From: Streptomyces antnestii
GTDB taxonomy: Bacteria; Actinomycetota; Actinomycetes; Streptomycetales; Streptomycetaceae
Length of the DNA: 64,000 bases
Direction of reading: 5' to 3'
NCBI RefSeq assembly: GCF_004005495.1
Contig: NZ_RZYA01000010.1
Coordinates: 62,001 to 126,000, forward strand
Within the stretch, counting starts at the first letter, position 1; each line of letters begins with the position of its first letter. The position numbers and the translations under genes were made by a program. The notes beneath the pieces are model-generated. The model had not been told where the DNA came from. It did not search any database and saw nothing but the letters and a program-made list of their open reading frames with translations. This document shows, piece after piece, positions 1-64,000 of the stretch.

Positions 1-249
1 GGGCTCCTTGGGCAGCAGGGCCGGGAGCAGGACCTCCTGGCCGCCCATCTCGTCCATCTCCTCGCGGACGACGCGGGCGACGTTCTCCAGGACCTTCTTG
101 CCGAGCGGGAGCCACGACCAGATGCCCGCCGCCGTACGGCGCACGTACCCGGCCCGGACGAGCAGCTTGTGGTTGAGCGTCTCGGCGTCGGCCGGGTCGT
201 CACGCAGTGTCTTGACCATCAACCGGGACATGCGCTGGACCTGGGCCAT
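1..249 (-). CDS. proS: Prolyl-tRNA synthetase, N-terminal part
   Basis: Only the first 83 codons are present; the gene runs off the left edge. The translated start contains a class II synthetase N-terminus typical of bacterial Pro[21 protein letters not shown], followed by the motif 1 region ([20 protein letters not shown]) and the [15 protein letters not shown] segment. ProS charges tRNA-Pro with proline in the cytoplasm. The ATG at 249 has an AGGAG box eight bases upstream, which fixes the start. The gene lies downstream of the GNAT gene on the same strand, separated by a short GC palindrome. Confidence 0.95.
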
Positions 250-294
250 GATTTTGACTCCTGCTGCGAAAGGTAGGGATGCCCAGGAGGTTAG

Positions 295-315
295 CCGGGC
301 GCGGGCCGCGCCCGG
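295..315. terminator. GC palindrome between GNAT gene and proS
   Basis: A perfect 21-base dyad (arms 295-304 and 306-315) lies just after the GNAT stop codon and before proS. With almost no loop it would fold as an eight-base GC stem. There is no T-run, so it may be a weak terminator or an mRNA end stabiliser. Confidence 0.4.
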
Positions 316-328
316 AAATCGGCTGCGG

Positions 329-871
329 TCAGCGACGCAGCGGAAGCGCTGCGCCCATGACCGCGTAGGGCCGGGAAGCGCTGGGGAAGAGGACCTGCCG
401 GGCGAGGTCCTGGTAGCCGAGCGAGCGGTACAGGCCGCGGGCCGGGCTGTCGAAGTCGATGGCGGACAGGATCGAGCGGGGCTCGTCGGCGCTGTCCGTG
501 ATGGCGGTGATGAGGGACCGTCCGACGCCGCGGTTCTGGTAGCGGGGGTGGACGTGCAGTTCGGTGATCACGAAGGAGTCGTCGAGCCACCAGTCGAGGT
601 CGCGGGTGCGCAGATACGGCTCGACGACGGTGGACCACCAGTGGGCGCGGTCGTTCGGCATGCCGTAGACGAAGCCGACGAGGCGGCCGCTCCCCGTGTA
701 GGCGCCGAGGGCGCGCGCTCCCGGGTACGTGAGGTGCCGCAGCACGATCTGGCGGCGCACGGCGACCTCGTCGTCGCTCAGACCGAAGGCGTACGCCTGC
801 ACGGCGAGTGCCTCGTCCACGTGTGCCGCGAGGTCGAGAGGCCCGATGGTGACGACGTCGTCCTGGGTCAT
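329..871 (-). CDS. GNAT family N-acetyltransferase
   Basis: A 180-residue single-domain acetyltransferase. The acetyl-CoA binding motif A is clear: [14 protein letters not shown] at about residues 109-122, following the beta-4 strand FVITELHV. The C-terminal part has the usual [15 protein letters not shown] segment, in which the Y of the SLGY motif is the common general acid. The substrate cannot be read from sequence. It begins 40 bases after the dipeptide-type ABC ATPase gene and could be the last cistron of that operon, or a separate gene. Confidence 0.85.
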
Positions 872-911
872 GACGGGGAGACTACAGGGCCGTCCGGCGG
901 CCCTCAGCTGA

Positions 912-1672
<761 letters not shown>

Positions 1673-1676
<4 letters not shown>

Positions 1677-2473
1677 CGGGGCCCTTCCAGGTCCAGGGCG
1701 GATTCGAGCCGCCGGGCGCTGTCGACGAGCGCCTCGGTGTACGGCTGCCGGGGCGCGCGCACCAGGTCGCGCACGGTGCCGTCCTCGACCGCGCGCCCGT
1801 CCTTCATCACGAGGACGCGGTCGGTGACGCGGGAGACGACGGCCAGGTCGTGGCTGACGAAGAGGACGGCCATGCCGCGCTCCCCGACGAGGGTGTCGAG
1901 CAGGACGAGCATCTCGGACTGCACGGTGACGTCGAGCGCGGTGGTCGGCTCGTCGGCGATGAGCAGGTCGGGCTCGCAGGCGAGGGCCATGGCGAGGGCG
2001 ACGCGCTGGCGCTGGCCGCCGGAGATCTCGTGCGGGAACGCGCGGGCGATGCGCCCGGGTTCGGGCAGCCTGACCTGTTCGAGGGCTTCGGCGACGGCCT
2101 TGCGGAGCGCGTCGCCCTTGAGGCCGCGGCGGCGGCGCAGGGGTTCGGCGAGCTGCCGGCCCACCCGCATCAGCGGGTCGAGCGCGGTCAGCGGCTCCTG
2201 GAAGACGATCGCGGCGGCGCGGCCCCGGACCTCGACGAGACTCTTCTCGCTCGCGCCGACGATCTGGGTGCCGTCGAGTTCGACGCTGCCGGTGGTGGTC
2301 ATGCCGTCGGGGAGGAGGCCGAGCGTGGCGAGGGTGGTGAGGGACTTGCCGGACCCGGACTCGCCGATCAGGCCGAGGCGTTCGCCCCGGTCGACGGAGA
2401 AGGTGAGGTCCGAGACGAGGGCGCGGCCGTCACTGGTGCGGATGGTGAGGTCGCGTACGTCGAGCAGGCTCAT
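1673..2473 (-). CDS. Peptide/nickel-type ABC transporter ATPase (DppD/OppD-like)
   Basis: A 266-residue ATPase from the ATG at 2473. Walker A (GESGSGKS) is at 37-44, the signature ISGGQRQRVALA starts at residue 150, and Walker B (LLIADEPTTALD) is at about 170-181. The C-terminal PRQPYTEALVDS segment is typical of oligopeptide ATPases. The open frame extends further upstream, but that part reads through the permease gene in another frame and is rejected. The ATG overlaps the permease stop by four bases. It forms a heterodimer with the next ATPase. Confidence 0.9.
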
Positions 2474-3288
2474 GCCGTCGTCCTCCTGCGCCGGGCCGGG
2501 TCGAGGGTGTCGCGCAGGCCGTCGGCGACGAGGTTGACGCCGATGACGAGCAGGACGAGGAGGATGCCGGGCGCGAGGGCGCCGGCCGGTGCCGTGGTGA
2601 ACGTCGCCTGTGCCTCCTGGAGCATGCGTCCCCACGAGGCGTTGGGCGGCGGGGCGCCGAGGCCGAGGTAGGACAGGCTGGCCTCGGCGAGGACGGCGAG
2701 GCCGAACTGGAGCGCCAGGTTGACCGCCAGGGTCGGCCAGATGTTGGGCAGGACGTGGGCGCCGACGATGCGGGGCCAGGACGTGCCGGAGGTGCGGGAC
2801 GCGGTGATGTAGTCCTGCGCGAGGACGCGCTTGACGAGGATCCGGGTCAGCCGCGCGACGATCGCGCTCTGGGCGAGACCGATCGCGATGATCGCCGAGG
2901 TGAGGGTCGCCGAGCGGGCGGAGACGATCAGCATGGCGAGCAGCAGCGTCGGGAACGCGATGAGGATGTCGAGGAACGCGGAGACGGTGTCGTCGAACCA
3001 GCCCTGGGCGAACGCCGCGACCAGGCCGAGCGTGATGCCGACGAGGGCCGCGATGGCGACGGATCCGAGGCCGGCGGCGAGCGCGATCCGGGACCCGGTC
3101 ATGAGCTGCGTCAGCAGGTCACGACCGAGCTTGTCGGTGCCGAGCAGATGAGAGCCGCCCGGCCCGGCGAGCCGCGTGCCGGAGGTGTCCGAGGCGTCGT
3201 ACGGCAGCCAGAACAGGGAGACGAGCGCGACGAGGGCGATGAGTCCGGCGAGGACGCATCCCGTCCACAGGGTCGCGGAGCGCTTCAT
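2470..3288 (-). CDS. Peptide-type ABC transporter permease (DppC-like)
   Basis: A 272-residue inner membrane permease beginning MKRSATLWTGCVLAG, with a first hydrophobic helix at about residues 8-28. The LGTDKLGRDLLTQLMTGSRI region after the first helix is diagnostic of DppC/OppC proteins. The EAA coupling motif is seen as AQDYITASRTSGTSWPRIVG, and the C-terminal segment PGILLVLLVIGVNLVADGLR is also typical. The start at 3288 was chosen because upstream in-frame sequence overlaps the partner permease in another frame and is not membrane-like. Confidence 0.9.
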   Translation of the reverse strand: MKRSATLWTGCVLAGLIALVALVSLFWLPYDASDTSGTRLAGPGGSHLLGTDKLGRDLLTQLMTGSRIALAAGLGSVAIAALVGITLGLVAAFAQGWFDDTVSAFLDILIAFPTLLLAMLIVSARSATLTSAIIAIGLAQSAIVARLTRILVKRVLAQDYITASRTSGTSWPRIVGAHVLPNIWPTLAVNLALQFGLAVLAEASLSYLGLGAPPPNASWGRMLQEAQATFTTAPAGALAPGILLVLLVIGVNLVADGLRDTLDPARRRRTTA

Positions 3289-4250
3289 CGGGCACCTCCC
3301 GAGAGCCGGCCGCGCAGGCGCGGGTCGATGGCGCGCTGCACGAGGTCGGCGGCGAAGCCGATGAGCAGCACGGCCAGGGTGGAGACGAACAGGACGCCCT
3401 GGATGACGGGGTAGTCGTGCTGGGCGATGCCGGTGGCGAGGAGGGAGCCGAGCCCCGGCAGCGCGAACACGGACTCGACGACGACGGCGCCGAGGAGGGT
3501 CGACGCCAGTTCGATGCCGAGGATCGAGATGACCGGCACGGAGGCGTTGCGCAGTCCGTGGCGCCACATGGCCTGGCCGAAGGACGAGCCGAGGGCGCGC
3601 GAGGTGCGCAGGTAGTCGCTGTCGAGGACGTCGAGGGTCGCGGACCGTACGTAGCGGATCAGGGACGCCGACATGACGAGGGCGATGGTGACGACGGGCA
3701 GGACGAGCGAGCGGATCGCCTGGGCCGGGTCGGACCAGCCGTCCTGCGGGAACCCGCCGGACGGCAGCCAGCCCGCGTTCAGCGCGAACACGACGACGAG
3801 GATCATGCCGAGCCAGAACACCGGGACAGCGATGCCCAGTTGGGACACCCCGCTGAGCAGGGCGCCGTACCAGGTCCGGCGCTTGTGCGCGGCGACGAAA
3901 CCGGCCGGGACCGCGATCAGCACGGCGAGCACGAACGCGGACAGGGTCAGCGGCACGGTGACGCTCAGGCGCTGTACGACCTCGGGGCCGACCGGCAGCG
4001 AGCTGACGAAGGACGTGCCGAGGTCGCCGGTGGCGAGCTGCCCGATCCAGTGGGTGAACTGTTCGGGCAGCGGCCGGTCGGAGCCGATGGAGTGCCGCGC
4101 CGCCGCGATCTGCTCCGGCGACGCGCCCACGGAGGTGAGCGCGTTCGCCGGGTCGCCGGGCAGCATCCTCAGGAGCACGAAGAGGACGATGCTCGCGAGG
4201 ACGAGGGAGACGACGAGGAAGGCGAGGCGGCGCAGGAGGTAGCCGGTCAT
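3285..4250 (-). CDS. Peptide-type ABC transporter permease (DppB-like)
   Basis: A 321-residue permease starting MTGYLLRRLAFLVVS. It shows the DppB-type N-terminus (LLRMLPGDPANALTS, about residues 28-42), five or six hydrophobic segments, and the coupling loop DYLRTSRALGSSFGQAMWRH. The end YPVIQGVLFVSTLAVLLIGF is characteristic of the family. Its start codon overlaps the stop of the binding-protein gene, and its own end overlaps the DppC-like gene, so the transporter genes are closely coupled. Confidence 0.9.
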   Translation of the reverse strand: MTGYLLRRLAFLVVSLVLASIVLFVLLRMLPGDPANALTSVGASPEQIAAARHSIGSDRPLPEQFTHWIGQLATGDLGTSFVSSLPVGPEVVQRLSVTVPLTLSAFVLAVLIAVPAGFVAAHKRRTWYGALLSGVSQLGIAVPVFWLGMILVVVFALNAGWLPSGGFPQDGWSDPAQAIRSLVLPVVTIALVMSASLIRYVRSATLDVLDSDYLRTSRALGSSFGQAMWRHGLRNASVPVISILGIELASTLLGAVVVESVFALPGLGSLLATGIAQHDYPVIQGVLFVSTLAVLLIGFAADLVQRAIDPRLRGRLSGGAR

Positions 4251-5770
4251 CAGCCCTTCTTGATGTCGTACGCGAAGAACTGCGAGTTGAGGCCGTTGAG
4301 CGGGTAGCCGGACACCTTGCTGCTCGCGACGACGATCTGCGGGTACAGGTAGAGCCAGTCGCTGGCGGCGTCCTCGGCGGTCTTTCGGTTGACCTTCTTG
4401 AGGAGCTCGGTCTGCGCCTGCGTGGTCGACGCCTTCTCGGCGTCCGCGACCCACTGGGTGACCTGCTTGTTGTCGTAGCCCCAGTAGAAGTCGGGGTTGC
4501 CGTACCAGACGACGTCGCGGTCGTTGACGTGCTCCTGGAGCGTGGCCGTGAAGTCGTGGTTCTTGTAGACCTTCGTGTACCACTCGTCGGGCGTGATCGT
4601 GTTGATCTTGACGGTGATGCCGACCTTGGCGAGCTGCGACTTGATGAAGGTGGCGGCCGTGGGGTGCGGGTCGTAGTTCGGGGTGTCCAGCGTGAAGCTG
4701 AAGCCCTTCTCGTAACCCGCCTCCTTCAGGAGCTTCTTGGCCTTCGCCGTGTCGTACGCGTTGACCTTGGTCAGGTCCTCGTACCAGGGGTCGGTGGGCG
4801 GCACCATCGACCCGATCTGCTTGCCGTAGCCGCCCCAGACGGATTCGAGGAGCTTCTTGTCGTCGATCGCGGACGAGACGGCCTGGCGGACCTTGACGTC
4901 CGTGAACGGCTTGGCCTTGTCGTTGAAGGCGAGGAGCAGCTTGGTCGTCGAATTGCCGTCGGTGACCTTGTAGTTCTGGTTGGACTTGAACTGGTCGAGG
5001 GCGTCGGGCGACTGCTCGCTGGTCACGACGTCGACGGCGTTCGTCAGGAGCGCGTTGTTCAGCGCCGTCGCGTCCTTGTAGTAGTGGAAGACGGCCTGCT
5101 TGTTCGTGGTGGCGGTGCCCCAGTAGCCGGCGAAGCGGTCGAGGCTCAGGGCGGAGCCGCGGGTCCACTTGTTCAGCTTGTACGGGCCGGTGCCGTCCTC
5201 GCTGGTCTTCAGGTTCTTCGCCTGGTCGTTGATGATCCAGACGTAGGAGAGGTTGTAGACGAAGGAGATCGACTTCTGCTTCAGCGTGACCTTCACGGTC
5301 TGCGCGTCGGGGGTGTCGATCGTCTTGATGACCTCGAGGTTGGACTTGCGCGCGGACTGCGAGTCCGGCGCGATCACCTTCTCCAGGCTGTACTTGACGT
5401 CCTTGCTGGTCAGCGCCTTGCCACTGTGGAACTTCACGCCGTCGCGCAGGGTGAAGGTGTAGGTGAGGCCGTCCGGGGAGACCTTGTAGTCCCGGGCGAG
5501 GAGCTTGTCGACCTTGCCGTCGTCGGTGAGCTTGAACAGGCCCTCGTAGACGTTGCCGTTGAGCGCCTCGGTGACGCCCTGGCCGCCGCCCGCGGTGTTG
5601 TCGAGGTTCTGCGGCTCGTACAGGGAACCGATGTTGACGGTGGCGTTCTTGTCGTACGCGCCGCCGCCGCTGCTGTTGTTGTTGCCGCCGGATCCGCCGC
5701 AGGCGGCGAGGGTCACGGCGAGGGCGACGGTGAGCACACCGGCGGACAGGGGCTTCTTGGGGAGGTTCAT
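4250..5770 (-). CDS. Peptide-type ABC transporter substrate-binding lipoprotein
   Basis: A 506-residue family 5 solute-binding protein. The signal peptide ends in the lipobox LAAC with the acylated Cys at residue 24, followed by a Gly/Ser/Asn linker. The family features YTFTLRDGVKFHSGKALTSKD and the later RQAVSSAIDDKKLL stretch are clear. It would sit on the outer face of the membrane and deliver a peptide, nickel complex or similar ligand to the two permeases. The ligand cannot be assigned. It is 46 bases downstream of the DUF1684 gene. Confidence 0.9.
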   Translation of the reverse strand: MNLPKKPLSAGVLTVALAVTLAACGGSGGNNNSSGGGAYDKNATVNIGSLYEPQNLDNTAGGGQGVTEALNGNVYEGLFKLTDDGKVDKLLARDYKVSPDGLTYTFTLRDGVKFHSGKALTSKDVKYSLEKVIAPDSQSARKSNLEVIKTIDTPDAQTVKVTLKQKSISFVYNLSYVWIINDQAKNLKTSEDGTGPYKLNKWTRGSALSLDRFAGYWGTATTNKQAVFHYYKDATALNNALLTNAVDVVTSEQSPDALDQFKSNQNYKVTDGNSTTKLLLAFNDKAKPFTDVKVRQAVSSAIDDKKLLESVWGGYGKQIGSMVPPTDPWYEDLTKVNAYDTAKAKKLLKEAGYEKGFSFTLDTPNYDPHPTAATFIKSQLAKVGITVKINTITPDEWYTKVYKNHDFTATLQEHVNDRDVVWYGNPDFYWGYDNKQVTQWVADAEKASTTQAQTELLKKVNRKTAEDAASDWLYLYPQIVVASSKVSGYPLNGLNSQFFAYDIKKG

Positions 5771-5816
5771 GGGACTGCCTTCGTACGGGCGCGGGGAGGG
5801 GACGGGAGCGCGGGGA

Positions 5817-6530
5817 TCAGTGCTGGTCGGCGAAGCCGTCGCGGAAGACCGGAAGCTTCTCGCCCGCCTCGACGGGCAGGTGGAAGCGGTTCTGTCGCGG
5901 CGGCATCGGACAGTTGTACTGATCGGAGAACCCGCACGGCGGCACGAACGCGCGGTTGAAGTCGAGGCGGACCCGGTCCTCGCCCGCGTGCTCGACGAAG
6001 AGGAAGCGGCCCGCGCCGTAGGTGCCCGATCCGTTGGTCGGGTCGCCGAAGACGAGCAGCAGCGTGCCGTCGTCGTCGAAGGCGGAGAGGGTGTACTCGG
6101 TGCCGTCGACGGTCACGGCGATGTCGCCGGGGACGACCTTGTCGCGGGTGCCGCCGTTGTCGCGCAGGTGCTCGAAGGCCACGCTGCGGGCGCCCTCGAC
6201 GGGCGTGTACGTGGCGTCGAGGACCCAGGCCGGGTCGTACGGGAAGGTGTCGACGCGCTCGAAGGCCGTCAGGGCCGGGGAGTTCGCGTCCCAGAAGCGC
6301 AGGCCGTGCTCGGGTTCGCCGGTGACCATGTCGGTGCGCTCGAGGGCGGTGACGGTCACGCCGTCGGGGAGGTCCGCGCGGGCGGCGTCCAGGTCGGGGA
6401 GCTCGCCGGCGGGCAGCCAGCGGGTCTCGACGAGCGCGAGGTTTCCGGTGGGGGCCGTGACGGAGCGGCGGCGGTCGGCACGCCATTCCTGCCAGGCGGC
6501 GATGCCGGAATCGGACCCGGGAGCAGACAT
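5817..6530 (-). CDS. DUF1684 domain protein
   Basis: A 237-residue cytoplasmic protein without signal peptide. The conserved C-terminal block (FNRAFVPPCGFSDQYNCPMP, then RQNRFHLPVEAGEK) identifies DUF1684, a family of unknown biochemical role. It is the first gene of the operon with the peptide-type importer, so a link to handling the imported compound is plausible but only inferred. An ATG at 6530 is used. The region upstream has a TTGACA hexamer and an inverted repeat that could control the whole operon. Confidence 0.85.
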   Translation of the reverse strand: MSAPGSDSGIAAWQEWRADRRRSVTAPTGNLALVETRWLPAGELPDLDAARADLPDGVTVTALERTDMVTGEPEHGLRFWDANSPALTAFERVDTFPYDPAWVLDATYTPVEGARSVAFEHLRDNGGTRDKVVPGDIAVTVDGTEYTLSAFDDDGTLLLVFGDPTNGSGTYGAGRFLFVEHAGEDRVRLDFNRAFVPPCGFSDQYNCPMPPRQNRFHLPVEAGEKLPVFRDGFADQH

Positions 6531-6557
6531 CGTGTGGCACCTACACTCAGTGAAGAT

Positions 6558-6604
6558 TGAACCAAAGCTTCCCCTTTATGGTTCATAAGTCTCACTAATG
6601 TCAA
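6558..6604 (-). promoter_or_regulatory. Putative promoter/operator of the DUF1684-peptide ABC operon
   Basis: On the minus strand a TTGACA hexamer (plus 6599-6604) is followed by AT-rich sequence and a perfect inverted repeat, TGAACCA (6558-6564) and TGGTTCA (6579-6585) with a 14-base spacer. This AT-rich block stands out in the local composition. The -10 element is not clear (CATAAA lies 18 bases after TTGACA). The repeat would overlap the -10/start region, as expected for a repressor site. Confidence 0.45.
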
Positions 6605-6682
6605 ACCGTGTCGAACAGCTGAGACAGGGGGACACGTGGGGCGAGGTGGGCGCGGGCCGGAGTGGACCGGAGTGGGCGCGGG

Positions 6683-7531
6683 TCAGAACAGGACGCTCAT
6701 GAACGCGCCGACTTCCTCGAAGCCGACCCGTCGGTACGCGGCCCGCGCCGGGGTGTTGAAGTCGTTCACGTACAGGCTGACCAGCGGCGCGACATCCGCG
6801 AGCGCATAGCGCAGGACGGCCGCCATGCCGGGGGCGGCGAGGCCCCGGCCGCGGTACTCGGGGGCGATCCACACGCCCTGGATCTGGCAGGCTCGCGTCG
6901 TCGCGGCGCCGATCTCGGCCTTGAAGACGACCTTGCCGTGCTCATCGAGCCGGGCGAACGAGCGCCCCGAACCGACCAGTTCCGCCACCCGCGCCTGGTA
7001 CAGCAGGCCCCCGTCACCGGCGAGCGGCGAGACGCCGACCTCCTCGGTGAACATCGCCACACACGCCGGCATGATCGTCTCCATCTCGTCCTTGCGGACG
7101 CGGCGGACGTACGGGTCCGGGGCGATGTCGCCAGGGAGCCGGTCGGTGACCATGAGGGGCTGCTGGGCGCGGACCTCACGGGCGGGGCCCCAGTTCGGTT
7201 CGAGCAGCCGCCACAGCTGGGCGGTGGGCTCGGCGGGGCCGACGATGGAGGAACAGCGGCGGCCGGCCCGGCGCGCGCGGTCCGCGAACCCGCGCACGGC
7301 CCTCGGGGTGGCGCAGATCGGGACGAGGTTCGCGCCCGCGTAGCAGAGGGACTCCAGCATCCCGTCCTCGTACCAGCCCCACATCTCGCCGCCGAGGCGC
7401 CACGGGTCGAGGCCCGCGACCTGGACGCGGGATGTCACGAAGGCGTTGGCGACCGGCTCGCGGTCGAGCACGGCGAGCGCGGCGTCGAGGTCACTCGGAT
7501 CGAGGACCCGGGTGGTGGTCTGAGTCAACAA
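6683..7531 (-). CDS. GNAT family N-acetyltransferase, two-domain type
   Basis: A 282-residue protein from a TTG at 7531 (reading MLTQTTTRVLDPSDL). An in-frame GTG 15 bases upstream is possible, but a GAGG box sits nine bases before the TTG. The N-terminal half is a DUF4081-like extension (EPVANAFVTSRVQVAG; WRLGGEMWGWYEDG). The C-terminal half is a GNAT domain with acetyl-CoA motif PEYRGRGLAAPGMAAVLRYA at about 223-242 and the ending SLYVNDFNTPARAAYRRVGF. The substrate is unknown. It lies next to ispG, an arrangement I associate with Streptomyces. Confidence 0.85.
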   Translation of the reverse strand: MLTQTTTRVLDPSDLDAALAVLDREPVANAFVTSRVQVAGLDPWRLGGEMWGWYEDGMLESLCYAGANLVPICATPRAVRGFADRARRAGRRCSSIVGPAEPTAQLWRLLEPNWGPAREVRAQQPLMVTDRLPGDIAPDPYVRRVRKDEMETIMPACVAMFTEEVGVSPLAGDGGLLYQARVAELVGSGRSFARLDEHGKVVFKAEIGAATTRACQIQGVWIAPEYRGRGLAAPGMAAVLRYALADVAPLVSLYVNDFNTPARAAYRRVGFEEVGAFMSVLF

Positions 7532-7628
7532 GTGCGGGGGCCTCACGGCGGGGCGGGACGAGTCTGCTGGTCTCCGCACTTTACCCGGCGGGGTTGCGGG
7601 GGGCGCTCCCGTGTGCGGGGTTCTTGCT

Positions 7629-7823
7629 GCTGGGGAGGCTGCGGCGCCGTCGTGGCTGGTCGCGCCCACGCGGCGGAGCCGCAAAATGTCACAGCCCCGC
7701 GCCCCTGGAGGCATGCGGCTTCGCCGCTGTGCCTCCAGCGGGGAGATGCCGCCCGCAGGGCGTGCATCTCAGGGGCGCGGGGAACTGCGCGACCAGCCAC
7801 ACACAACCTGCAGCCGCCCCAGA
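7629..7823. repeat. Structured intergenic palindromic repeat
   Basis: This fills most of the 328-base gap between ispG and the GNAT gene. Perfect outer arms (7652-7665 with 7787-7800) enclose second arms (7695-7706 with 7771-7782). Inside are three local hairpins: 7670-7682, 7705-7738 and 7743-7770. Imperfect pairing continues outward to about 7629 and 7823. The core GCGCGACCAGCCAC and the GGGGCGCGGGGAACTG segment match a dispersed intergenic element I recognise from Streptomyces genomes. No protein is encoded. It could end or stabilise the ispG transcript. Confidence 0.7.
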
Positions 7824-7859
7824 ACAGGCACCCGGCACCCCGCACCGGGCGCCGCGGCG

Positions 7860-9017
7860 TCAGCCCGCGATCGCGACCGTCGGCTCGCCCGAGGCGACGC
7901 CGTCCTTCTCCATCTGCTCGGCGATCTTCAGCGCCTCTTCGATGAGGGTCTCGACGATCTTCGACTCGGGGACGGTCTTGATGACCTCGCCCTTGACGAA
8001 GATCTGGCCCTTGCCGTTGCCGGAGGCGACGCCGAGGTCGGCCTCGCGGGCCTCGCCCGGGCCGTTCACGACGCAGCCCATGACGGCGACGCGCAGCGGC
8101 ACCTCCATGCCGTCGAGGCCGGCGGTGACCTCTTCGGCGAGCTTGTAGACGTCGACCTGGGCGCGGCCGCAGGACGGGCAGGAGACGATCTCCAGGCGGC
8201 GCGGCTTGAGGTTCAGCGACTCCAGGATCTGGTTGCCGACCTTGATCTCCTCGACGGGCGGGGCCGACAGGGACACCCGGATCGTGTCGCCGATGCCCTC
8301 GGAGAGCAGCGCACCGAACGCGACGGCGGACTTGATCGTGCCCTGGAACGCGGGGCCCGCCTCGGTGACGCCGAGGTGCAGCGGGTAGTCGCACTGGGCG
8401 GCGAGCTGCCGGTACGCGTTCACCATGACGACCGGGTCGTTGTGCTTGACCGAGATCTTGATGTCGCGGAAGCCGTGCTCCTCGAAGAGGGACGCCTCCC
8501 ACAGGGCGGACTCGACGAGCGCCTCGGGGGTGGCCTTGCCGTACTTCTTCAGGAGACGGGCGTCGAGCGAGCCCGCGTTCACGCCGATGCGGATCGGGGT
8601 GCCCGCGTCCTTCGCGGCGCGCGCGATCTCCTTGACCTTGTCGTCGAACTGCTTGATGTTGCCCGGGTTCACGCGGACCGCGGCGCAGCCGGCGTCGATG
8701 GCGGCGAAGACGTACTTCGGCTGGAAGTGGATGTCCGCGATCACGGGGATCTGCGACTTCTTCGCGATGACGGCGAGCGCGTCGGCGTCGTCCTGCGTGG
8801 GACAGGCGACCCGGACGATCTGGCAGCCGGACGCGGTGAGCTCGGCGATCTGCTGGAGCGTGGCGCCGATGTCGGACGTGCGGGTCGTCGTCATGGACTG
8901 CACCGACACGGGTGCGTCCCCGCCGACCGCCACGGTGCCGACCTGGATCTGCCGGCTCTTGCGGCGCTCGGCGAGCTTGGTCGGAACGGACGGCATGCCG
9001 AGAGAAATCGCGGTCAT
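7860..9017 (-). CDS. ispG: 4-hydroxy-3-methylbut-2-enyl diphosphate synthase
   Basis: A 385-residue 4Fe-4S enzyme of the MEP isoprenoid pathway, converting MEcPP to HMBPP. The TIM-barrel part is recognisable ([32 protein letters not shown]). The cluster-binding cysteines are in [11 protein letters not shown] (about residues 277-287) and [14 protein letters not shown] (about 310-323). The start [14 protein letters not shown] at 9017 was preferred to an ATG 48 bases upstream because that N-terminus is the one familiar from Streptomyces IspG and gives the normal length. It shares the neighbourhood with dxr of the same pathway. Confidence 0.97.
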
Positions 9018-9160
9018 CTGCTGTGCAACCCCAAGGTGTGGAATCGAGACCCGAGAACGAGACACGGATCGGCGTCCCGTGGTGAGCGGGCTCCAGGATT
9101 CGAGATTACGTCACCGGCCTGGGCCGGAGCACATCACGTCCGGAACTCCACCCAAAGGTA

Positions 9161-9191
9161 GGCGGCCAGGCACAGACCATGCCTGGCCGCC
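9161..9191 (-). terminator. Terminator after rseP
   Basis: A perfect 12-base GC-rich stem (9161-9172 with 9180-9191) has a seven-base loop, 15 bases past the rseP stop codon and before ispG. On the minus strand it is followed by a short T-containing stretch. It separates the dxr-rseP transcript from ispG. Confidence 0.75.
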
Positions 9192-9206
9192 CATAACGAT
9201 GGGTAA

Positions 9207-10511
9207 CTATGTGATTTTGACCGGATTTACCACGTCCGCGATCAGCACGAGGACGGTGAAGCAGACGAAGATCCCCGCCACCACATAGGCCACCGGCATC
9301 AGCTTCGCCACGTCGAACGGGCCGGGGTCGGGGCGTCTGAAGACCTTGGCCACGTGCCGGCGGAGCGACTCCCACAGGGCGCCGGCGATGTGGCCGCCGT
9401 CCAGGGGGAGCAGCGGCAGCATGTTGAAGAGGAACAGCGACAGGTTGAAGCCCGCGACGAGCATCAGGGACATGCCGAGCTGCTGGGTGGCCGGGATGTC
9501 CAGGTTGAAGATCTCCCCGCCGACCCGGGCCGCGCCGACCACGCCCATGGGCGAGTCCGGTTCACGGGGGCCGTTGCCGAAGGCGGCGTCCCACAGGGCC
9601 GGGATCTTCCCCGGCAGCGCGGCGAGCGAGTGCACGGAGTCGTCGACGCGGTCGCCCATCCAGGTCACGGACTCGCCGAAGTCCAGGCGTACGACTCCGG
9701 TGGCGGCGCTGAAGCCGAGGAAGCCGGCGTTGACGTACTGGCCCTTGACGATCTGGCCGCTGCTGTCCTTCTTCGCCACCTGGTTGGTGGCGATCTTGGC
9801 GTGCAGGACCTTCTCGTGGCCGTCGCGCAGGACGACGATGTCGACGGTCCTGCCGGGGTTGGCGCGGATCTCGTCGGAGAGGGTGTTCCACCGCTCGGTC
9901 TTCACGCCGTCGAACGAGACGATCTTATCCTTGGCCCGGAGCCCTGCCGCGGCGGCCGGGGACGCGGGGTCGGACTTCTTGCAGGTGTCGCGCTTCTCAC
10001 TCTGCTTGACCACGCACTTCTGCACCTCGCTGACCGTGGTGGTCTCCTGGGTGGTGCCGAAGCCCATCAGGACCGTGAGGAACAGGCCGAACGCGAGGAT
10101 CAGGTTCATGAACGGGCCCGCGAACATCACGATGACCCTCTTCCACGGCTTGCGCGTGTAGAAGAGGCGGTCCTCGTCGCCCGGTTCGACCTCCTCGAAG
10201 GCCGCGGCGCGCGCGTCCTCGACCATGCTGCGCAGCGGTGACGTCGAGCGGGACTCGATGCGTCCGTCCGGGCCGGGCGGGAACATGCCGATCATGCGGA
10301 TGTAGCCGCCGAGCGGGACCGCCTTGACGCCGTACTCCGTCTCGCCCTTCTTGCGCGACCAGATCGTCGGGCCGAAGCCGACCATGTACTGCGGCACGCG
10401 GATCTTGAAGAGCTTCGCGGTCGACAGATGTCCCAGCTCGTGCCAGGCGATCGAGATGAGCAGCCCGATCGCGAAGACGACTATGCCGAGGATCATCATC
10501 AGGGTCGTCAT
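9207..10511 (-). CDS. rseP: Site-2 intramembrane metalloprotease (RseP/RasP type)
   Basis: A 434-residue membrane protein with the zinc motif HELGH at residues 24-28 inside the first transmembrane helix, a PDZ domain in the middle ([20 protein letters not shown]) and the third metal ligand motif [12 protein letters not shown] near residue 390. Such enzymes cut transmembrane anti-sigma factors or signal-peptide remnants within the bilayer. The ATG at 10511 overlaps the dxr stop by four bases (ATGA), giving translational coupling. Upstream in-frame codons belong to dxr in another frame and are discarded. Confidence 0.93.
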
Positions 10512-11773
10512 GCACGAGCCTCCGCGGTCGATGTCGCCTGTGCCGTCAGTTCGCGGGCCCGGGCGCGTGCCCAGGTCTCCGCTTCGAGGACGTCCGCGAC
10601 GGTCAGGGAAGTTCCCTTCGCGGGAACGCCGTGTTCTTCGACGACCCTCGTGACGGTGTCCATGATGCCGTTGAACGGCAGTGAGCCGTTCAGGAACGCG
10701 TCCACGCACTCCTCGTTCGCCGCATTGAACACTGCCGGGGCCGTGCCCGCGAGCTTGCCCACGTGCCGGGCGAGCCCGACCGAGGGGAAGGCGTCGGTGT
10801 CGAGGGGGAAGAACTCCCAGCTGGACGCCTTCGTCCAGTCGAACGCGGGTGCCGCGTCGGGGATCCGCTCGGGCCAGCCGAGGCCGATCGCGATGGGTCC
10901 TCGCATGTCGGGAGGGGTGGCCTGGGCGAGGGTGGAGCCGTCCGTGAACTCGACCATGGAGTGCACGTAGGACTGCGGGTGGACCACGACCTCGATCCGC
11001 TCGAACGGAATGTCGTAGAGGAGGTGGGCCTCGATCACCTCCAGGCCCTTGTTGACGAGGGTCGCGGAGTTCACGGTGATCACCGGGCCCATCGCCCAGG
11101 TCGGGTGCGCGAGCGCGTCCTGGGGGGTGACGTTCGCGAGGTCCGCCTTCGTGCGTCCTCTGAAGGGGCCGCCGGACGCGGTGACGACGAGCTTGCGCAC
11201 GTCGGCGCGCTTGCCGGCCGCGAGGGCCTGGAACAGCGCGGCGTGCTCGGAGTCGACCGGGATGATCTGGCCCGGCTTCGCGAGCGCCTTGACCAGGGGG
11301 CCGCCGACGATGAGCGATTCCTTGTTGGCGAGGGCGAGGGTGCGCCCGGCCTCCAGGGCGGCGAGGGTCGGGGCGAGGCCGATGGATCCGGTGATGCCGT
11401 TGAGGACGGTGTGGCAGGGGGAGGCCGCGACCTGAGTGGCCGCGTCGGGGCCCGCCAGGATCTCGGGGAGGGGCTCGCCGTCGGTGTAGACGGCGCGCAG
11501 GGCCTCGCGCAGGGCGGGCACGACGTCCTCACGGGCGACCGCGACGGTCCGTACGCGCAGCTGCCTGGCCTGTTCGGCGAGCAGGCCGACCCGGCCGCCC
11601 GCGGCGGACAGCGCCGTGACCGTGAAGCGGTCGGGGTTGCGCAGCACCAGGTCGATGGCCTGGGTGCCGATCGAGCCCGTGGAGCCGAGGATGACGATCT
11701 CGCGCGGGCCGTCCGCGCCGGCGGGATCGTAGACGAGGTGCGGGTCCGCGAGGGGGGTTGCGCTGTCGCTCAT
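10508..11773 (-). CDS. dxr: 1-deoxy-D-xylulose 5-phosphate reductoisomerase
   Basis: A 421-residue enzyme of the MEP pathway that makes MEP from DXP with NADPH. The nucleotide motif GSTGSIGT is at residues 30-37. The metal and substrate loops [25 protein letters not shown] and [10 protein letters not shown] are intact, as is [16 protein letters not shown]. Two in-frame ATGs lie nine bases apart (11782 and 11773). I use the second ([10 protein letters not shown]), which matches the usual N-terminus, although a G-run sits very close to it. It is coupled to rseP downstream. Confidence 0.95.
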
Positions 11774-11833
11774 ACCCCCCATTGTGTCGTGGCCGCGGGG
11801 GCCGACGGACAGCGCGTCCCCCGGCGGTTCGGC

Positions 11834-12220
11834 TCAGTGCCCCGTCATGGAGCGGACGTAGTGGCTGAGATTCGCGGTGATGACGCCCCGTACGTAGAAG
11901 ACCGCGCCCACCAGGCCGATCGGGACGGAGAGGGCGAGGACGGCGAACAGGGGCGGCCAGGCGTCGAGGACGCAGCTGTCGTAGACGCGGCCGTCGTAGC
12001 TGCCCCTCACCGTCTCGAAGAGGAGCGGGCCGTCACAGCCGGAGCCCCCGTGGCCGCCGGACGCGAGGAAGATGCCCGGCGGCAGCAGGAGCCTGGCCAG
12101 CAGGAACAGCCACATCAGCGCGGCTGCGACGAGCAGCCAGAAGCCTCGTGTACGCGTCTTCAGCGCGCCGGCGAGGAACCGCCGTTCCAGGTCGTTGCGG
12201 TACGTGCGGTCGTCTCGCAT
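11834..12220 (-). CDS. Small two-helix membrane protein, unknown function
   Basis: A 128-residue protein with a basic N-terminus and a hydrophobic segment at about residues 27-52 (FWLLVAAALMWLFLLARLLL). A loop of about 30 residues holds two cysteines (SGCDGPLLF and DSCVLDA), and a second hydrophobic segment follows at about 88-112. The loop is probably outside, where the cysteines could pair. No domain family is recognised. It follows the acyl-CoA dehydrogenase gene on the same strand and precedes dxr, with about 60-70 bases on each side. Confidence 0.7.
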   Translation of the reverse strand: MRDDRTYRNDLERRFLAGALKTRTRGFWLLVAAALMWLFLLARLLLPPGIFLASGGHGGSGCDGPLLFETVRGSYDGRVYDSCVLDAWPPLFAVLALSVPIGLVGAVFYVRGVITANLSHYVRSMTGH

Positions 12221-12289
12221 GGCTGCAGTCTCCCCCGAGGCCCGTGAGCGGTCAGATGCGCACGGTACCCGCAGGCCCCGGGGCAGGGC

Positions 12290-14230
12290 TCAGCGGATGG
12301 GGCGGTGGACGTTCTTGCGCTGCGAGGGTCCGGGGGTCGCGTCCGCGATCCACGGTCCTTCGCCGCTCGGGTCGATGACGCCCTCTTCCAGCCAGGTGTA
12401 CGTGCCGCCGAGCACGCCCTTGGTGACGGCGCGGTCGAGGTCGTCGGTGTTGGTCCACAGGCGGCCGAAGAGTTCGTCGACGCGGATGCGGGACTGGCGG
12501 CAGAACGCGTCGGCGAGCCGGTAGGCCTCGCGGCCGTGTTCGCCGGTGGCGCGCAGGTGCTCGGCCCGTACGCAGGCCGCGCTCATCGCGAAGAGTTCGG
12601 CGCCGATGTCGACGATCCGGCCGAGGAAGCCCTGCTTGGTCTCCATCTTTCCCTGCCAGCGGGACATGGCGTAGAAGGTCGAGCGGGCCAGCTTGCGGGC
12701 GGAGCGTTCCACGAAGCGCAGATGGCCGGACAGGTCCGCGTGCCCCTCGGGGTGGAACTCGCTGTACGAGGTGGGGAGTTGGCCGGGGCCCGCGACGAGT
12801 TTGGGCAGCCAGCGCGCGTAGAAGCCGCCTGCCTTGGCGCCCGCTTTCGCCTTGTCGGACAGGGACTTGTCGGGGTCGATGAGGTCGCCGGCGACGGAGA
12901 GGTGCGCGTCGACTGCCTCGCGGGCGATGAGGAGGTGCATGATCTCCGTCGAGCCCTCGAAGATGCGGTTGATGCGCAGGTCGCGGAGCAACTGCTCGGC
13001 GGGGACGGCGCGTTCGCCGCGGGCGGCGAGGGACTCGGCGGTCTCGAAGCCGCGGCCGCCGCGGATCTGGACCAGCTCGTCGGCCATCAGGCAGCCCATC
13101 TCGGAGCCGTAGAGCTTGGCGAGGGCGGCCTCGATGCGGATGTCGTTGCGGTTCTCGTCGGCCATCTGTGAGGACAGGTCGACGACGGCTTCGAGCGCGA
13201 AGGTCGTGGCGGCGATGAACGAGATCTTCTGGCCGACCGCCTCGTGGAACGCGACGGGCTTGCCCCACTGTTCGCGGGCGGCCGACCATTCGCGGGCGAT
13301 CTTCAGGCACCACTTGCCCGCGCCGACGCACATCGCGGGCAGGGAGAGCCGTCCCGTGTTGAGGGTGGTGAGGGCGATCTTGAGGCCCGCGCCCTCGGGT
13401 CCGATGCGGTTGGCGGCCGGGACGCGGACCTGGTGGAAGCGGGTGACGCCGTTCTCGAGGCCGCGCAGGCCCATGAACGCGTTGCGGTTCTCGACGGTGA
13501 TGCCCTCGGAGTCCGCCTCGACGACGAACGCGGTGATGCCGCCCTTGCGCCCCTCCCCCTTCGGCACACGCGCCATCACGACGAGCAGGTCGGCGACGAC
13601 GCCGTTCGTCGTCCACAGCTTCACGCCGTCGAGGACGTACGAGTCCCCGTCGGGCACGGCGGTCGTGGCGAGGCGGGCCGGGTCGGAGCCGACGTCGGGC
13701 TCGGTCAGCAGGAACGCCGTGATGTCGGTGCGGGCGCAGCGCGGCAGGAACGTGTCCTTCTGCTCCTGCGTGCCGAAGATCTTCAGCGGCTGCGGTACGC
13801 CGATGGACTGGTGGGCCGACAGGAGCGCGCCGAGCGCGGGGTTCACGGAGCCGACCAGGGCGAGGGCCTTGTTGTAGTAGACCTGCGTGAGGCCGAGGCC
13901 GCCGTACTTGGTGTCGATCTTCATGCCGAGCGCGCCGAGCTCCTTGAGCCCGTTGATCACCTCGTCGGGGATCTTCGACTCGCGCTCGATGCGGGCCCCG
14001 TCGATCCGCGTCTCGCAGAAGTCGCGCAGCTTGGCGAGGAACGCCTCGCCGCGGCGCACGTCCTCGTCCGCGGGCATCGGGTGGGGGTGGATCAGGTCCA
14101 GCCGGAAGCGGCCGAGGAACAGCTCCTTGGCGAAGCTCGGCTTGCGCCAGTCCTGTTCGCGCGCGGCCTCGGCGACCTGCCGGGCCTCGCGTTCGGATAC
14201 GGAGGGCTGCTGGGGAGTCGTGGCCGCCAT
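12290..14230 (-). CDS. Acyl-CoA dehydrogenase, long form with C-terminal extension
   Basis: A 646-residue FAD enzyme, much longer than the 380-400 of ordinary acyl-CoA dehydrogenases and similar in layout to the very-long-chain/ACAD9 type. The FAD signature AFLLTEPDVGSDPARLATTA is at about 171-190 and WTTNGVVADLLVVMARV follows. The second signature, ADELVQIRGGRGFETAESLA, and the RINRIFEGSTEIMHLLIARE block holding the catalytic Glu are intact. A further 200 residues form a helical C-terminal domain. It likely catalyses the first step of beta-oxidation. A GAGGTGAG box precedes the ATG. Confidence 0.92.
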   Translation of the reverse strand: MAATTPQQPSVSEREARQVAEAAREQDWRKPSFAKELFLGRFRLDLIHPHPMPADEDVRRGEAFLAKLRDFCETRIDGARIERESKIPDEVINGLKELGALGMKIDTKYGGLGLTQVYYNKALALVGSVNPALGALLSAHQSIGVPQPLKIFGTQEQKDTFLPRCARTDITAFLLTEPDVGSDPARLATTAVPDGDSYVLDGVKLWTTNGVVADLLVVMARVPKGEGRKGGITAFVVEADSEGITVENRNAFMGLRGLENGVTRFHQVRVPAANRIGPEGAGLKIALTTLNTGRLSLPAMCVGAGKWCLKIAREWSAAREQWGKPVAFHEAVGQKISFIAATTFALEAVVDLSSQMADENRNDIRIEAALAKLYGSEMGCLMADELVQIRGGRGFETAESLAARGERAVPAEQLLRDLRINRIFEGSTEIMHLLIAREAVDAHLSVAGDLIDPDKSLSDKAKAGAKAGGFYARWLPKLVAGPGQLPTSYSEFHPEGHADLSGHLRFVERSARKLARSTFYAMSRWQGKMETKQGFLGRIVDIGAELFAMSAACVRAEHLRATGEHGREAYRLADAFCRQSRIRVDELFGRLWTNTDDLDRAVTKGVLGGTYTWLEEGVIDPSGEGPWIADATPGPSQRKNVHRPIR

Positions 14231-14274
14231 GAGGGCTCACCTCGTCGCGAGTAGGGGTCCGTGCGCCATCGGTT

Positions 14275-14284
14275 ACCGATCGGT
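14275..14284. promoter_or_regulatory. Short palindrome before acyl-CoA dehydrogenase gene
   Basis: A perfect ten-base dyad ACCGATCGGT lies 45 bases upstream of the acyl-CoA dehydrogenase start, in otherwise non-coding sequence. Related enzymes are often under TetR repressors that bind such dyads, but no regulator gene is adjacent, so this is tentative. Confidence 0.3.
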
Positions 14285-14381
14285 GCTACTCGGTCGTATG
14301 TACCCGAAAACCGGCAACCCGGCCACCCCTCGCGCACCGATCGGGTCGGGTGCGCCCGCATCCGGGGGACCCCGGACACAC

Positions 14382-14420
14382 GAACGGCCGGAGCCCCCGC
14401 ACAGTGGGCTCCGGCCGTTC
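14382..14420 (-). terminator. Terminator after aldehyde dehydrogenase gene
   Basis: A perfect 15-base stem (14382-14396 with 14406-14420) and a nine-base loop lie about 50 bases past the aldehyde dehydrogenase stop. It is a strong GC-rich hairpin without an obvious T-run, the common actinobacterial form. Confidence 0.75.
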
Positions 14421-14468
14421 TGGGCCGGCGTACGGATCAGGCGTACGCCGGTGTCTTGGTGGTCGTGC

Positions 14469-15914
14469 TTACAGGGCCAGGCCCGTCAGGACGAGCACGC
14501 GCTCGTAGGTGTAGTCGTCCATCGCGAACTTGACGCCCTCGCGGCCCACGCCGGAGCGCTTGGCGCCGCCGTACGGCATCTGGTCGGCGCGGTAGGACGG
14601 GACGTCGCCGACGATCACGCCGCCGACCTCCAGGGCGCGGTGGGCGCGGAAGGCGGTCTGCAGGTCGTGGGTGAAGACACCCGCCTGGAGGCCGAAGTCC
14701 GAGTCGTTGACCGCGGCGAAGGCCTCGGCCTCGCCGTCGACCTTGGCGATGGTCAGGACCGGGCCGAAGACCTCGGCGCGGGCCAGGGTGACGCCGGCCG
14801 GGAGGTCGGTGAGGACGGTCGGGGCGTAGGTGGCGCCCTCGCGCTTGCCACCGGCGAGGAGCGTGGCTCCGGCGGCGACGGCCTCGTCGACCCAGGACTC
14901 GACGCGCTTGGCGGCGTTCTCGTCGACCAGCGGGCCGACGTCGGTGCCGGCGTCGGCCGGGTCACCGGTGACCTGGGCCTCCACGGCGGCGACGATCTTC
15001 GGCACGAGACGGTCGTAGACCGACGCGTCGGCGATCACGCGCTGCACGGAGATGCAGGACTGGCCGCCCTGGTAGTTGGAGAAGGTGGCGATGCGGGTCG
15101 CCGCCCAGTCCAGGTCGGCCTCGGAGGACCAGTCGGGCAGGACGACGGCCGCGGCGTTGCCGCCGAGCTCCAGGGTGCAGTGCTTGTGCGGCACCGACTC
15201 CTGGATGGCGTAGCCGACCTTGTCGGAGCCGGTGAAGGAGATGACCGGGAGGCGCTCGTCCTGGACGAGGGCGGGCATGCGGTCGTTCGGCACGGTCAGG
15301 ATCGACCAGGAGCCGGCCGGCAGGTCGGTCTCGGCCAGGATCTCGCCCAGGATCAGGGAGGAGATCGGCGTCGACGGGGCCGGCTTGAGGATGATCGGGG
15401 CGCCGACGGCGATGGCCGGGGCGACCTTGTGGGCGCTGAGGTTCAGCGGGAAGTTGAACGGCGCGATGCCGAGGACGACGCCCTTGGGGATGCGGCGGGT
15501 CAGGGCGAGCCGGCCCACGCCGCCGGCCTCGGTGTCCAGGCGCTGGGCCTCGCCGGCGTTCCAGCGGCGGGCCTCCTCGGCGGCGAAGCGGAAGACGGAG
15601 ACGGCGCGGCCGACCTCGCCGCGGGCCCACTTGATGGGCTTGCCGTTCTCGGCGGAGATCAGCTGGGCGATCTCCTCGGTGCGCTCGGCGAGCCGGTCGG
15701 CGACGTGGTTCAGGGCCGTGGCCCGTACGTGCGACGGGGTCGCGGCGAACTCGTCGACGACGGCGTGCGCGGCGGCGACGGCCTCCTCGACCTGGGCCTC
15801 GGTGGGCACGCTGACCTTGCCGACCAGCCGACCGTCGTAGGAGTTGGTGACGTCGAAGGTGACGTCGCCGGTGGCCTCGCGGCCCGCGAGCCAGAAGGCG
15901 TGAGTGGCGGTCAT
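14469..15914 (-). CDS. Aldehyde dehydrogenase (NAD(P)-dependent)
   Basis: A 481-residue cytosolic aldehyde dehydrogenase. The substrate-binding Asn region (GIAPFNFPLNLSAHKVAP), the general base Glu in LELGGNAA (about 249-256) and the nucleophilic Cys in YQGGQSCISVQRV (about 281-293) are present. The sequence IPKGVVLGIAPFNFPLN and the overall type resemble non-phosphorylating glyceraldehyde-3-phosphate or succinate-semialdehyde-like dehydrogenases. Given GabT about 5 kb away, succinate semialdehyde is an attractive but unproven substrate. It lies 150 bases downstream of the PucR regulator gene on the same strand. Confidence 0.9.
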   Translation of the reverse strand: MTATHAFWLAGREATGDVTFDVTNSYDGRLVGKVSVPTEAQVEEAVAAAHAVVDEFAATPSHVRATALNHVADRLAERTEEIAQLISAENGKPIKWARGEVGRAVSVFRFAAEEARRWNAGEAQRLDTEAGGVGRLALTRRIPKGVVLGIAPFNFPLNLSAHKVAPAIAVGAPIILKPAPSTPISSLILGEILAETDLPAGSWSILTVPNDRMPALVQDERLPVISFTGSDKVGYAIQESVPHKHCTLELGGNAAAVVLPDWSSEADLDWAATRIATFSNYQGGQSCISVQRVIADASVYDRLVPKIVAAVEAQVTGDPADAGTDVGPLVDENAAKRVESWVDEAVAAGATLLAGGKREGATYAPTVLTDLPAGVTLARAEVFGPVLTIAKVDGEAEAFAAVNDSDFGLQAGVFTHDLQTAFRAHRALEVGGVIVGDVPSYRADQMPYGGAKRSGVGREGVKFAMDDYTYERVLVLTGLAL

Positions 15915-16064
15915 AGTCGGTCCCGGCCCTTCCGCAGTGGGTGTGTACTGAGGTCTTTCCGGACCAACGGTAGGCGGGCGGGGGCGCGTACGTGTTTGTC
16001 CGGGGTGGCGGAGTCCGGCCGGGCGGCGCGCCGCTTTGGCAGGGGCGGGGTCGGGGCGGGGTGT

Positions 16065-17771
16065 CTACTCCCCGCTCGCGCTCGTCGCCTTCAGGGCCAG
16101 CCACAGCTCCATGCGGACGTCTGGGTCGTCCAGGGAGCGGCCGAGGATCTCCTCGACCCGGCGCATCCGGTACCGCAGCGTGTGCCGGTGGACGCCGAGG
16201 TCGGCGGCGGCCGCGTCCCACTGGCCGTGCCGGGAGAGCCAGGCCCGCAGCGACGCCACCAGGTCACCGCGGCCGGTCGCGTCGTGGTCCTTGAGGGCGC
16301 GCAGGAGGCCGTCGGCGAAGGCGCGTACGGCGTCGTCGGCGAGCAGCGGCACGACGGAGCCCGCGGCGACCTCCTCGTGCTCGACGAGGGCGCGCCCGCG
16401 CCGCCTGGCCACCGAAAGCGCCTGCTCGGCCTGCTTGTACGCGGTGGCGGCGGCGATCGGCCCTGCCGGGGCGGACAGACCCACGACGAGTTCGTCGTCC
16501 TCGCTCCCGCCGCCCTGTTCGCGCTGGGTCAGGCGGGCGGTCTCCAGGACGTCGGCGTACTGGGTGCAGGCGTCCGTCGCCGCGCCGCCGTCGGCGGCGA
16601 GCAGGACGAGGCGCTCCCCGTCGGGCACCACGAGGACGGCCTCACCGGAGCGGGCCGCCGCCGCGTCCACGACGTCGGCGAGCCCGGTGAGCGGGTCGCC
16701 GCCGGACGCCGGGGCGGCCGCCGTCCCGCTGCTCGCGGCGGGCCGCTCCGGCTTCTCGGGCGCCACGCGCGCGTGCCCCTCGGCGTGCGCGCGGCCCGCC
16801 GACGCGGAGGCGACCTCGGCGACGATCACCCGGAACGGCGCGTCGAGCAACCCGCCGTAAAGGTCTCCGGCGACGGTCCTGGCGTGCTCGGGCTCGCCCG
16901 CGAGGAGCATCCGCAGGACCGCGGCGCCGATGCGCTGCTCGGCGGCCTGCAGCGAACGGGAGCGCTCGGTGGTGAGGGTGAGCAGGGCGATGGCGGAGTG
17001 GAGCGCGTAACGCTCGGCCGTGCCGAGGGCGGACGCGGTGCCCACGGCGAGGGCGGCGCGCGGCCTGCGCCCGGTACCGAGCGAGTGCAGTTCGACACGG
17101 TCCTCGTCGCCGTCGCCCTGCTGGTCGCCCCCGCCCCCGCCCACGACGGCGCTGGCCGGGGCGGGCCGCTCGCGCAGCCGCTCGACGTCGGCGACGAGCC
17201 GGGCGGCGCGGCGCCCGGCCCACTCGGGCGCGGCCGCGACGACGGCGCCCGAGGCGTCGTACAGCGCGGCCCAGCCGGCGATCTGTCCGGCGAGTGCGCC
17301 GAGCAGCCCCTCGGGGCCTTCGTTCAGCGCCTGCTTGGTCAGCTCGCGCTGGGCGGCGAACCCGGCGGTGACGGCGCGGTACTGGTCGGCGGCGATGGCG
17401 GCGGAGACGGCCTTGCTGATGGCGATGAAGGGGGTGCGGCGGGGCACTTCGAGGAGCGGGAACCCTTCGTCGCGGGCGGCGTCGACGAGGGCTTGCGGGA
17501 TCTCCTCGTAGTTGACGCCGATGGCGAAGCCGAGTCCGACGACCCCGGCGCCCGCGAGCCTCTTCACATAGCGGCGCATCGCGGCCGGGTCCTCCGCGTC
17601 CAGTTTGAGCGCGGTGATCAGGAGCAGCTCGCCGCCCTCCATGTACGGCACGGGGTCGGCGAGCTCGCTGACGTGGGCCCAGCGCACGGCGGTGTCCAGG
17701 CGCTCCTCCCCGGCGCGCACGGTCAGTTTGAGCGCGGAGTGGTGGACGAGGGAGGCGAGCGTGGGCGGCAT
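16065..17771 (-). CDS. PucR family transcriptional regulator
   Basis: A 568-residue regulator. Residues 8-125 form the PucR sensory domain (VRWAHVSELADPVPYMEGGE; LLLITALKL). A central region from about 290 to 440 resembles the CdaR GGDEF-like domain, broken by an Ala/Gly/Glu-rich linker. The C-terminus carries the PucR helix-turn-helix (SLRAWLSRHGQWDAAAADLG then VHRHTLRYRMRRVEEILG). PucR proteins activate nitrogen catabolic genes such as purine or GABA use in other bacteria. Position between the aldehyde dehydrogenase, gabT and an ATPase gene makes control of GABA catabolism a reasonable inference. Confidence 0.88.
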   Translation of the reverse strand: MPPTLASLVHHSALKLTVRAGEERLDTAVRWAHVSELADPVPYMEGGELLLITALKLDAEDPAAMRRYVKRLAGAGVVGLGFAIGVNYEEIPQALVDAARDEGFPLLEVPRRTPFIAISKAVSAAIAADQYRAVTAGFAAQRELTKQALNEGPEGLLGALAGQIAGWAALYDASGAVVAAAPEWAGRRAARLVADVERLRERPAPASAVVGGGGGDQQGDGDEDRVELHSLGTGRRPRAALAVGTASALGTAERYALHSAIALLTLTTERSRSLQAAEQRIGAAVLRMLLAGEPEHARTVAGDLYGGLLDAPFRVIVAEVASASAGRAHAEGHARVAPEKPERPAASSGTAAAPASGGDPLTGLADVVDAAAARSGEAVLVVPDGERLVLLAADGGAATDACTQYADVLETARLTQREQGGGSEDDELVVGLSAPAGPIAAATAYKQAEQALSVARRRGRALVEHEEVAAGSVVPLLADDAVRAFADGLLRALKDHDATGRGDLVASLRAWLSRHGQWDAAAADLGVHRHTLRYRMRRVEEILGRSLDDPDVRMELWLALKATSASGE

Positions 17772-17867
17772 GAGGCCTTCAGGTGAGCTGGGAGATCGCG
17801 GGCGGCTTTTGGACGGCGCGTATGAACATCCTGTGCCAATTCTGCCTCACCGTATGGAGCCTCGCGC

Positions 17868-20408
17868 TCAGTCGCGCAGGTCCACCAGGAGCGGCGGCGC
17901 GTGCTCACCCCGGACCGTCGTCAGGGACAGGACGGCGTGGCCGGGCGGTACGCCGTGCGCCAGTTCCGAGGCGGACCAGCGCTCGCGTTCGACCTGGCGG
18001 ACGGTGACGGCGTCCGTCGTGACGGCCTTCCCCGTGACGAACTTGCGCAGCGCGTGCAGGGCGCGGGTCATCGGCTGGGCGGCGAACACGGTGTGCTGGG
18101 CGACCTCGGTGGTCTCCACCCACTCGGTCCCCCACGCCTCGGCGAACCGCCGCCCGTCCCACGTGGTGACGCCCGCGAACGCCATCCGGCAGCCGGCCGC
18201 CGCGTACAGCGGCCCCTGCAGCGCCTCCGGCACCTCGCCGATCGTCCGCAGGCCGAGGACGACGCCCGCGTTCAGGGACCGCAGCCGCTGCACGGCGCGC
18301 ACGCTCTCGGCGCTGAGGGTGCGTGCGGCGTCGTCGAGGACGAGACAGGCGAAGTGCGTACGAGAACCGCCGCGCGCGACGTACGAGAACTGGGCGAGCA
18401 GCAGTCGGGCCAGGAGCCGCGACGCCTCCTCGTGGCCCTGCTCGGGCAGGTCGACGCGGACGCTGACCGGATGATGGGCGACCGCCCGCAGCGAGAAGGC
18501 GCGCCCCTCGCCGCCGGTGTCGAAGAAGTCGGCGAAGGCCGGTCGGTCGAGCACGGCAAGCCGGTCGGCGAGCGCCGGACCGGGGTCCCCCGCGGTGCCG
18601 GTCTGCCGTGTTCTGGCATCGAGTTCGCGGCGCATGGCCGCCTGTCCTTCCGCCGCTTCCAGCCGCTCCCTGAGTGCGTCGACGGCGGCCGGCTCGCCCT
18701 CGAGCAGTTCGCGCAGCACGGGGACGGACGGGAAACATCCGTGCACGCTGCGGTAGGGGCCGAGAAGTTGGGCGAGGGCGGTGGCCCCGCGCCGGGTGTC
18801 GACGGCTTCGAGGTCACCGATCAGGCCCTCGGCGAGGAAGGCGGCCGCCTCGTCCGGGTCGGCGCAGCCCGCGTACAGGTCCAGGTCGTACGCGGAGGCC
18901 GGGTCGCCCGGCCTGATCACGACGTCGTACGCGGCGTCGGGCCCGAGGTCCGTGCCGGCCGCGCACACGGCGACGACCGCTGCCTGCCCGGTCAGCGACT
19001 GCAGGGTGAGCGCCTCGACGACGGGGCGCATCAGGCGGCCGGTCTTGCCGGATCCGGAAGGGCCGACGGCGAGCAGAGACGTGCCGAGCAGGGAAGGGTC
19101 GAGGGCGGCGTGGGCGCCGCGGACCGGATACGGGTTGCGCTTGTCCTCGGCGTACCGGCCGATCCTGAACTGGCCGACGAGCAGGTCGTGGGTGGCGGTG
19201 CGGACCGGCAGGTCGCGCCGTCCGGAGGGGTGGGCCCAGGCCGCGGCGCCGTGCCGGGCGACGGTTTCGGCGAACGAGGCGCGGCCGGCCGGTCCGGTGA
19301 CGGTCTGCCAGACATGGCTGACCCGGGCGCAGTCGACGTCGTTCATACGCCCGCCGAGCAGTTCGGCGGAGAGCAGGTCGGCGGCCTCGTCCTGGCCCGC
19401 GGCGCGCAGGGCGGGCCAGTGCGCGCGGCCGGTCGTCCCGGCGGGCGGGGGCGCGGCGGCGGGCTCGCGGGACGGACGGTCGGGCGCCGGGCCGCGGCCG
19501 GCACGCAGCGCCGCCCACCAACCGCCCGCACGGGCGAAGGGCCACAGCACGGCGAGCGTGATCGCGGTGTAGATGACGTCGGTGACGACCGGGGAGGCGA
19601 ACACCTCGTAGCCGCCCGCGACGAGGGCGACCAGGGAAAGGACGGGGCCGACGACGGGCAGCGGCCGCCAGTCGAGCCCGAGGGCGCCCGGCCAGACGAA
19701 GACGAGGGCGGCGACGGCGCCGAGCGAGGCGAGCAGGGCACGGGACGGCTGCCGGCGGCGCACCACGAAGTGCCGGATGCTCTCGGGCCAGGAGCCGAGC
19801 CTGCCGACCGTGTAGACGAGGGCGGCGAAGACCACACCGTCGTAGACGACGAGGGCGTCGGAGCCCTGCCACTGCTTGGGCTGGCTACTGCCGCCCCACC
19901 ACCAGTCGCCCGGGGTGAACAGCTTCAGCAGGGCCCACTGGTACGGGACGGTGCCGTGCCGCCACATCGACCAGAACACCAGGCCGAGCAGGGTCGAGAC
20001 GACGAGGCCGAGCACGCGCCTGCGCCGGGCGGCCTCGACGTCCGGCTCGGGCTCCGGCGGCCGGTGGCCGAGGCGCCAGATGCCCGGCGCCGCCTCGGGG
20101 CGGGGGGCGGCCAGCCACTCGGCGACGGAGGCGGCACGGCCGGCGCCTCCGGCGGACGCCCCGGGGGCGCCGGGTGCGTGTGCGGGGCGGGGCGGCGGGG
20201 CGGCGGGGCGAGCGGGTGCGCCGAGGCGGGCAGCCGTGCCGGAGCGGACAGGTGCGCCGGGGCCTGTTCCCCCGTTCGGCGTCCCGGACGCGGACGAGGG
20301 CGGTCCGGCCGGTGGCGTCGGCGGCCCCGCCGGGCGCGGCACCGGTGTGGCGTGTGTGCCACGAGCGTCGTGCGTGTCGCCGGCGCCGTGCGTGCCGTCG
20401 GTGTCCAT
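17868..20408 (-). CDS. Membrane-anchored TraG/VirD4-like ATPase
   Basis: An 846-residue protein. Residues 1-110 are a Pro/Ala/Gly-rich disordered tail. About 130-300 hold several hydrophobic segments (VLGLVVSTLLGLVFWSMW; VVFAALVYTVGRL; LLASLGAVAALVFVWPGALG). The cytoplasmic part has Walker A GPSGSGKT at about 447-454 and a Walker B-like FACLVLDDAARTL near residue 690. The fold of conjugative coupling or secretion ATPases is suggested, but no relaxase or secretion genes are nearby. It is transcribed divergently from gabT. The true role is unknown; Streptomyces carry such proteins as conserved chromosomal genes. Confidence 0.8.
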   Translation of the reverse strand: MDTDGTHGAGDTHDARGTHATPVPRPAGPPTPPAGPPSSASGTPNGGTGPGAPVRSGTAARLGAPARPAAPPPRPAHAPGAPGASAGGAGRAASVAEWLAAPRPEAAPGIWRLGHRPPEPEPDVEAARRRRVLGLVVSTLLGLVFWSMWRHGTVPYQWALLKLFTPGDWWWGGSSQPKQWQGSDALVVYDGVVFAALVYTVGRLGSWPESIRHFVVRRRQPSRALLASLGAVAALVFVWPGALGLDWRPLPVVGPVLSLVALVAGGYEVFASPVVTDVIYTAITLAVLWPFARAGGWWAALRAGRGPAPDRPSREPAAAPPPAGTTGRAHWPALRAAGQDEAADLLSAELLGGRMNDVDCARVSHVWQTVTGPAGRASFAETVARHGAAAWAHPSGRRDLPVRTATHDLLVGQFRIGRYAEDKRNPYPVRGAHAALDPSLLGTSLLAVGPSGSGKTGRLMRPVVEALTLQSLTGQAAVVAVCAAGTDLGPDAAYDVVIRPGDPASAYDLDLYAGCADPDEAAAFLAEGLIGDLEAVDTRRGATALAQLLGPYRSVHGCFPSVPVLRELLEGEPAAVDALRERLEAAEGQAAMRRELDARTRQTGTAGDPGPALADRLAVLDRPAFADFFDTGGEGRAFSLRAVAHHPVSVRVDLPEQGHEEASRLLARLLLAQFSYVARGGSRTHFACLVLDDAARTLSAESVRAVQRLRSLNAGVVLGLRTIGEVPEALQGPLYAAAGCRMAFAGVTTWDGRRFAEAWGTEWVETTEVAQHTVFAAQPMTRALHALRKFVTGKAVTTDAVTVRQVERERWSASELAHGVPPGHAVLSLTTVRGEHAPPLLVDLRD

Positions 20409-20564
20409 GGCCCTTGCCCCCTGACCTGCCGGTCCTTGTGTCCGCGGGCCAATCTAGTGCCCCTGACTGGGGAGTTCACCGGTTACGCGCCCGGACCCGG
20501 TGCGAACCGCCTCGCGCGGGCCTATGTCCACGACGGACAACGCGCGGCGCGAACCGCGCCCCGA

Positions 20565-20578
20565 TGGAGCATGCTCCA
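20565..20578. promoter_or_regulatory. 14-base perfect palindrome upstream of gabT
   Basis: TGGAGCATGCTCCA lies 60 bases before the gabT start in the divergent gap between the ATPase gene and gabT. Its symmetry and position suit a dimeric regulator site. PucR, encoded nearby, is one candidate binder; the sequence alone does not decide. Confidence 0.5.
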
Positions 20579-20637
20579 CCCCGCCCCTCGCCCCTAACCT
20601 GCGAAGAAAGCAACCGAAACACCCCCAGGAGCCCCGC

Positions 20638-21972
20638 ATGAGCGCAGTCCCGCAGGAGCGCCGCGTCGTCACCGCCATCCCCGGTCCGAAGTCGCAGGAG
20701 CTGCAGGCCCGACGTACCGCCGTGGTCGCGGCCGGCGTGGGCTCCACGCTTCCGGTCTTCACCGCCCGCGCGGGCGGCGGCATCATCGAGGACGTCGACG
20801 GCAACCGCCTCATCGACTTCGGTTCCGGCATCGCCGTGACCTCCGTCGGCGCCTCCGCCGAGGCCGTCGTGCGCCGCGCGTCCGCCCAGCTGCAGGACTT
20901 CACGCACACCTGTTTCATGGTCACGCCGTACGAGGGCTACGTGGCCGTCGCCGAGGCGCTGGCCGAGCTCACGCCGGGTGACCACGCCAAGAAGTCCGCG
21001 CTGTTCAACTCGGGCGCCGAGGCCGTCGAGAACGCCGTCAAGATCGCCCGCGCGTACACCAAGCGCCAGGCCGTCGTCGTCTTCGACCACGGCTACCACG
21101 GCCGTACGAACCTGACGATGGCGCTGACCAGCAAGAACATGCCGTACAAGAACGGCTTCGGTCCGTTCGCGCCCGAGGTCTACCGCGTGCCGGTGGCCTA
21201 CGGCTACCGCTGGCTGACCGGTGCCGAGAACGCCGGCGCCGAGGCCTCGGCCCAGGCGATCGACCAGATCACCAAGCAGATCGGCGCCGACAACGTCGCC
21301 GCGATCATCATCGAGCCGGTCCTCGGCGAGGGCGGCTTCATCGAGCCGGCGAAGGGCTTCCTGCCCGCGATCCGCAAGTTCGCCGCGGACAACGGCATCG
21401 TCTTCGTCGCGGACGAGATCCAGTCCGGCTTCTGCCGCACCGGCCAGTGGTTCGCCTGTGAGGACGAGGGCATCGTCCCCGACCTGATCACGACCGCCAA
21501 GGGCATCGCGGGCGGTCTCCCGCTCGCCGCCGTGACGGGCCGCGCCGAGATCATGGACGCCGCGCACGCGGGCGGCCTGGGCGGCACCTACGGCGGTAAC
21601 CCGGTGGCCTGCGCCGGTGCGCTCGGCTCCATCGAGACCATGAAGGAGCTCGACCTCAACGCCAAGGCGAAGAACATCGAGGCCATCATGAAGGCCCGCC
21701 TGGGCACCATGGCCGAGAAGTTCGACATCATCGGCGACATCCGTGGCCGTGGCGCGATGATCGCCATCGAGCTGGTCAAGGACCGCGCCACCAAGGAGCC
21801 GCACCCGGAGGCCGCCGCCGCGCTCGCCAAGGCCTGCCACCAGGAAGGCCTGCTGGTCCTCACCTGCGGCACCTACGGCAACGTGCTGCGCTTCCTGCCC
21901 CCGCTGGTCATCGGTGACGACCTCCTCAACGAGGGCCTCGACATCATCGAGACCGCCTTCGCGGGTGTCTGA
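20638..21972 (+). CDS. gabT: 4-aminobutyrate aminotransferase
   Basis: A 444-residue class III PLP enzyme that moves the amino group of GABA to 2-oxoglutarate, giving succinate semialdehyde. Seen are SGAEAVENAVKIARAYT (phosphate/PLP binding), the cofactor-stacking FDHGYHGRTNL, the PLP-contacting Asp in VFVADEIQSGFCRTG and the Schiff-base Lys in TTAKGIAGGLPLAAV (about residue 288). The ATG at 20638 has CAGGAG nine bases upstream; an earlier in-frame ATG at 20500 reads low-complexity sequence and is rejected. It is divergent from the ATPase gene and upstream of the 6C-like RNA. Confidence 0.95.
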   Translation: MSAVPQERRVVTAIPGPKSQELQARRTAVVAAGVGSTLPVFTARAGGGIIEDVDGNRLIDFGSGIAVTSVGASAEAVVRRASAQLQDFTHTCFMVTPYEGYVAVAEALAELTPGDHAKKSALFNSGAEAVENAVKIARAYTKRQAVVVFDHGYHGRTNLTMALTSKNMPYKNGFGPFAPEVYRVPVAYGYRWLTGAENAGAEASAQAIDQITKQIGADNVAAIIIEPVLGEGGFIEPAKGFLPAIRKFAADNGIVFVADEIQSGFCRTGQWFACEDEGIVPDLITTAKGIAGGLPLAAVTGRAEIMDAAHAGGLGGTYGGNPVACAGALGSIETMKELDLNAKAKNIEAIMKARLGTMAEKFDIIGDIRGRGAMIAIELVKDRATKEPHPEAAAALAKACHQEGLLVLTCGTYGNVLRFLPPLVIGDDLLNEGLDIIETAFAGV

Positions 21973-22049
21973 TCGCTTGCGTGACTTCAGGTAACGGTCA
22001 GGGCGTGTGAAGAACGTGTGCGGGGCCCATGACGGGTTACCGTTCCGAC

Positions 22050-22078
22050 TGTCAGACGTCCACACCCTGCCGTACGGT
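22050..22078 (+). promoter_or_regulatory. Possible promoter for the 6C-like RNA transcript
   Basis: A TGTCAG hexamer is separated by 17 bases from TACGGT, which fits the TAnnnT pattern of a vegetative -10 box. Transcription would begin near 22085, giving an RNA of about 225 bases ending at the T-run at 22311. This is weak motif evidence only; a start nearer the C-loop hairpins is equally possible. Confidence 0.35.
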
Positions 22079-22203
22079 TTCTGCAGATGAGAGAAACACC
22101 CCGCCCACAGGGGACTGTGGGCGAAACCGGGTCGGAGCCTCCCCAGCCCCGCCCTGGTCGTGCCCTCGCGCACAAGCCCGGAGCTTCCGGCTCCGGAACT
22201 CCT

Positions 22204-22311
22204 CACCGATCGGATGGCCGCCCGCCCCAAACCCCCCGGGGCGTGCGGCGAGCCGATCAGGTCGGCCGCCTCGGAACTACCCCCCCTGTTCCGGGGCGGC
22301 CGACCGTTTTT
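22204..22311 (+). ncRNA. 6C-type small RNA (two C-loop hairpins plus terminator)
   Basis: Two adjacent hairpins each carry a run of cytosines in the loop, the hallmark of the actinobacterial 6C RNA. Hairpin 1 spans 22208-22258 (pairs 22208-22213/22253-22258, 22217-22221/22245-22249, 22223-22228/22238-22243) with loop AAACCCCCC. Hairpin 2 pairs 22260-22277 with 22288-22305 (one G-T mismatch), with seven Cs at 22280-22286, and is followed by five Ts at 22307-22311, so it doubles as the terminator. The 5' end is uncertain. Further hairpins lie upstream at 22103-22122 and 22178-22196, and a possible promoter at about 22050-22078. I recall an S. coelicolor small RNA next to the gabT homologue. Confidence 0.8.
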
Positions 22312-22326
22312 CATCACTGGGCCGCC

Positions 22327-22935
22327 GTGGTGAGCGCCCTGCTCTTCCTCTTCATCGCCTGGCAGATCTCCGTCGGCGGACCATTGCTCCGCGTGGACGA
22401 ACGCCTCGGCAACGCGATGAGCAGCGGAAATCTGCCGGGTGGGGTGGCGCAGCTCCTCTCCGACCTCGGCAGCGTCGACGTCGCGCTCCCGGTCCTCGCC
22501 GTCGCCCTCGCCCACACCGCCTGGCGCGGCCACCGCGACGGCCTGCCCCAGTGGTGGCTGCGGCCCCTTGTCGCCGCGCTCACCATGACCGCCGTCCCGG
22601 CGCTGGTCGTCCCCCTCAAGAAGGTCATCGCCCGGACGGGCCCGGCCGCGATGGGCCCCAGTACCGGCTACTACCCGTCCGGACACACGACGACGGCGGC
22701 GGTCGCGTACGGGGCCTGTCTGCTCCTCCTGCTGCCGTACGTGCGCGGCGCCTACGCGCGTCGGGAACTCACCATCGGCTACATCATCGTGAACGCCGGC
22801 GTCGGCCTCGGTCTGGTGCGGCGCGGCTATCACTGGCCGCTGGACGTCGTCGGTGCCTGGTGCCTTTCGGTGGTCCTCCTGTACGCGATGTGCGCGATGT
22901 GCGCGGCGTGGGCGGGCCGGGCCCCGCGGGACTGA
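22327..22935 (+). CDS. PAP2 family phosphatase, membrane protein
   Basis: About 202 residues if the GTG at 22327 is used. All three phosphatidic acid phosphatase 2 motifs are seen: a degenerate first motif KKVIARTGP, the central PSGH (in TGYYPSGHTTTAA), and RRGYHWPLDVVGAW with the catalytic His. Five or six hydrophobic helices are apparent. The frame is open back to an ATG at 22087, but that stretch is the 6C-like RNA with its terminator and encodes only low-complexity residues, so the longer version is unlikely. No strong ribosome site precedes either start. Substrate is probably a lipid or isoprenoid (di)phosphate. Confidence 0.8.
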   Translation: MVSALLFLFIAWQISVGGPLLRVDERLGNAMSSGNLPGGVAQLLSDLGSVDVALPVLAVALAHTAWRGHRDGLPQWWLRPLVAALTMTAVPALVVPLKKVIARTGPAAMGPSTGYYPSGHTTTAAVAYGACLLLLLPYVRGAYARRELTIGYIIVNAGVGLGLVRRGYHWPLDVVGAWCLSVVLLYAMCAMCAAWAGRAPRD

Positions 22936-22950
22936 CCCGGCCCGCGGCAC

Positions 22951-23412
22951 CTACCGCGGTGTGTCGTCCCGGGCGAGCTGCGCCGCCGCCTCGTGCATCG
23001 CCAGTTCCAGCACGGTCGGATCAGTGAGGGTGCCCGAGCCGTCGGGCGGGATCAGCCAGCGGACCCCGCCGGCGCCGCGCCCCGGATAGGGCACGACGAT
23101 CCAGGTGCCGCGGCCCGCGCCCCGCACTCCTGTACCGAGCCAGCGCGTGGCCGTGCCCGCCGGCACGAAGAAGCCCATCCGGGCGTCACCGAAGTCGGCG
23201 AGCACGGGGCCCGGCCGGTCGATGACGCGGGTGAGCACGTCGAGCGTCGGATACCCCAGCTCGCCGGGGAGGATCAGTACGTCCCAGAGCCTGCCCGCGG
23301 GCAGGAGCGCGACCCCGAGGGGATTGCGCTCCCATTCCCAGCGGCAGGCATCAGGATCAGGTGTCACGGACGCCAGCCACTCGACCGCCGACTTCGCCCC
23401 CGAGCCAGTCAT
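22951..23412 (-). CDS. Hypothetical protein, conserved-looking
   Basis: A 153-residue soluble protein starting MTGSGAKSAVEWLASVTPDP. A textbook AGGAGG box seven bases upstream fixes the ATG at 23412 over an earlier in-frame start. Features are a Trp-containing N-terminus (CRWEWERNPLGVALLP), the stretch AGRLWDVLILPGELGYPTLD and GTWIVVPYPGRGAGG. The pattern is reminiscent of the N-terminal fold of Streptomyces primase-polymerase-like proteins, but catalytic residues cannot be identified, so no function is claimed. It converges on the PAP2 gene with a 15-base gap. Confidence 0.75.
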   Translation of the reverse strand: MTGSGAKSAVEWLASVTPDPDACRWEWERNPLGVALLPAGRLWDVLILPGELGYPTLDVLTRVIDRPGPVLADFGDARMGFFVPAGTATRWLGTGVRGAGRGTWIVVPYPGRGAGGVRWLIPPDGSGTLTDPTVLELAMHEAAAQLARDDTPR

Positions 23413-23537
23413 GGCGGGACCTCCTCTTCCTGGTACGCGCCGCTGAAAGTCGGTGCGTGTCACCAGGGAGAGGAGGCCGGGAAGCGATCATTACGCGGGT
23501 TGTGCCCACCAATTACGGGCGGGCCTCCCTGACGGGA

Positions 23538-24965
23538 TCAGCTGTCGAAGCCGAGGCCCGCCTTGTCCATGGCCTTCAGCCACAGGTTGCGCCGCCCGCC
23601 GTTGTCGTCGGCGCGCGCCAGGGACCACTTGGTGAGCGTGATCCCGGTGTACGCGAACGGCTCGGGCGGGAACGGCAGCGGCTTCGTGCGGACCATCTCG
23701 AGCTCGGTACGTTCCGTGCGCTCGCCGGAGAGCAGGTCGAGCATGACGTCCGCGCCGAAGCGGGTCGCGCCGACGCCGAGTCCGGTGTACCCGGCGGCGT
23801 ACGCGACGCGGCCCTTGTGGGCCGTGCCGAAGAACGCGGAGAAGCGGGAGCAGGTGTCGATGGCCCCGCCCCAGGCGTGGCTGAAGCGCACCCCTTCCAG
23901 CTGCGGGAAGCAGGTGAAGAAGTGCCCGGCGAGCTTCGCGTACGTCTCGGGCCGGTGGTCGTACTCGGCGCGCACCCGGCCGCCATAGGGATAGATCGCG
24001 TCGTAGCCGCCCCACAGGATGCGGTTGTCCGCGGACAGCCGGAAGTAGTGGAACTGGTTGGCCGAGTCGCCGATGCCCTGGCGGTTCTTCCAGCCGATGG
24101 ACGCCAGCTGCTCGTCGGTCAGCGGCTCTGTCATCAGCGCGTAGTCGTAGACCGGGACGGTGTACGAGCGCACGCGCTTGACCAGGGACGGGAAGACGTT
24201 CGTGCCGAGCGCGACGGCCTCGGCGAAGACGCGGCCGTACGGGGTGCGGACGGCCGTCCCGGAGCCCGACGAGGACAGGTCGAGCCCGGGGGTGTGCTCG
24301 TAGACGCGCACACCCGCGTCCAGGCAGGCCTGCTTGAGGCCCCAGGCGAGCTTGGCGGGGTGCAGCATCGCGACCCCGCGCCGGTCGTACAGGGCGCCCA
24401 GGAAGGTGGGTGAGTCGACCTGCTCGCGGATGGCTTCGGCGTCGAGGAGTTCGGTGCCGTCCGCGAGCCCGGCCTCCGTCAACTCCTCGTGGAATTCCCG
24501 GAGTTCGGCGACCTGGTGGGGCTCGGTCGCCACGTCCAGTTCGCCGGTGCGCTCGAAGTCGCAGTCGATGGAGTAGCGGGCGACGGCCTCCTCGATCGCG
24601 TCGAGGTTCCGGGCGCCGAGCTCCTCCAGCTTCGCGATCTCGCCGGGCCAGCGGGCCAGTCCGTTCGCGGTGCCGTGGGTGAGGGATGCGGCGCAGAAGC
24701 CTCCGTTGCGGCCGGACGCCGCCCAGCCCACCTCCTGCCCCTCGAGCAGGACCACGTCGCGGCCGGGGTCGCGCTCCTTGGCGAGGAGCGCGGTCCACAG
24801 GCCGCTGTAGCCCCCGCCGACGACGAGCAGGTCGCACCGCTCGTCGCCGGTGAGCGCCGGCCGGGCCTCGGGCCTGCCGGGGTCGTCCAGCCAGTACGAC
24901 CCCGGCTTGGCGTCCGCCAGCGACTTGATCCAGTCGGCATTACGGTTCATGGCGCGTGCGGCCAT
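23538..24965 (-). CDS. puuB: FAD-dependent amine oxidase, gamma-glutamylputrescine oxidase type
   Basis: A 475-residue DAO-family oxidoreductase. The dinucleotide fold is at about residues 43-60 (CDLLVVGGGYSGLWTALLAK), followed by VVLLEGQEVGWAASGRNGG, which is typical of PuuB-like enzymes. The C-terminus has YAAGYTGLGVGATRFGADVM for FAD binding. PuuB oxidises gamma-glutamylputrescine to the aldehyde. The ATG at 24965 (MAARAMNRNADW) follows a GGGAG box; the much longer open frame upstream overlaps the permease and is rejected. It ends the potABC run, 32 bases after the PotC gene, tying it to imported polyamines. Confidence 0.88.
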   Translation of the reverse strand: MAARAMNRNADWIKSLADAKPGSYWLDDPGRPEARPALTGDERCDLLVVGGGYSGLWTALLAKERDPGRDVVLLEGQEVGWAASGRNGGFCAASLTHGTANGLARWPGEIAKLEELGARNLDAIEEAVARYSIDCDFERTGELDVATEPHQVAELREFHEELTEAGLADGTELLDAEAIREQVDSPTFLGALYDRRGVAMLHPAKLAWGLKQACLDAGVRVYEHTPGLDLSSSGSGTAVRTPYGRVFAEAVALGTNVFPSLVKRVRSYTVPVYDYALMTEPLTDEQLASIGWKNRQGIGDSANQFHYFRLSADNRILWGGYDAIYPYGGRVRAEYDHRPETYAKLAGHFFTCFPQLEGVRFSHAWGGAIDTCSRFSAFFGTAHKGRVAYAAGYTGLGVGATRFGADVMLDLLSGERTERTELEMVRTKPLPFPPEPFAYTGITLTKWSLARADDNGGRRNLWLKAMDKAGLGFDS

Positions 24966-24997
24966 GATTTCAACTCCCTCAGACTGCCTTGTACTTG

Positions 24998-25795
24998 TCA
25001 GACTGCCTTGTTCTTCCGCTTGCCGAGCAGCATCGCGGCAAGGACGAAGAGCACGGCGACGATGAACATCGTCGTGCCGATGACGTTGATCTGCACGGGC
25101 GTGCCGCGCTGCGCCGAGCCCCAGACGAACATGGGGAAGGTCACGGTCGAGCCCGCGTTGAAGTTGGTGATGATGAAGTCGTCGAAGGAGAGCGCGAAGG
25201 CGAGCAGCGCGCCCGCCGCGATGCCGGGGGCGGCGATCGGCAGCGTGACCCGTACGAAGGTCTGGACGGGACCGGCGTAGAGGTCCTGGGCGGCCTGTTC
25301 GAGGCGCGGATCCATCGACATGACGCGCGCCTTGACCGCCGTCACGACGAAGCTGAGGCAGAACATGATGTGAGCGATGAGAATCGTCCAGAAGCCCAGC
25401 TGCGCGCCCATGTTGAGGAAGAGCGTGAGCAGCGAGGCGGCCATGACGACCTCGGGCATCGCCATCGGCAGGAAGATCAGCGAGTTCACGGCGCCGCGGG
25501 CCCGGAAGCGGTAGCGCACGAGGGCGAAGGCGATCATCGTGCCGAGGACCGTGGCGCCGATCGTCGCCCACAGCGCGATCTGGAGGCTCAGCGACAGCGA
25601 GCCGCACATGTCGGCGACGCCGCAGGGGTTCTTCCAGGCGTCGAGCGAGAACGCCTGCCACTCGTAGTTGAAGCGTCCCTTCGGCTTGTTGAAGGAGAAC
25701 ACCGTCACGACGACGTTGGGCAGGAGCAGATAGCCGAGGGTGACGAGACCCGCGATGACGACGAGATTGCGGCGCAGCCAGCGTACGAAGGGCAT
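24998..25795 (-). CDS. potC: Spermidine/putrescine ABC transporter permease PotC-like
   Basis: A 265-residue inner membrane permease with about six hydrophobic helices. The Pot-type ALVRYRFRARGAVNSLIFLP and the coupling motif EQAAQDLYAGPVQTFVRVTL are visible, followed by GALLAFALSFDDFIITNFNAG, which is diagnostic of PotC. The ATG at 25795 overlaps the stop of the PotB gene by one base. Two cysteines in the first external loop (NPCGVADMCGS) could form a disulfide. Confidence 0.92.
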   Translation of the reverse strand: MPFVRWLRRNLVVIAGLVTLGYLLLPNVVVTVFSFNKPKGRFNYEWQAFSLDAWKNPCGVADMCGSLSLSLQIALWATIGATVLGTMIAFALVRYRFRARGAVNSLIFLPMAMPEVVMAASLLTLFLNMGAQLGFWTILIAHIMFCLSFVVTAVKARVMSMDPRLEQAAQDLYAGPVQTFVRVTLPIAAPGIAAGALLAFALSFDDFIITNFNAGSTVTFPMFVWGSAQRGTPVQINVIGTTMFIVAVLFVLAAMLLGKRKNKAV

Positions 25796-26724
25796 CAGAC
25801 CAAGTCCTCCGTTCCGGACCGGCGGATATAGACGGTGACCATGATCAGGATCGCGGCCATCAGGATGAACGAGAGCGCCGCCGCGGTCGGGTAGTCCAGG
25901 ATGCGCAGGAACTGCGTCTGGATGACGTTGCCGACCATGCGGGTGTCGGTGGAGCCGAGCAGGTCCGCGTTGACGTAGTCGCCGGCGGCGGGGATGAAGG
26001 TGAGCAGCGTGCCGGAGACGACACCCGGCATGGAGAGCGGGAACGTCACCTTGCGGAAGGTGGTGGCGGGGGTGGCGTACAGGTCGCCCGCCGCCTCGTG
26101 CAGCCGGCCGTCGATGCGCTCGAGGGAGGTGTAGAGCGGCAGGATCATGAACGGCAGGAAGTTGTACGTGAGTCCGCAGATCACGGCGAGCGGGGTCGCG
26201 AGGACGCGGTTGCCGTCGGTCATGCCGAGCCAGCTCGTGACGTCGAGGACGTGCAGCGCGTTCAGGGCGCTGACGACCGGGCCGCCGTCGGACAGGATCG
26301 TCTTCCAGGCCAGCGTGCGGATCAGGAAGCTGGTGAAGAACGGCGCGATGACGAGGATGAGGACGAGGTTGCGCCAGCGGCCCGCGCGGAACGCGATGAG
26401 GTAGGCGAGCGGATAGCCGAGCGCCAGGCACAGGATCGTGGCGGCGCCCGCGTACAGCACCGAGCGCAGGAACTGCGGCCAGTAGTCGGCGAGCGCCTGC
26501 CAGTAGGTCGCGAAGTGCCAGGTGACCTTGAAGCCGTCCTCCAGGGAGCCCGTCTGGATCGACGTCGACGCCTGGTAGACCATCGGCAGGGCGAAGAAGA
26601 CGACCAGCCAGAGCAGTCCCGGCAGGAGCAGCCAGTAGGGGACGAGGCGGCCGCGCTTACGGGGCGGGCGGGCGGTCTTGGCGACCGGTGGCGCCGCGGG
26701 TTCTTCGGTGACGGTCGTCGTCAT
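25795..26724 (-). CDS. potB: Spermidine/putrescine ABC transporter permease PotB-like
   Basis: A 309-residue permease. A charged N-terminal tail of about 28 residues precedes the first helix (VPYWLLLPGLLWLVVFFALP). RTLAWKTILSDGGPVVSALN and the coupling motif HEAAGDLYATPATTFRKVTF are typical of PotB, as is GDYVNADLLGSTDTRMVGN. It pairs with PotC to form the channel. Its ATG overlaps the end of the PotA gene by four bases. Confidence 0.92.
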   Translation of the reverse strand: MTTTVTEEPAAPPVAKTARPPRKRGRLVPYWLLLPGLLWLVVFFALPMVYQASTSIQTGSLEDGFKVTWHFATYWQALADYWPQFLRSVLYAGAATILCLALGYPLAYLIAFRAGRWRNLVLILVIAPFFTSFLIRTLAWKTILSDGGPVVSALNALHVLDVTSWLGMTDGNRVLATPLAVICGLTYNFLPFMILPLYTSLERIDGRLHEAAGDLYATPATTFRKVTFPLSMPGVVSGTLLTFIPAAGDYVNADLLGSTDTRMVGNVIQTQFLRILDYPTAAALSFILMAAILIMVTVYIRRSGTEDLV

Positions 26725-27875
26725 GCGGCTGCGTCCTCCTCGACCTTCGCGGCGCCCGCCTCGATGTCCTGGGCGGCGTCGAGGCCGAAGGTGTGCGCGG
26801 GGTTCCAGTGCAGGACGACCTCGGCCCCGGGGGCGAGCCGGCTGTCGCGCTCGATGTTCTGGGCGTAGACCTCGAAGGCGTCGCAGAGCGGGCTCTCGAT
26901 GACGTACTGCGTGGAGACGCCGATGAAGCTGCTGTCGGCGACGCGGCCGGTGATGCGGTTGCGGCCGTCGGGGATCGTGCCCGCGTCGTCGGCGTGGGTG
27001 AGGGAGATCTTCTCGGGGCGGATGCCCACGAGGACCTTCTCGCCCGTCGCGGCCGATGCCGTACAGCGGGAGACGGGCAGGACGAGCTTGCCGCCGCCGG
27101 CCTTCAGGGTGAGGTCGTCGCCGCTGCGGCCCGCGACCTCGGCCTCGATGAAGTTGGACGTGCCGAGGAAGTTGGCGACGAAGGTGGAGGCCGGGTTCTC
27201 GTAGAGGTCGGCCGGCGCGCCCAGCTGTTCGACGCGGCCCGCGTTCATCACCGCGACCGTGTCGGCCATGGTCATGGCCTCCTCCTGGTCGTGGGTGACG
27301 TGGATGAACGTGATGCCCACCTCGGTCTGGATGCGCTTGAGTTCGAGCTGCATCTGGCGGCGCAGCTTGAGGTCGAGGGCGCCGAGCGGCTCGTCGAGGA
27401 GCAGCACCTTGGGGTGGTTGATCAGGGCGCGGGCCACGGCGACGCGCTGCTGCTGGCCGCCGGAGAGCTGGTGCGGCTTCTTGCGGGCCTGCTCACCGAG
27501 CTGGACCAGGTCGAGCATCTCGCCGACCTGCTTCTTCACGGACTTGACGCCGCGGCGGCGCAGGCCGAAGGCGACATTCTCGAAGATGTCGAGGTGCGGG
27601 AAGAGCGCGTACGACTGGAAGACGGTGTTCACCGGGCGCTTGTAGGGGGGCAGCGCGGTGACGTCCTGGTCGCCGAGCATGACCGTGCCGGAGCTGGGCT
27701 CCTCAAGTCCCGCGATCATGCGCAGAGTTGTGGTCTTGCCGCAGCCCGAGGCGCCGAGGAGAGCGAAGAAGGAGCCCTCGGGGACGGTGAGGTCCAGCGG
27801 CTGGACGGCCGTGAAGGAGCCGTAGGTCTTGCTGATCCCGGTGAGGCGGACGTCGCCGCCGTGGTCTGTCGTCAT
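26721..27875 (-). CDS. potA: Spermidine/putrescine ABC transporter ATPase PotA-like
   Basis: A 384-residue ATPase starting MTTDHGGDVRLTGISKTYG. Walker A GASGCGKT is at 41-48, the Q-loop is in NTVFQSYALFPHLDIFENVA, the signature is QLSGGQQQRVAVARAL, and Walker B plus D-loop is VLLLDEPLGALD. The H-loop is in HVTHDQEEAMTMAD. The last 130 residues form the TOBE regulatory domain of polyamine and iron transporters. An earlier in-frame ATG at 27962 adds only a low-complexity arm and overlaps an intercistronic hairpin, so it is not used. Confidence 0.93.
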   Translation of the reverse strand: MTTDHGGDVRLTGISKTYGSFTAVQPLDLTVPEGSFFALLGASGCGKTTTLRMIAGLEEPSSGTVMLGDQDVTALPPYKRPVNTVFQSYALFPHLDIFENVAFGLRRRGVKSVKKQVGEMLDLVQLGEQARKKPHQLSGGQQQRVAVARALINHPKVLLLDEPLGALDLKLRRQMQLELKRIQTEVGITFIHVTHDQEEAMTMADTVAVMNAGRVEQLGAPADLYENPASTFVANFLGTSNFIEAEVAGRSGDDLTLKAGGGKLVLPVSRCTASAATGEKVLVGIRPEKISLTHADDAGTIPDGRNRITGRVADSSFIGVSTQYVIESPLCDAFEVYAQNIERDSRLAPGAEVVLHWNPAHTFGLDAAQDIEAGAAKVEEDAAA

Positions 27876-27929
27876 GGTGCAGTCCAGGGAGTCGTGGGGT
27901 CTGGGGGGCTCGGTGCTGCGGTGCTCACG

Positions 27930-27952
27930 CGGCCGCGGTTCGTACGCGGCCG
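27930..27952 (-). terminator. Intercistronic hairpin between potD and potA genes
   Basis: Arms 27930-27937 and 27945-27952 pair perfectly with a seven-base loop, directly after the potD-like gene and before potA. Such hairpins after a binding-protein cistron commonly protect its mRNA or reduce read-through, which would make binding protein in excess of the membrane complex. Confidence 0.5.
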
Positions 27953-27975
27953 GGGTTCTCACGCAGCCAGGCGTC

Positions 27976-29223
27976 TCACGCGCCGGTCAGCTGGGCGAAC
28001 TTCTCCTCGAACGCCTTGTCTTCCTTGGAGCTGAGCGAGCGGAAGAGGTGCGCCTTGGCACTCATGGCCTTGTCGGGAACGATCAGCGGGTCGTTCGCGA
28101 TCTTCTTGTCGATCTTGGCGAGTTCGGCCTTCACGCCCTCGACCGGCGAGACGTAATTGATCCAGGCGGCCAGCTGGGCGGCGACCGGAGGCTCGTAGTA
28201 GTAGTCGATGAGCTTCTCGGCGTTCGTCTTGTGCCGGGCCTTGTTGGGGATCAGCATGACGTCCGTGCCGGCCAGGTAACCGGAGTCGGGGATGTGGAAC
28301 TTGACGTCCGGGTTGTCCACCTGGAGCTGCACGATGTCGCCCGACCAGGCGAGACAGGCCGCGAGGTCGCCCTTGCTCAGGTCGGAGATGTAGTCGTTGC
28401 CGGTGAAGCGGCGGATCTGCTTCTTGTCGACGGCCTTCTGCATCCGGGCTATCGCCGCGTCGAAGTCGTCGGCCGTGAAGGTGCCCGGGTCCTTGCCCAT
28501 GTCGAGCATCACCATGCCGACGGTGTCGCGCATCTCGGACAGCAGCCCGACCCGGCCCTTGAGCTTGGGGTCGTCGAGGAGCTGCGAGACCGAGGTGATC
28601 TCCCGCCCGTTCGTGGCCTTGGTGTTGTACGCGATGACGACGGCGATGCCCTGCCACGGGTACGAGTAGGCGCGGCCCGGGTCCCAGTCGGGGCTGCGGA
28701 ACTGGGAGGACAGGTTCGCGTACGCGTGGGGCAGGTTGGCCGGGTCGAGCTTCTGGACCCAGCCGAAACGGATCAGCCGGGCGGCCAGCCAGTCGGTGAG
28801 GACCATGACGTCGCGGCCGGTGTCCTGGCCCGCCGCGAGCTGCGGCTTGATCTTGCCGAAGAACTCGACGTTGTCGTTGACGTCCTCGGTGTAGTTGACC
28901 CGGATCCCGGTGCGCTTCGTGAACGCGTCCAGGGTGGGCCGGTGCTTCTCATCGGCGCTGAGGTCGATGTACTCGGTCCAGTTGGAGAAGTTGATCACCT
29001 TCTCCTTGGCCGAGTGGTCCTCGGACGAGACGCCGCCCTGGCCCTGGCTCGCCGCGGGAATGCCGCAGGCGCTCAGGGTCCCGAAGCCGCCGACGGCGAG
29101 CGCGCCGCCCGTGGACGCGCGTAGCAGGGAACGGCGGCTGAGGGCCGCCCTGCCGTTGCTGAGACTGCGCCGCATGGCGGCGAGTTGTGCCGGGGAGAGG
29201 CTGTCGGGCTCGTACTGCTCCAT
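27976..29223 (-). CDS. potD: Spermidine/putrescine-binding lipoprotein PotD-like
   Basis: A 415-residue extracytoplasmic polyamine-binding protein. The N-terminus carries a twin-arginine motif (SRRSLLRAS, Arg 30-31) and a lipobox ending SAC with Cys 53, so it is probably exported folded by Tat and then lipidated. Conserved PotD segments include VINFSNWTEYIDLSAD, RTGIRVNYTEDVNDNVEFFG, LVLTDWLAARLIRFGW-like sequence and WSGDIVQLQVDNPDVKFHIP, which holds polyamine contacts. It is followed by potA, potB, potC and the FAD oxidase gene. Confidence 0.92.
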   Translation of the reverse strand: MEQYEPDSLSPAQLAAMRRSLSNGRAALSRRSLLRASTGGALAVGGFGTLSACGIPAASQGQGGVSSEDHSAKEKVINFSNWTEYIDLSADEKHRPTLDAFTKRTGIRVNYTEDVNDNVEFFGKIKPQLAAGQDTGRDVMVLTDWLAARLIRFGWVQKLDPANLPHAYANLSSQFRSPDWDPGRAYSYPWQGIAVVIAYNTKATNGREITSVSQLLDDPKLKGRVGLLSEMRDTVGMVMLDMGKDPGTFTADDFDAAIARMQKAVDKKQIRRFTGNDYISDLSKGDLAACLAWSGDIVQLQVDNPDVKFHIPDSGYLAGTDVMLIPNKARHKTNAEKLIDYYYEPPVAAQLAAWINYVSPVEGVKAELAKIDKKIANDPLIVPDKAMSAKAHLFRSLSSKEDKAFEEKFAQLTGA

Positions 29224-29252
29224 GCGCGTGGGTGCCCTTTCGGGAGGGAGAT

Positions 29253-29276
29253 GGCCGCCCCTCGTCGGGGGCGGCC
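29253..29276 (-). terminator. Hairpin between aldehyde dehydrogenase and potD genes
   Basis: Arms 29253-29261 and 29268-29276 form a nine-base GC stem 12 bases after the aldehyde dehydrogenase stop. It may partly terminate or process the transcript before potD, whose start is 29 bases further on. Confidence 0.5.
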
Positions 29277-29288
29277 GCCGGCTAGGTA

Positions 29289-30815
29289 TCAGTCCCCGAA
29301 GATCGTGCGGTGCCAGGGCTTCCTGGCGACCGCGGTGTTGTCGAACATGACGTGCTTGATCTGCGTGTACTCCTCGAAGGAGTAGGCAGACATGTCCTTG
29401 CCGAAGCCGGACGCCTTGTAGCCGCCGTGCGGCATCTCGCTGAGGATCGGGATGTGGTCGTTGACCCAGACGCAGCCCGCCTTGATGTCGCGGGTGGCGC
29501 GGTTCGCCCGGAACACGTCCCTGGTCCAGGCCGAGGCGGCCAGGCCGTAGGGGGTGTCGTTGGCGAGGCGGATGCCCTCGTCGTCGCTGTCGAAGGGCAG
29601 CACGACGAGCACCGGGCCGAAGATCTCGGCCTGGACAATCTCGCTGTCCTGGGCGGCGTCCGCGACGAGCGTCGGACGGTAGTACGCGCCCGCCTTCAGG
29701 TCACCCTGCGGGATGACGCCGCCGGTGACCACGCGCGCGTAGGAGCGGGCCCGGTCGACGAAGGCGGCGACGCGGTCGCGCTGGGCGTGCGAGATCAGCG
29801 GGCCGAGGTCGGTGTCCGGCGCGAACGGGTCGCCGACCCGGAGGCTCGCCATGAGGTCCGCGACGCCCTGCACGAAGGCGTCGTACAGCGGGCGCTGGAC
29901 GTACGCGCGCGTGGCGGCCGTGCAGTCCTGGCCCGTGTTGATGAGCGCCCCCGCGACCGCGCCGTGCACGGCGGCCTCCAGGTCGGCGTCGTCGAACACG
30001 ACGAACGGCGCCTTGCCGCCGAGCTCCAGGTGGAGCCGCTTCACGGTGGAGGTGGCGATCTCGGCGACGCGCTTGCCGACACCCGTCGACCCGGTGAAGG
30101 AGGTCATGGCGACGTCGGGGTGCCCGACCAGGTGCTCCCCCGCGTCCCGGCCCGCGCCCGTGACGATATTGACGACACCGTCGGGGATGCCCGCCTCGGT
30201 CGCGGCCTGCGCGAACAGGAGGGAGGTGAGCGGGGTGAGCTCGGCGGGCTTGAGAACGATGGTGTTTCCGGCCGCGATCGCCGGCAGGACCTTCCAGGCG
30301 GCCATCTGGAGCGGGTAGTTCCAGGGGGCGATGGAGCCGACCACACCGATCGGCTCGCGTCGCACGTACGAGGTGTGGTCCGCGCTGTACTCGCCTGCGG
30401 ACTGGCCCTGGAGGTGACGGGCCGCGCCCGCGAAGAACGCGGTGTTGTCGACGGTCCCGGGGACGTCGAACTCGCGGCTCAGCTTGAGCGGCTTGCCGCA
30501 CTGGAGGGACTCGGCCTGCGCGAGCTCCTCGGCGCGCTCGGCCAGGACGCCCGCGAAGCGGTGCATCGCGTCGGAGCGCTCGCCCGGGGTCGCGCCGGCC
30601 CAGCCGGGGAAGGCCTCGCGGGCCGCGGCCACGGCGGCGTCGACGTCCTGGGTGCCGGCGAGCTCGTAGGTGTAGACGTCCTGGCCGGTGGCCGGATCGA
30701 CGACTGCGTGGGTGCGACCGGACGTGCCCTTGGTGAGGCGGCCCGCGATGTACTGGGCGCCTTCGGCGAACCGGTCCTGGGCCTGGAAGCGGGTGCTGTT
30801 GCCAGGGTTGTGCAT
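29289..30815 (-). CDS. Gamma-aminobutyraldehyde-type aldehyde dehydrogenase
   Basis: A 508-residue dehydrogenase starting MHNPGNSTRFQAQDRFAEGA at the ATG 30815, behind a GGAGGAG box seven bases away. Catalytic features are APWNYPLQMAAWKVLPAIAA, the Glu in LELGGKAPFVVFDDADLEAA and the Cys in INTGQDCTAATRAYVQRPL. The ending SEMPHGGYKASGFGKDMSAY and YTQIKHVMFD is typical of the aminobutyraldehyde/betaine aldehyde branch. It would oxidise 4-aminobutanal from putrescine to GABA. It is the first gene of the potDABC-oxidase run and is preceded by operator-like repeats. Confidence 0.9.
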   Translation of the reverse strand: MHNPGNSTRFQAQDRFAEGAQYIAGRLTKGTSGRTHAVVDPATGQDVYTYELAGTQDVDAAVAAAREAFPGWAGATPGERSDAMHRFAGVLAERAEELAQAESLQCGKPLKLSREFDVPGTVDNTAFFAGAARHLQGQSAGEYSADHTSYVRREPIGVVGSIAPWNYPLQMAAWKVLPAIAAGNTIVLKPAELTPLTSLLFAQAATEAGIPDGVVNIVTGAGRDAGEHLVGHPDVAMTSFTGSTGVGKRVAEIATSTVKRLHLELGGKAPFVVFDDADLEAAVHGAVAGALINTGQDCTAATRAYVQRPLYDAFVQGVADLMASLRVGDPFAPDTDLGPLISHAQRDRVAAFVDRARSYARVVTGGVIPQGDLKAGAYYRPTLVADAAQDSEIVQAEIFGPVLVVLPFDSDDEGIRLANDTPYGLAASAWTRDVFRANRATRDIKAGCVWVNDHIPILSEMPHGGYKASGFGKDMSAYSFEEYTQIKHVMFDNTAVARKPWHRTIFGD

Positions 30816-30906
30816 TATCGCTCTCCTCCGTCGGCGACCCGTCCCACGGGTGACCGGCGTAGCTCCAGCTCGATTTGAGTGCCGATCCTGACAGAGGCGA
30901 TGTACT

Positions 30907-30951
30907 GCAACAAGTGATTCCGTTGTTGCCTTTTGGTTACGCGACGGAATC
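30907..30951. promoter_or_regulatory. Interleaved inverted repeats upstream of the polyamine operon
   Basis: Two dyads overlap in the divergent gap. GCAACAA (30907-30913) pairs with TTGTTGC (30923-30929), and GATTCCGT (30916-30923) pairs with ACGGAATC (30944-30951). They lie 90-135 bases upstream of the aldehyde dehydrogenase gene and 45-90 bases from the NADAR gene, in a locally AT-rich stretch. This is the layout of a regulator site controlling one or both promoters. Confidence 0.5.
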
Positions 30952-31023
30952 TGTCGACCAGGTGTCGAGTCGCCCAGAAAAACCAGGGACGGAGTGTCAG
31001 TGGTGCCTGCCAGACTCGCGTGC

Positions 31024-31617
31024 ATGGGGAAGATCGACGAGGTGACGGAACCCGGTCGGCCGCGCGACCAGGACGCGCTGGTCAGAGCGGTGGAAGCGGG
31101 TGTACGGGTCAAGTACCTGCACTTCTGGGGGCACGCGCCACGGGCGGACGGCACGCTGGGGGCGAGTTGCCTCAGCCAGTGGTGGCCCGCGCCGTTCACG
31201 GTGGACGGTGTCGAGTACGCGACGGCCGAGCACTGGATGATGGCCTCGAAGGCCCGGCTGTTCGGGGACGTGGACGCCGAGCGCATCGCCGTCGGGGCGG
31301 CCCATCCCTCGCAGGCCAAGAAGGCGGGGCGGATCGTGCGCGGTTTCGACGAGGACGTCTGGGCGCGCGAGCGGTACGGGATCGTCGTCGAGGGCAGCGT
31401 GCACAAGTTCGCGGCGCACCCGGATCTGCGGGCGTTCCTGCTCGGGACGGGCACCCGCGTGCTGGTCGAGGCCAGCCCGCTCGACCGGGTGTGGGGCATC
31501 GGCCTCGCGGCGGACGCGGCGGGCGCCGACGATCCGAGACGGTGGCGCGGGCCCAATCTGCTGGGGTTCGCGCTGATGGAGGCGCGGGAGCGGCTGCGGG
31601 GGCCGGGGCGGGCGTAG
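31024..31617 (+). CDS. NADAR family protein (YbiA-like)
   Basis: About 197 residues from the ATG at 31024. GTG codons at 30994, 31000 and 31003 are also in frame, and a GGAG box just upstream favours one of them, so the N-terminus is uncertain by up to ten residues. The core is clear: YLHFWGHAPRADGTLGASCL, SQWWPAPFTVDGVEYATAEH, WMMASKARLFGD, and WGIGLAADA near the end. NADAR proteins act on ADP-ribose-linked or riboflavin-pathway N-glycosides; several remove ADP-ribose from nucleobases. It is divergent from the polyamine operon with no obvious functional link. Confidence 0.85.
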   Translation: MGKIDEVTEPGRPRDQDALVRAVEAGVRVKYLHFWGHAPRADGTLGASCLSQWWPAPFTVDGVEYATAEHWMMASKARLFGDVDAERIAVGAAHPSQAKKAGRIVRGFDEDVWARERYGIVVEGSVHKFAAHPDLRAFLLGTGTRVLVEASPLDRVWGIGLAADAAGADDPRRWRGPNLLGFALMEARERLRGPGRA

Positions 31618-31663
31618 GCGCAGGGGGCCGGGCGCCCCGGTCCCCCGGCCGGCACCGGCTTCC

Positions 31664-32692
31664 TTACGCCGCCGCGGAGTAGCCGCTGCCGTCGTGGCTG
31701 TTGCTGTCGCCGGCGGAGCTCGCCTGGGAGATGACGAAGGCCATCATGAGCACGGCGAGGATCAGTCCGCCGATGCCGCAGATCAGGCCGGCCAGGGCCT
31801 GGCCGCCGTTCGTCGCCCCGCCCTTGGTGGCCCGGGCCCGGCCGATGCCGCCGAAGATGATGGCGAGGATCCCGACCACGATCGCTATCGGCCACAGGAC
31901 GAAGCCCACGGCCGAGATGATCCCGAGGGTGAGGGCGGCGACGCCCATGCCGTTGCTTGGCGCCGCCGGCATCCCCGGCCAGCCGTAGCCGGGGCCGCCG
32001 TAGGGCATACCGCCCGGGCCGGTCGCGGCGTGCCGGCCATAGCCGTACGGGGCGGCCGGGTAGCCGTGGTCCAGCTGCCCGGGCCCGTCGGGCGAGACGG
32101 GCGGCGGGGGCACGGGCTCACCGGGCGGCGCGAAGGGGTTGGCCTGCGGCGCCCAACCGTAGGGGGCACCCGGCGAGGGGGCCTGCCCTTGCCCGGGGGC
32201 TTGCCACTGCTGCGGCTGTGGCTGCGGCTGCGGCTGCGGTGACCAGGGGCCGGGTGTGCCGGTGGTGGCGGGGGACGGCGGGGCGAACGGGTTGTACTGC
32301 TCGGCGGGCGGGGAGGGCGGGGCGAACGGGTTCGCGGGGGCCTCGCCCCGAGTGGGGGCGGCCTGGGTAGCGGCGGTGTGCGGGGCCTGCGCGCCGGCGG
32401 GCGACTGATCCTGCACCGGCGGCACAGGCGTGTCCGCCAGGGCCTCCCCCTGAACCACAGGGCCCGGTACGTCCAGCAGCGTCTCCCCCTGTGACGGCGA
32501 AACCGTCGTCTCCGCAGGCGGGGGCCACGGCGCGGACAAATCCGGCTTCCCCAGAGACACCCCGTCCCGGGACGGATCGTCCCGGAGCGGATCCCCCGCA
32601 CTCCGGTCCCCGGCGCCCTGGTCCCCCGTGCTCTGGTCCCCCACGCCCTGCTCCCCCATGTTCCGCTCCCCCATGTTCCGATCCTCGGTCAT
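31664..32692 (-). CDS. DUF4190-type membrane protein with long Pro-rich tail
   Basis: A 342-residue protein. The first 230 residues are disordered: a Gly/Asp-rich arm with repeated MGE/GDQ units, then a Pro/Gln-rich region with three copies of NPFAPP. Residues about 250-330 hold two hydrophobic segments, GVAALTLGIISAVGFVLWPI with IVVGILAIIFGGIGR, and LAGLICGIGGLILAVLMMAFV, the DUF4190 pattern. In-frame ATGs at 32737 and 32713 are alternatives to 32692. It converges with the NADAR gene and is divergent from the deaminase-like gene. Confidence 0.75.
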   Translation of the reverse strand: MTEDRNMGERNMGEQGVGDQSTGDQGAGDRSAGDPLRDDPSRDGVSLGKPDLSAPWPPPAETTVSPSQGETLLDVPGPVVQGEALADTPVPPVQDQSPAGAQAPHTAATQAAPTRGEAPANPFAPPSPPAEQYNPFAPPSPATTGTPGPWSPQPQPQPQPQQWQAPGQGQAPSPGAPYGWAPQANPFAPPGEPVPPPPVSPDGPGQLDHGYPAAPYGYGRHAATGPGGMPYGGPGYGWPGMPAAPSNGMGVAALTLGIISAVGFVLWPIAIVVGILAIIFGGIGRARATKGGATNGGQALAGLICGIGGLILAVLMMAFVISQASSAGDSNSHDGSGYSAAA

Positions 32693-32829
32693 CGCTCGCT
32701 CGTCCCCCTTCATCAGCCCACCCGGACGTCCCGTCATGCTACGGCCGCCGCCAGGTCAGGGCGGGGGCCCGCCTACGATGGCTGCGACCCGTCGATCAGC
32801 CGATCAACCAAGTTCCTGGGGAGGAATCC

Positions 32830-33864
32830 GTGACCGATCTGCAGGCCTTCATCGCCGGACTGCCAAAGGCAGAGCTGCATGTGCACCACGTCGGCTCGGC
32901 GTCCCCCCGGATCGTCTCCACGCTCGCGGCCCGCCACCCCGACTCCAAGGTCCCGACGGACCCCGAGGCGCTGGCCGACTACTTCACGTTCACGGACTTC
33001 GCGCACTTCATCGACGTGTACCTCTCGGTCGTCGACCTGGTGCGCACCCCCGAGGACGTCCGGCTCCTCACGTTCGAGATCGCGCGGGACATGGCCCGGC
33101 AGAACGTGCGCTACGCCGAGCTGACCATCACCCCGTACTCCTCCGTGCGCCGCGGTATCGACGAGTACGGCTTCATGGCGGCGATCGAGGACGCCCGCAA
33201 GGCCGCCGAGGCCGAGTTCGGGACCGTGCTGCGCTGGTGCTTCGACATCCCCGGCGAGGCGGGACTCGAATCCGCCGAGGAGACCGTGCGGCTCGCGACC
33301 ACCGACACGATCCGCCCGGAGGGCCTGGTGTCGTTCGGGCTCGGCGGGCCCGAGATCGGCGTACCGCGGCCTCAGTTCAAGCCGTACTTCGACCGGGCGA
33401 TCGCCGCCGGCCTGCACTCCGTGCCGCACGCCGGCGAGACCACCGGACCCGGCACCGTCTGGGACGCCCTCGTGCACCTCGGCGCCGAGCGCATCGGACA
33501 CGGCACGACGTCCGCCCAGGACCCGAAGCTCCTGGCCCACCTCGCCGAGCACCGCATCCCGCTCGAGGTCTGCCCGACGTCGAACATCGCGACGCGCGCC
33601 GTGGCCACCCTCGACGAGCACCCGATCAAGCAGTTCGTCGACGCCGGTGTCATCGTCACGATCAACTCCGACGACCCGCCGATGTTCGGCACGGACCTCA
33701 ACAACGAGTACGCCGTCGCCGCCCGTCTCCTCGACCTCGACGAGCGGGGCCTGGCCGCGCTCGCCAAGAACGCGGTGCACGCGTCCTTCCTCGACGAGCC
33801 GGGGAAGACCCGTATCGCGACGGAGATCGACACGTACACCGAGGCGTGGCTCGCCGGAGCGTGA
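32830..33864 (+). CDS. Adenosine deaminase-like amidohydrolase (aminodeoxyfutalosine deaminase candidate)
   Basis: A 344-residue TIM-barrel deaminase from a GTG with a strong GGGGAGGAA box. Metal and catalytic motifs are present: HVH in KAELHVHHVGSASP (residues about 14-27), HAGE after GLHSVP, RIGHGTTSAQD, EVCPTSN and the Asp pair in TINSDDPPMFGTDL. The first motif is HVHHVGS rather than the HxHLxGS usual in true adenosine deaminases. I recall that Streptomyces proteins of this kind deaminate aminodeoxyfutalosine in menaquinone synthesis, so that substrate is as likely as adenosine. Confidence 0.85.
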   Translation: MTDLQAFIAGLPKAELHVHHVGSASPRIVSTLAARHPDSKVPTDPEALADYFTFTDFAHFIDVYLSVVDLVRTPEDVRLLTFEIARDMARQNVRYAELTITPYSSVRRGIDEYGFMAAIEDARKAAEAEFGTVLRWCFDIPGEAGLESAEETVRLATTDTIRPEGLVSFGLGGPEIGVPRPQFKPYFDRAIAAGLHSVPHAGETTGPGTVWDALVHLGAERIGHGTTSAQDPKLLAHLAEHRIPLEVCPTSNIATRAVATLDEHPIKQFVDAGVIVTINSDDPPMFGTDLNNEYAVAARLLDLDERGLAALAKNAVHASFLDEPGKTRIATEIDTYTEAWLAGA

Positions 33865-33903
33865 CCGGTGTGCCGCGGGCGCCCGGCTGACCACAATGGG
33901 GCC

Positions 33904-34584
33904 ATGCGTACCGTGACTGCCGTGGCCCACCGGGGCGACCCCTACCGCGTCCGTGAGAACACCCTCCCCTCCCTGCGCTCGGCGCTGGAGCGGGGGGCCG
34001 ACGCGGTCGAGATCGACGTCCGCCTGACCCGCGACGGCGTGCCCGTACTGCTGCACGACGCCACGCTCAAACGGCTGTGGGAGCACGACCGCCCGCTGTC
34101 CGCGCTCTCGGCCGACGAGGTCCGCGGGGTCACGGCGGGCGGCGTGCCGACGCTCGCGCAGGCCCTGGAGGTGCTGGGCGAGCGGCGCGTGATGGTGGAC
34201 CTGCCGGGCGCGGACGCGCGTGCGGTGCGCACGGTCCTCGGCGTCATCCGTGACTGCGGCGCCGACGAGCGTGCCTACTACTGCGCGGGCGCGGAGACGA
34301 TGCTGGCGGTACGGGCCGCGGACCCGGCGGCCGAGATCGCGCTGACCTGGACGACGCTCGCCCCGCCCCGGCCCGCGCTGCTCGAAGCGGTCAGGCCGGC
34401 CTGGCTCAACTACCGCTTCCCGCTGGTCGACCGGGCCCTGGCGGCGCATGTGCACCGCCAGGGCCTGCTGATCTCCGCCTGGACCCCGGACACCAAGGCG
34501 TCGATGCGCCGTCTCCTCGGCATCGGCGCCGACTCGATCACGACGAACCGCGTCGACGTCCTGTGCGGGCTGCGCGACGGGTGA
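33904..34584 (+). CDS. Glycerophosphodiester phosphodiesterase-like protein
   Basis: A 226-residue GDPD barrel. The opening AVAHRGDPYRVRENTLPSLR carries the HRG and EN residues, then VEIDVRLTRDGVPVLLHDAT supplies the E-x-D and second His. All metal and catalytic positions near the N-terminus are therefore present. The end (LLISAWTPDTKASMRRLLGI then GADSITTNRVD) is the normal GDPD C-terminus. No signal peptide is seen, so it is probably cytosolic and releases glycerol-3-phosphate from lipid headgroups. It begins 39 bases after the deaminase-like gene and may share its transcript. Confidence 0.85.
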   Translation: MRTVTAVAHRGDPYRVRENTLPSLRSALERGADAVEIDVRLTRDGVPVLLHDATLKRLWEHDRPLSALSADEVRGVTAGGVPTLAQALEVLGERRVMVDLPGADARAVRTVLGVIRDCGADERAYYCAGAETMLAVRAADPAAEIALTWTTLAPPRPALLEAVRPAWLNYRFPLVDRALAAHVHRQGLLISAWTPDTKASMRRLLGIGADSITTNRVDVLCGLRDG

Positions 34585-34606
34585 ACGTACGCCCGGTTCT
34601 ACCCGG

Positions 34607-34636
34607 TCGAGTGGCGTTCGACCGTTCGAGTGGCGT
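34607..34636. repeat. 11-base direct repeat upstream of secreted protein gene
   Basis: TCGAGTGGCGT occurs at 34607-34617 and 34626-34636, a 19-base period close to two helical turns. A TAGCGT hexamer at 34654-34659 could be a -10 box for the secreted protein gene. The arrangement resembles a direct-repeat activator site, but this is unproven. Confidence 0.4.
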
Positions 34637-34762
34637 GCGTCACCGGGCGGTCGTAGCGTCGGAGGCGACCACCCGCGGGGGACGACCGACAGGCCCCGTC
34701 GCAGCCCCTGTGGAACGAGCAGCGCGGGACGCACGGTCCCGCAGACGGCCGGGAGCGCAATC

Positions 34763-35221
34763 TTGCGGAGCAACACACTGAGGGCGGCGATCACACTCTG
34801 TGCCGCCGCGTCCCTCGCGGCAGCCATGGCACCCGCCTCAGCCACCGGCACCGCGCCACCGGCGGCGGCGTCCCGGCGGGCCGAGGTTCCTGTGCTGGTC
34901 GACTGCACCTTCGCGCCACAGGTGCGCCCCACCGACTTCATCCTCGCCTGCGGGGACGGCAACAGCCGCCTGGCCTCGCTCCACTGGTCGCAGTGGGGAC
35001 CGGCCAAGGCGGTGGCGACGGGCACGAACTGGGTCAACGACTGCAAGCCGTACTGCGCGGCGGGCAAGTTCCACGCGTACAAGGTCGCGGTGCGGCTCGA
35101 CCACCCGCACGCGTGGACCAAGCATCCCGACCGGCAGCACTACACCCGGATCACGCTGACCTACACGGACGGCACCCCGGACCCCTCCACCCGCGTGACG
35201 ACCTGGCCCCTGTGGAACTGA
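34763..35221 (+). CDS. Small secreted protein, unknown function
   Basis: A 152-residue protein from a TTG start with a GGGAG box eight bases upstream. Residues 1-28 are a Sec signal peptide (AAITLCAAASLAAAMAPASA) with a likely cut after ATG or ASA. The mature part has four cysteines (VDCTF, LACGDG, NDCKPYCAAG), suggesting disulfides, and ends TYTDGTPDPSTRVTTWPLWN. No family is identified. Its stop touches the end of the convergent PotD-like gene with no gap. Confidence 0.75.
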   Translation: MRSNTLRAAITLCAAASLAAAMAPASATGTAPPAAASRRAEVPVLVDCTFAPQVRPTDFILACGDGNSRLASLHWSQWGPAKAVATGTNWVNDCKPYCAAGKFHAYKVAVRLDHPHAWTKHPDRQHYTRITLTYTDGTPDPSTRVTTWPLWN

Positions 35222-36430
35222 CTACAGCCCCGCGATCGCGTTCCACCGCTTCGAGAACTCCGTGCGCTCCTTCGACGTGATGTCGCGGGCGATCGCGAGA
35301 CGGCCGCGCATCGCGTCGTCGGGGAAGATCAGCGGGTCCTCGGCGAGGGCCGCCGTGTCCTTGTCCTTGGAGTCGGCGAGGACCTCGCGGGCGGCCGGCA
35401 CGGGGCACACGTAGTTGACCCACGCGGCGAGCTTCGCGGCGACCGCGGGCTCGTAGTAGTAGTCGACGAGGCGTTCCGCGTTGCGCTTGTGCGCGGCGAG
35501 GTTGGGGATCATCAGGGACTCCGCCCACAGCTCGGCGCCCTCCTCGGGCACGACGAACTCGATGTCGGGGTCGTCGGCCTGGAGCTGGATGACGTCACCG
35601 CTGTAGGCCTGGCAGGCGAGGACGTCGCCGCTGGAGAGGTCCTTGATGTAGTCGTTGCCGGTGAAGCGCCGGAGGTGCTTCGTGTGCACGAGCTTCTCGA
35701 CCTGGTCGCACACGTGGTGGAAGTCGTCGGCGGTCCACTTCGTGATGTCGACGCCGTTGCCCTGCATGAGCAGCGCGAACGACTCGTCGAGCCCGGACAG
35801 CAGGGTGACCCGGCCCTTGAGATCGTCGGCCCACAGGTCGGACACGTGCTTGATCTCGCGCCCGACCTTGCGCCGGTTGTACGCGATGCCGGTGATGCCT
35901 GACTGCCAGGGCACGGTGAACTTGCGCCCGGGGTCGAAGTGCGGCGAACGCAGCAGCGGATCAAGGTACTTGGTGACGTGCGGCTGGCGGGCGCGGTCCA
36001 TCTCCTGCACCCAGCCGAGCCTCACGAAGCGGGCGCACATCCAGTCGCTGATGACGATCAGGTCGCGGCCGGTCGACTGGTGGTTCATCAGGGACGGGCT
36101 GATCTTGCCGAAGAACTCGTCGTTGTCGTTGATCTCCTCGGTGTACTTGATGCCGATCCCGGTCCGCTTCGCGAACGTGTCGAGGGTGGGGCGCTTCGAC
36201 GGATCGTCGTCGTCGACGTCCACGTAGAGCGGCCAGTTGGCGAAGACCACCCGCTTGTCGCCGGCGGACCGGTCGTCCGCGGCCCGCTCCCCCGGCGCGA
36301 CGTAGGCGGCGGGCACCCCGCATCCGGAGGCGAGCGCGCCGACCGCCGTGGCCATGGCACCACCGCCAAGGGCACGGATCAGGGAACGGCGGGACGGGGG
36401 ACGCGTGGGGTTGATCGGAGTCGCTCGCAC
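35222..36430 (-). CDS. Second spermidine/putrescine-binding-like lipoprotein (orphan)
   Basis: About 402 residues from the GTG at 36430. The N-terminus has a twin-arginine motif (SRRSLIRAL, Arg 14-15) and a lipobox ending in SGC with Cys 37. The mature protein parallels the upstream PotD: VVFANWPLYVDVDDDD, RTGIGIKYTEEINDNDEFFG, VISDWMCARFVRLGW and YSGDVIQLQADDPDIEFVVP. No permease or ATPase genes accompany it. It is downstream of the second aminobutyraldehyde dehydrogenase gene, so it may feed the PotABC complex with another polyamine. An ATG further upstream adds a low-complexity arm and is not favoured. Confidence 0.88.
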   Translation of the reverse strand: MRATPINPTRPPSRRSLIRALGGGAMATAVGALASGCGVPAAYVAPGERAADDRSAGDKRVVFANWPLYVDVDDDDPSKRPTLDTFAKRTGIGIKYTEEINDNDEFFGKISPSLMNHQSTGRDLIVISDWMCARFVRLGWVQEMDRARQPHVTKYLDPLLRSPHFDPGRKFTVPWQSGITGIAYNRRKVGREIKHVSDLWADDLKGRVTLLSGLDESFALLMQGNGVDITKWTADDFHHVCDQVEKLVHTKHLRRFTGNDYIKDLSSGDVLACQAYSGDVIQLQADDPDIEFVVPEEGAELWAESLMIPNLAAHKRNAERLVDYYYEPAVAAKLAAWVNYVCPVPAAREVLADSKDKDTAALAEDPLIFPDDAMRGRLAIARDITSKERTEFSKRWNAIAGL

Positions 36431-36570
36431 GACCGCAGGATGCCCGCGTCCGGCACGACCGGACAATGGACGCTGCGTCAAGCCGAAGGGGTGAGAGCCG
36501 ACACACTGTCGATCACCCGGGACACCCGTCACGCCCGCGTCACCCCTGGTGAACGGCCCCGGCACGCAGA

Positions 36571-36602
36571 CGCCCCCGCGCGGCCGTAGCCACGCGGGGG
36601 CG
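36571..36602 (-). terminator. Terminator after second aldehyde dehydrogenase gene
   Basis: Perfect ten-base arms 36571-36580 and 36593-36602 with a 12-base loop lie 45 bases past the dehydrogenase stop and before the orphan PotD gene. There is no clear T-run. Confidence 0.65.
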
Positions 36603-36647
36603 GGGCCGGACAGGTTCATCCGGCCATCAGATCGGGCGAGTCGGGGC

Positions 36648-38087
36648 TCAGCCCTCGATCGACGTCATGACGTGCTTGATGCGCGTGTAGTCGTCGAAGC
36701 CGTACGCCGACAGGTCCTTGCCGTAGCCGGACTTCTTGAAGCCGCCGTGCGGCATCTCGGCGACCAGCGGGATGTGGGTGTTGATCCACACGCAGCCGAA
36801 GTCGAGGATCTTGGACATGCGCATCGCGCGCGCGTGGTCCTTCGTCCAGACCGAGGAGGCGAGCGCGTACTCCACGCCGTTCGCCCACTCGACGGCCTGC
36901 GCCTCGTCCGCGAAGGACTGGACGGTGATGACCGGGCCGAAGACCTCGTTCTGGATGATCTCGTCGTCCTGCTTGAGGCCCGAGACGACGGTCGGGGCGT
37001 AGAAGTAGCCCTTGTCGCCGACGCGGTGGCCGCCGGCCTCGACCTTCGCGTGCGCGGGAAGGCGCTCGATGAAGCCGGTAACCTGGGCGAGCTGGTTCGG
37101 GTTGTTGAGCGGCCCGTAGAGCACGTCCTCGTCGTCCGGCTGGCCGGTCTTCGTGTCGGCCGCCGCCTTGGCGAGGGCCTGCACGAACTCGTCGTGGATG
37201 GACTCCTGGACGAGGACGCGGGTGGCGGCCGTACAGTCCTGGCCGGCGTTGAAGAAGCCCGCGACCGAGATGTCCTCGACGGCCTTGGCGATGTCGGTGT
37301 CCTCGAACACGACGACCGGGGCCTTGCCGCCCAGCTCCAGGTGGACGCGCTTGACGTCCTTGGCGGCGGACTCGGCGACCGAGATGCCGGCGCGCACGGA
37401 GCCGGTGATGGAGGCCATCGCCGGGGTCTTGTGCTCGACCATGGCGCGGCCGGTCTCGCGGTCACCGCAGATGACGTTGAAGACGCCCTTGGGGACGATC
37501 GAACCGATGATCTCGGCGATCAGGACGGTGGACGCCGGGGTGGTGTCCGAGGGCTTCAGGACGACGGTGTTGCCCGCGGCGAGCGCCGGGGCGAACTTCC
37601 AGACGGCCATCATCATCGGGTAGTTCCACGGCGCGACCTGGGCGCATACGCCGATGGGCTCGCGGCGGATGATCGAGGTCAGGCCCTCCATGTACTCGCC
37701 GGCCGAGCGGCCCTCGAGCATGCGCGCCGCGCCCGCGAAGAAGCGGATCTGGTCGACCATGGGCGGGACTTCCTCGGACCGGGTCAGGCCGGTCGGCTTG
37801 CCGGTGTTCTCGACCTCGGCGGCGATGAGCTCCTCGGCCCGCTCCTCGAACGCGTCCGCGATCTTGAGGAGGGCCTTCTGGCGCTCGCTGGGCGTGAGGT
37901 CACGCCAGGCCGGGAACGCGGCCTCGGCGGCGGCCATCGCCGCGTCGACGTCGGCCTGGCCGGAGAGCGGGGCGGTCGCGTACGCCTCACCGGTGGCGGG
38001 GTTGACCACCTCGGTGGTCCGTCCGTCGGCGGCGTCCCGGAACTCACCGTCGATGTAATTGCGCAGACGACGCAGCTCGCTGGTCAC
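36648..38087 (-). CDS. Gamma-aminobutyraldehyde-type aldehyde dehydrogenase, second copy
   Basis: A 479-residue enzyme from a GTG with AGGAGG nine bases upstream (MTSELRRLRNYIDGEF). Catalytic residues are in APWNYPMMMAVWKFAPALAA, the Glu in LELGGKAPVVVFEDTDIAKA and the Cys in FNAGQDCTAATRVLVQESI. It shares the GKDLSAYGFDDYTRIKHVM ending with the first copy, supporting the same aminoaldehyde branch. It is divergent from the Lrp regulator gene, so it is probably Lrp-controlled and may serve a different amine than the copy in the pot operon. Confidence 0.9.
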   Translation of the reverse strand: MTSELRRLRNYIDGEFRDAADGRTTEVVNPATGEAYATAPLSGQADVDAAMAAAEAAFPAWRDLTPSERQKALLKIADAFEERAEELIAAEVENTGKPTGLTRSEEVPPMVDQIRFFAGAARMLEGRSAGEYMEGLTSIIRREPIGVCAQVAPWNYPMMMAVWKFAPALAAGNTVVLKPSDTTPASTVLIAEIIGSIVPKGVFNVICGDRETGRAMVEHKTPAMASITGSVRAGISVAESAAKDVKRVHLELGGKAPVVVFEDTDIAKAVEDISVAGFFNAGQDCTAATRVLVQESIHDEFVQALAKAAADTKTGQPDDEDVLYGPLNNPNQLAQVTGFIERLPAHAKVEAGGHRVGDKGYFYAPTVVSGLKQDDEIIQNEVFGPVITVQSFADEAQAVEWANGVEYALASSVWTKDHARAMRMSKILDFGCVWINTHIPLVAEMPHGGFKKSGYGKDLSAYGFDDYTRIKHVMTSIEG

Positions 38088-38110
38088 TGGGGCGGCCCTC
38101 CTGGTCGGAT

Positions 38111-38275
38111 GGATGTCCATGGATGTCCAATGGGGATGAGATACCACCCTAATCCGTAGCCCCACGGTTTCAACACCCCTCGACCCGCCAGATCTGCGAA
38201 ATCCGTGAACTTCGAACCCTCAAACAACGAATTTCATCGATCTGGGCTTGCGGAACTGTCGACTCCTCGTGCACA
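38111..38275. promoter_or_regulatory. Divergent control region between aldehyde dehydrogenase and Lrp genes
   Basis: This gap is more AT-rich than its surroundings. GGATGTCCA is directly repeated at 38111-38119 and 38121-38129. Near the Lrp start an imperfect dyad (GATCTGCGAAAT and ATTTCATCGATC) spans about 38191-38243. Lrp/AsnC proteins typically bind several such loose sites between divergent genes, so autoregulation with control of the dehydrogenase is likely but inferred. Confidence 0.4.
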
Positions 38276-38782
38276 GTGAGGGACGTGGCCAGTCGCAGCG
38301 CAGACCCAAAGGGATCCAGGAACGGCAACGGCGCTCCGCAGCTGGACGCCGTTTCCCTCGCCATCATCGAGCAGCTCCAGCAGGACGGTCGTAGGCCGTA
38401 CGCCGCCATCGGCAAGGCCGTGGGCCTCTCCGAAGCGGCCGTGCGACAGCGCGTCCAGAAGCTGCTCGACCAGGGCGTGATGCAGATCGTCGCCGTCACG
38501 GACCCACTCACCGTGGGCTTCCGCCGGCAGGCGATGGTCGGCATCAACGCGGAGGGCGACCTCGATCCCGTCGCGAACGCGCTGACGGCCATGCCGGAAG
38601 TCGAGTACGTGGTCATGACCGCGGGCTCGTTCGACCTCCTCGCGGAGGTCGTGTGTGAGGACGACGACCAACTGTTGGACGTCATCAACAAACGCATCCG
38701 GGCCATTCCCGGCGTGCGCTCCACCGAGAGCTTCGTCTACCTCAAGCTCAAGAAGCAGACCTATATGTGGGGAACCCGATAG
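38276..38782 (+). CDS. Lrp/AsnC family transcriptional regulator
   Basis: A 168-residue regulator. The winged helix-turn-helix is at about residues 22-70 (DAVSLAIIEQLQQDGRRPYA; IGKAVGLSEAAVRQRVQKLL), followed by the RAM/AsnC ligand domain (MVGINAEGDLDPVANAL; MTAGSFDLLAEVVCEDDDQL). A GTG at 38276 is used; GTG 38285 is an alternative. The aminotransferase gene begins two bases after its stop. I recall that the S. coelicolor homologue at this position was described as a regulator of exogenous polyamine use, which fits the neighbours. Confidence 0.88.
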   Translation: MRDVASRSADPKGSRNGNGAPQLDAVSLAIIEQLQQDGRRPYAAIGKAVGLSEAAVRQRVQKLLDQGVMQIVAVTDPLTVGFRRQAMVGINAEGDLDPVANALTAMPEVEYVVMTAGSFDLLAEVVCEDDDQLLDVINKRIRAIPGVRSTESFVYLKLKKQTYMWGTR

Positions 38783-38784
38783 CC

Positions 38785-40146
38785 GTGAGCAAGGACCTGA
38801 GCCGAACCGCATACGACCACCTGTGGATGCACTTCACCCGCATGTCGTCGTACGAGAACGCGCCCGTTCCCACCATCGTGCGTGGCGAGGGCACCTACAT
38901 CTACGACGACAAGGGCAAGAAGTACCTCGACGGGCTCGCCGGCCTGTTCGTGGTGCAGGCCGGCCACGGTCGCAGGGAGCTTGCCGAGGTCGCCGCCAAG
39001 CAGGCGTCCGAGCTGGCCTTCTTCCCTGTGTGGTCGTACGCCCACCCGAAGGCGGTGGAGCTGGCCGAGCGCCTGGCCCACTACGCCCCGGGTGACCTCA
39101 ACAAGGTCTTCTTCTCCACCGGTGGTGGCGAGGCCGTCGAGACCGCCTGGAAGCTTGCGAAGCAGTACCACAAGCTCAACGGCAACCACACCAAGTACAA
39201 GGTGATCTCCCGCGCGGTGGCCTACCACGGCACCCCGCAGGGCGCGCTGTCCATCACCGGCCTGCCGGGCCTGAAGGCCCCGTTCGAGCCGCTGGTGCCG
39301 GGCGCGCACAAGGTCCCGAACACCAACATCTACCGCGCGCCGATCCACGGCGACGACCCGGAGGCCTTCGGCCGCTGGGCCGCCGACCAGATCGAGCAGG
39401 AGATCCTGTTCGAGGGCCCCGAGACCGTCGCCGCCGTCTTCCTCGAGCCGGTACAGAACGCCGGTGGCTGCTTCCCGCCGCCGCCCGGGTACTTCCAGCG
39501 CGTGCGCGAGATCTGCGACCAGTACGACGTGCTGCTCGTCTCCGACGAGGTCATCTGCGCCTTCGGCCGTCTCGGCACGATGTTCGCCTGTGACAAGTTC
39601 GGCTACATCCCGGACATCATCACCTGCGCCAAGGGCATGACCTCGGGCTACTCCCCGATCGGCGCGACCATCGTGTCGGACCGCGTCGCGGCGCCCTTCT
39701 ACAAGGGTGACAACACGTTCCTGCACGGCTACACCTTCGGTGGCCACCCGGTCTCCTCGGCCGTGGCGCTGGCGAACCTCGACCTGTTCGAGCGCGAGGG
39801 CCTCAACCAGCACGTCCTCGACAACGAGGCCAACTTCCTCAAGACGCTGCAGAAGCTGCACGACCTGCCGATCGTCGGCGACGTCCGCGGCAACGGCTTC
39901 TTCTACGGCATCGAGCTCGTCAAGGACAAGGCCACCAAGGAGTCCTTCACGGACGAGGAGTCGGAGCGCGTGCTCTACGGCTTCGTCTCCAAGAAGCTCT
40001 ACGAGTACGGCCTGTACTGCCGCGCCGACGACCGTGGTGACCCGGTCATCCAGCTGTCGCCGCCGCTGATCTCGGACCAGTCCACCTTCGACGAGATCGA
40101 GGGGATCATCCGCCAGGTCCTCACCGAGGCCTGGACGAAGATCTGA
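38785..40146 (+). CDS. Class III aminotransferase (putrescine/omega-amino acid type)
   Basis: A 453-residue PLP enzyme from the GTG at 38785 (MSKDLSRTAYDHLWMHF); a GTG 18 bases earlier is possible. Features are FFSTGGGEAVETAWKLAKQY, SRAVAYHGTPQGALSITG, the PLP Asp in LLVSDEVICAFGRLGTMF and the Schiff-base Lys in TCAKGMTSGYSPIGATIV (about residue 282). The N-terminus and the IYDDKGKKYLDGLAGLFVV stretch resemble the pyruvate-dependent omega-transaminases that act on putrescine, taurine or beta-alanine. It is two bases from the Lrp gene, so the pair is co-transcribed and probably senses and degrades an amine. Confidence 0.9.
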   Translation: MSKDLSRTAYDHLWMHFTRMSSYENAPVPTIVRGEGTYIYDDKGKKYLDGLAGLFVVQAGHGRRELAEVAAKQASELAFFPVWSYAHPKAVELAERLAHYAPGDLNKVFFSTGGGEAVETAWKLAKQYHKLNGNHTKYKVISRAVAYHGTPQGALSITGLPGLKAPFEPLVPGAHKVPNTNIYRAPIHGDDPEAFGRWAADQIEQEILFEGPETVAAVFLEPVQNAGGCFPPPPGYFQRVREICDQYDVLLVSDEVICAFGRLGTMFACDKFGYIPDIITCAKGMTSGYSPIGATIVSDRVAAPFYKGDNTFLHGYTFGGHPVSSAVALANLDLFEREGLNQHVLDNEANFLKTLQKLHDLPIVGDVRGNGFFYGIELVKDKATKESFTDEESERVLYGFVSKKLYEYGLYCRADDRGDPVIQLSPPLISDQSTFDEIEGIIRQVLTEAWTKI

Positions 40147-40166
40147 GCCACCCGGCTGCGAGAACC

Positions 40167-40209
40167 GGCCCGGCTGCGCCCATCCGAGTGAGATGGGAGC
40201 GGCCGGGCC
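40167..40209 (+). terminator. Terminator after aminotransferase gene
   Basis: Outer arms 40167-40174 and 40202-40209 and inner arms 40179-40184 and 40192-40197 form a long GC hairpin 21 bases after the stop codon. A short CGTCC tail follows, without a T-run. Confidence 0.7.
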
Positions 40210-40276
40210 GCGTCCTTTCCCGACCCGCGCCGCCTGAATACCTAGCGTGCCAGTGACCGATCGGCCCTGCCTTCGT

Positions 40277-40292
40277 TCCCCCGTACGGGGGA
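40277..40292. promoter_or_regulatory. 16-base perfect palindrome upstream of ABC exporter
   Basis: TCCCCCGTACGGGGGA lies 52 bases upstream of the ABC ATPase start. It is a strong dimer-site candidate. A CAATTC/TGATCT AT-rich patch follows at 40308-40318. No regulator gene is adjacent. Confidence 0.5.
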
Positions 40293-40344
40293 CGACTCGT
40301 CTTACGGCAATTCTGATCTGCAGTCTCTGAACGAGGTGTTAGCC

Positions 40345-41094
40345 ATGGTGGCCCCGCCGGACAACGACGTGCTCTGGGCACGCGCCCTGCACTTCTCCCA
40401 CAACGGCTCGCCCGCCCTCACCGGCGTCTCGCTCGGTGTCCGCGAGAGCGAGATCCTCGCCGTCACCGGGCCGCGCGGCAGCGGCAAGACGACGCTCCTG
40501 CAGTGCCTCTCCGGACAACTCCTGCCCGCGCAGGGCGAGGTCTGGTTCAACAGCACCCCCGTGCACACCATGGGCCCCCTCGTACGGGAACGGCTGCGCC
40601 GCGACCGCTTCGCCTGGATCGACCCCGAGCCGCACCTCGTGCCCGAGCTGAACGCGTGGGAGAACACCGCGCTCGCCGTCATGATGCGCGGCGGCGGCCG
40701 CCGCGCCGCCAAGGCCGCCGCCCTGGAGTGGCTGGAGCGCCTCGACATCGGCATGTGCGCCCGCAAGCGCCCGCACGCCCTGCTCCAGTCGGAGCGCCAG
40801 CGCGTCGCCATCGCCCGCGCCCTGGTCACCGCCCCCTCGGTGCTCTTCGCCGACGAACCGACCGCGCCCCTGCACCGCGCCGACCGCGCCCACGTCCTGC
40901 GCACCCTGATGGCCGCGGCCCGCTCGCACGGCATCACGGTCGTCCTCGCCACGCACGACACCGAGGTCGCCGCCCTCGCCGACCGCACGGTGGCGCTCCT
41001 CGACGGGCGCCGGGTGAACACGGTCCACCTGCCGGGTGCGTCCGACGGCGGCAGCGACACGGAAGGCCGCGCCGCGTGCTCGCTCTCCGTCTAG
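40345..41094 (+). CDS. ABC transporter ATPase with degenerate motifs
   Basis: A 249-residue ATPase (ATG at 40345 with GAGGTG box). Walker A GPRGSGKTT (about 39-47), Walker B VLFADEP and the H-loop (ATHD) are normal. The Q-loop position reads FAWIDPEP, with no Gln; the LSGGQ signature is replaced by LLQSE in front of RQRVAIARAL; and the D-loop is APLH instead of SALD. The overall sequence otherwise matches LolD/MacB-type exporter ATPases. Such changes would impair the composite ATP site, so it may be slow or regulatory. Its 3' end overlaps the permease gene by 19 bases. Confidence 0.85.
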   Translation: MVAPPDNDVLWARALHFSHNGSPALTGVSLGVRESEILAVTGPRGSGKTTLLQCLSGQLLPAQGEVWFNSTPVHTMGPLVRERLRRDRFAWIDPEPHLVPELNAWENTALAVMMRGGGRRAAKAAALEWLERLDIGMCARKRPHALLQSERQRVAIARALVTAPSVLFADEPTAPLHRADRAHVLRTLMAAARSHGITVVLATHDTEVAALADRTVALLDGRRVNTVHLPGASDGGSDTEGRAACSLSV

Positions 41095-42239
41095 CCCGCG
41101 GCGGACAGCCCGTCGTCCAGCTCCGCAGGCTCCTGGTCGCCGCCGCCTCGGCCGGCAGCGGATTCCTGCTGCTGTGCACGCTCGGCTACGCGATGGGCCA
41201 CCCGGACGCCTCCACCGGATCGCTGCTGCGTCTCGCCTGGTGCGTGGTGCCGCTCGCCGCGACCGTCCATCTCGCCATCGCGGTCGCCCGTACCGACCCG
41301 GCGACCAAGCCGCGCCCCGGCCTGTCCGCGGTGGGCCTCGGTCCGGCGCGGCTCACGCTCATCGCGGCCGTCTCCACGGCGGTGGCCTGCACGCTCGGCT
41401 CGCTGCTTGCGCTGCTGTTCTTCCTTCATCTGCGCGGCGACCTGACCGGGCTGCCGTTCGACGGCGCGGCCCGCGGTCTCCTCGCCGCCGACCGGCCCCT
41501 GCCGCTGGCCGCCGTCCTGACCCTGCTCGCCGTGGTCCCGCTCGCCGCGTCGGCCGCCTCCGCCGCCGTACTGCGCCCGCGCGCCGCCAAGCCGGGCGAG
41601 AGCCAGGAACCGGCCGCACCGGCGGCCCCCGTACCCGCCCCGACCGGCCTGCCCTGGGGTGTCGCGCTGCTGGCCGTGGGCCTCGCCGTGGAGACCTACG
41701 CCTCCCGCGCGCACGGCACTGCGGGCTTCCCGATGCCGGGCGGCCTCGGCGGCAGCCCGAGCGGTGTGCTCGCCGGGTGGACGGTGACGGCCCTCGGCCT
41801 CGCGCTCGCGGGGCCCGGGCTCACGTACCAGTGCGGCAGGGCACTCCAGGCGGTGCGGCCCGGCGCGGCGCGGCTGCTTGCGGGCCGGGTGCTCCAGGAG
41901 GAGGCCCGCCGTATCGGCCGCCCGCTGGGCGTGGTCTGCGCCGTGGCCTCCGGCGCGTACGCGGGGATCACTCTCTGGTCGGGGCGCCATCCCGGCCTGG
42001 GTCCGCTGTCCACGCTCGGCGCCGTCCTCGTCGTCGGCTGCACCGTCGCCACGCTTCTGACCGCCGCGATCGAGGCCAAGCAGGCCCGGTCCGACACCAC
42101 GGCCGCCCTGCTCCGGCTCGGCGCCCCCGCGGGGCTCCTGCGCAGCGCGGCGGGACTGCGGGCGGCGGCCCTGCTCGCCGTGTTCGGGTCGCTGACCTGG
42201 GCCGTCGCGGAACTGGCCGCGCTCCCGCTGGCCCCGTAG
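41076..42239 (+). CDS. Polytopic membrane protein, ABC permease partner
   Basis: A 387-residue protein with about nine hydrophobic segments, among them LLVAAASAGSGFLLLCTLGY, LAWCVVPLAATVHLAIAVA, LALLFFLHL and VLVVGCTVATLLTAAI. A GTG at 41076 with GGAAGG nine bases upstream lies inside the ATPase gene, so the two are coupled. The end of the protein (SDTTAALLRLGAPAGLLRSA) looks like the cytoplasmic coupling region of FtsX/MacB-like permeases. The stop codon lies inside a 21-base tandem duplication. Export substrate unknown. Confidence 0.75.
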   Translation: MLALRLARGGQPVVQLRRLLVAAASAGSGFLLLCTLGYAMGHPDASTGSLLRLAWCVVPLAATVHLAIAVARTDPATKPRPGLSAVGLGPARLTLIAAVSTAVACTLGSLLALLFFLHLRGDLTGLPFDGAARGLLAADRPLPLAAVLTLLAVVPLAASAASAAVLRPRAAKPGESQEPAAPAAPVPAPTGLPWGVALLAVGLAVETYASRAHGTAGFPMPGGLGGSPSGVLAGWTVTALGLALAGPGLTYQCGRALQAVRPGAARLLAGRVLQEEARRIGRPLGVVCAVASGAYAGITLWSGRHPGLGPLSTLGAVLVVGCTVATLLTAAIEAKQARSDTTAALLRLGAPAGLLRSAAGLRAAALLAVFGSLTWAVAELAALPLAP

Positions 42240-42272
42240 AGAAGATCGAAAGCCCCGTAGAGAAGATCGAAA
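42231..42272 (+). repeat. 21-base tandem duplication spanning a stop codon
   Basis: GCCCCGTAGAGAAGATCGAAA occurs twice without gap (42231-42251 and 42252-42272). The first copy contains the TAG stop of the membrane protein. The second copy repeats the stop in the same frame because 21 is divisible by three. It looks like a recent slip or recombination event. Confidence 0.9.
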
Positions 42273-42379
42273 GAAAGTTCGCGACGGGCGATGAGTTACG
42301 GGCATGCCGTCCGTCTAACCCTGCGTACGGAACAGCGACACCGCACCCGACACCAGCGAGCGAAAGAGACGAACCCGTC

Positions 42380-42787
42380 ATGTACCAGCAGATGATCTTC
42401 GCGAACCTCGCCGTGAACGACCTCGACGCGTCGAAGAAGTTCTTCACCGAGCTCGGCTACACGATCAACCCGCAGTTCTCCGACGAGACCGCCGCCTCCG
42501 TGGTGATCAGCGAGCACATCGTGGTCATGCTGCTCACCAAGGAGAAGTACGCCGGCTTCACGAAGAAGCCGATCATCGACTCGACGAAGGGCAGCGAGGT
42601 CCTGCTGTGTCTGAGCGCCGAGAGCCGCGAGAAGGTCGACGAGCTCGTCGGCAAGGCGATCGCGGCGGGCGGCACCGAGACCGGCGAGACGCAGGACTAC
42701 GGCTTCATGTACGGCCGCGCCTTCGACGACCCGGACGGCCACACCTTCGAGATCATGTGGATGGACCCGGCGGCGGTCCAGGGCTGA
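42380..42787 (+). CDS. VOC (glyoxalase/bleomycin resistance fold) protein
   Basis: A 135-residue single-chain VOC protein starting MYQQMIFANLAVNDLDASKK. The paired beta-alpha-beta-beta-beta modules are seen, with the first ending near VVISEHIVVMLLTKEKYAGF and the second with TQDYGFMYGRAFDDPDGHTF and EIMWMDP. The metal/ligand Glu and His positions (ISEH, DGHTFEI) are present. Such proteins act on lactoylglutathione-like or extradiol substrates or bind antibiotics; the activity here is unknown. It is convergent with the thiamine transporter operon, 16 bases away. Confidence 0.85.
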   Translation: MYQQMIFANLAVNDLDASKKFFTELGYTINPQFSDETAASVVISEHIVVMLLTKEKYAGFTKKPIIDSTKGSEVLLCLSAESREKVDELVGKAIAAGGTETGETQDYGFMYGRAFDDPDGHTFEIMWMDPAAVQG

Positions 42788-42803
42788 TCCGCACGGAGGC
42801 CGT

Positions 42804-43859
42804 CTACGCGGGCGACGCGCCGTCCAGCACCACGATCTCCGCCGCGTCGAACGCCACGCCGACCTCCTCCCCGGGCTCCGGCGCGTCCCGCAGCGCGCAC
42901 GCCGCCTCGAGCCGGGGAGCCTCCGTCGCCTGGAGGTGCACGGCGACATGGGTGCCGCGGAAGGTGCGCGTGGTGACCGTGCAGGTCAGCTGCGCGTCGG
43001 CGGGCGGCACGAGGCGTACGCCCGCCGGCCTGACGAGGATCTTGGCGCGGCCCTGCGGGGACCCCGCGGGGACGGGAACCTTGCCCCAGGGCGTGTCGGC
43101 GGCCTCGCCGGCGACCGTGGCGTCGACCACGTTGTCGAAGCCGAGGAAGCGGGCCACGAACTCGTCGGCCGGGTACCGCCACACGTCAAGTGGCGTGCCG
43201 GACTGGGCGATCCGGCCGTCCCGCATCACCACGACCCGGTCGGCGAGCGCGAAGGCCTCGCCCTGGTCGTGCGTCACGGCGAGCACGGTCGTACCCAACT
43301 CGCCGAAGAGTTCCCTCAGTTCGACGACGAGCCGCTCCCGCAGCGAGCGGTCCAGCTGGCCGAGCGGCTCGTCGAGCATGAGGAGGCGGGGGCGCGGCGC
43401 GAGGGCTCTGGCGAGGGCGACGCGCTGCTGCTCACCTCCGGACAGCGAGGCGACGGCGCGCCGCTCGGCCCCCGGCAGCCCGACGAGCTCCAGCAACTCC
43501 CGTACGCTGCCCTGCTGTTCGGAGCGGGCGGCGCCGTGCATGCGCAGCCCGAAGGCGACGTTGGCGCCCACGTCGCGCTGCGGGAACAGCTGGTGGTCCT
43601 GGAACATGAGGCCGACGCCTCGCCGGTGCGCGGGCACGCCCGCCTGATCGCGGCCGTCGAGGAACACGCGGCCCCCGTCGAGCCCCTGGAGCCCGGCCAC
43701 GACCCTCAGCAGGGTCGACTTGCCGCTGCCGCTGGGGCCGAGCACGCACACGATCTCGTGTTCGGCGACCTCCAGACCGACCCGGTCGAGCGCCGCGTGC
43801 GCGTTCCTTGACGGGCCGCCGAAGCGTACGGTCGCGTCGTCCAGGGTCAGCAGGGCCAT
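42804..43859 (-). CDS. thiQ: Thiamine-type ABC transporter ATPase
   Basis: A 351-residue ATPase. Walker A GPSGSGKS is at 41-48; the Q-loop is in GLMFQDHQLFPQRDVGANVA, the signature SLSGGEQQRVALARAL, Walker B plus D-loop LLMLDEPLGQLD, and the H-loop AVTHDQGEAFALAD. The C-terminus carries a TOBE-like domain (KILVRPAGVRLVPPADAQL), which is longer than in E. coli ThiQ and resembles iron or polyamine importers. The ATG at 43859 overlaps the permease stop by one base. The riboswitch upstream of the operon supports a thiamine role. Confidence 0.85.
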   Translation of the reverse strand: MALLTLDDATVRFGGPSRNAHAALDRVGLEVAEHEIVCVLGPSGSGKSTLLRVVAGLQGLDGGRVFLDGRDQAGVPAHRRGVGLMFQDHQLFPQRDVGANVAFGLRMHGAARSEQQGSVRELLELVGLPGAERRAVASLSGGEQQRVALARALAPRPRLLMLDEPLGQLDRSLRERLVVELRELFGELGTTVLAVTHDQGEAFALADRVVVMRDGRIAQSGTPLDVWRYPADEFVARFLGFDNVVDATVAGEAADTPWGKVPVPAGSPQGRAKILVRPAGVRLVPPADAQLTCTVTTRTFRGTHVAVHLQATEAPRLEAACALRDAPEPGEEVGVAFDAAEIVVLDGASPA

Positions 43860-45547
43860 CAGAACTCCCCCGTCGTGCGGTCCGTGCGGATGCGTTCGAG
43901 CAGCAGCAGCGACACCGCGCACACCACCATGAGAATCGTCGAAAGGGCCATCGCCTGGCCGTAGTTGAGGTCGCCGGCGCGACCGAGGAGCCGCGCCACG
44001 GCGACCGGCAGGGTCGGGTTGTCCGGGCGGGCGATGAAGACGGTCGCGCCGAACTCGCCGAGCGACACGGCGAAGGCGAACCCGGCCGCGATCAGCAGCG
44101 CCCTGCGCACCATCGGCAGATCCACCTCGCGCCAGGCCCGCAGCGGCGAGGCGCCCAGGACGGCGGCGGCCTCGCGCAGGCGTCCGTCGACCGCGCGCAG
44201 GACCGGCAGCATGGTCCGTACGACGAAGGGCACGCCGACCAGGGCCTGGGCGAGCGGGACCAGGATCCAGGTGCCGCGCAGGTCGAGGGGCGGCTTGTCC
44301 AGGGTGATCAGGAATCCGAAGCCGACGGTGACGGCCGAGACGCCGAGCGGGAGCATGAGGAGCGCGTCGAAGCCGCGTACGAGACGGCCAGATCTCCGGG
44401 TGAGGGCAGCGGCTGCGAGGCCGCCGATCACGACGGCGATGGCGGTCGCGGCGAGCGCGTACTGGAGGGAGTTCCCGATCGCCTGGATCGGGGGCACCAG
44501 GAACGCGCCGCTGTCGGACGAGGTCAGCGCCTTGTAGTAGGCGAACCCGAAGCCGTCGGGCCCCTGGAAGGACCGCTGGATCAGCACGCCGAGCGGCAGC
44601 AGGATCAGCACCGCGACCGTGGCGACGACCCCGCCGAGGAGCGCCCACTGGCCCGCGCCGCGCGGGCGCCGGGCGGTGTGCGCGGCGTCGACGAGGCGCA
44701 GCGCGCTCTCCCGGCGCCGCACGCTCCACGCGTGCACGGCGAGGATGACCCCGACCGCGGCGAACTGCACGATCGTGAGGACGGCGGCCGTGGAGAGGTC
44801 GAAGATCTGCGCGGTCTGCCGGTAGATCTCCACTTCGAGAGTGGAGAACGTCGGACCGCCGAGGATCTGGACCACGCCGAACGACGTGAAGGTGAAGAGG
44901 AAGACCATCAGCGCGGCGGCCGCGACGGCGGGCCCGAGCGCGGGCAGCGTCACCGTGCGCCAGGCGGTCCAGCGGGAGGCGCCGAGCATGCGCGCGGCCT
45001 CCTCCTGCCGCGGATCGAGCTGGGACCAGAGGCCGCCGACGGTGCGCACGACGACGGCGTAGTTGAAGAAGACATGGGCGAGCAGGATCGCCCACACGGT
45101 GGTGTCGAGGCGCACGCCCCACAGCTGGTCGAGCAGTCCCCCGCGGCCGACGAGCGCCAGGAACGCCGTGCCGACGACGACGGTCGGCAGCACGAACGGC
45201 ACGGTGACGACCGCCCGCAGCACCTGCTTGCCCCTGAAATCGAAGCGCGCGAAGACGTACGCGCCGGGGAGCGCGATCAGCAGCGTGAGCGCCGTCGAGG
45301 CGAACGCCTGCCAGGTCGTGAACCACAGGACGTGCCGGATGTCGGACTGCCCGAGCACGTCGGTGATCCGCCCGAACTGCCAGTGGCCGCCCGTCTTCAG
45401 GCCGCGGGCGACGATCGCCACGACCGGGTAGGCGAAGAAGAGCGCGAAGAACACGGCGGGCAGGGTCATCAGACCGAGCCGCGCCGCGCTCCCGCCGCCT
45501 CGGAAGTCCCGCTTCCGGGGCGCTACTTCAGTACGAGTGAGGTCCAC
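43859..45547 (-). CDS. thiP: Thiamine-type ABC transporter permease, fused two-domain form
   Basis: About 562 residues. Two copies of the permease domain lie in one chain, each with an EAA-type coupling loop (EEAARMLGASRWTAWRTVTL; REAAAVLGASPLRAWREVDL). About 12 hydrophobic segments are seen. This fused form is the ThiP/FbpB type. Candidate GTG starts at 45547 and 45559 both overlap the binding-protein gene; I chose 45547 without strong ribosome-site evidence. It would form the membrane channel for ThiB and ThiQ. Confidence 0.85.
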   Translation of the reverse strand: MDLTRTEVAPRKRDFRGGGSAARLGLMTLPAVFFALFFAYPVVAIVARGLKTGGHWQFGRITDVLGQSDIRHVLWFTTWQAFASTALTLLIALPGAYVFARFDFRGKQVLRAVVTVPFVLPTVVVGTAFLALVGRGGLLDQLWGVRLDTTVWAILLAHVFFNYAVVVRTVGGLWSQLDPRQEEAARMLGASRWTAWRTVTLPALGPAVAAAALMVFLFTFTSFGVVQILGGPTFSTLEVEIYRQTAQIFDLSTAAVLTIVQFAAVGVILAVHAWSVRRRESALRLVDAAHTARRPRGAGQWALLGGVVATVAVLILLPLGVLIQRSFQGPDGFGFAYYKALTSSDSGAFLVPPIQAIGNSLQYALAATAIAVVIGGLAAAALTRRSGRLVRGFDALLMLPLGVSAVTVGFGFLITLDKPPLDLRGTWILVPLAQALVGVPFVVRTMLPVLRAVDGRLREAAAVLGASPLRAWREVDLPMVRRALLIAAGFAFAVSLGEFGATVFIARPDNPTLPVAVARLLGRAGDLNYGQAMALSTILMVVCAVSLLLLERIRTDRTTGEF

Positions 45548-46608
45548 GTCTTGACCCACGCGTCACGGTTGCCGGCGATCTTCTTCGGCGCCATGGTCTC
45601 CGGCTTGTCCACCTTCACCGCGTACTTGGCGTAGGAGGCGGGCAGCGCCGCGTCCTTGGTCACCGGGTCCACGAACATGTTCAGCGGCATGTCCTGCTGG
45701 AACTCCCTGGTGAGCAGGAAGTCGAGGAACGCCTTGCCGCCCTTCGTGTTCTTCGCGTTGCTCAGCAGGCCCGCGAACTCGGTCTGGCGGAAGCAGGTTC
45801 CGGCGGCCACCCCGGTCGGCGCGGTCTTCGGCTGCGGGTCCGAGTAGATCGCCTCGGCCGGCGGGGAGGACGCGTACGACACGACGAGCGGCCGGTCGCC
45901 GCCCGCCTTCTTGCCGCCGGCGCTGCCGGAGAACTCCTCGTTGTACGCCTGCTCCCAGCCGTCGACGACCTTCACGCCGTTGGCCTTGAGCTTCTTCCAG
46001 TAACCCTGCCAGCCGTTGTCGCCGTACTGCGCGGCGCTGCCGAGCAGGAAGCCGAGGCCGGGCGACGACGTCGCCACGTTCTCCGTGACGAGGAGGTTCT
46101 TGTACGCCGGCTTGGCCAGGTCCGCGAAGGAGGCGGGCGGCGTCAGCTTGTGGTCGGCGAAGTACTTCTTGTCGTAGTTGACGCAGATGTTGCCGGTGTC
46201 GATCGGGGTGACCCGGTGCTTGTCCTTGTCGAGCTGGTACTCCGCCCGGACCTGGCCGAGACCCTTGGCCTCGTACGGCTGGAAGAGGCCGTTGTCGAGG
46301 GCGCGCGAGAGCAGCGTGTTGTCGACGCCGAAGAAGACGTCGCCCTGCGGGTTGTCCTTGGACAGGATCGCCTTGTTGACGGCCTCGCCCGCGTCACCGT
46401 CCTTGAGGACCGTGACCTTGTAGCCGGAGCTCTTCTCGAAGTCCTTGAGCACGCTCTTGGAGACGGCCCACGAGTCGTGGCTGACGAGCGTGACCGTCTT
46501 GGAGTCCGCCTTCGCGGAACCGGAACCGGATCCGCCGCACGCCGAGAGCGTGACGAGGCCGAGGCCGGCCGCCACGGCGACGGCCGTGGCCCTGCTGATG
46601 GTGCTCAC
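45523..46608 (-). CDS. thiB: Thiamine-type ABC transporter substrate-binding lipoprotein
   Basis: A 361-residue periplasmic-type binding protein from a GTG with AGGAGG eight bases upstream. The signal peptide ends in the lipobox LSAC with Cys 24. ThiB-family features include VTLVSHDSWAVSKSVLKDFE, GDAGEAVNKAILSKDNPQGD, VFFGVDNTLLSRALDNGLF, VTPIDTGNICVNYDKKYF and LVVSYASSPPAEAIYSDPQ. These include the tyrosine and tryptophan region expected to stack thiamine. The TPP riboswitch just upstream makes thiamine or a close relative the likely ligand. Confidence 0.92.
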   Translation of the reverse strand: MSTISRATAVAVAAGLGLVTLSACGGSGSGSAKADSKTVTLVSHDSWAVSKSVLKDFEKSSGYKVTVLKDGDAGEAVNKAILSKDNPQGDVFFGVDNTLLSRALDNGLFQPYEAKGLGQVRAEYQLDKDKHRVTPIDTGNICVNYDKKYFADHKLTPPASFADLAKPAYKNLLVTENVATSSPGLGFLLGSAAQYGDNGWQGYWKKLKANGVKVVDGWEQAYNEEFSGSAGGKKAGGDRPLVVSYASSPPAEAIYSDPQPKTAPTGVAAGTCFRQTEFAGLLSNAKNTKGGKAFLDFLLTREFQQDMPLNMFVDPVTKDAALPASYAKYAVKVDKPETMAPKKIAGNRDAWVKTWTSLVLK

Positions 46609-46644
46609 TTAGGTTCCCTCCTGGGTGACCAGGAAGAGACGCGG

Positions 46645-46680
46645 CCCTGCCCGGGGACCTTCGAGGCCTCCCGGGCAGGG
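46645..46680 (-). terminator. Terminator stem of the riboswitch expression platform
   Basis: Perfect ten-base arms 46645-46654 and 46671-46680, extendable by a G-C and a G-T pair, lie between the TPP aptamer and the thiB start. They are the likely switch that stops transcription when TPP is bound; the ribosome site AGGAGG lies shortly beyond. Confidence 0.6.
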
Positions 46681-46700
46681 CACAACAGCTTGAGCGGCGA

Positions 46701-46789
46701 CCGAACTTCCTACCCAGAATGACCTGGGCGAGGTTCAGAGGGTCTGCGGCCGATGCCGCACTCTCAGCGCTGTGGCGCTCCCCTGTCGG
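46701..46789 (-). promoter_or_regulatory. TPP (THI-box) riboswitch aptamer
   Basis: Read on the minus strand, the conserved thi box is clear: GGGGAGCGCC, then GCTGAGAGTGCGG (the pyrimidine-sensing CUGAGA), GACCCTCTGAACCT, and the pyrophosphate-sensing helix CAGGTCATTCTGGG followed by GTAGGAAG. It lies upstream of the thiamine transporter operon, about 90 bases before the thiB start codon, and would lower transporter expression when intracellular TPP is high. A terminator hairpin follows. Confidence 0.92.
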
Positions 46790-46818
46790 AATATGAAGAT
46801 GTACGTACGGCAGCCAGG

Positions 46819-47925
46819 TTACCGCTCGGTGGCGGCGAGCTGACCGCACGCCCCGTCGATCTCCTGGCCACGGGTGTCGCGGACGGTGACCGGCACGCCG
46901 TGGGCCGCGATGGCCTCGACGAAGGCCTTCTCGTCCTCGGGGCGCGAGGCCGTCCACTTCGAGCCCGGTGTCGGGTTCAGCGGGATCAGGTTGACGTGGA
47001 CGCGCTTGCCCTTGAGGAGGCGGCCCAGCCGGTCACCGCGCCACGCCTGGTCGTTGATGTCCCGGATGAGCGCGTACTCGATGGAGATGCGGCGGCCCGA
47101 CTTCTCGGAGTACTCCCACGCCGCGTCGAGGACCTCGCGGACCTTCCAGCGCGTGTTGACCGGGACGAGGGTGTCGCGCAGCTCGTCGTCGGGCGCGTGC
47201 AGCGAGACGGCGAGACGGCACTTGAGGCCCTCGTCGGCGAGGCGGTGCATGGCCGGCACGAGTCCGACGGTCGAGACGGTGATCCCGCGCTGCGAGAGGC
47301 CGACGCCGTCGGGCTCGGGGTCGGTGAGCGCGCGGATGGCGCCGACGACCCGCTTGTAGTTGGCCAGGGGCTCGCCCATGCCCATGAACACGATGTTGCT
47401 CAGGCGGGCGGGCCCGCCCGGGATCTCGCCGTCGCGCAGCGCGCGCATGCCGTCGACGATCTGGTGCACGATCTCGCCCGTCGACAGGTTCCGGTCGAGG
47501 CCGGCCTGTCCCGTGGCGCAGAACGGGCAGTTCATCCCGCAGCCCGCCTGCGAGCTGATGCACATGGTGACCCGGTCCGGGTAGCGCATCAGGACGGACT
47601 CGACGAGCGTGCCGTCGAAGAGCCGCCACAGCGTCTTGCGGGTGGTGTCCTGGTCCGTCGACAGATGCCGGACGACCGTCATCAGCTCGGGAAGCAGCGC
47701 CTCCTGCAGCTTGCCGCGCGAGGCGGCGGGGATGTCGGTCCACTCCGCGGGGTCGTGCGCGAACCGCGAGAAGTAGTGCTGCGACAGCTGCTTGGCGCGG
47801 AACGGCTTCTCACCGATCGCGGCGACGGCCTCCTTACGCTCGGCGGGCGAGAGGTCGGCGAGGTGCCGCGGCGGCTTCTTGGCTCCGCGCGGGGCGACGA
47901 AAGTGAGTTCTCCGGGCTTAGGCAT
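46819..47925 (-). CDS. rlmN: 23S rRNA/tRNA adenine-C2 methyltransferase
   Basis: A 368-residue radical SAM enzyme that methylates A2503 of 23S rRNA and A37 of some tRNAs. The 4Fe-4S motif CxxxCxxC is at Cys 129, 133 and 136 ([20 protein letters not shown]). The motif [10 protein letters not shown] binds SAM, and the mechanistic Cys is near residue 360 ([10 protein letters not shown]). The start [14 protein letters not shown] is normal for actinobacteria. It follows the cdsA-frr-pyrH run on the same strand. Confidence 0.97.
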
Positions 47926-47969
47926 AACTCCTCAAGTGTCGCAGACATACGACGACGGGCCCGCCGCCC

Positions 47970-47978
47970 TGTGGACAA
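47970..47978 (-). promoter_or_regulatory. DnaA-box match between cdsA and rlmN
   Basis: The minus strand reads TTGTCCACA, an exact match to the Streptomyces DnaA box consensus. Isolated boxes are common by chance, so a role is not established. Confidence 0.3.
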
Positions 47979-48005
47979 CGAGCCCGTCACATACATCCGC
48001 GCAGG

Positions 48006-49139
48006 TCAGCCGGCCCCGACGAAGATCACCAGCAGCAGCCACACCACCGGCGCCGTCGGCAGCAGCGAGTCCAGGCGGTCCATGATGCCCCCGTGGCCCG
48101 GGAGCAGCGTGCCCATGTCCTTGATGCCGAGGTCGCGCTTGATCATCGACTCGCCGAGGTCGCCGAGCGTGGCACTGGCCGCGACCACGAGGCCGAGCAC
48201 CAGGCCCTGCCACCAGGCGCCGCCGTCGATGAGGAACTGCATGCACAGCGCGCCCGCCGCCATCGCGAACGTCACCGCGCCGACCAGGCCCTCGCGGGTC
48301 TTGCCGGGGCTGATGCGCGGGGCGAGCTTGTGCTTGCCGAAGCGCCAGCCGATCGCGTACGCGCCGGTGTCGCTGACGACCGTCAGGAGCAGGAACGTCA
48401 GGACGCGCTGCGGCCCGTCGTCCGCGGTGAGCATCAGCGCCACGAACGTCGCGAGGAACGGCACGTAGAACGCGGCGAAGACACCGGCCGTGACGTCCCT
48501 GAGGTAGCCCTCCGGGGGCTCCGTCATGCGCCAGACCATGACCGCGAGCGCGGTGAGCGCCATCGCCACCCAGGCGCCCTCGGTGCCGCGGACGTAACCG
48601 GCGACGACCATCGCCGCGCCGCCGACCGCGAGCGGCACGAGCGGCGCCTTGATGCCCTTGCGCTCCTCGAGCCGCGAGGTGAGCTCCCACAGGCCGACGA
48701 CGACGGCCACCGCTATCACGCCGATGAACACGGCCTTGACGATGAACAGCGAGGCGACGATCACCGCCCCGAGTCCGACGCCGACTCCTATGGCTGCCCC
48801 GAGGTCACGGCCCGCACTCTTCTTCGGCTGTGCGGGGGCGGGCTGTGCGGCGCTTGGCATGGGCTCCTGCCGACTCTCGTGCTGCTGCGCCTCGTGCGGC
48901 GTCTCGTGCGTCTCGCTGAAGAGGGGACCGCTCGGCCGAGCAGCCCCCCGATCGTCGTCCTGGCCACCGCCACCGGCGGGTACGTCGGGCATTTCGGGCA
49001 CGATGGGCATGGGCCGAGTCTCCTCAACCGCATGCTGTTCGTACGCGGGACCCGCCGGGGAAGCCCCCTGGGAAGGCCCCTGGTCGGGCGGCCCCCAGTA
49101 CCCGGCTCCGGTCGGCGCTCCCCAGGAAGAGTCGTTCAC
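48006..49139 (-). CDS. cdsA: Phosphatidate cytidylyltransferase
   Basis: A 377-residue membrane enzyme making CDP-diacylglycerol from phosphatidate and CTP. The first 110 residues form a Pro/Gly/Gln-rich cytoplasmic tail, an actinobacterial extra. About eight hydrophobic segments follow (AAIGVGVGLGAVIVASLFIV; FIGVIAVAVVVGLWELTSRL). The signature SDTGAYAIGWRFGKHKLAPR followed by SPGKTREG is near residues 265-293. The GTG at 49139 has TGAGGA eight bases upstream. It sits between frr and rlmN and supplies phospholipid synthesis. Confidence 0.95.
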   Translation of the reverse strand: MNDSSWGAPTGAGYWGPPDQGPSQGASPAGPAYEQHAVEETRPMPIVPEMPDVPAGGGGQDDDRGAARPSGPLFSETHETPHEAQQHESRQEPMPSAAQPAPAQPKKSAGRDLGAAIGVGVGLGAVIVASLFIVKAVFIGVIAVAVVVGLWELTSRLEERKGIKAPLVPLAVGGAAMVVAGYVRGTEGAWVAMALTALAVMVWRMTEPPEGYLRDVTAGVFAAFYVPFLATFVALMLTADDGPQRVLTFLLLTVVSDTGAYAIGWRFGKHKLAPRISPGKTREGLVGAVTFAMAAGALCMQFLIDGGAWWQGLVLGLVVAASATLGDLGESMIKRDLGIKDMGTLLPGHGGIMDRLDSLLPTAPVVWLLLVIFVGAG

Positions 49140-49146
49140 GGATTCC

Positions 49147-49704
49147 TCAGACCTCGAGAAGCTCGGCTTCCTTGTGCTTGAGCAGCTCGTCCACCTGCGC
49201 GACGTACTTCGCGGTGGTGTCGTCGAGCTCCTTCTCGGCGCGACGGCCCTCGTCCTCGCCGATGTCGCCGTCCTTGATCGCCTTGTCGATCGCTTCCTTG
49301 GCCTTGCGGCGGATGGAGCGGATCGAGATCTTGGAGTCCTCGGCCTTGGTCTTGGCGACCTTGATGTACTCCTTGCGGCGGTCCTGGGTCAGCTCCGGGA
49401 ACGTCACTCGGATGATGTTGCCGTCGTTGCTCGGGTTGACGCCGAGGTCGGAGTCGCGGATCGCCTGCTCGATGTTGCGCAGCGCGCTCTTGTCGAACGG
49501 GGTCACCACGGCCATCCGCGGCTCGGGCACCGAGAACGAGGCCAGCTGGTTGATCGGGGTCAGCGCGCCGTAGTAGTCCGCCACGATCTTGTTGAACATC
49601 GCCGGGTGCGCACGGCCGGTGCGGATCGCGGCGAAGTCCTCCTTGGCGACCACGACGGCCTTCTCCATCTTCTCCTCGGCCTCGAGGAGGGTCTCTTCGA
49701 TCAC
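49147..49704 (-). CDS. frr: Ribosome recycling factor
   Basis: A 185-residue factor, the usual family length, from a GTG with AGGAG six bases upstream. It splits the post-termination ribosome together with EF-G. Signature stretches are [60 protein letters not shown] and [20 protein letters not shown]. It is followed by cdsA, seven bases away, with pyrH upstream. Confidence 0.97.
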
Positions 49705-49828
49705 CACTTGCTCCTGCGTGTCTTGAGTGAGGCCCGGCATGCGCCCTGGGCGGCCGGCTGCGTCGTGTGTCTTTCCTGCACGGTGTCCGACCGGCAGGAC
49801 ATTGTCCATCCCCTGGCGGGGGGAGGGG

Positions 49829-50602
49829 TCAGGCCCGCGTTCCGTGGTCGCCCACGAGCGTGCCGATCTTCTCACCCTTGACGGCTCGCGCGATATTGCC
49901 CTCGGCGAGCAGTTCGAAGACGAGGATGGGCAGCTTGTTGTCGCGGCACAGGGTGATCGCGGTCATGTCGGCGACCTTGAGGTCGCGGGTGATGACCTCG
50001 CCGTAGCTGAGCGCGTCGAACTTCACCGCCTCGGGGTTGGTCTTCGGGTCGGAGTCGTAGACCCCGTCCACCCCGTTCTTACCCATGAGCAGCGCCTCGG
50101 CGTCGATCTCGAGGGCGCGCTGGGCGGCGGTCGTGTCAGTGGAGAAGTACGGCATGCCCATGCCGGCGCCGAAGATGACGACGCGGCCCTTCTCCAGGTG
50201 GCGCACGGCGCGCAGCGGGATGTACGGCTCGGCGACCTGGCCCATGGTGATGGCGGTCTGCACGCGGGAGTCGATGCCCTCCTTCTCCAGGAAGTCCTGG
50301 AGGGCGAGGCAGTTCATGACGGTGCCGAGCATGCCCATGTAGTCGGAGCGGGCCCGGTCCATGCCGCGCTGCTGGAGCTCGGCGCCACGGAAGAAGTTGC
50401 CGCCGCCGATGACGACGGCGATCTGCGCGCCGTCCCGTACGACGGCGGCGATCTCACGGGCGATCTTGTGCACCACGTCGGGGTCGACACCCAGCCCCCC
50501 GCCACCGGCGAACGCCTCGCCGGACAGCTTCAGCAGAAAGCGCCCCGCGCCTTTGCCGTCGTCGCTCTTCTCGCCCTTGTCGGCCTTGGTGGTGGTGGTC
50601 AT
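49829..50602 (-). CDS. pyrH: Uridylate kinase
   Basis: A 257-residue UMP kinase of the amino acid kinase fold. Seen are [20 protein letters not shown] (ATP loop), [20 protein letters not shown] (substrate loop) and [20 protein letters not shown]. It phosphorylates UMP for nucleotide supply. A 15-residue charged N-terminal tail precedes the core. It forms the first cistron after the tsf terminator and is followed by frr. Confidence 0.97.
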
Positions 50603-50640
50603 GGTGTTCTCGCCTCTTTACTTGGCACACATACAAAGAA

Positions 50641-50687
50641 GGCCATTGCCGGTGGGGTGTGTTCGCATCCCATGCTCGGCAATGGCC
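50641..50687 (-). terminator. Rho-independent terminator between tsf and pyrH
   Basis: Perfect 11-base arms (50641-50651 with 50677-50687) with a nested GTGGG/CCCA-type loop stem are followed on the minus strand by TTCTTTGT. This is a well-formed terminator that ends the rpsB-tsf transcript. Confidence 0.85.
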
Positions 50688-50811
50688 TCCTCGTCACATC
50701 TGCGGTCGCCGGTCGCGCACGCGCGCGGTGGCGGCGTACGCGGGCGACTGCTTCGACCCTACTGGGATCTCGTCGACCCTAGCGGTGTCTTCCGGCTGTC
50801 GCGGTACGGAC

Positions 50812-51648
50812 TCAGATGCCGACCTTGATGCGCGAGAAGCGCTTCAGGGTGACACCGGCCTCGTCCAGGACCTTCTGCACGGACTTCTTGTTGTCCAGCG
50901 CGTACGGCTGGCCGAGGAGGGTGGCCTCCTTGAAGAAGCCGTTGACGCGACCCTCGACGATCTTCGGGAGCGCGGCCTCCGGCTTGCCCTCGGCGCGGGT
51001 GGTCTCCTCGGCGACGCGGCGCTCGGACTCGACGACCTCGGCCGGGACGTCCTCCTTGGAGAGGTACTTCGGCGCGAAGGCGGCGATGTGCTGCGCGATG
51101 CCCTTGGCGAGGTCGGCGTCGGCCTTGTCCAGCTCGACCAGAACACCGATCTGCGGGGGCAGGTCGGGCATGGTGCGGTGCATGTACGCGGTGACGAACG
51201 CGCCGGAGAACTGCGCGAAGCGGTCGAGGACGATCTTCTCGCCGAGGTTGGCGTTGGCCTCGTCGACGTAAGCCTGGACGGTCTTGCCGGGCTCGATCTC
51301 GGACGCGAGGAGCGCCGCGATGTCGGCCGGGTTCGTCTTGGCGGCGTGGGCGGCGAGGGAGTTCGCGACGGCCTGGAACTTCTCACCCTTGGCGACGAAG
51401 TCCGTCTCGCACTTCAGCTCGAGGATGACACCGGAGGTGTTGTCGTCGGCGATGAGGGAGACCACGGCGCCGTTCTCGGCGGAGCGGCCCTCGCGCTTGG
51501 CGACGCCCTTCTGGCCCTTGATGCGCAGGGCCTCGACGGCCTTGTCGACGCTGCCGTCGGCCTCGTCGAGCGCCTTCTTGCAGTCCATCATGCCGGCGCC
51601 CGTGAGCTCGCGGAGCTTCTTGACGTCAGCGGCGGTGTAGTTCGCCAT
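50812..51648 (-). CDS. tsf: Elongation factor Ts
   Basis: A 278-residue guanine exchange factor for EF-Tu. The N-terminal TS motif AADVKKLRELTGAGMMDCKK is intact, with VSLIADDNTSGVILELKCET as the core strand and SEIEPGKTVQAYVDEANANL later. It is coupled to rpsB with a 93-base gap that contains a strong hairpin. The terminator at 50641-50687 closes the pair. Confidence 0.97.
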   Translation of the reverse strand: MANYTAADVKKLRELTGAGMMDCKKALDEADGSVDKAVEALRIKGQKGVAKREGRSAENGAVVSLIADDNTSGVILELKCETDFVAKGEKFQAVANSLAAHAAKTNPADIAALLASEIEPGKTVQAYVDEANANLGEKIVLDRFAQFSGAFVTAYMHRTMPDLPPQIGVLVELDKADADLAKGIAQHIAAFAPKYLSKEDVPAEVVESERRVAEETTRAEGKPEAALPKIVEGRVNGFFKEATLLGQPYALDNKKSVQKVLDEAGVTLKRFSRIKVGI

Positions 51649-51691
51649 GATCCTGAAATTCTCTCTCGAAGTCTGGAAGATCTACGGGTGA

Positions 51692-51720
51692 ACGGCGGGG
51701 GCCGACCCGGCCCCCGCCGT
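51692..51720 (-). terminator. Strong hairpin between rpsB and tsf
   Basis: Perfect 13-base GC arms (51692-51704 with 51708-51720) have a three-base loop. It lacks a T-run, so partial attenuation or mRNA processing between the two cistrons is more likely than full termination. Confidence 0.55.
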
Positions 51721-51741
51721 CAACTACCGAACCTGTGAGGG

Positions 51742-52653
51742 TCAGGCCTGCTCGGCGTCCGCGGCCGGAGCCTCGGTGGCCGGAGCCTCGGCGGCAACCT
51801 CGGCCTCGGCGTCGGCGACCTTCTCCGTCTCGGCAGAGGTCTGGACCTCGGCCTCGGCGGCCTTCTCGTCCTTCTTGTCACCCTCGAGCAGGTCGCGCTC
51901 CCACTCGGCGAGCGGCTCGCCCGCGGCCTTCTCGCCCGGCTTCTGGTCGCCCGTGGCGGCACCGGAGCGGGCGATGAGGCCCTCGGCGACGGCGTCGGCG
52001 ATCACGCGGGTGAGCAGGGTGACGGAGCGGATCGCGTCGTCGTTGCCCGGGATCTTGTAGTCGACCTCGTCGGGGTCGCAGTTGGTGTCGAGGATGGCGA
52101 CGACCGGGATGTTGAGCTTCCGGGCCTCACCGACCGCGATGTGCTCCTTCTTGGTGTCCACGATCCAGACGGCGCTGGGCACCTTGGACATCTCGCGGAT
52201 ACCGCCGAGGGTCTTCTCCAGCTTGGCCTTCTCGCGGGAGAGGACGAGCAGCTCCTTCTTGGTGAGGCCGGACGCGGCCACATCCTCGAAGTCGATCTGC
52301 TCGAGCTCCTTGAGGCGCTGCAGACGCTTGTAGACGGTCGAGAAGTTGGTGAGCATGCCGCCCAGCCAGCGCTGGTTGACGTAGGGCATGCCGACGCGGG
52401 TCGCCTGCTCGGCGATCGCCTCCTGCGCCTGCTTCTTCGTGCCGACGAACATGACCGTGCCGCCGTGGGCGACGGTCTCCTTGACGAACTCGTAGGCGCG
52501 GTCGATGTACGACAGCGACTGGAGCAGGTCGATGATGTAGATGCCGTTGCGCTCGGTGAAGATGAAGCGCTTCATCTTCGGGTTCCAGCGACGGGTCTGG
52601 TGACCGAAGTGGACGCCGCTCTCCAGCAGCTCCCGCATCGTGACGACGGCCAT
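51742..52653 (-). CDS. rpsB: 30S ribosomal protein S2
   Basis: A 303-residue S2 protein, starting [20 protein letters not shown]. Core features are [36 protein letters not shown] and [20 protein letters not shown]. After the normal end it has an acidic Glu/Ala tail of about 65 residues (residues 237-303), common in actinobacterial S2. A long in-frame open stretch upstream belongs to the leader region and is rejected. It heads the rpsB-tsf operon. Confidence 0.97.
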
Positions 52654-52680
52654 GGCCGTACTCCTTGGGTTCTCGGTTGC

Positions 52681-52821
52681 CGCGACCGCAGGATTGCTGT
52701 CGCGCCTGACGCCCCGCGCGCTGTGCCACGAGGGACCGAGGAGCGCGGACACCGTCACGAATGAACTGGTGTTGGGGCGTGCGAAGTCGATCCGGTGACC
52801 CGGATCGCCATCAGAAGTGTA
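52681..52821 (-). promoter_or_regulatory. Probable promoter and structured leader of rpsB
   Basis: A TACACT -10-like box lies on the minus strand at plus 52816-52821. Two hairpins follow in the leader: arms 52788-52795/52800-52807, and 52681-52686/52699-52704 with an inner GCA/TGC pair, the latter ending 27 bases before the rpsB ATG. Two DnaA-like boxes (CTGTCCACA at about 52851-52859 and TAGTCCACA at about 52870-52878) lie further upstream. A control role is inferred from position only. Confidence 0.4.
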
Positions 52822-52928
52822 CGGGACCCACGGGGTGCCGGGTGACGCCGCTGTCCACAACCGGTCGGTAGTCCACAGTTCCGGTCCATGATCCCCGCGC
52901 AGCGCGCCGGAAGAGGACCGTTCGGTGC

Positions 52929-53516
52929 ATGCGACTGATGCTGATGCTGACGATGACCGCGGCACTCACGGGCCTTGGGGCGCCACTCCCGGTGCCCGCC
53001 GTACTCCCGGTGCCCGCCGTGGGCGGAGCCTGGCCGGTGAGGACAAGGCCCCCGATCGTACGCGGCTGGGTCCCGCCGGCGACGGAGTACGGGGCGGGCC
53101 ACCGCGGGGTGGATCTGGCCGCGCCCGTCGGTTCCCCCGTCAGAGCGGTGGCCCCCGGCCGGGTGTCCTTCGCCGGCCGGGTGGCGGGCAGAGGAGTCGT
53201 GGCCGTGGAACTGTCGGACACCGGCGAACCACCCCTGCGGACGACGTACGAACCGGTGACGGCTTCCGTGAAGGAGGGCGAGACGGTGACGTCGGGCGAG
53301 GCGGTGGGGACCCTTGAGCCCACGACGGGCCACTGCGGGCCCGCCTCCTGCCTGCACTGGGGCCTGCTCCGGGGAAAGGTGTATCTGGACCCGCTGTCCC
53401 TGCTGCCGCCGTGGCTGCTGCGCCGGGGGCCGTCCCGCCTGCTGCCGGTCCCGCCCGCGGAGCTGTGGCTCAGCCTCGAACGCCCCGCAGGGCCATACTC
53501 ACGGCCGCTTCCGTGA
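52929..53516 (+). CDS. M23-family peptidase-like secreted protein
   Basis: A 195-residue protein with a short N-terminal signal ([20 protein letters not shown]). The LytM-type domain runs from about residue 50, with metal ligands in [10 protein letters not shown] (His 58, Asp 62) and [19 protein letters not shown], where the HxH motif reads HWG, so the second His is missing or replaced. Activity may therefore be altered. Divergent from rpsB; its 3' end overlaps the TetR gene by 47 bases on the opposite strand. Confidence 0.8.
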
Positions 53517-54051
53517 TCGCCGCCGGGTCCTCGGCCGCGCCCAGTTCGATCCGCCGGACCGCCGCGTCCACGACCCCCTGAAGGAGCATCGCCGCGAGCC
53601 GCGGCTCCTCGTGGCCCATCTCGCCGAGCGCCTCGACGATCATCGCGACCAGGCCGCCGTGCGCGGCGCGGATCTTCTCGCGGGCCCCGGAGTCCAGTTC
53701 GCTCGCCGAGATGGCGACGACGGCCCGGTGACGCCGGTCCCCCACCAGCGAGAGCTGTTCCCGCACGTACGCCTCGACCTTGCCCTCGGGATCGGCGGCC
53801 CGCTCCATCGCGGCGGAGACCTCCGCCGCCCACACGGGAAAGTCGACCTCGCAGAGCTCTTGCACGACGGCGGCCCGCGAGCGGAAGTACTCGTACACGG
53901 AGGACCGGGCGAGCCCGGTGCGTTCGGCGAGCGCGGGGAAGGTCAGCGCCTCCGTCCCGCCCTCGGACAGCAGGGTGCGCGCCGCGTCCAGAAGGGCGCC
54001 GCGCTGCATCGACCGGTGCTCGGCCACTGAGGCCGCTCGAATCCTTGGCAC
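53470..54051 (-). CDS. TetR family transcriptional regulator
   Basis: A 193-residue regulator from a GTG. The helix-turn-helix is at about residues 18-60 (GALLDAARTLLSEGGTEALT; LAERTGLARSSVYEYFRSRA). The ligand domain is Ala-rich and of unknown specificity. It converges with the M23-like gene, overlapping its 3' end by 47 bases, which could allow antisense effects. It lies between rpsB and whiG, a position I recognise from Streptomyces. Target genes are unknown. Confidence 0.85.
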   Translation of the reverse strand: MPRIRAASVAEHRSMQRGALLDAARTLLSEGGTEALTFPALAERTGLARSSVYEYFRSRAAVVQELCEVDFPVWAAEVSAAMERAADPEGKVEAYVREQLSLVGDRRHRAVVAISASELDSGAREKIRAAHGGLVAMIVEALGEMGHEEPRLAAMLLQGVVDAAVRRIELGAAEDPAAITEAAVSMALRGVRG

Positions 54052-54156
54052 GTCACCACTTTACGGACGGGACGCGCGCCGCGGGAGTCGTCCCGCCTGT
54101 GCACCGCCCCACGCTCACCGGCAGGGACGATTCCGCGCCGCGGGCGTCGCGGGCCG

Positions 54157-54993
54157 TCAGCGGCGGAAGCTCGCCAGCTTCGCGCGGAGCTGGAGGACGG
54201 ACTTGGTGTGGATCTGACTGACGCGGCTCTCGGTCACCCCGAGTACGTTGCCGATCTCCGCGAGGGTGAGGCCCTCGTAGTAGTAGAGCGTCACCACGGT
54301 CTTCTCGCGTTCCGGCAGCGTGTTGATCGCCCGCGCGAGATAGCGCCGCAGCTCGCGGTCCTCGGCGACCTCGACGGGGTTGTCCGCGGCCTGGTCCTCG
54401 AGCGTGTCCATGAGGCTGAGGCGGTCGCCGCTCTCACCGCCGGCGTGCAGCAGTTCCTCGAGCGCCACGACGTTCGCGAGGGACAACTGACTGAAGACCG
54501 CATGCAGTTCCTCGACCTTGATGCCGAGCTCCGCGGCCACCTCGCTCTCCGAGGGGGTCCGTCTCAGCTGCGCCTCGAGGGTGGCGTAGGCCCGCTCCAC
54601 ATTGCGCGCCTTCTGCCGTACGGAGCGCGGAATCCAGTCGAGCGCCCGGAGTTCGTCGATCATGGCGCCCCGGATCCGGGTGATCGCGTACGTCTCGAAC
54701 TTGATCTCGCGCTCGATGTCGAACTTCTCGATCGCGTCGATCAGTCCGAAGACCCCTGAGGACACGAAGTCGGCCTGTTCGACATTGGGCGGCAGGCCGA
54801 CGCTGACGCGGCCCGCGACGTACTTGACCAGCGGCGAGTAGTGCAGGATGAGCTGCTCGCGCAGCCGCCCGTCGCCCGTCGCCTTGTACGACCTCCACAG
54901 CTCCTCGAGCGACGAGGGAGCCGGAGGCCGCACGCTGCCACGGGCGGCGGGGGGAACCGCAGCCCGGTCAGACCCGGAGGTGTGCTGGGGCAT
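54157..54993 (-). CDS. whiG: RNA polymerase sigma factor WhiG
   Basis: A 278-residue FliA-like sigma factor that starts sporulation in Streptomyces aerial hyphae. Region 2 is seen in [40 protein letters not shown] and [20 protein letters not shown]; region 4 in [20 protein letters not shown] and [20 protein letters not shown]. The N-terminal arm [20 protein letters not shown] matches what I know of Streptomyces WhiG. The ATG at 54993 was chosen over a longer frame. Upstream is a 348-base non-coding stretch, then dprA. Confidence 0.96.
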
Positions 54994-55341
54994 TCGTCGC
55001 CTTGTGCCGTTCTGCCGTGGACTGGGGATGTGGGTGCCTGGCGCGGGACTGGTGCGGAAGGTCCCGAGTTGCCTGTCTGATGTTCGGTTACCGATCTGGT
55101 CGTCGTTGTTCTTCTTCGCCGGACTGATTCCGGATTGAACGGAACGAGCCGGAATCCTGGTGAGCGTAGCGTGACTGGAGAGTCGCAGTGTGCGAAGGCT
55201 ATGGGATCGCACGTGCGCAGATACGTTCCGTTGGGCGACTTGCACGGCCGTGTCCGTCGCTGTACGTGACGGGCCCGCATCGCCAACACCCCGTAATGCC
55301 AAGGGCTTCGGCCCGTCATCCGGACGGCGCAACACCCTCCG
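54994..55341 (-). other. Non-coding gap between dprA and whiG
   Basis: No gene is seen here. Near the dprA end an inverted repeat (55267-55275 with 55310-55318), enclosing a smaller GGGC stem, may end the dprA transcript. The rest is the likely whiG promoter and leader; a TACGCT hexamer on the minus strand near plus 55166-55171 fits a -10 pattern but has no clear -35. Confidence 0.4.
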
Positions 55342-56583
55342 TCACTGATCGTCCCCTTCGGGCAAGACAGGCTGGATCGCCTGGCGTGTCAACTGCCAGC
55401 CGTCGCCAAGTCGTTCGACGAACCCCAGTGAGCGCAGTTCGTACAACCTCCCGATCGCGTCGTCGACTCCGGTGCCCGCGGCCCGGGCGACGTCCCCGGC
55501 CCCGACCGCGCCGCGCGAGGGCAGCGCGGCCAGGACGGCGGCGGCGCCCGGCGCGAGCAGGTCGTGCGGCAGGACGGGGCCTCGGCGCGGCGGCGCCAGC
55601 TCCCCCATGTCCCCGACCAGCTCCATGACTTCCGCCGCATCGGTGACGAGAACGGCTTCCCCGCGTAGCAGTTCGTGCACCCCGGCGGAGCGGGTGCTCG
55701 TGACCGGTCCGGGCACCCCCATCGTGTGACGGCCGAGCCGCTGCGCCCAGCGCGCCGTGCCGAGCGCTCCGCTGCGGTAGGCGGCCTCCACGACGACGGT
55801 CCCCCTGGTCAGAGCGGCGATCACGCGGTTGCGGAGGATGAACCTGCTCCGTGTCGGATGATCACCAGGCGGCAACTCCGCGATGACGAGCCCCTGTTCC
55901 GCGATCCGCTCGATCAACTCGATGTGACCACGCGGGTAGGGCCGGTCGACGCCGCACGCGAGGACCGCCACGGTGGCGCCGCTCGCCCCGAGCGTTCCCC
56001 GGTGGGCGGCCGCGTCCACCCCGTACGCGCCGCCCGACACGACGACGCTGCCGCGCTCCGCGAGCCCCGCGCCGAGACTCGCCGCGACGCGCGCCCCGTA
56101 GTCCGTGCAGGCCCGCGCCCCCACGACCCCGACGGAGCGCAGCGCCCACATCCGCAGGGACGGCCGCCCTCGCACCCACAGGGCGACGGGGCGCGCGTCA
56201 CCGAGATCGTCCAGCTGGGCCGGCCACTCGGTGTCCCCGGGACACACGAGCCGCGCGCCCACTCCCGCCGCCAGCTCCAGATCCCGCTCGGGCCGCACAT
56301 CGGCCGCTCTGGCCCGCAGCCCCGCCCAGCGCCCGTCACTCACCCCGGGCAGAGGCGCCCCACCCCCGACGACCCGCCGCACGACCTCCTCGGCCCCGAA
56401 CTCCCGCAACCACCGCCCCACCACCTCGTCACCGGGCTCCACGATCCGGGTCAACGCGGCCCGCGCGAGCCGAGCCCCGTCACCCACCCCTGGCCCCTCG
56501 GAAACCCCTGCCCCACCGACAACTTCTGCCCCCACAAAAACTTCTGCCCCATCGGAACCTCCTGCCCCCTCCGAACCCCTCAC
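55342..56583 (-). CDS. dprA: DNA-processing protein A
   Basis: A 413-residue protein loading RecA on incoming single-stranded DNA during natural transformation; in non-competent bacteria its role is unclear. The Rossmann core is seen in VGVVGARACTDYGARVAASL, VVSGGAYGVDAAAHRGTLGA, ATVAVLACGVDRPYPRGHIE and ELPPGDHPTRSRFILRNRVI. A C-terminal winged helix follows (LPSRGAVGAGDVARAAGTGV). The GTG at 56583 overlaps the comM stop (GTGA). The first 30 residues are a hexapeptide repeat. Confidence 0.92.
   Translation of the reverse strand: MRGSEGAGGSDGAEVFVGAEVVGGAGVSEGPGVGDGARLARAALTRIVEPGDEVVGRWLREFGAEEVVRRVVGGGAPLPGVSDGRWAGLRARAADVRPERDLELAAGVGARLVCPGDTEWPAQLDDLGDARPVALWVRGRPSLRMWALRSVGVVGARACTDYGARVAASLGAGLAERGSVVVSGGAYGVDAAAHRGTLGASGATVAVLACGVDRPYPRGHIELIERIAEQGLVIAELPPGDHPTRSRFILRNRVIAALTRGTVVVEAAYRSGALGTARWAQRLGRHTMGVPGPVTSTRSAGVHELLRGEAVLVTDAAEVMELVGDMGELAPPRRGPVLPHDLLAPGAAAVLAALPSRGAVGAGDVARAAGTGVDDAIGRLYELRSLGFVERLGDGWQLTRQAIQPVLPEGDDQ
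56497..56568 (-). repeat. 18-base tandem repeat coding a hexapeptide in DprA
   Basis: Four consecutive 18-base units, with partial units on both sides, encode six-residue repeats of the form GAxxxx (GAGGSD, GAEVFV, GAEVVG, GAGVSE). They sit at the extreme N-terminus of DprA, directly after the coupled start codon. The repeat is locally richer in A/T than the rest of the gene, because of AAAAACTT/AACTT cores, and each unit contains a purine-rich GGGGCAG run. Confidence 0.85.
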
Positions 56584-58199
56584 GCCGGCCCCCCGATGGC
56601 CATGGCCACTCCGCGCGAGATCCCGGTGCGCAGCTGGAGCGCGAGTGCCACGTCCTGTGCGTGTGGTCGGTCGCGGCCGCAGAGGTCGGCCACGGTCCAC
56701 GCCACACGGAGTACCCGGTCGACCCCTCGGGCCGTCAGGAAGCCCCGTTCCAGATCGGTTTCGACCTCGTCCATGGCTCCTGGCAGCGCGGGCCACCGCA
56801 TGCGCAGCGCGTGCCCGGGCACTTCGCTGTTCGTCCGCCAGGGTGTGTCCGCGAGCCGGGCCGCGGCGCGCTCCCGGGCGGCCCGCACCCGCTCGCGGAC
56901 GACCAGCGTGCTCTCGCCCCGCGAGCCGCTCCCGGACAGTTCCGCGCGGGTGACGGGCTCCACGTCCACCTTGAGGTCGACCCGGTCGAGCAGGGGGCCG
57001 GAGAGCCGCGCCTGATAGCGGCGGACCGCCGCCGGCGGGCATTCGCAGCCGCCGCCCAAGAGCGAGTGGTTGCCGCACGGGCAGGGATTGGCGGCCAGGG
57101 CCATCAGGAAGCGGGCGGGCAGACGCACCACCCCCGCACTGCGGGCGATGACCACATGGCCCGACTCCAGCGGCTGGCGCAGCGCGTCGAGCGCCCGGCC
57201 GCTGAACTCCGGCGCCTCGTCCAGAAAAAGCACCCCTCTGTGGGACAACGACACCGCGCCCGGCCGCGGCATCCCCTGTCCGCCGCCGACGAGCGACTGC
57301 ATCGTCGCCGAGTGGTGGGGCGCGCAGTAGGGCGCGGCGTCGACCATCGGCTTGCCCGGCGGCAGCATCCCGGCCACCGAGTGGATGGCCGTCACTTCGA
57401 GAGCCTCCTCGCGGGTGAGCGGCGGCATGACCAGCGGGAGCCGCTCGGCGAGCATGGTCTTGCCGGCGCCCGGCGGACCTTGCAGGAGCACATGGTGGGC
57501 CCCGGCGGCCGCGACCTCGATCGCCGTGCGGGCGGCGCGCTGCCCGACGACATCGGCCAGATCGAGGATGTGGGCGTCGTGCGGCATCCCGGCGAGGCCC
57601 GCGCCGAGGCCCTGGCCCGGGATGCTGAGGCCCGCGAGCAGCGGATCGGGGCGTCCCGTCTCGTCCGGCGGCTCGTCCGGGACCGGCTCGTCCGTGAGGA
57701 CCGCGATGAGCTGGCGCAGGCTCCGTACGCCGAGGACGGAGACGCCCGGGACGAGCGCGGCCTCGCCGGCCGAGCACTCGGGGACCACGACCTGCTCGTA
57801 CCCCGCGTCGGCCGCGGCGAGGACGGCCGGGAGGATGCCGCGGACGGGCCGGACCCGGCCGTCGAGCCCCAGCTCGCCGATCATCACGACGTCGGCGAGG
57901 ACCCGCGGGTCGATCCGCTCGGCCGCGCCCAGTACGGCGCTGGCCACGGCGAGGTCGAATCCGCTGCCGCTCTTGGGCACGGAGGCCGGGCTGAGCCCCA
58001 CGGTGAGTTTCTTCTGCGGCCACTCGCCGCCGGAGTTCACGACCGCCGCCCTGACCCGGTCACGGCTCTCCGACAGGCTCTTGTCGGGCAGTCCGACCAG
58101 GGTGAACGCGGCGACCCCTGGCTCGAGGTCGGCCTGGACCTCGACGACGACGCCCTCGACCCCGACGAGGGCCACGGAACACGTACGCGCGAATCCCAT
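56580..58199 (-). CDS. comM: YifB/ComM family Mg chelatase-like AAA ATPase
   Basis: A 539-residue protein. The N-terminal domain begins [20 protein letters not shown], followed by TLVGLPDKSLSESRDRVRAA and KKLTVGLSPASVPKSGSGFD. The AAA part has Walker A GPPGAGKT near residue 240 and Walker B FLDEAPEF. A zinc-like CPCG motif is in ANPCPCGNHSL, and the C-terminal domain has ARGVDRVLRVAWTVADLCGR. ComM-type helicases promote branch migration in homologous recombination and transformation. The yraN stop overlaps its start by one base. Confidence 0.94.
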   Translation of the reverse strand: MGFARTCSVALVGVEGVVVEVQADLEPGVAAFTLVGLPDKSLSESRDRVRAAVVNSGGEWPQKKLTVGLSPASVPKSGSGFDLAVASAVLGAAERIDPRVLADVVMIGELGLDGRVRPVRGILPAVLAAADAGYEQVVVPECSAGEAALVPGVSVLGVRSLRQLIAVLTDEPVPDEPPDETGRPDPLLAGLSIPGQGLGAGLAGMPHDAHILDLADVVGQRAARTAIEVAAAGAHHVLLQGPPGAGKTMLAERLPLVMPPLTREEALEVTAIHSVAGMLPPGKPMVDAAPYCAPHHSATMQSLVGGGQGMPRPGAVSLSHRGVLFLDEAPEFSGRALDALRQPLESGHVVIARSAGVVRLPARFLMALAANPCPCGNHSLLGGGCECPPAAVRRYQARLSGPLLDRVDLKVDVEPVTRAELSGSGSRGESTLVVRERVRAARERAAARLADTPWRTNSEVPGHALRMRWPALPGAMDEVETDLERGFLTARGVDRVLRVAWTVADLCGRDRPHAQDVALALQLRTGISRGVAMAIGGPA

Positions 58200-58582
58200 C
58201 AGGCCACCCCCCGCGCGTGCTCGACGACGGGTGCGCCGCGGGCCGGCAGCAGGACCCCGACCAGATCGATGCGTACGCCGCCGGGTGGCGCTCCCCCGTG
58301 TTCCTGCACCCAGCGCTGTGCGAGGTCGCGCAGCCGCTGTGCCTTGACGGGGGTCACCGCGGCCATCGGATGTTCGTAGTTCCCGGCGGGGCCGGTCGCC
58401 CTGCGGGTCTTCACCTCGCAGACGACGAGGGCGTCGCCCTCCCGGGCGACGATGTCGATCTCACCGGTCCTGCCCGCGCGCCAGTTGCGCTCGATGACCG
58501 TCATTCCGGACTCGGCCAGCCGCCGTGCGGCCAGCTCCTCGCCGTACCTGCCGAGTGCGTTGCGTGCCCTGGACGCGTTCAT
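58199..58582 (-). CDS. yraN: YraN family (UPF0102) endonuclease-like protein
   Basis: A 127-residue protein of the restriction-endonuclease-like fold. It starts [20 protein letters not shown] with GGAGG ten bases upstream. The conserved residues are in [20 protein letters not shown] and [13 protein letters not shown], where the E/D and E-x-K positions match a nuclease site. Function is unproven; it is regularly next to comM and dprA, as here, suggesting a role in DNA uptake or recombination. Confidence 0.93.
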
Positions 58583-58651
58583 GTCGGCACCACCTCCGAC
58601 GCCCACGCTGAGGCATGGGCGCCGAAGAAGTGGATCTTGGTGCACTACTCA

Positions 58652-58669
58652 CGGGTTGTGGACAACCCG
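58652..58669. terminator. Inverted repeat containing a DnaA-box match
   Basis: CGGGTTGT and ACAACCCG (58652-58659 and 58662-58669) flank a two-base centre, between the DUF2469 and yraN genes. The minus strand includes TTGTCCACA, an exact Streptomyces DnaA box. A second short dyad (CCGGTC/GACCGG) follows. It may act as a weak terminator or binding site. Confidence 0.35.
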
Positions 58670-58711
58670 GTCACCCGACCCGGCGACCGGAACCCGTCCG
58701 AAACTCGTCAC

Positions 58712-59020
58712 TCAGCCACCCGGAAGCTCCAGGTCACTCTTGTTCAGCTCCTCGATATTCACGTCCTTGAACGTGAGTACCCGTACCTGCTTCACGAAGC
58801 GTGCGGGCCTGTACATGTCCCAGACCCAGGCATCCGCCATGGACACCTCGAAGAAAACCTCACCCTGGACCGAGTGCACCTGCATCTCGTAGTCGTTGGT
58901 GAGATAGAAGCGCCGTTCGGTCTCGATCACATATTTGAACAGACCGACGACGTCGCGGTACTCCCGGTAGAGCTTCAGCTCCATCTCGGTCTCGTACTTC
59001 TCGAGGTCCTCGGCGCTCAT
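58712..59020 (-). CDS. DUF2469 protein
   Basis: A 102-residue acidic protein, starting MSAEDLEKYETEMELKLYRE, with GGGGAA in its ribosome site. The block FKYVIETERRFYLTNDYEMQ then FFEVSMADAWVWDMYRPARF is the actinobacterial DUF2469 signature. No catalytic residues are apparent, and function is unknown. It is regularly found between NUDIX and yraN genes in actinobacteria, as here. Confidence 0.93.
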   Translation of the reverse strand: MSAEDLEKYETEMELKLYREYRDVVGLFKYVIETERRFYLTNDYEMQVHSVQGEVFFEVSMADAWVWDMYRPARFVKQVRVLTFKDVNIEELNKSDLELPGG

Positions 59021-59075
59021 GGCATGTTCCCCTTCAGCCGTGCGTCCCCCTATTGTGCGTCAGCCCCGCGGGCCT

Positions 59076-59597
59076 CTAGACGATTTCCGTGTCGAGGACT
59101 TCGGGGCGACTCGGGGGACCCTCGTCGAGCAGCCGTCGCAGCAGCCCGGCGAGCCTGGTCGGATACACCGTCTCATGTGCCTCGGTCAGTTCCCGGCACG
59201 TCCACCAACGTGCTCCGGCGACACTGCGCCGCTCCAGGTCCGTCAGGCCCTCGCCGACGATCTCCGCCTCGGCCACCGCCGCGGTCGTACGGGCCAGGAA
59301 GAACCACTCGTGCTGGTCCCAGCGCCGGCCGGCGAACGGGAAGGAGCAGGTGCGCTCCCACAGGACCGGGCCGAGCTCGACGTCGGTGATGCCCGTCTCC
59401 TCCGCGAGCTCGCGCAGCGCGGCCTGCTCATGGGTCTCGTCGCCCTCCAGGCCGCCTCCCGGGGTGAACCACCAGTCGTCGGCGGTGTCCCCCGGCTCGT
59501 GCCCATGCAGCAGCAGTACGCGGTCGTCGGGGTCGAGCAGGACGACCCGTGCGACCTTGCGCGGCTCCCGGCCGATGCCGGTCGGTTCAGCCTGCAA
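59076..59597 (-). CDS. NUDIX hydrolase
   Basis: A 173-residue hydrolase from a TTG start with GGGAG seven bases upstream. The Nudix box GX5EX7REUXEEXGU is intact in GGGLEGDETHEQAALRELAE followed by ETGI (about residues 47-70). The C-terminus RWWTCRELTEAHETVYPTRL shapes substrate choice, which is unknown; nucleotide diphosphates are the typical class. It overlaps the sipZ stop by 11 bases, so it is coupled to the signal peptidase run. Confidence 0.9.
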   Translation of the reverse strand: MQAEPTGIGREPRKVARVVLLDPDDRVLLLHGHEPGDTADDWWFTPGGGLEGDETHEQAALRELAEETGITDVELGPVLWERTCSFPFAGRRWDQHEWFFLARTTAAVAEAEIVGEGLTDLERRSVAGARWWTCRELTEAHETVYPTRLAGLLRRLLDEGPPSRPEVLDTEIV

Positions 59598-60342
59598 GGG
59601 CCCGCTCCCGCTCCGAGGCGCCCGCCCGGCCGCGGCTGCGGCCCGAGCGCTTGGCGATCGGCCCGTACGCGGCGCCGCCGAGCACCAGGACCGCGCCCGC
59701 GACCACGGCGCCCAGGACCAGCTGCAGGGGGCCCGGCTGCGAGATCCCGCCCGGCAGCGACTCGAAGTTCGTGGGCCGCGCGAGCATGCCGTTCATCGGC
59801 CAGGCCACGGCGTCGACCCGGGCGGCCACCGCGCTGCGCGGCACCGTGCCATGGTTCGAGTCGCCGATGTGCACGCTGGAGTCGAGGGAGCCGCTGCGCT
59901 CGTCACCGAGCAGGAACAGGCGTCCCTCGGGGACCGTGGTGGACGGGATACCCGTGGCCGAAGCGCCCTGCCCCTTGGGGAGATACGGTTCGTCGATCTG
60001 CTTGCCGTTGACCGTCAGCTTGCCCGCCTGGCAGCAGGCGATCTTGTCGCCGCCGACACCGACGACGCGCTTGACCATGGGCATGTCGCCCCAGGTCGCG
60101 TCCGTGAAGACGACGACGTCGCCGCGCTTCACCTCACTGCCGTCGATCCGCTGTGCGAGGACCCGGTCACCCGCTCCGATCGTCGGCGTCATCGACTCGG
60201 TGGGCACGGTGTACGGCTGGTACACGATGGCGCCCCACACGAACCCGCCCAGGAACAGCACACAGCCGAGGGCCACGGCCAACCCCGACAGCGTGCTGCC
60301 GAGCCGACCCTGGCCCTCGTCCGTACGATGTGTCCTGCTCAT
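59587..60342 (-). CDS. sipZ: Type I signal peptidase SipZ
   Basis: A 251-residue membrane peptidase. After one N-terminal helix the catalytic Ser 50 lies in PYTVPTESMTPT; Lys 91 is in MVKRVVGVGGD. A second hydrophobic segment near the C-terminus (LVLGAVVAGAVLVLGGAAYG) makes two membrane passes. It cleaves Sec and Tat signal peptides. It is the last of four tandem signal peptidase genes, a layout typical of Streptomyces, in which SipZ has one extra feature, no long basic N-terminal tail. Confidence 0.93.
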   Translation of the reverse strand: MSRTHRTDEGQGRLGSTLSGLAVALGCVLFLGGFVWGAIVYQPYTVPTESMTPTIGAGDRVLAQRIDGSEVKRGDVVVFTDATWGDMPMVKRVVGVGGDKIACCQAGKLTVNGKQIDEPYLPKGQGASATGIPSTTVPEGRLFLLGDERSGSLDSSVHIGDSNHGTVPRSAVAARVDAVAWPMNGMLARPTNFESLPGGISQPGPLQLVLGAVVAGAVLVLGGAAYGPIAKRSGRSRGRAGASERERALAG

Positions 60343-60401
60343 CCCAGTTGCTCCCCGCCTCGGAGATTCGCCGTGGAAGATCGGCGATCTGGGACGGCAC
60401 C

Positions 60402-61391
60402 CTACCCGGCGGTGTTCGCCTCAGAAACCCGGGTGTTCCCCTGGGTAAGCCGGCGCCTGCGCCAGAGGACGAGCGGTGCGGCGCCCGCGAGCCCGAGCAC
60501 GCCCGGAGCCGCGCCCATCGCGGTCTTGACGCCCGGCTGGTCGAACGTGTCCGGCACCGGCAGCGTGGCCCAGCGAGTGGGCGGCCAGGCGACGACGATC
60601 GCACGGCCCACGACGTTGTCCACGGGGACGAAGCCCTGGTGGCTGTCCTGCTGGTGGTACCGGGAGTCCATGGAGTCCTGGCGGTGGTCGCCCATGACCC
60701 AAACTTTGCCGATGGGCACGGTCACCTTGAACTTGCCGCCCATGTTGTCGTCGCTGCACGGGGTGTTCCCGGCGTAGACGTAGGGCTCGTTCAGTGCCTT
60801 GCCGTTGACCTTGAGCGGGCCGGTCCCGTTGCACTCGACGGTGTCGCCGCTGACGCCGATGACCCGCTTGATGAGGTCCTTCTCGTTCGTGGACGGCATG
60901 AGGCCGATCCAGCCGAGGACGCGCTGCACCGGGTTCGGCTCGGCCGTCGGCTCGTCCTTCAGCCAGCCGTCCGGGTCGTGGAAGACGATGACCTCGCCGC
61001 GCTCCGGCTCGGCGCCGAACCACGGGGTCAGCTTGTCGACGAGCACCCGGTCGCCGATCTGCAGGGTGTTCTCCATCGAAGCCGACGGGATCGAAAACGC
61101 CTGGACCAGGAACGTCTTGATCACCAGCGCCAGGACCAGCGCGATGACCACGAGGAGCGGAAGCTCCTTCCAGAAGGAGCGGGGCTTCTTGGGAGCCCGC
61201 CCTCCGGCCCTGCTCCCGCCGCCCGAACCGCCCGCACCGCCGCCCGGGCCACCGCCGGGTCCTTCACCGTCCATGTCGTCACTCTCGAGGTTCACAGCGC
61301 CCGTCGCGGCCCGTCCCGCTCCGTCGTCGGACCGCCCGGGCTGCTCGTCGGGCCCATGCCCTGACCGTGCGCCGACCGCCAAGTCCCCCAC
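60402..61391 (-). CDS. sipY: Type I signal peptidase SipY
   Basis: About 329 residues from the GTG at 61391, with GAGGAG five bases upstream (MGDLAVGARSGHG). A Gly/Asp-rich tail of about 70 residues precedes the anchor helix (ELPLLVVIALVLALVIKTFL). Catalytic Ser 105 is in IPSASMENTL and Lys 175 in DLIKRVIGVSGD. The C-terminal helix lies before RRRRLTQGNT. Its start lies inside the 3' end of sipX; an ATG at 61274 just after the sipX stop is an alternative, which would shorten the tail. Confidence 0.9.
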   Translation of the reverse strand: MGDLAVGARSGHGPDEQPGRSDDGAGRAATGAVNLESDDMDGEGPGGGPGGGAGGSGGGSRAGGRAPKKPRSFWKELPLLVVIALVLALVIKTFLVQAFSIPSASMENTLQIGDRVLVDKLTPWFGAEPERGEVIVFHDPDGWLKDEPTAEPNPVQRVLGWIGLMPSTNEKDLIKRVIGVSGDTVECNGTGPLKVNGKALNEPYVYAGNTPCSDDNMGGKFKVTVPIGKVWVMGDHRQDSMDSRYHQQDSHQGFVPVDNVVGRAIVVAWPPTRWATLPVPDTFDQPGVKTAMGAAPGVLGLAGAAPLVLWRRRRLTQGNTRVSEANTAG

Positions 61392-62397
61392 ATCCACTCC
61401 TCACTCCGTGCCGCTGCCTGTCCCATACGCGATGCAGGCCCACCACTCCCATAACGAGCGGGAGTTCCGCAGGGCTCGGGAGAGGGATCAATCCGTTCAG
61501 ATCCGCGGGGGCCACCCTATGCGACCGCCGCGGGGCTGCGACCGCCCCGTTCTGCGCGTCGGCCACCGAGGCGTACGTGTCCGGCTCCTTCAGCATCCGC
61601 CAGTGACCGACCGGCCAGGCGATCACGCGGGCCCGGCCCACCACCGACTCCTCCGAGACGGTGCCGGCGAACGCCTCCGTGCGGTGGAAGCGGGAGTCGG
61701 CCGAATTCGAGCGGTGGTCACCCAGCACGAACAGACGCCCCTTCGGCACCTTGACCTCGAAGTCGAACTTGGAGGGCACGTCACCGGGATGGATGTACGG
61801 CTCGTTCAGAGGCGTCCCGTTGACCGTGATCCGGCCCTGCTTGTCGCAGCACTTGACGGTGTCGCCGCCGACCGCGACGACCCTCTTGATGAGGTCGCGT
61901 TCGTCGTCGGACGGCAGAAGGCCGATCCAGGTGAGACCTTCCTTCACCTGCTTGACGCCGACGGGCGCGTCCTTCTTCGTGCCCTGTTCCTGTTCCAGCC
62001 ACTTGCCGGGGTCCTTGAAGACCACGACGTCGCCGCGGTGCGGCTTCGCGCCGAACCACGGAGTGAGCTTGTCGACGAGGACCCGGTCGCCGATCCGGAT
62101 CGTCTGCTCCATGGAGCCCGACGGGATCACGAACGCCTGGACGAGGAACGTCTTCAGGACGAGTGCTATCAGCAGCGCCACGCCTATGAGGAGAGGGATC
62201 TCCTTGATCGCGGAACGCTGTCGGCGCCGCTTGACCTTGCGTGCCAGTTTCCGCCGCTCCGCGCGGCCCGGCAGCGCGGGCTCGCCGGCGCGACGCGTCC
62301 CGGTGGGCAGACGGGTGTCGCCACCTGCGCGACGCCTCCCGCCCGGCCGGCCCGTGTCGCCGCCCCCGCGGGAAGGAGCGCGTCCGCGGTTACCCAT
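61279..62397 (-). CDS. sipX: Type I signal peptidase SipX
   Basis: A 372-residue enzyme. A very basic 62-residue tail (ERRKLARKVKRRRQRSAIKE) precedes the anchor helix. Catalytic Ser 95 is in IPSGSMEQTI and Lys 171 in RDLIKRVVAVGGD. The last 50 residues, GVRSGCGGLGGRRTVRAWAR and following, are Arg/Gly-rich, unlike a normal C-terminal anchor, and overlap sipY in another frame by about 110 bases. The start codon overlaps the sipW stop by eight bases. A shorter native end or a frameshift is possible. Confidence 0.88.
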   Translation of the reverse strand: MGNRGRAPSRGGGDTGRPGGRRRAGGDTRLPTGTRRAGEPALPGRAERRKLARKVKRRRQRSAIKEIPLLIGVALLIALVLKTFLVQAFVIPSGSMEQTIRIGDRVLVDKLTPWFGAKPHRGDVVVFKDPGKWLEQEQGTKKDAPVGVKQVKEGLTWIGLLPSDDERDLIKRVVAVGGDTVKCCDKQGRITVNGTPLNEPYIHPGDVPSKFDFEVKVPKGRLFVLGDHRSNSADSRFHRTEAFAGTVSEESVVGRARVIAWPVGHWRMLKEPDTYASVADAQNGAVAAPRRSHRVAPADLNGLIPLPSPAELPLVMGVVGLHRVWDRQRHGVRSGCGGLGGRRTVRAWARRAARAVRRRSGTGRDGRCEPRE

Positions 62398-63097
62398 GGG
62401 CACCGCCGGGTGCGGGCACGCGCGCGTAGACGTCGTCACGGGACAGGGAGCCCCAGTGGCCCGTCGGCCAGGCGATCCACCGGGCCTCGCCGATCACCGA
62501 GCCCACGGGGATCATGCCGCCGCCGGGCGCGCCCAGGTAGTCGCGTGAGTCCCGGGAGTCGCCCCGGTGGTCGCCGAGCAGGAAGAGGGTGCCGTCGGGC
62601 ACGACGAGGTCGAAGGGGACCGCCGAGGGGGCGTTCCCGGGGTACAGGATCGCGAGCTCGTCCACGGGTTCGCCGTTCACCGCGATCCTCCCCCTGCTGT
62701 CGCAGCAGACCACATGGTCTCCCCCCACGCCCACGACCCGCTTGATGTAGTCGGCGTCGCCGAAGTAGCCGGTGCCGTCGAAGACCACGACGTCACCCCG
62801 CTGCGGCTCGGCACCGAAACGGTACGCCACCTTGTTTACGAGAACGCGGTCCCCGGCCCTCAACGCGGGCTCCATGGAACCGCTGGGGATCTCGAACGGC
62901 TGCATGACGAAGACGCTCACGACGAGCAGGAGAACGAGGCAGAGCAGCGCCGACAGGGTCAGGCGGCCGCCGGGCAGCAGGGACACCACGTCCGGCAGAA
63001 ACGCGGAACGCGACCGCTCCTCCTCCCCCTCGTGATCAGAGTGATCGGAGGGGTGGGAGGGGCGGTCGCGTTCCGTCGGCTGTGCTTGGGTGTCCAT
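62390..63097 (-). CDS. sipW: Type I signal peptidase SipW
   Basis: A 235-residue peptidase. An N-terminal charged arm (MDTQAQPTERDRPSHPSDHS) precedes the helix LTLSALLCLVLLLVVSVFVM. Catalytic Ser 74 is in IPSGSMEPALR and Lys 119 in DYIKRVVGVGGD, with the conserved TLFLLGDHRGDSRDSRDYLG box. It has no C-terminal anchor segment, unlike sipZ and sipY. It follows rplS by 45 bases and opens the four-gene signal peptidase run. Confidence 0.93.
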   Translation of the reverse strand: MDTQAQPTERDRPSHPSDHSDHEGEEERSRSAFLPDVVSLLPGGRLTLSALLCLVLLLVVSVFVMQPFEIPSGSMEPALRAGDRVLVNKVAYRFGAEPQRGDVVVFDGTGYFGDADYIKRVVGVGGDHVVCCDSRGRIAVNGEPVDELAILYPGNAPSAVPFDLVVPDGTLFLLGDHRGDSRDSRDYLGAPGGGMIPVGSVIGEARWIAWPTGHWGSLSRDDVYARVPAPGGAHG

Positions 63098-63142
63098 CGA
63101 GGCCAGATGCTATCCGGCCCCGCTGTGACGCCGTGCGCGAGC

Positions 63143-63493
63143 TCAGTTGTCGCGCTTCTCCTTGATCTTCGCGGCCTTGCCGCGCAGCTCACGGAGGTAG
63201 TACAGCTTGGCGCGACGGACGTCACCGCGGCTGACGAGCTCGATCTTCTCGAAGATCGGGCTGTTCACCGGGAAGGTGCGCTCGACGCCGACGGAGAAGG
63301 AGACCTTGCGGACCGTGAAGGTCTCGCGGACACCGGCGCCCTGGCGGCGGATGACTACGCCCTTGAACTGCTGCACACGGGAGCGGTTGCCCTCGATGAC
63401 GCGGACGTGGACGTTGACGGTGTCACCCGGGCGGAAGGCCGGGATGTCGCTGCGCAGCGACGCGCTGTCGACGGAGTCGAGCAGGTGAGACAT
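63143..63493 (-). CDS. rplS: 50S ribosomal protein L19
   Basis: A 116-residue ribosomal protein at the 30S-50S interface. The segments [60 protein letters not shown] and [20 protein letters not shown] are typical. It follows trmD on the same strand, the standard rpsP-rimM-trmD-rplS arrangement, of which the earlier part lies outside the window. Confidence 0.97.
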
Positions 63494-63585
63494 GATCGTC
63501 TGCTTTCTTCACCGATGCCACAGGTCATCGGCGGGATCTTCGAAATGAGGATTCGGTAGCTGATCGCGTCGGGCGGACGTCGTTC

Positions 63586-63600
63586 CCCCTGTGGCAGGGG
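63586..63600 (-). promoter_or_regulatory. Short hairpin between trmD and rplS
   Basis: CCCCTG (63586-63591) pairs with CAGGGG (63595-63600) around a three-base loop, 93 bases before rplS. It may lie in an rplS leader or mark processing of the trmD-rplS mRNA. Otherwise the 132-base gap shows nothing clear. Confidence 0.35.
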
Positions 63601-63625
63601 CGCACGCTGGACGTACAGCAGCGGC

Positions 63626-64000
63626 CTATTCTTCCACGGCGTCGGGGTCTCGCCCAAATCGGCCGTCGGGACCCGGCCGCCAGCCCAGGATGGAGAGCAT
63701 CTCGCGGTCCTTCTTGTCGAAGGCCGAGGGATCGCAACGCTCCACGAGGTCGGGCCTGTTGCGGGTCGTGCGCCGCAGCGCCTCGTCCCTGCGCCAGCGC
63801 GCGATCTTGCCGTGGTGGCCGCTCAGGAGGACGTCCGGGATGCCCTGGCCGCGCCACTCGGGGGGCTTGGTGTACACGGGCCCTTCGAGGAGGTTGGCCA
63901 TGGCGCCGGGAGCGAACGAGTCGTCCCGGTGGGACTCCGCGTTGCCGAGGACGCCGGGCAGCAGCCGGGCGACGGCCTCCGTGATGACGAGTACGGCGGC
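63626..64000 (-). CDS. trmD: tRNA (guanine-N1)-methyltransferase, C-terminal part
   Basis: The last 124 codons are present; the gene enters from the right edge. The text LLPGVLGNAESHRDDSF is the trefoil-knot SAM region's C-terminal end. LEGPVYTKPPEWRGQGIPDV, LLSGHHGKIARWRRDEALRR and TTRNRPDLVERC form the typical TrmD C-terminal domain. It methylates G37 of tRNAs to prevent frameshifting. It precedes rplS on the same strand. Confidence 0.95.
   Translation of the reverse strand, partial: AAVLVITEAVARLLPGVLGNAESHRDDSFAPGAMANLLEGPVYTKPPEWRGQGIPDVLLSGHHGKIARWRRDEALRRTTRNRPDLVERCDPSAFDKKDREMLSILGWRPGPDGRFGRDPDAVEE

Follow-up and report, generated by a model that had tools for sequence, protein, structure and literature searches.

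Introduction

Scr5676 (Rfam family RF02832) is a small RNA of Streptomyces coelicolor that is encoded beside gabT. Its transcription has been reported in S. lividans (PMC8079986), and in S. ambofaciens it was predicted as a UTR and as a non-coding RNA, on different days (PMC8388888). A second family that bears on the present locus is the 6C RNA (RF01066), which includes the mycobacterial 6C/B11 RNA and is characterised by tandem hairpins with C-rich loops.

The locus described here lies in a 64-kb stretch of DNA (64,000 nucleotides, referred to as the window throughout), in which a structured RNA sits between gabT and a PAP2 gene (PF01569). An initial annotation had proposed that the element is a 6C RNA beginning near position 22204, through which the PAP2 reading frame had been extended in error. 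The comparisons collected below point instead to a longer Scr5676 RNA and make it fairly probable that this RNA has a dual function: it would form the leaderless start of the PAP2 mRNA and, upon a stop of transcription at the last C-loop hairpin, a small RNA.

Layout of the locus and promoter region

The features of the locus are collated in Table 1.

Table 1. Coordinates of the features at the gabT–PAP2 locus (positions in the window).
Feature	Position	Strand	Basis and remarks
gabT, 4-aminobutyrate transaminase	20638..21972	+	TIGR00700 match of 595.7 bits, over cut-off; the family match suggests the start
Conserved box CGTGTGAAGAACGTGTGCG	22004..22022	+	upstream of the inferred RNA promoter; candidate regulator site
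Inferred promoter	22049..22078	+	CTGTC at 22049-22053, -10 TACGGT at 22073-22078; not mapped
Whole structured RNA (Scr5676 plus C-loop 3' half), ~227 nt	22085..22311	+	Rfam match, fold, conservation; ends inferred
Scr5676 as modelled by Rfam RF02832	22085..22214	+	130.2 bits, E 2.5e-27, whole model 1-130
PAP2 reading frame, 282 aa	22087..22935	+	open reading frame from the ATG near the RNA 5' end, RNA region included
Predicted peptide MRETPRPQGTVG... of the frame	RNA region		
Helix P1	22088-22094 with 22200-22205	+	Rfam structure; 5' strand includes U and G of the AUG
C-loop hairpin 1	22208..22258	+	loop AAACCCCCC at 22229-22237, C6; fold, covariation
C-loop hairpin 2	22260..22305	+	loop TACCCCCCCT at 22278-22287, C7; fold, covariation; likely terminator stem
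GTTTTT tail, directly 3' of hairpin 2	22306..22311	+	sequence

The box at 22004-22022 is highly conserved in relatives, is present as one exact copy in the genome and is possibly a regulator site; it contains GTGTG twice, 11 bases apart. Divergent from gabT, a minus-strand frame of 846 aa (17868-20408) carries a Walker-type stretch (GPSGSGKTGR). This frame gave no match in the NCBIfam search and is probably the neighbour named SCO5677 in S. coelicolor, where insertions in SCO5677 increase the production of actinorhodin (PMC6585502). SCO5677, with its antibiotic phenotype, was considered as the PAP2 gene of the locus and was rejected, because its published description is that of a membrane protein that binds ATP/GTP.

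The -10 element TACGGT (type TAnnnT) is conserved and lies 6 nt upstream of RNA nt 1; (T/C)AnnnT was found at this place in 172/174 loci. A consensus scan of the promoter region returned no sigma-70 match. From the position of the -10 element and the 5' end of the Rfam match, we infer a transcription start at 22085, which gives the RNA the 5' end AGATGAGAG (AG-ATG) and places ATG 22087 at nt 3, where 163 of the 174 loci likewise carry an ATG. Two promoter types were observed at the place of 22070-22084: TACGGTTTCTGC forms the majority in loci with the PAP2 gene in frame, and TAGGTTCTACCC the majority in the rest.

Assignment of the RNA to the Scr5676 family

In a scan of the window against the whole of Rfam, Scr5676 was the sole match over threshold (gathering threshold of RF02832: 56 bits). 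The initial annotation was right to place a structured, conserved RNA in the interval from gabT to the PAP2 gene, and the S. coelicolor small RNA that it mentioned at the gabT homologue does exist and is scr5676 itself. The upstream half (22085-22214, 130.2 bits) had been missed; in all likelihood the 5' end of the RNA lies close to 22085 and not to 22204. Scr5676 is present in 136/150 genomes of the genus and in 79/150 of a family sample, and tblastn placed gabT upstream of it in each of the 79 loci so examined.

Membership in the 6C family, by contrast, was not borne out: the Rfam 6C model scored 26.2 bits in the window against a cut-off of 47, and at most 30.4 bits, likewise below the cut-off, in every relative scanned. 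The 6C RNA of the genome is located on another contig (G000:C40:3366-3442, L001 1501-1577, 51.5 bits). Two further assignments were discarded, namely Scr3202 (RF02833; 24.4 bits over 22172-22262, cut-off 52) and the remaining weak Rfam matches (ar7 and others), all of which were under their cut-offs.

A covarying stem (RNA nt 124-128 with 170-174) uses bases that Rfam folds as a small terminal hairpin, for which reason the Rfam model appears to be truncated. Judged from fold and conservation, the C-loop hairpins would represent the 3' half of one Scr5676 RNA of about 225 nt, extending from ~22085 to ~22311; the fold of 22085-22311 has a z-score of -8.8. Helix P1, which closes on the start codon, is 89-99% paired per pair in the relatives, mostly through invariance (pairs 4-121 and 5-120: 95-98%).

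The two C-loop hairpins

The 6C assignment had been founded on a T5 tail preceded by a pair of hairpins, one with a C6 and one with a C7 loop, and these features are real. On folding, 22204-22311 reaches -77.2 kcal/mol, compared with -46.9 +/- 3.65 kcal/mol for shuffled sequences (z -8.3, 0/200 shuffles). When the 3' half was aligned among 53 relatives, 98.1% of the cells were paired and 13 of the 27 pairs had changed on both sides, a number equalled in 0/500 shuffles; in slid controls, pairing dropped to 30-50%. The hairpins follow directly 3' of the Scr5676 domain in nearly all of the 174 relatives. With a model of the 3' half, a single copy was found in the genome, and among 246 genomes of the class matches were obtained only in the genus of the window, under strict filters that may miss weak members in related genera.

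In about 15 loci, another stem, located further 3', has taken the place of hairpin 2, and a C7-C9 loop is still present. The loops thus outlast an exchange of the stem, which suggests that they are what selection acts on. Replaced stems were observed, for example, in L018, L021, L030, L032, L041, L050, L092, L096, L098, L099, L113, L125, L136 and L154.

The window shows the features of an intrinsic terminator, i.e. the GC-rich 18-bp stem of hairpin 2 followed by GTTTTT; the terminator scan, the loop limit of which was 8, did not contain hairpin 2 in its list. Termination at this hairpin is uncertain, because a true U run is absent in most relatives, the tails of which are mostly weaker.

Conservation of the reading frame through the RNA

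The PAP2 frame is open through the element, as had been noted, from 22087 to the stop codon, and the PF01569 domain maps to the portion downstream of the RNA. The view that translation of the RNA is an annotation error and that the PAP2 start needs correction is probably wrong, as most relatives keep the frame through the RNA: among the 168 loci with a downstream PAP2 gene, this gene is in frame and open from the ATG at nt 3 in 124, and otherwise arranged in 44. This distribution was weighed against the reading that the element is a purely non-coding small RNA with a terminator, that PAP2 translation starts at GTG 22327 or 22330, both of which are in frame in the window, and that the open frame is a by-product of high GC content. 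The availability of these GTG codons and the strong covariation at the RNA level speak for it, as does the fact that loci with a broken frame, or with no PAP2 gene nearby, still have the RNA. Against it, no ATG, GTG or TTG is present from nt 215 to the PAP2 core in 57 of the 124 in-frame loci, as compared with 1/44 of the others, and most of the downstream starts that do exist lack a Shine-Dalgarno-like match (such matches were few in either class and do not inform on the difference between them).

A further point against it concerns the PAP2 promoter motif. In 34 of the 44 out-of-frame loci, an in-frame ATG or GTG is preceded at a distance of a few bases by a -10-like motif, which is absent from 121 of the 124 in-frame loci (present in 3). 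Motifs of this type, e.g. CAAGCTG and GAAGCTG upstream of the PAP2 start, look like leaderless PAP2 promoters. The PAP2 proteins with such a motif begin just before the first membrane segment and have no N-terminal extension, and the enzyme can thus do without it; this dispensability is a further point in favour of a non-coding RNA.

In order to avoid circularity, the 174 loci were grouped by the PAP2 motif and not by the frame, which gave 131 loci without the motif and 43 in which the motif was present or a PAP2 gene was not found. An open frame leading from nt 3 into PAP2 was present in 121/131 of the former and 4/43 of the latter. The change in length of nt 3-222 relative to the reference was a multiple of three in 122/131 motif-less loci and in 18/43 others, the latter value being near chance (Fisher p 9e-12, relatedness not corrected for). 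On the gabT tree, four strongly supported independent contrasts between the in-frame and the own-promoter state were obtained (13 on the best tree); the strongly supported ones were too few for significance in a test with tree-independent pairs, and the statistical weight is therefore below what the raw counts imply. With parsimony, the root of a weakly supported tree takes the in-frame state, which would indicate the direction of change between the two states only tentatively. Third codon positions within the RNA had a weak excess, 41% for the in-frame loci and 35% for the remainder (p 0.08), on which we did not rely. Taken with these limits, the preservation of the frame where PAP2 has no other promoter makes a purely non-coding RNA unlikely, and a dual-function RNA is preferred.

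In two loci (L112 and L131, RNA nt 195 onwards), the C run of loop 2 has a length of 8 instead of 7, which puts PAP2 out of frame, and an own motif is lacking; the extra C would stem either from an error in sequencing or from slippage at the C tract inside the coding frame.

Retention of the RNA without the frame

The RNA fold persists in the 43 loci that have an own PAP2 motif or in which PAP2 was not found, including 6 loci with no PAP2 gene within the stretch examined. This observation bears on the converse reading, according to which the transcript is simply a leaderless mRNA for PAP2 whose 5' coding region happens to be structured, and the small RNA is a stable 5' fragment of it with no regulatory role. 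Leaderless starts do account for 17-21% in Streptomyces (PMC8079986, PMC4895711), and 12 previously listed S. coelicolor small RNAs reach into coding sequences (PMC4681348). Earlier S. coelicolor small RNAs have also been found to resemble 5' UTRs (PMC3765725), and scr5676 may or may not belong to these sets. A mere fragment is nevertheless rather improbable, for the structure and the C loops are still there in loci whose PAP2 gene has its own promoter and a different frame, or was not found nearby, and C loops reappear upon replacement of the stem. The retention of the RNA without the frame and of the C loops in new stems suggests that one stretch would serve two functions, those of RNA and message.

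A second, diverged copy of the 6C RNA, which the tandem pair of C-rich-loop hairpins and the weak 6C score would suggest, is highly improbable and was rejected on the sub-cut-off scores here and in every relative scanned and on the true 6C RNA elsewhere in the genome (51.5 bits), and in all relatives the C-loop hairpins are joined to the Scr5676 domain.

Proposed mechanism and implications

The structure, the open conserved frame and the retention of the RNA upon loss of the frame emerge from sequence comparison, and the transcript ends, termination, coupling to the ribosome and targets in trans are inferred. In the dual-function model, a polymerase starting at 22085 would either stop at hairpin 2, releasing the small RNA, or read through to give the PAP2 mRNA. 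If a ribosome engages the 5' AUG and trails the polymerase, it would unfold the hairpins and thereby favour read-through. If no ribosome loads, the RNA would fold, P1 would mask the AUG, the last hairpin would terminate transcription, and the small RNA would be freed; it might then act in trans, the C-rich loops base-pairing to G-rich ribosome-binding sites in the manner suggested for 6C RNA. The published record on Scr5676 fits this model and is not proof of it.

More tentatively, and with appreciable doubt, it may be supposed that a regulatory RNA gene became, possibly repeatedly, the first coding segment of its neighbour and was kept as such where PAP2 is without an own promoter, so that loading of the ribosome would decide between small RNA and membrane phosphatase.

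If the dual-function model is true, Scr5676 has been catalogued by half only, with the C-loop 3' domain missing from Rfam, and the RNA is also protein-coding in most Streptomyces. A single sequence would then be under the constraints of a covarying RNA and of a reading frame, and the lineages with uncoupled roles would serve as built-in controls. The trimming of such N-terminal extensions as annotation errors could, in that case, be wrong.

Comparison with known systems

The family itself is already known: the RNA of the window is alike to Scr5676 of S. coelicolor in sequence, structure and position beside gabT. The C-loop 3' domain and the apparent coding role, as far as they can be read from sequence, would be new; the Rfam model ends at 22214 and is without the C-loop half of about 95 nt present here, and no coding role for Scr5676 is stated in the literature searched. 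With the 6C RNAs, including mycobacterial 6C/B11, the element shares two tandem hairpins with at least six C per loop; it differs from them in its stems, in the 120-nt structured domain upstream and in being in frame with a protein. C-rich loops are likewise a property of Scr3202, the match to which is below the cut-off of that family. Dual-function RNAs, and small RNAs that arise when transcription of a 5' leader is attenuated, likewise draw either a short RNA or a longer, translated transcript from one promoter; in the case described here, the small-RNA region would itself, together with its terminator, be translated from a leaderless start as the N-terminal part of a membrane enzyme.
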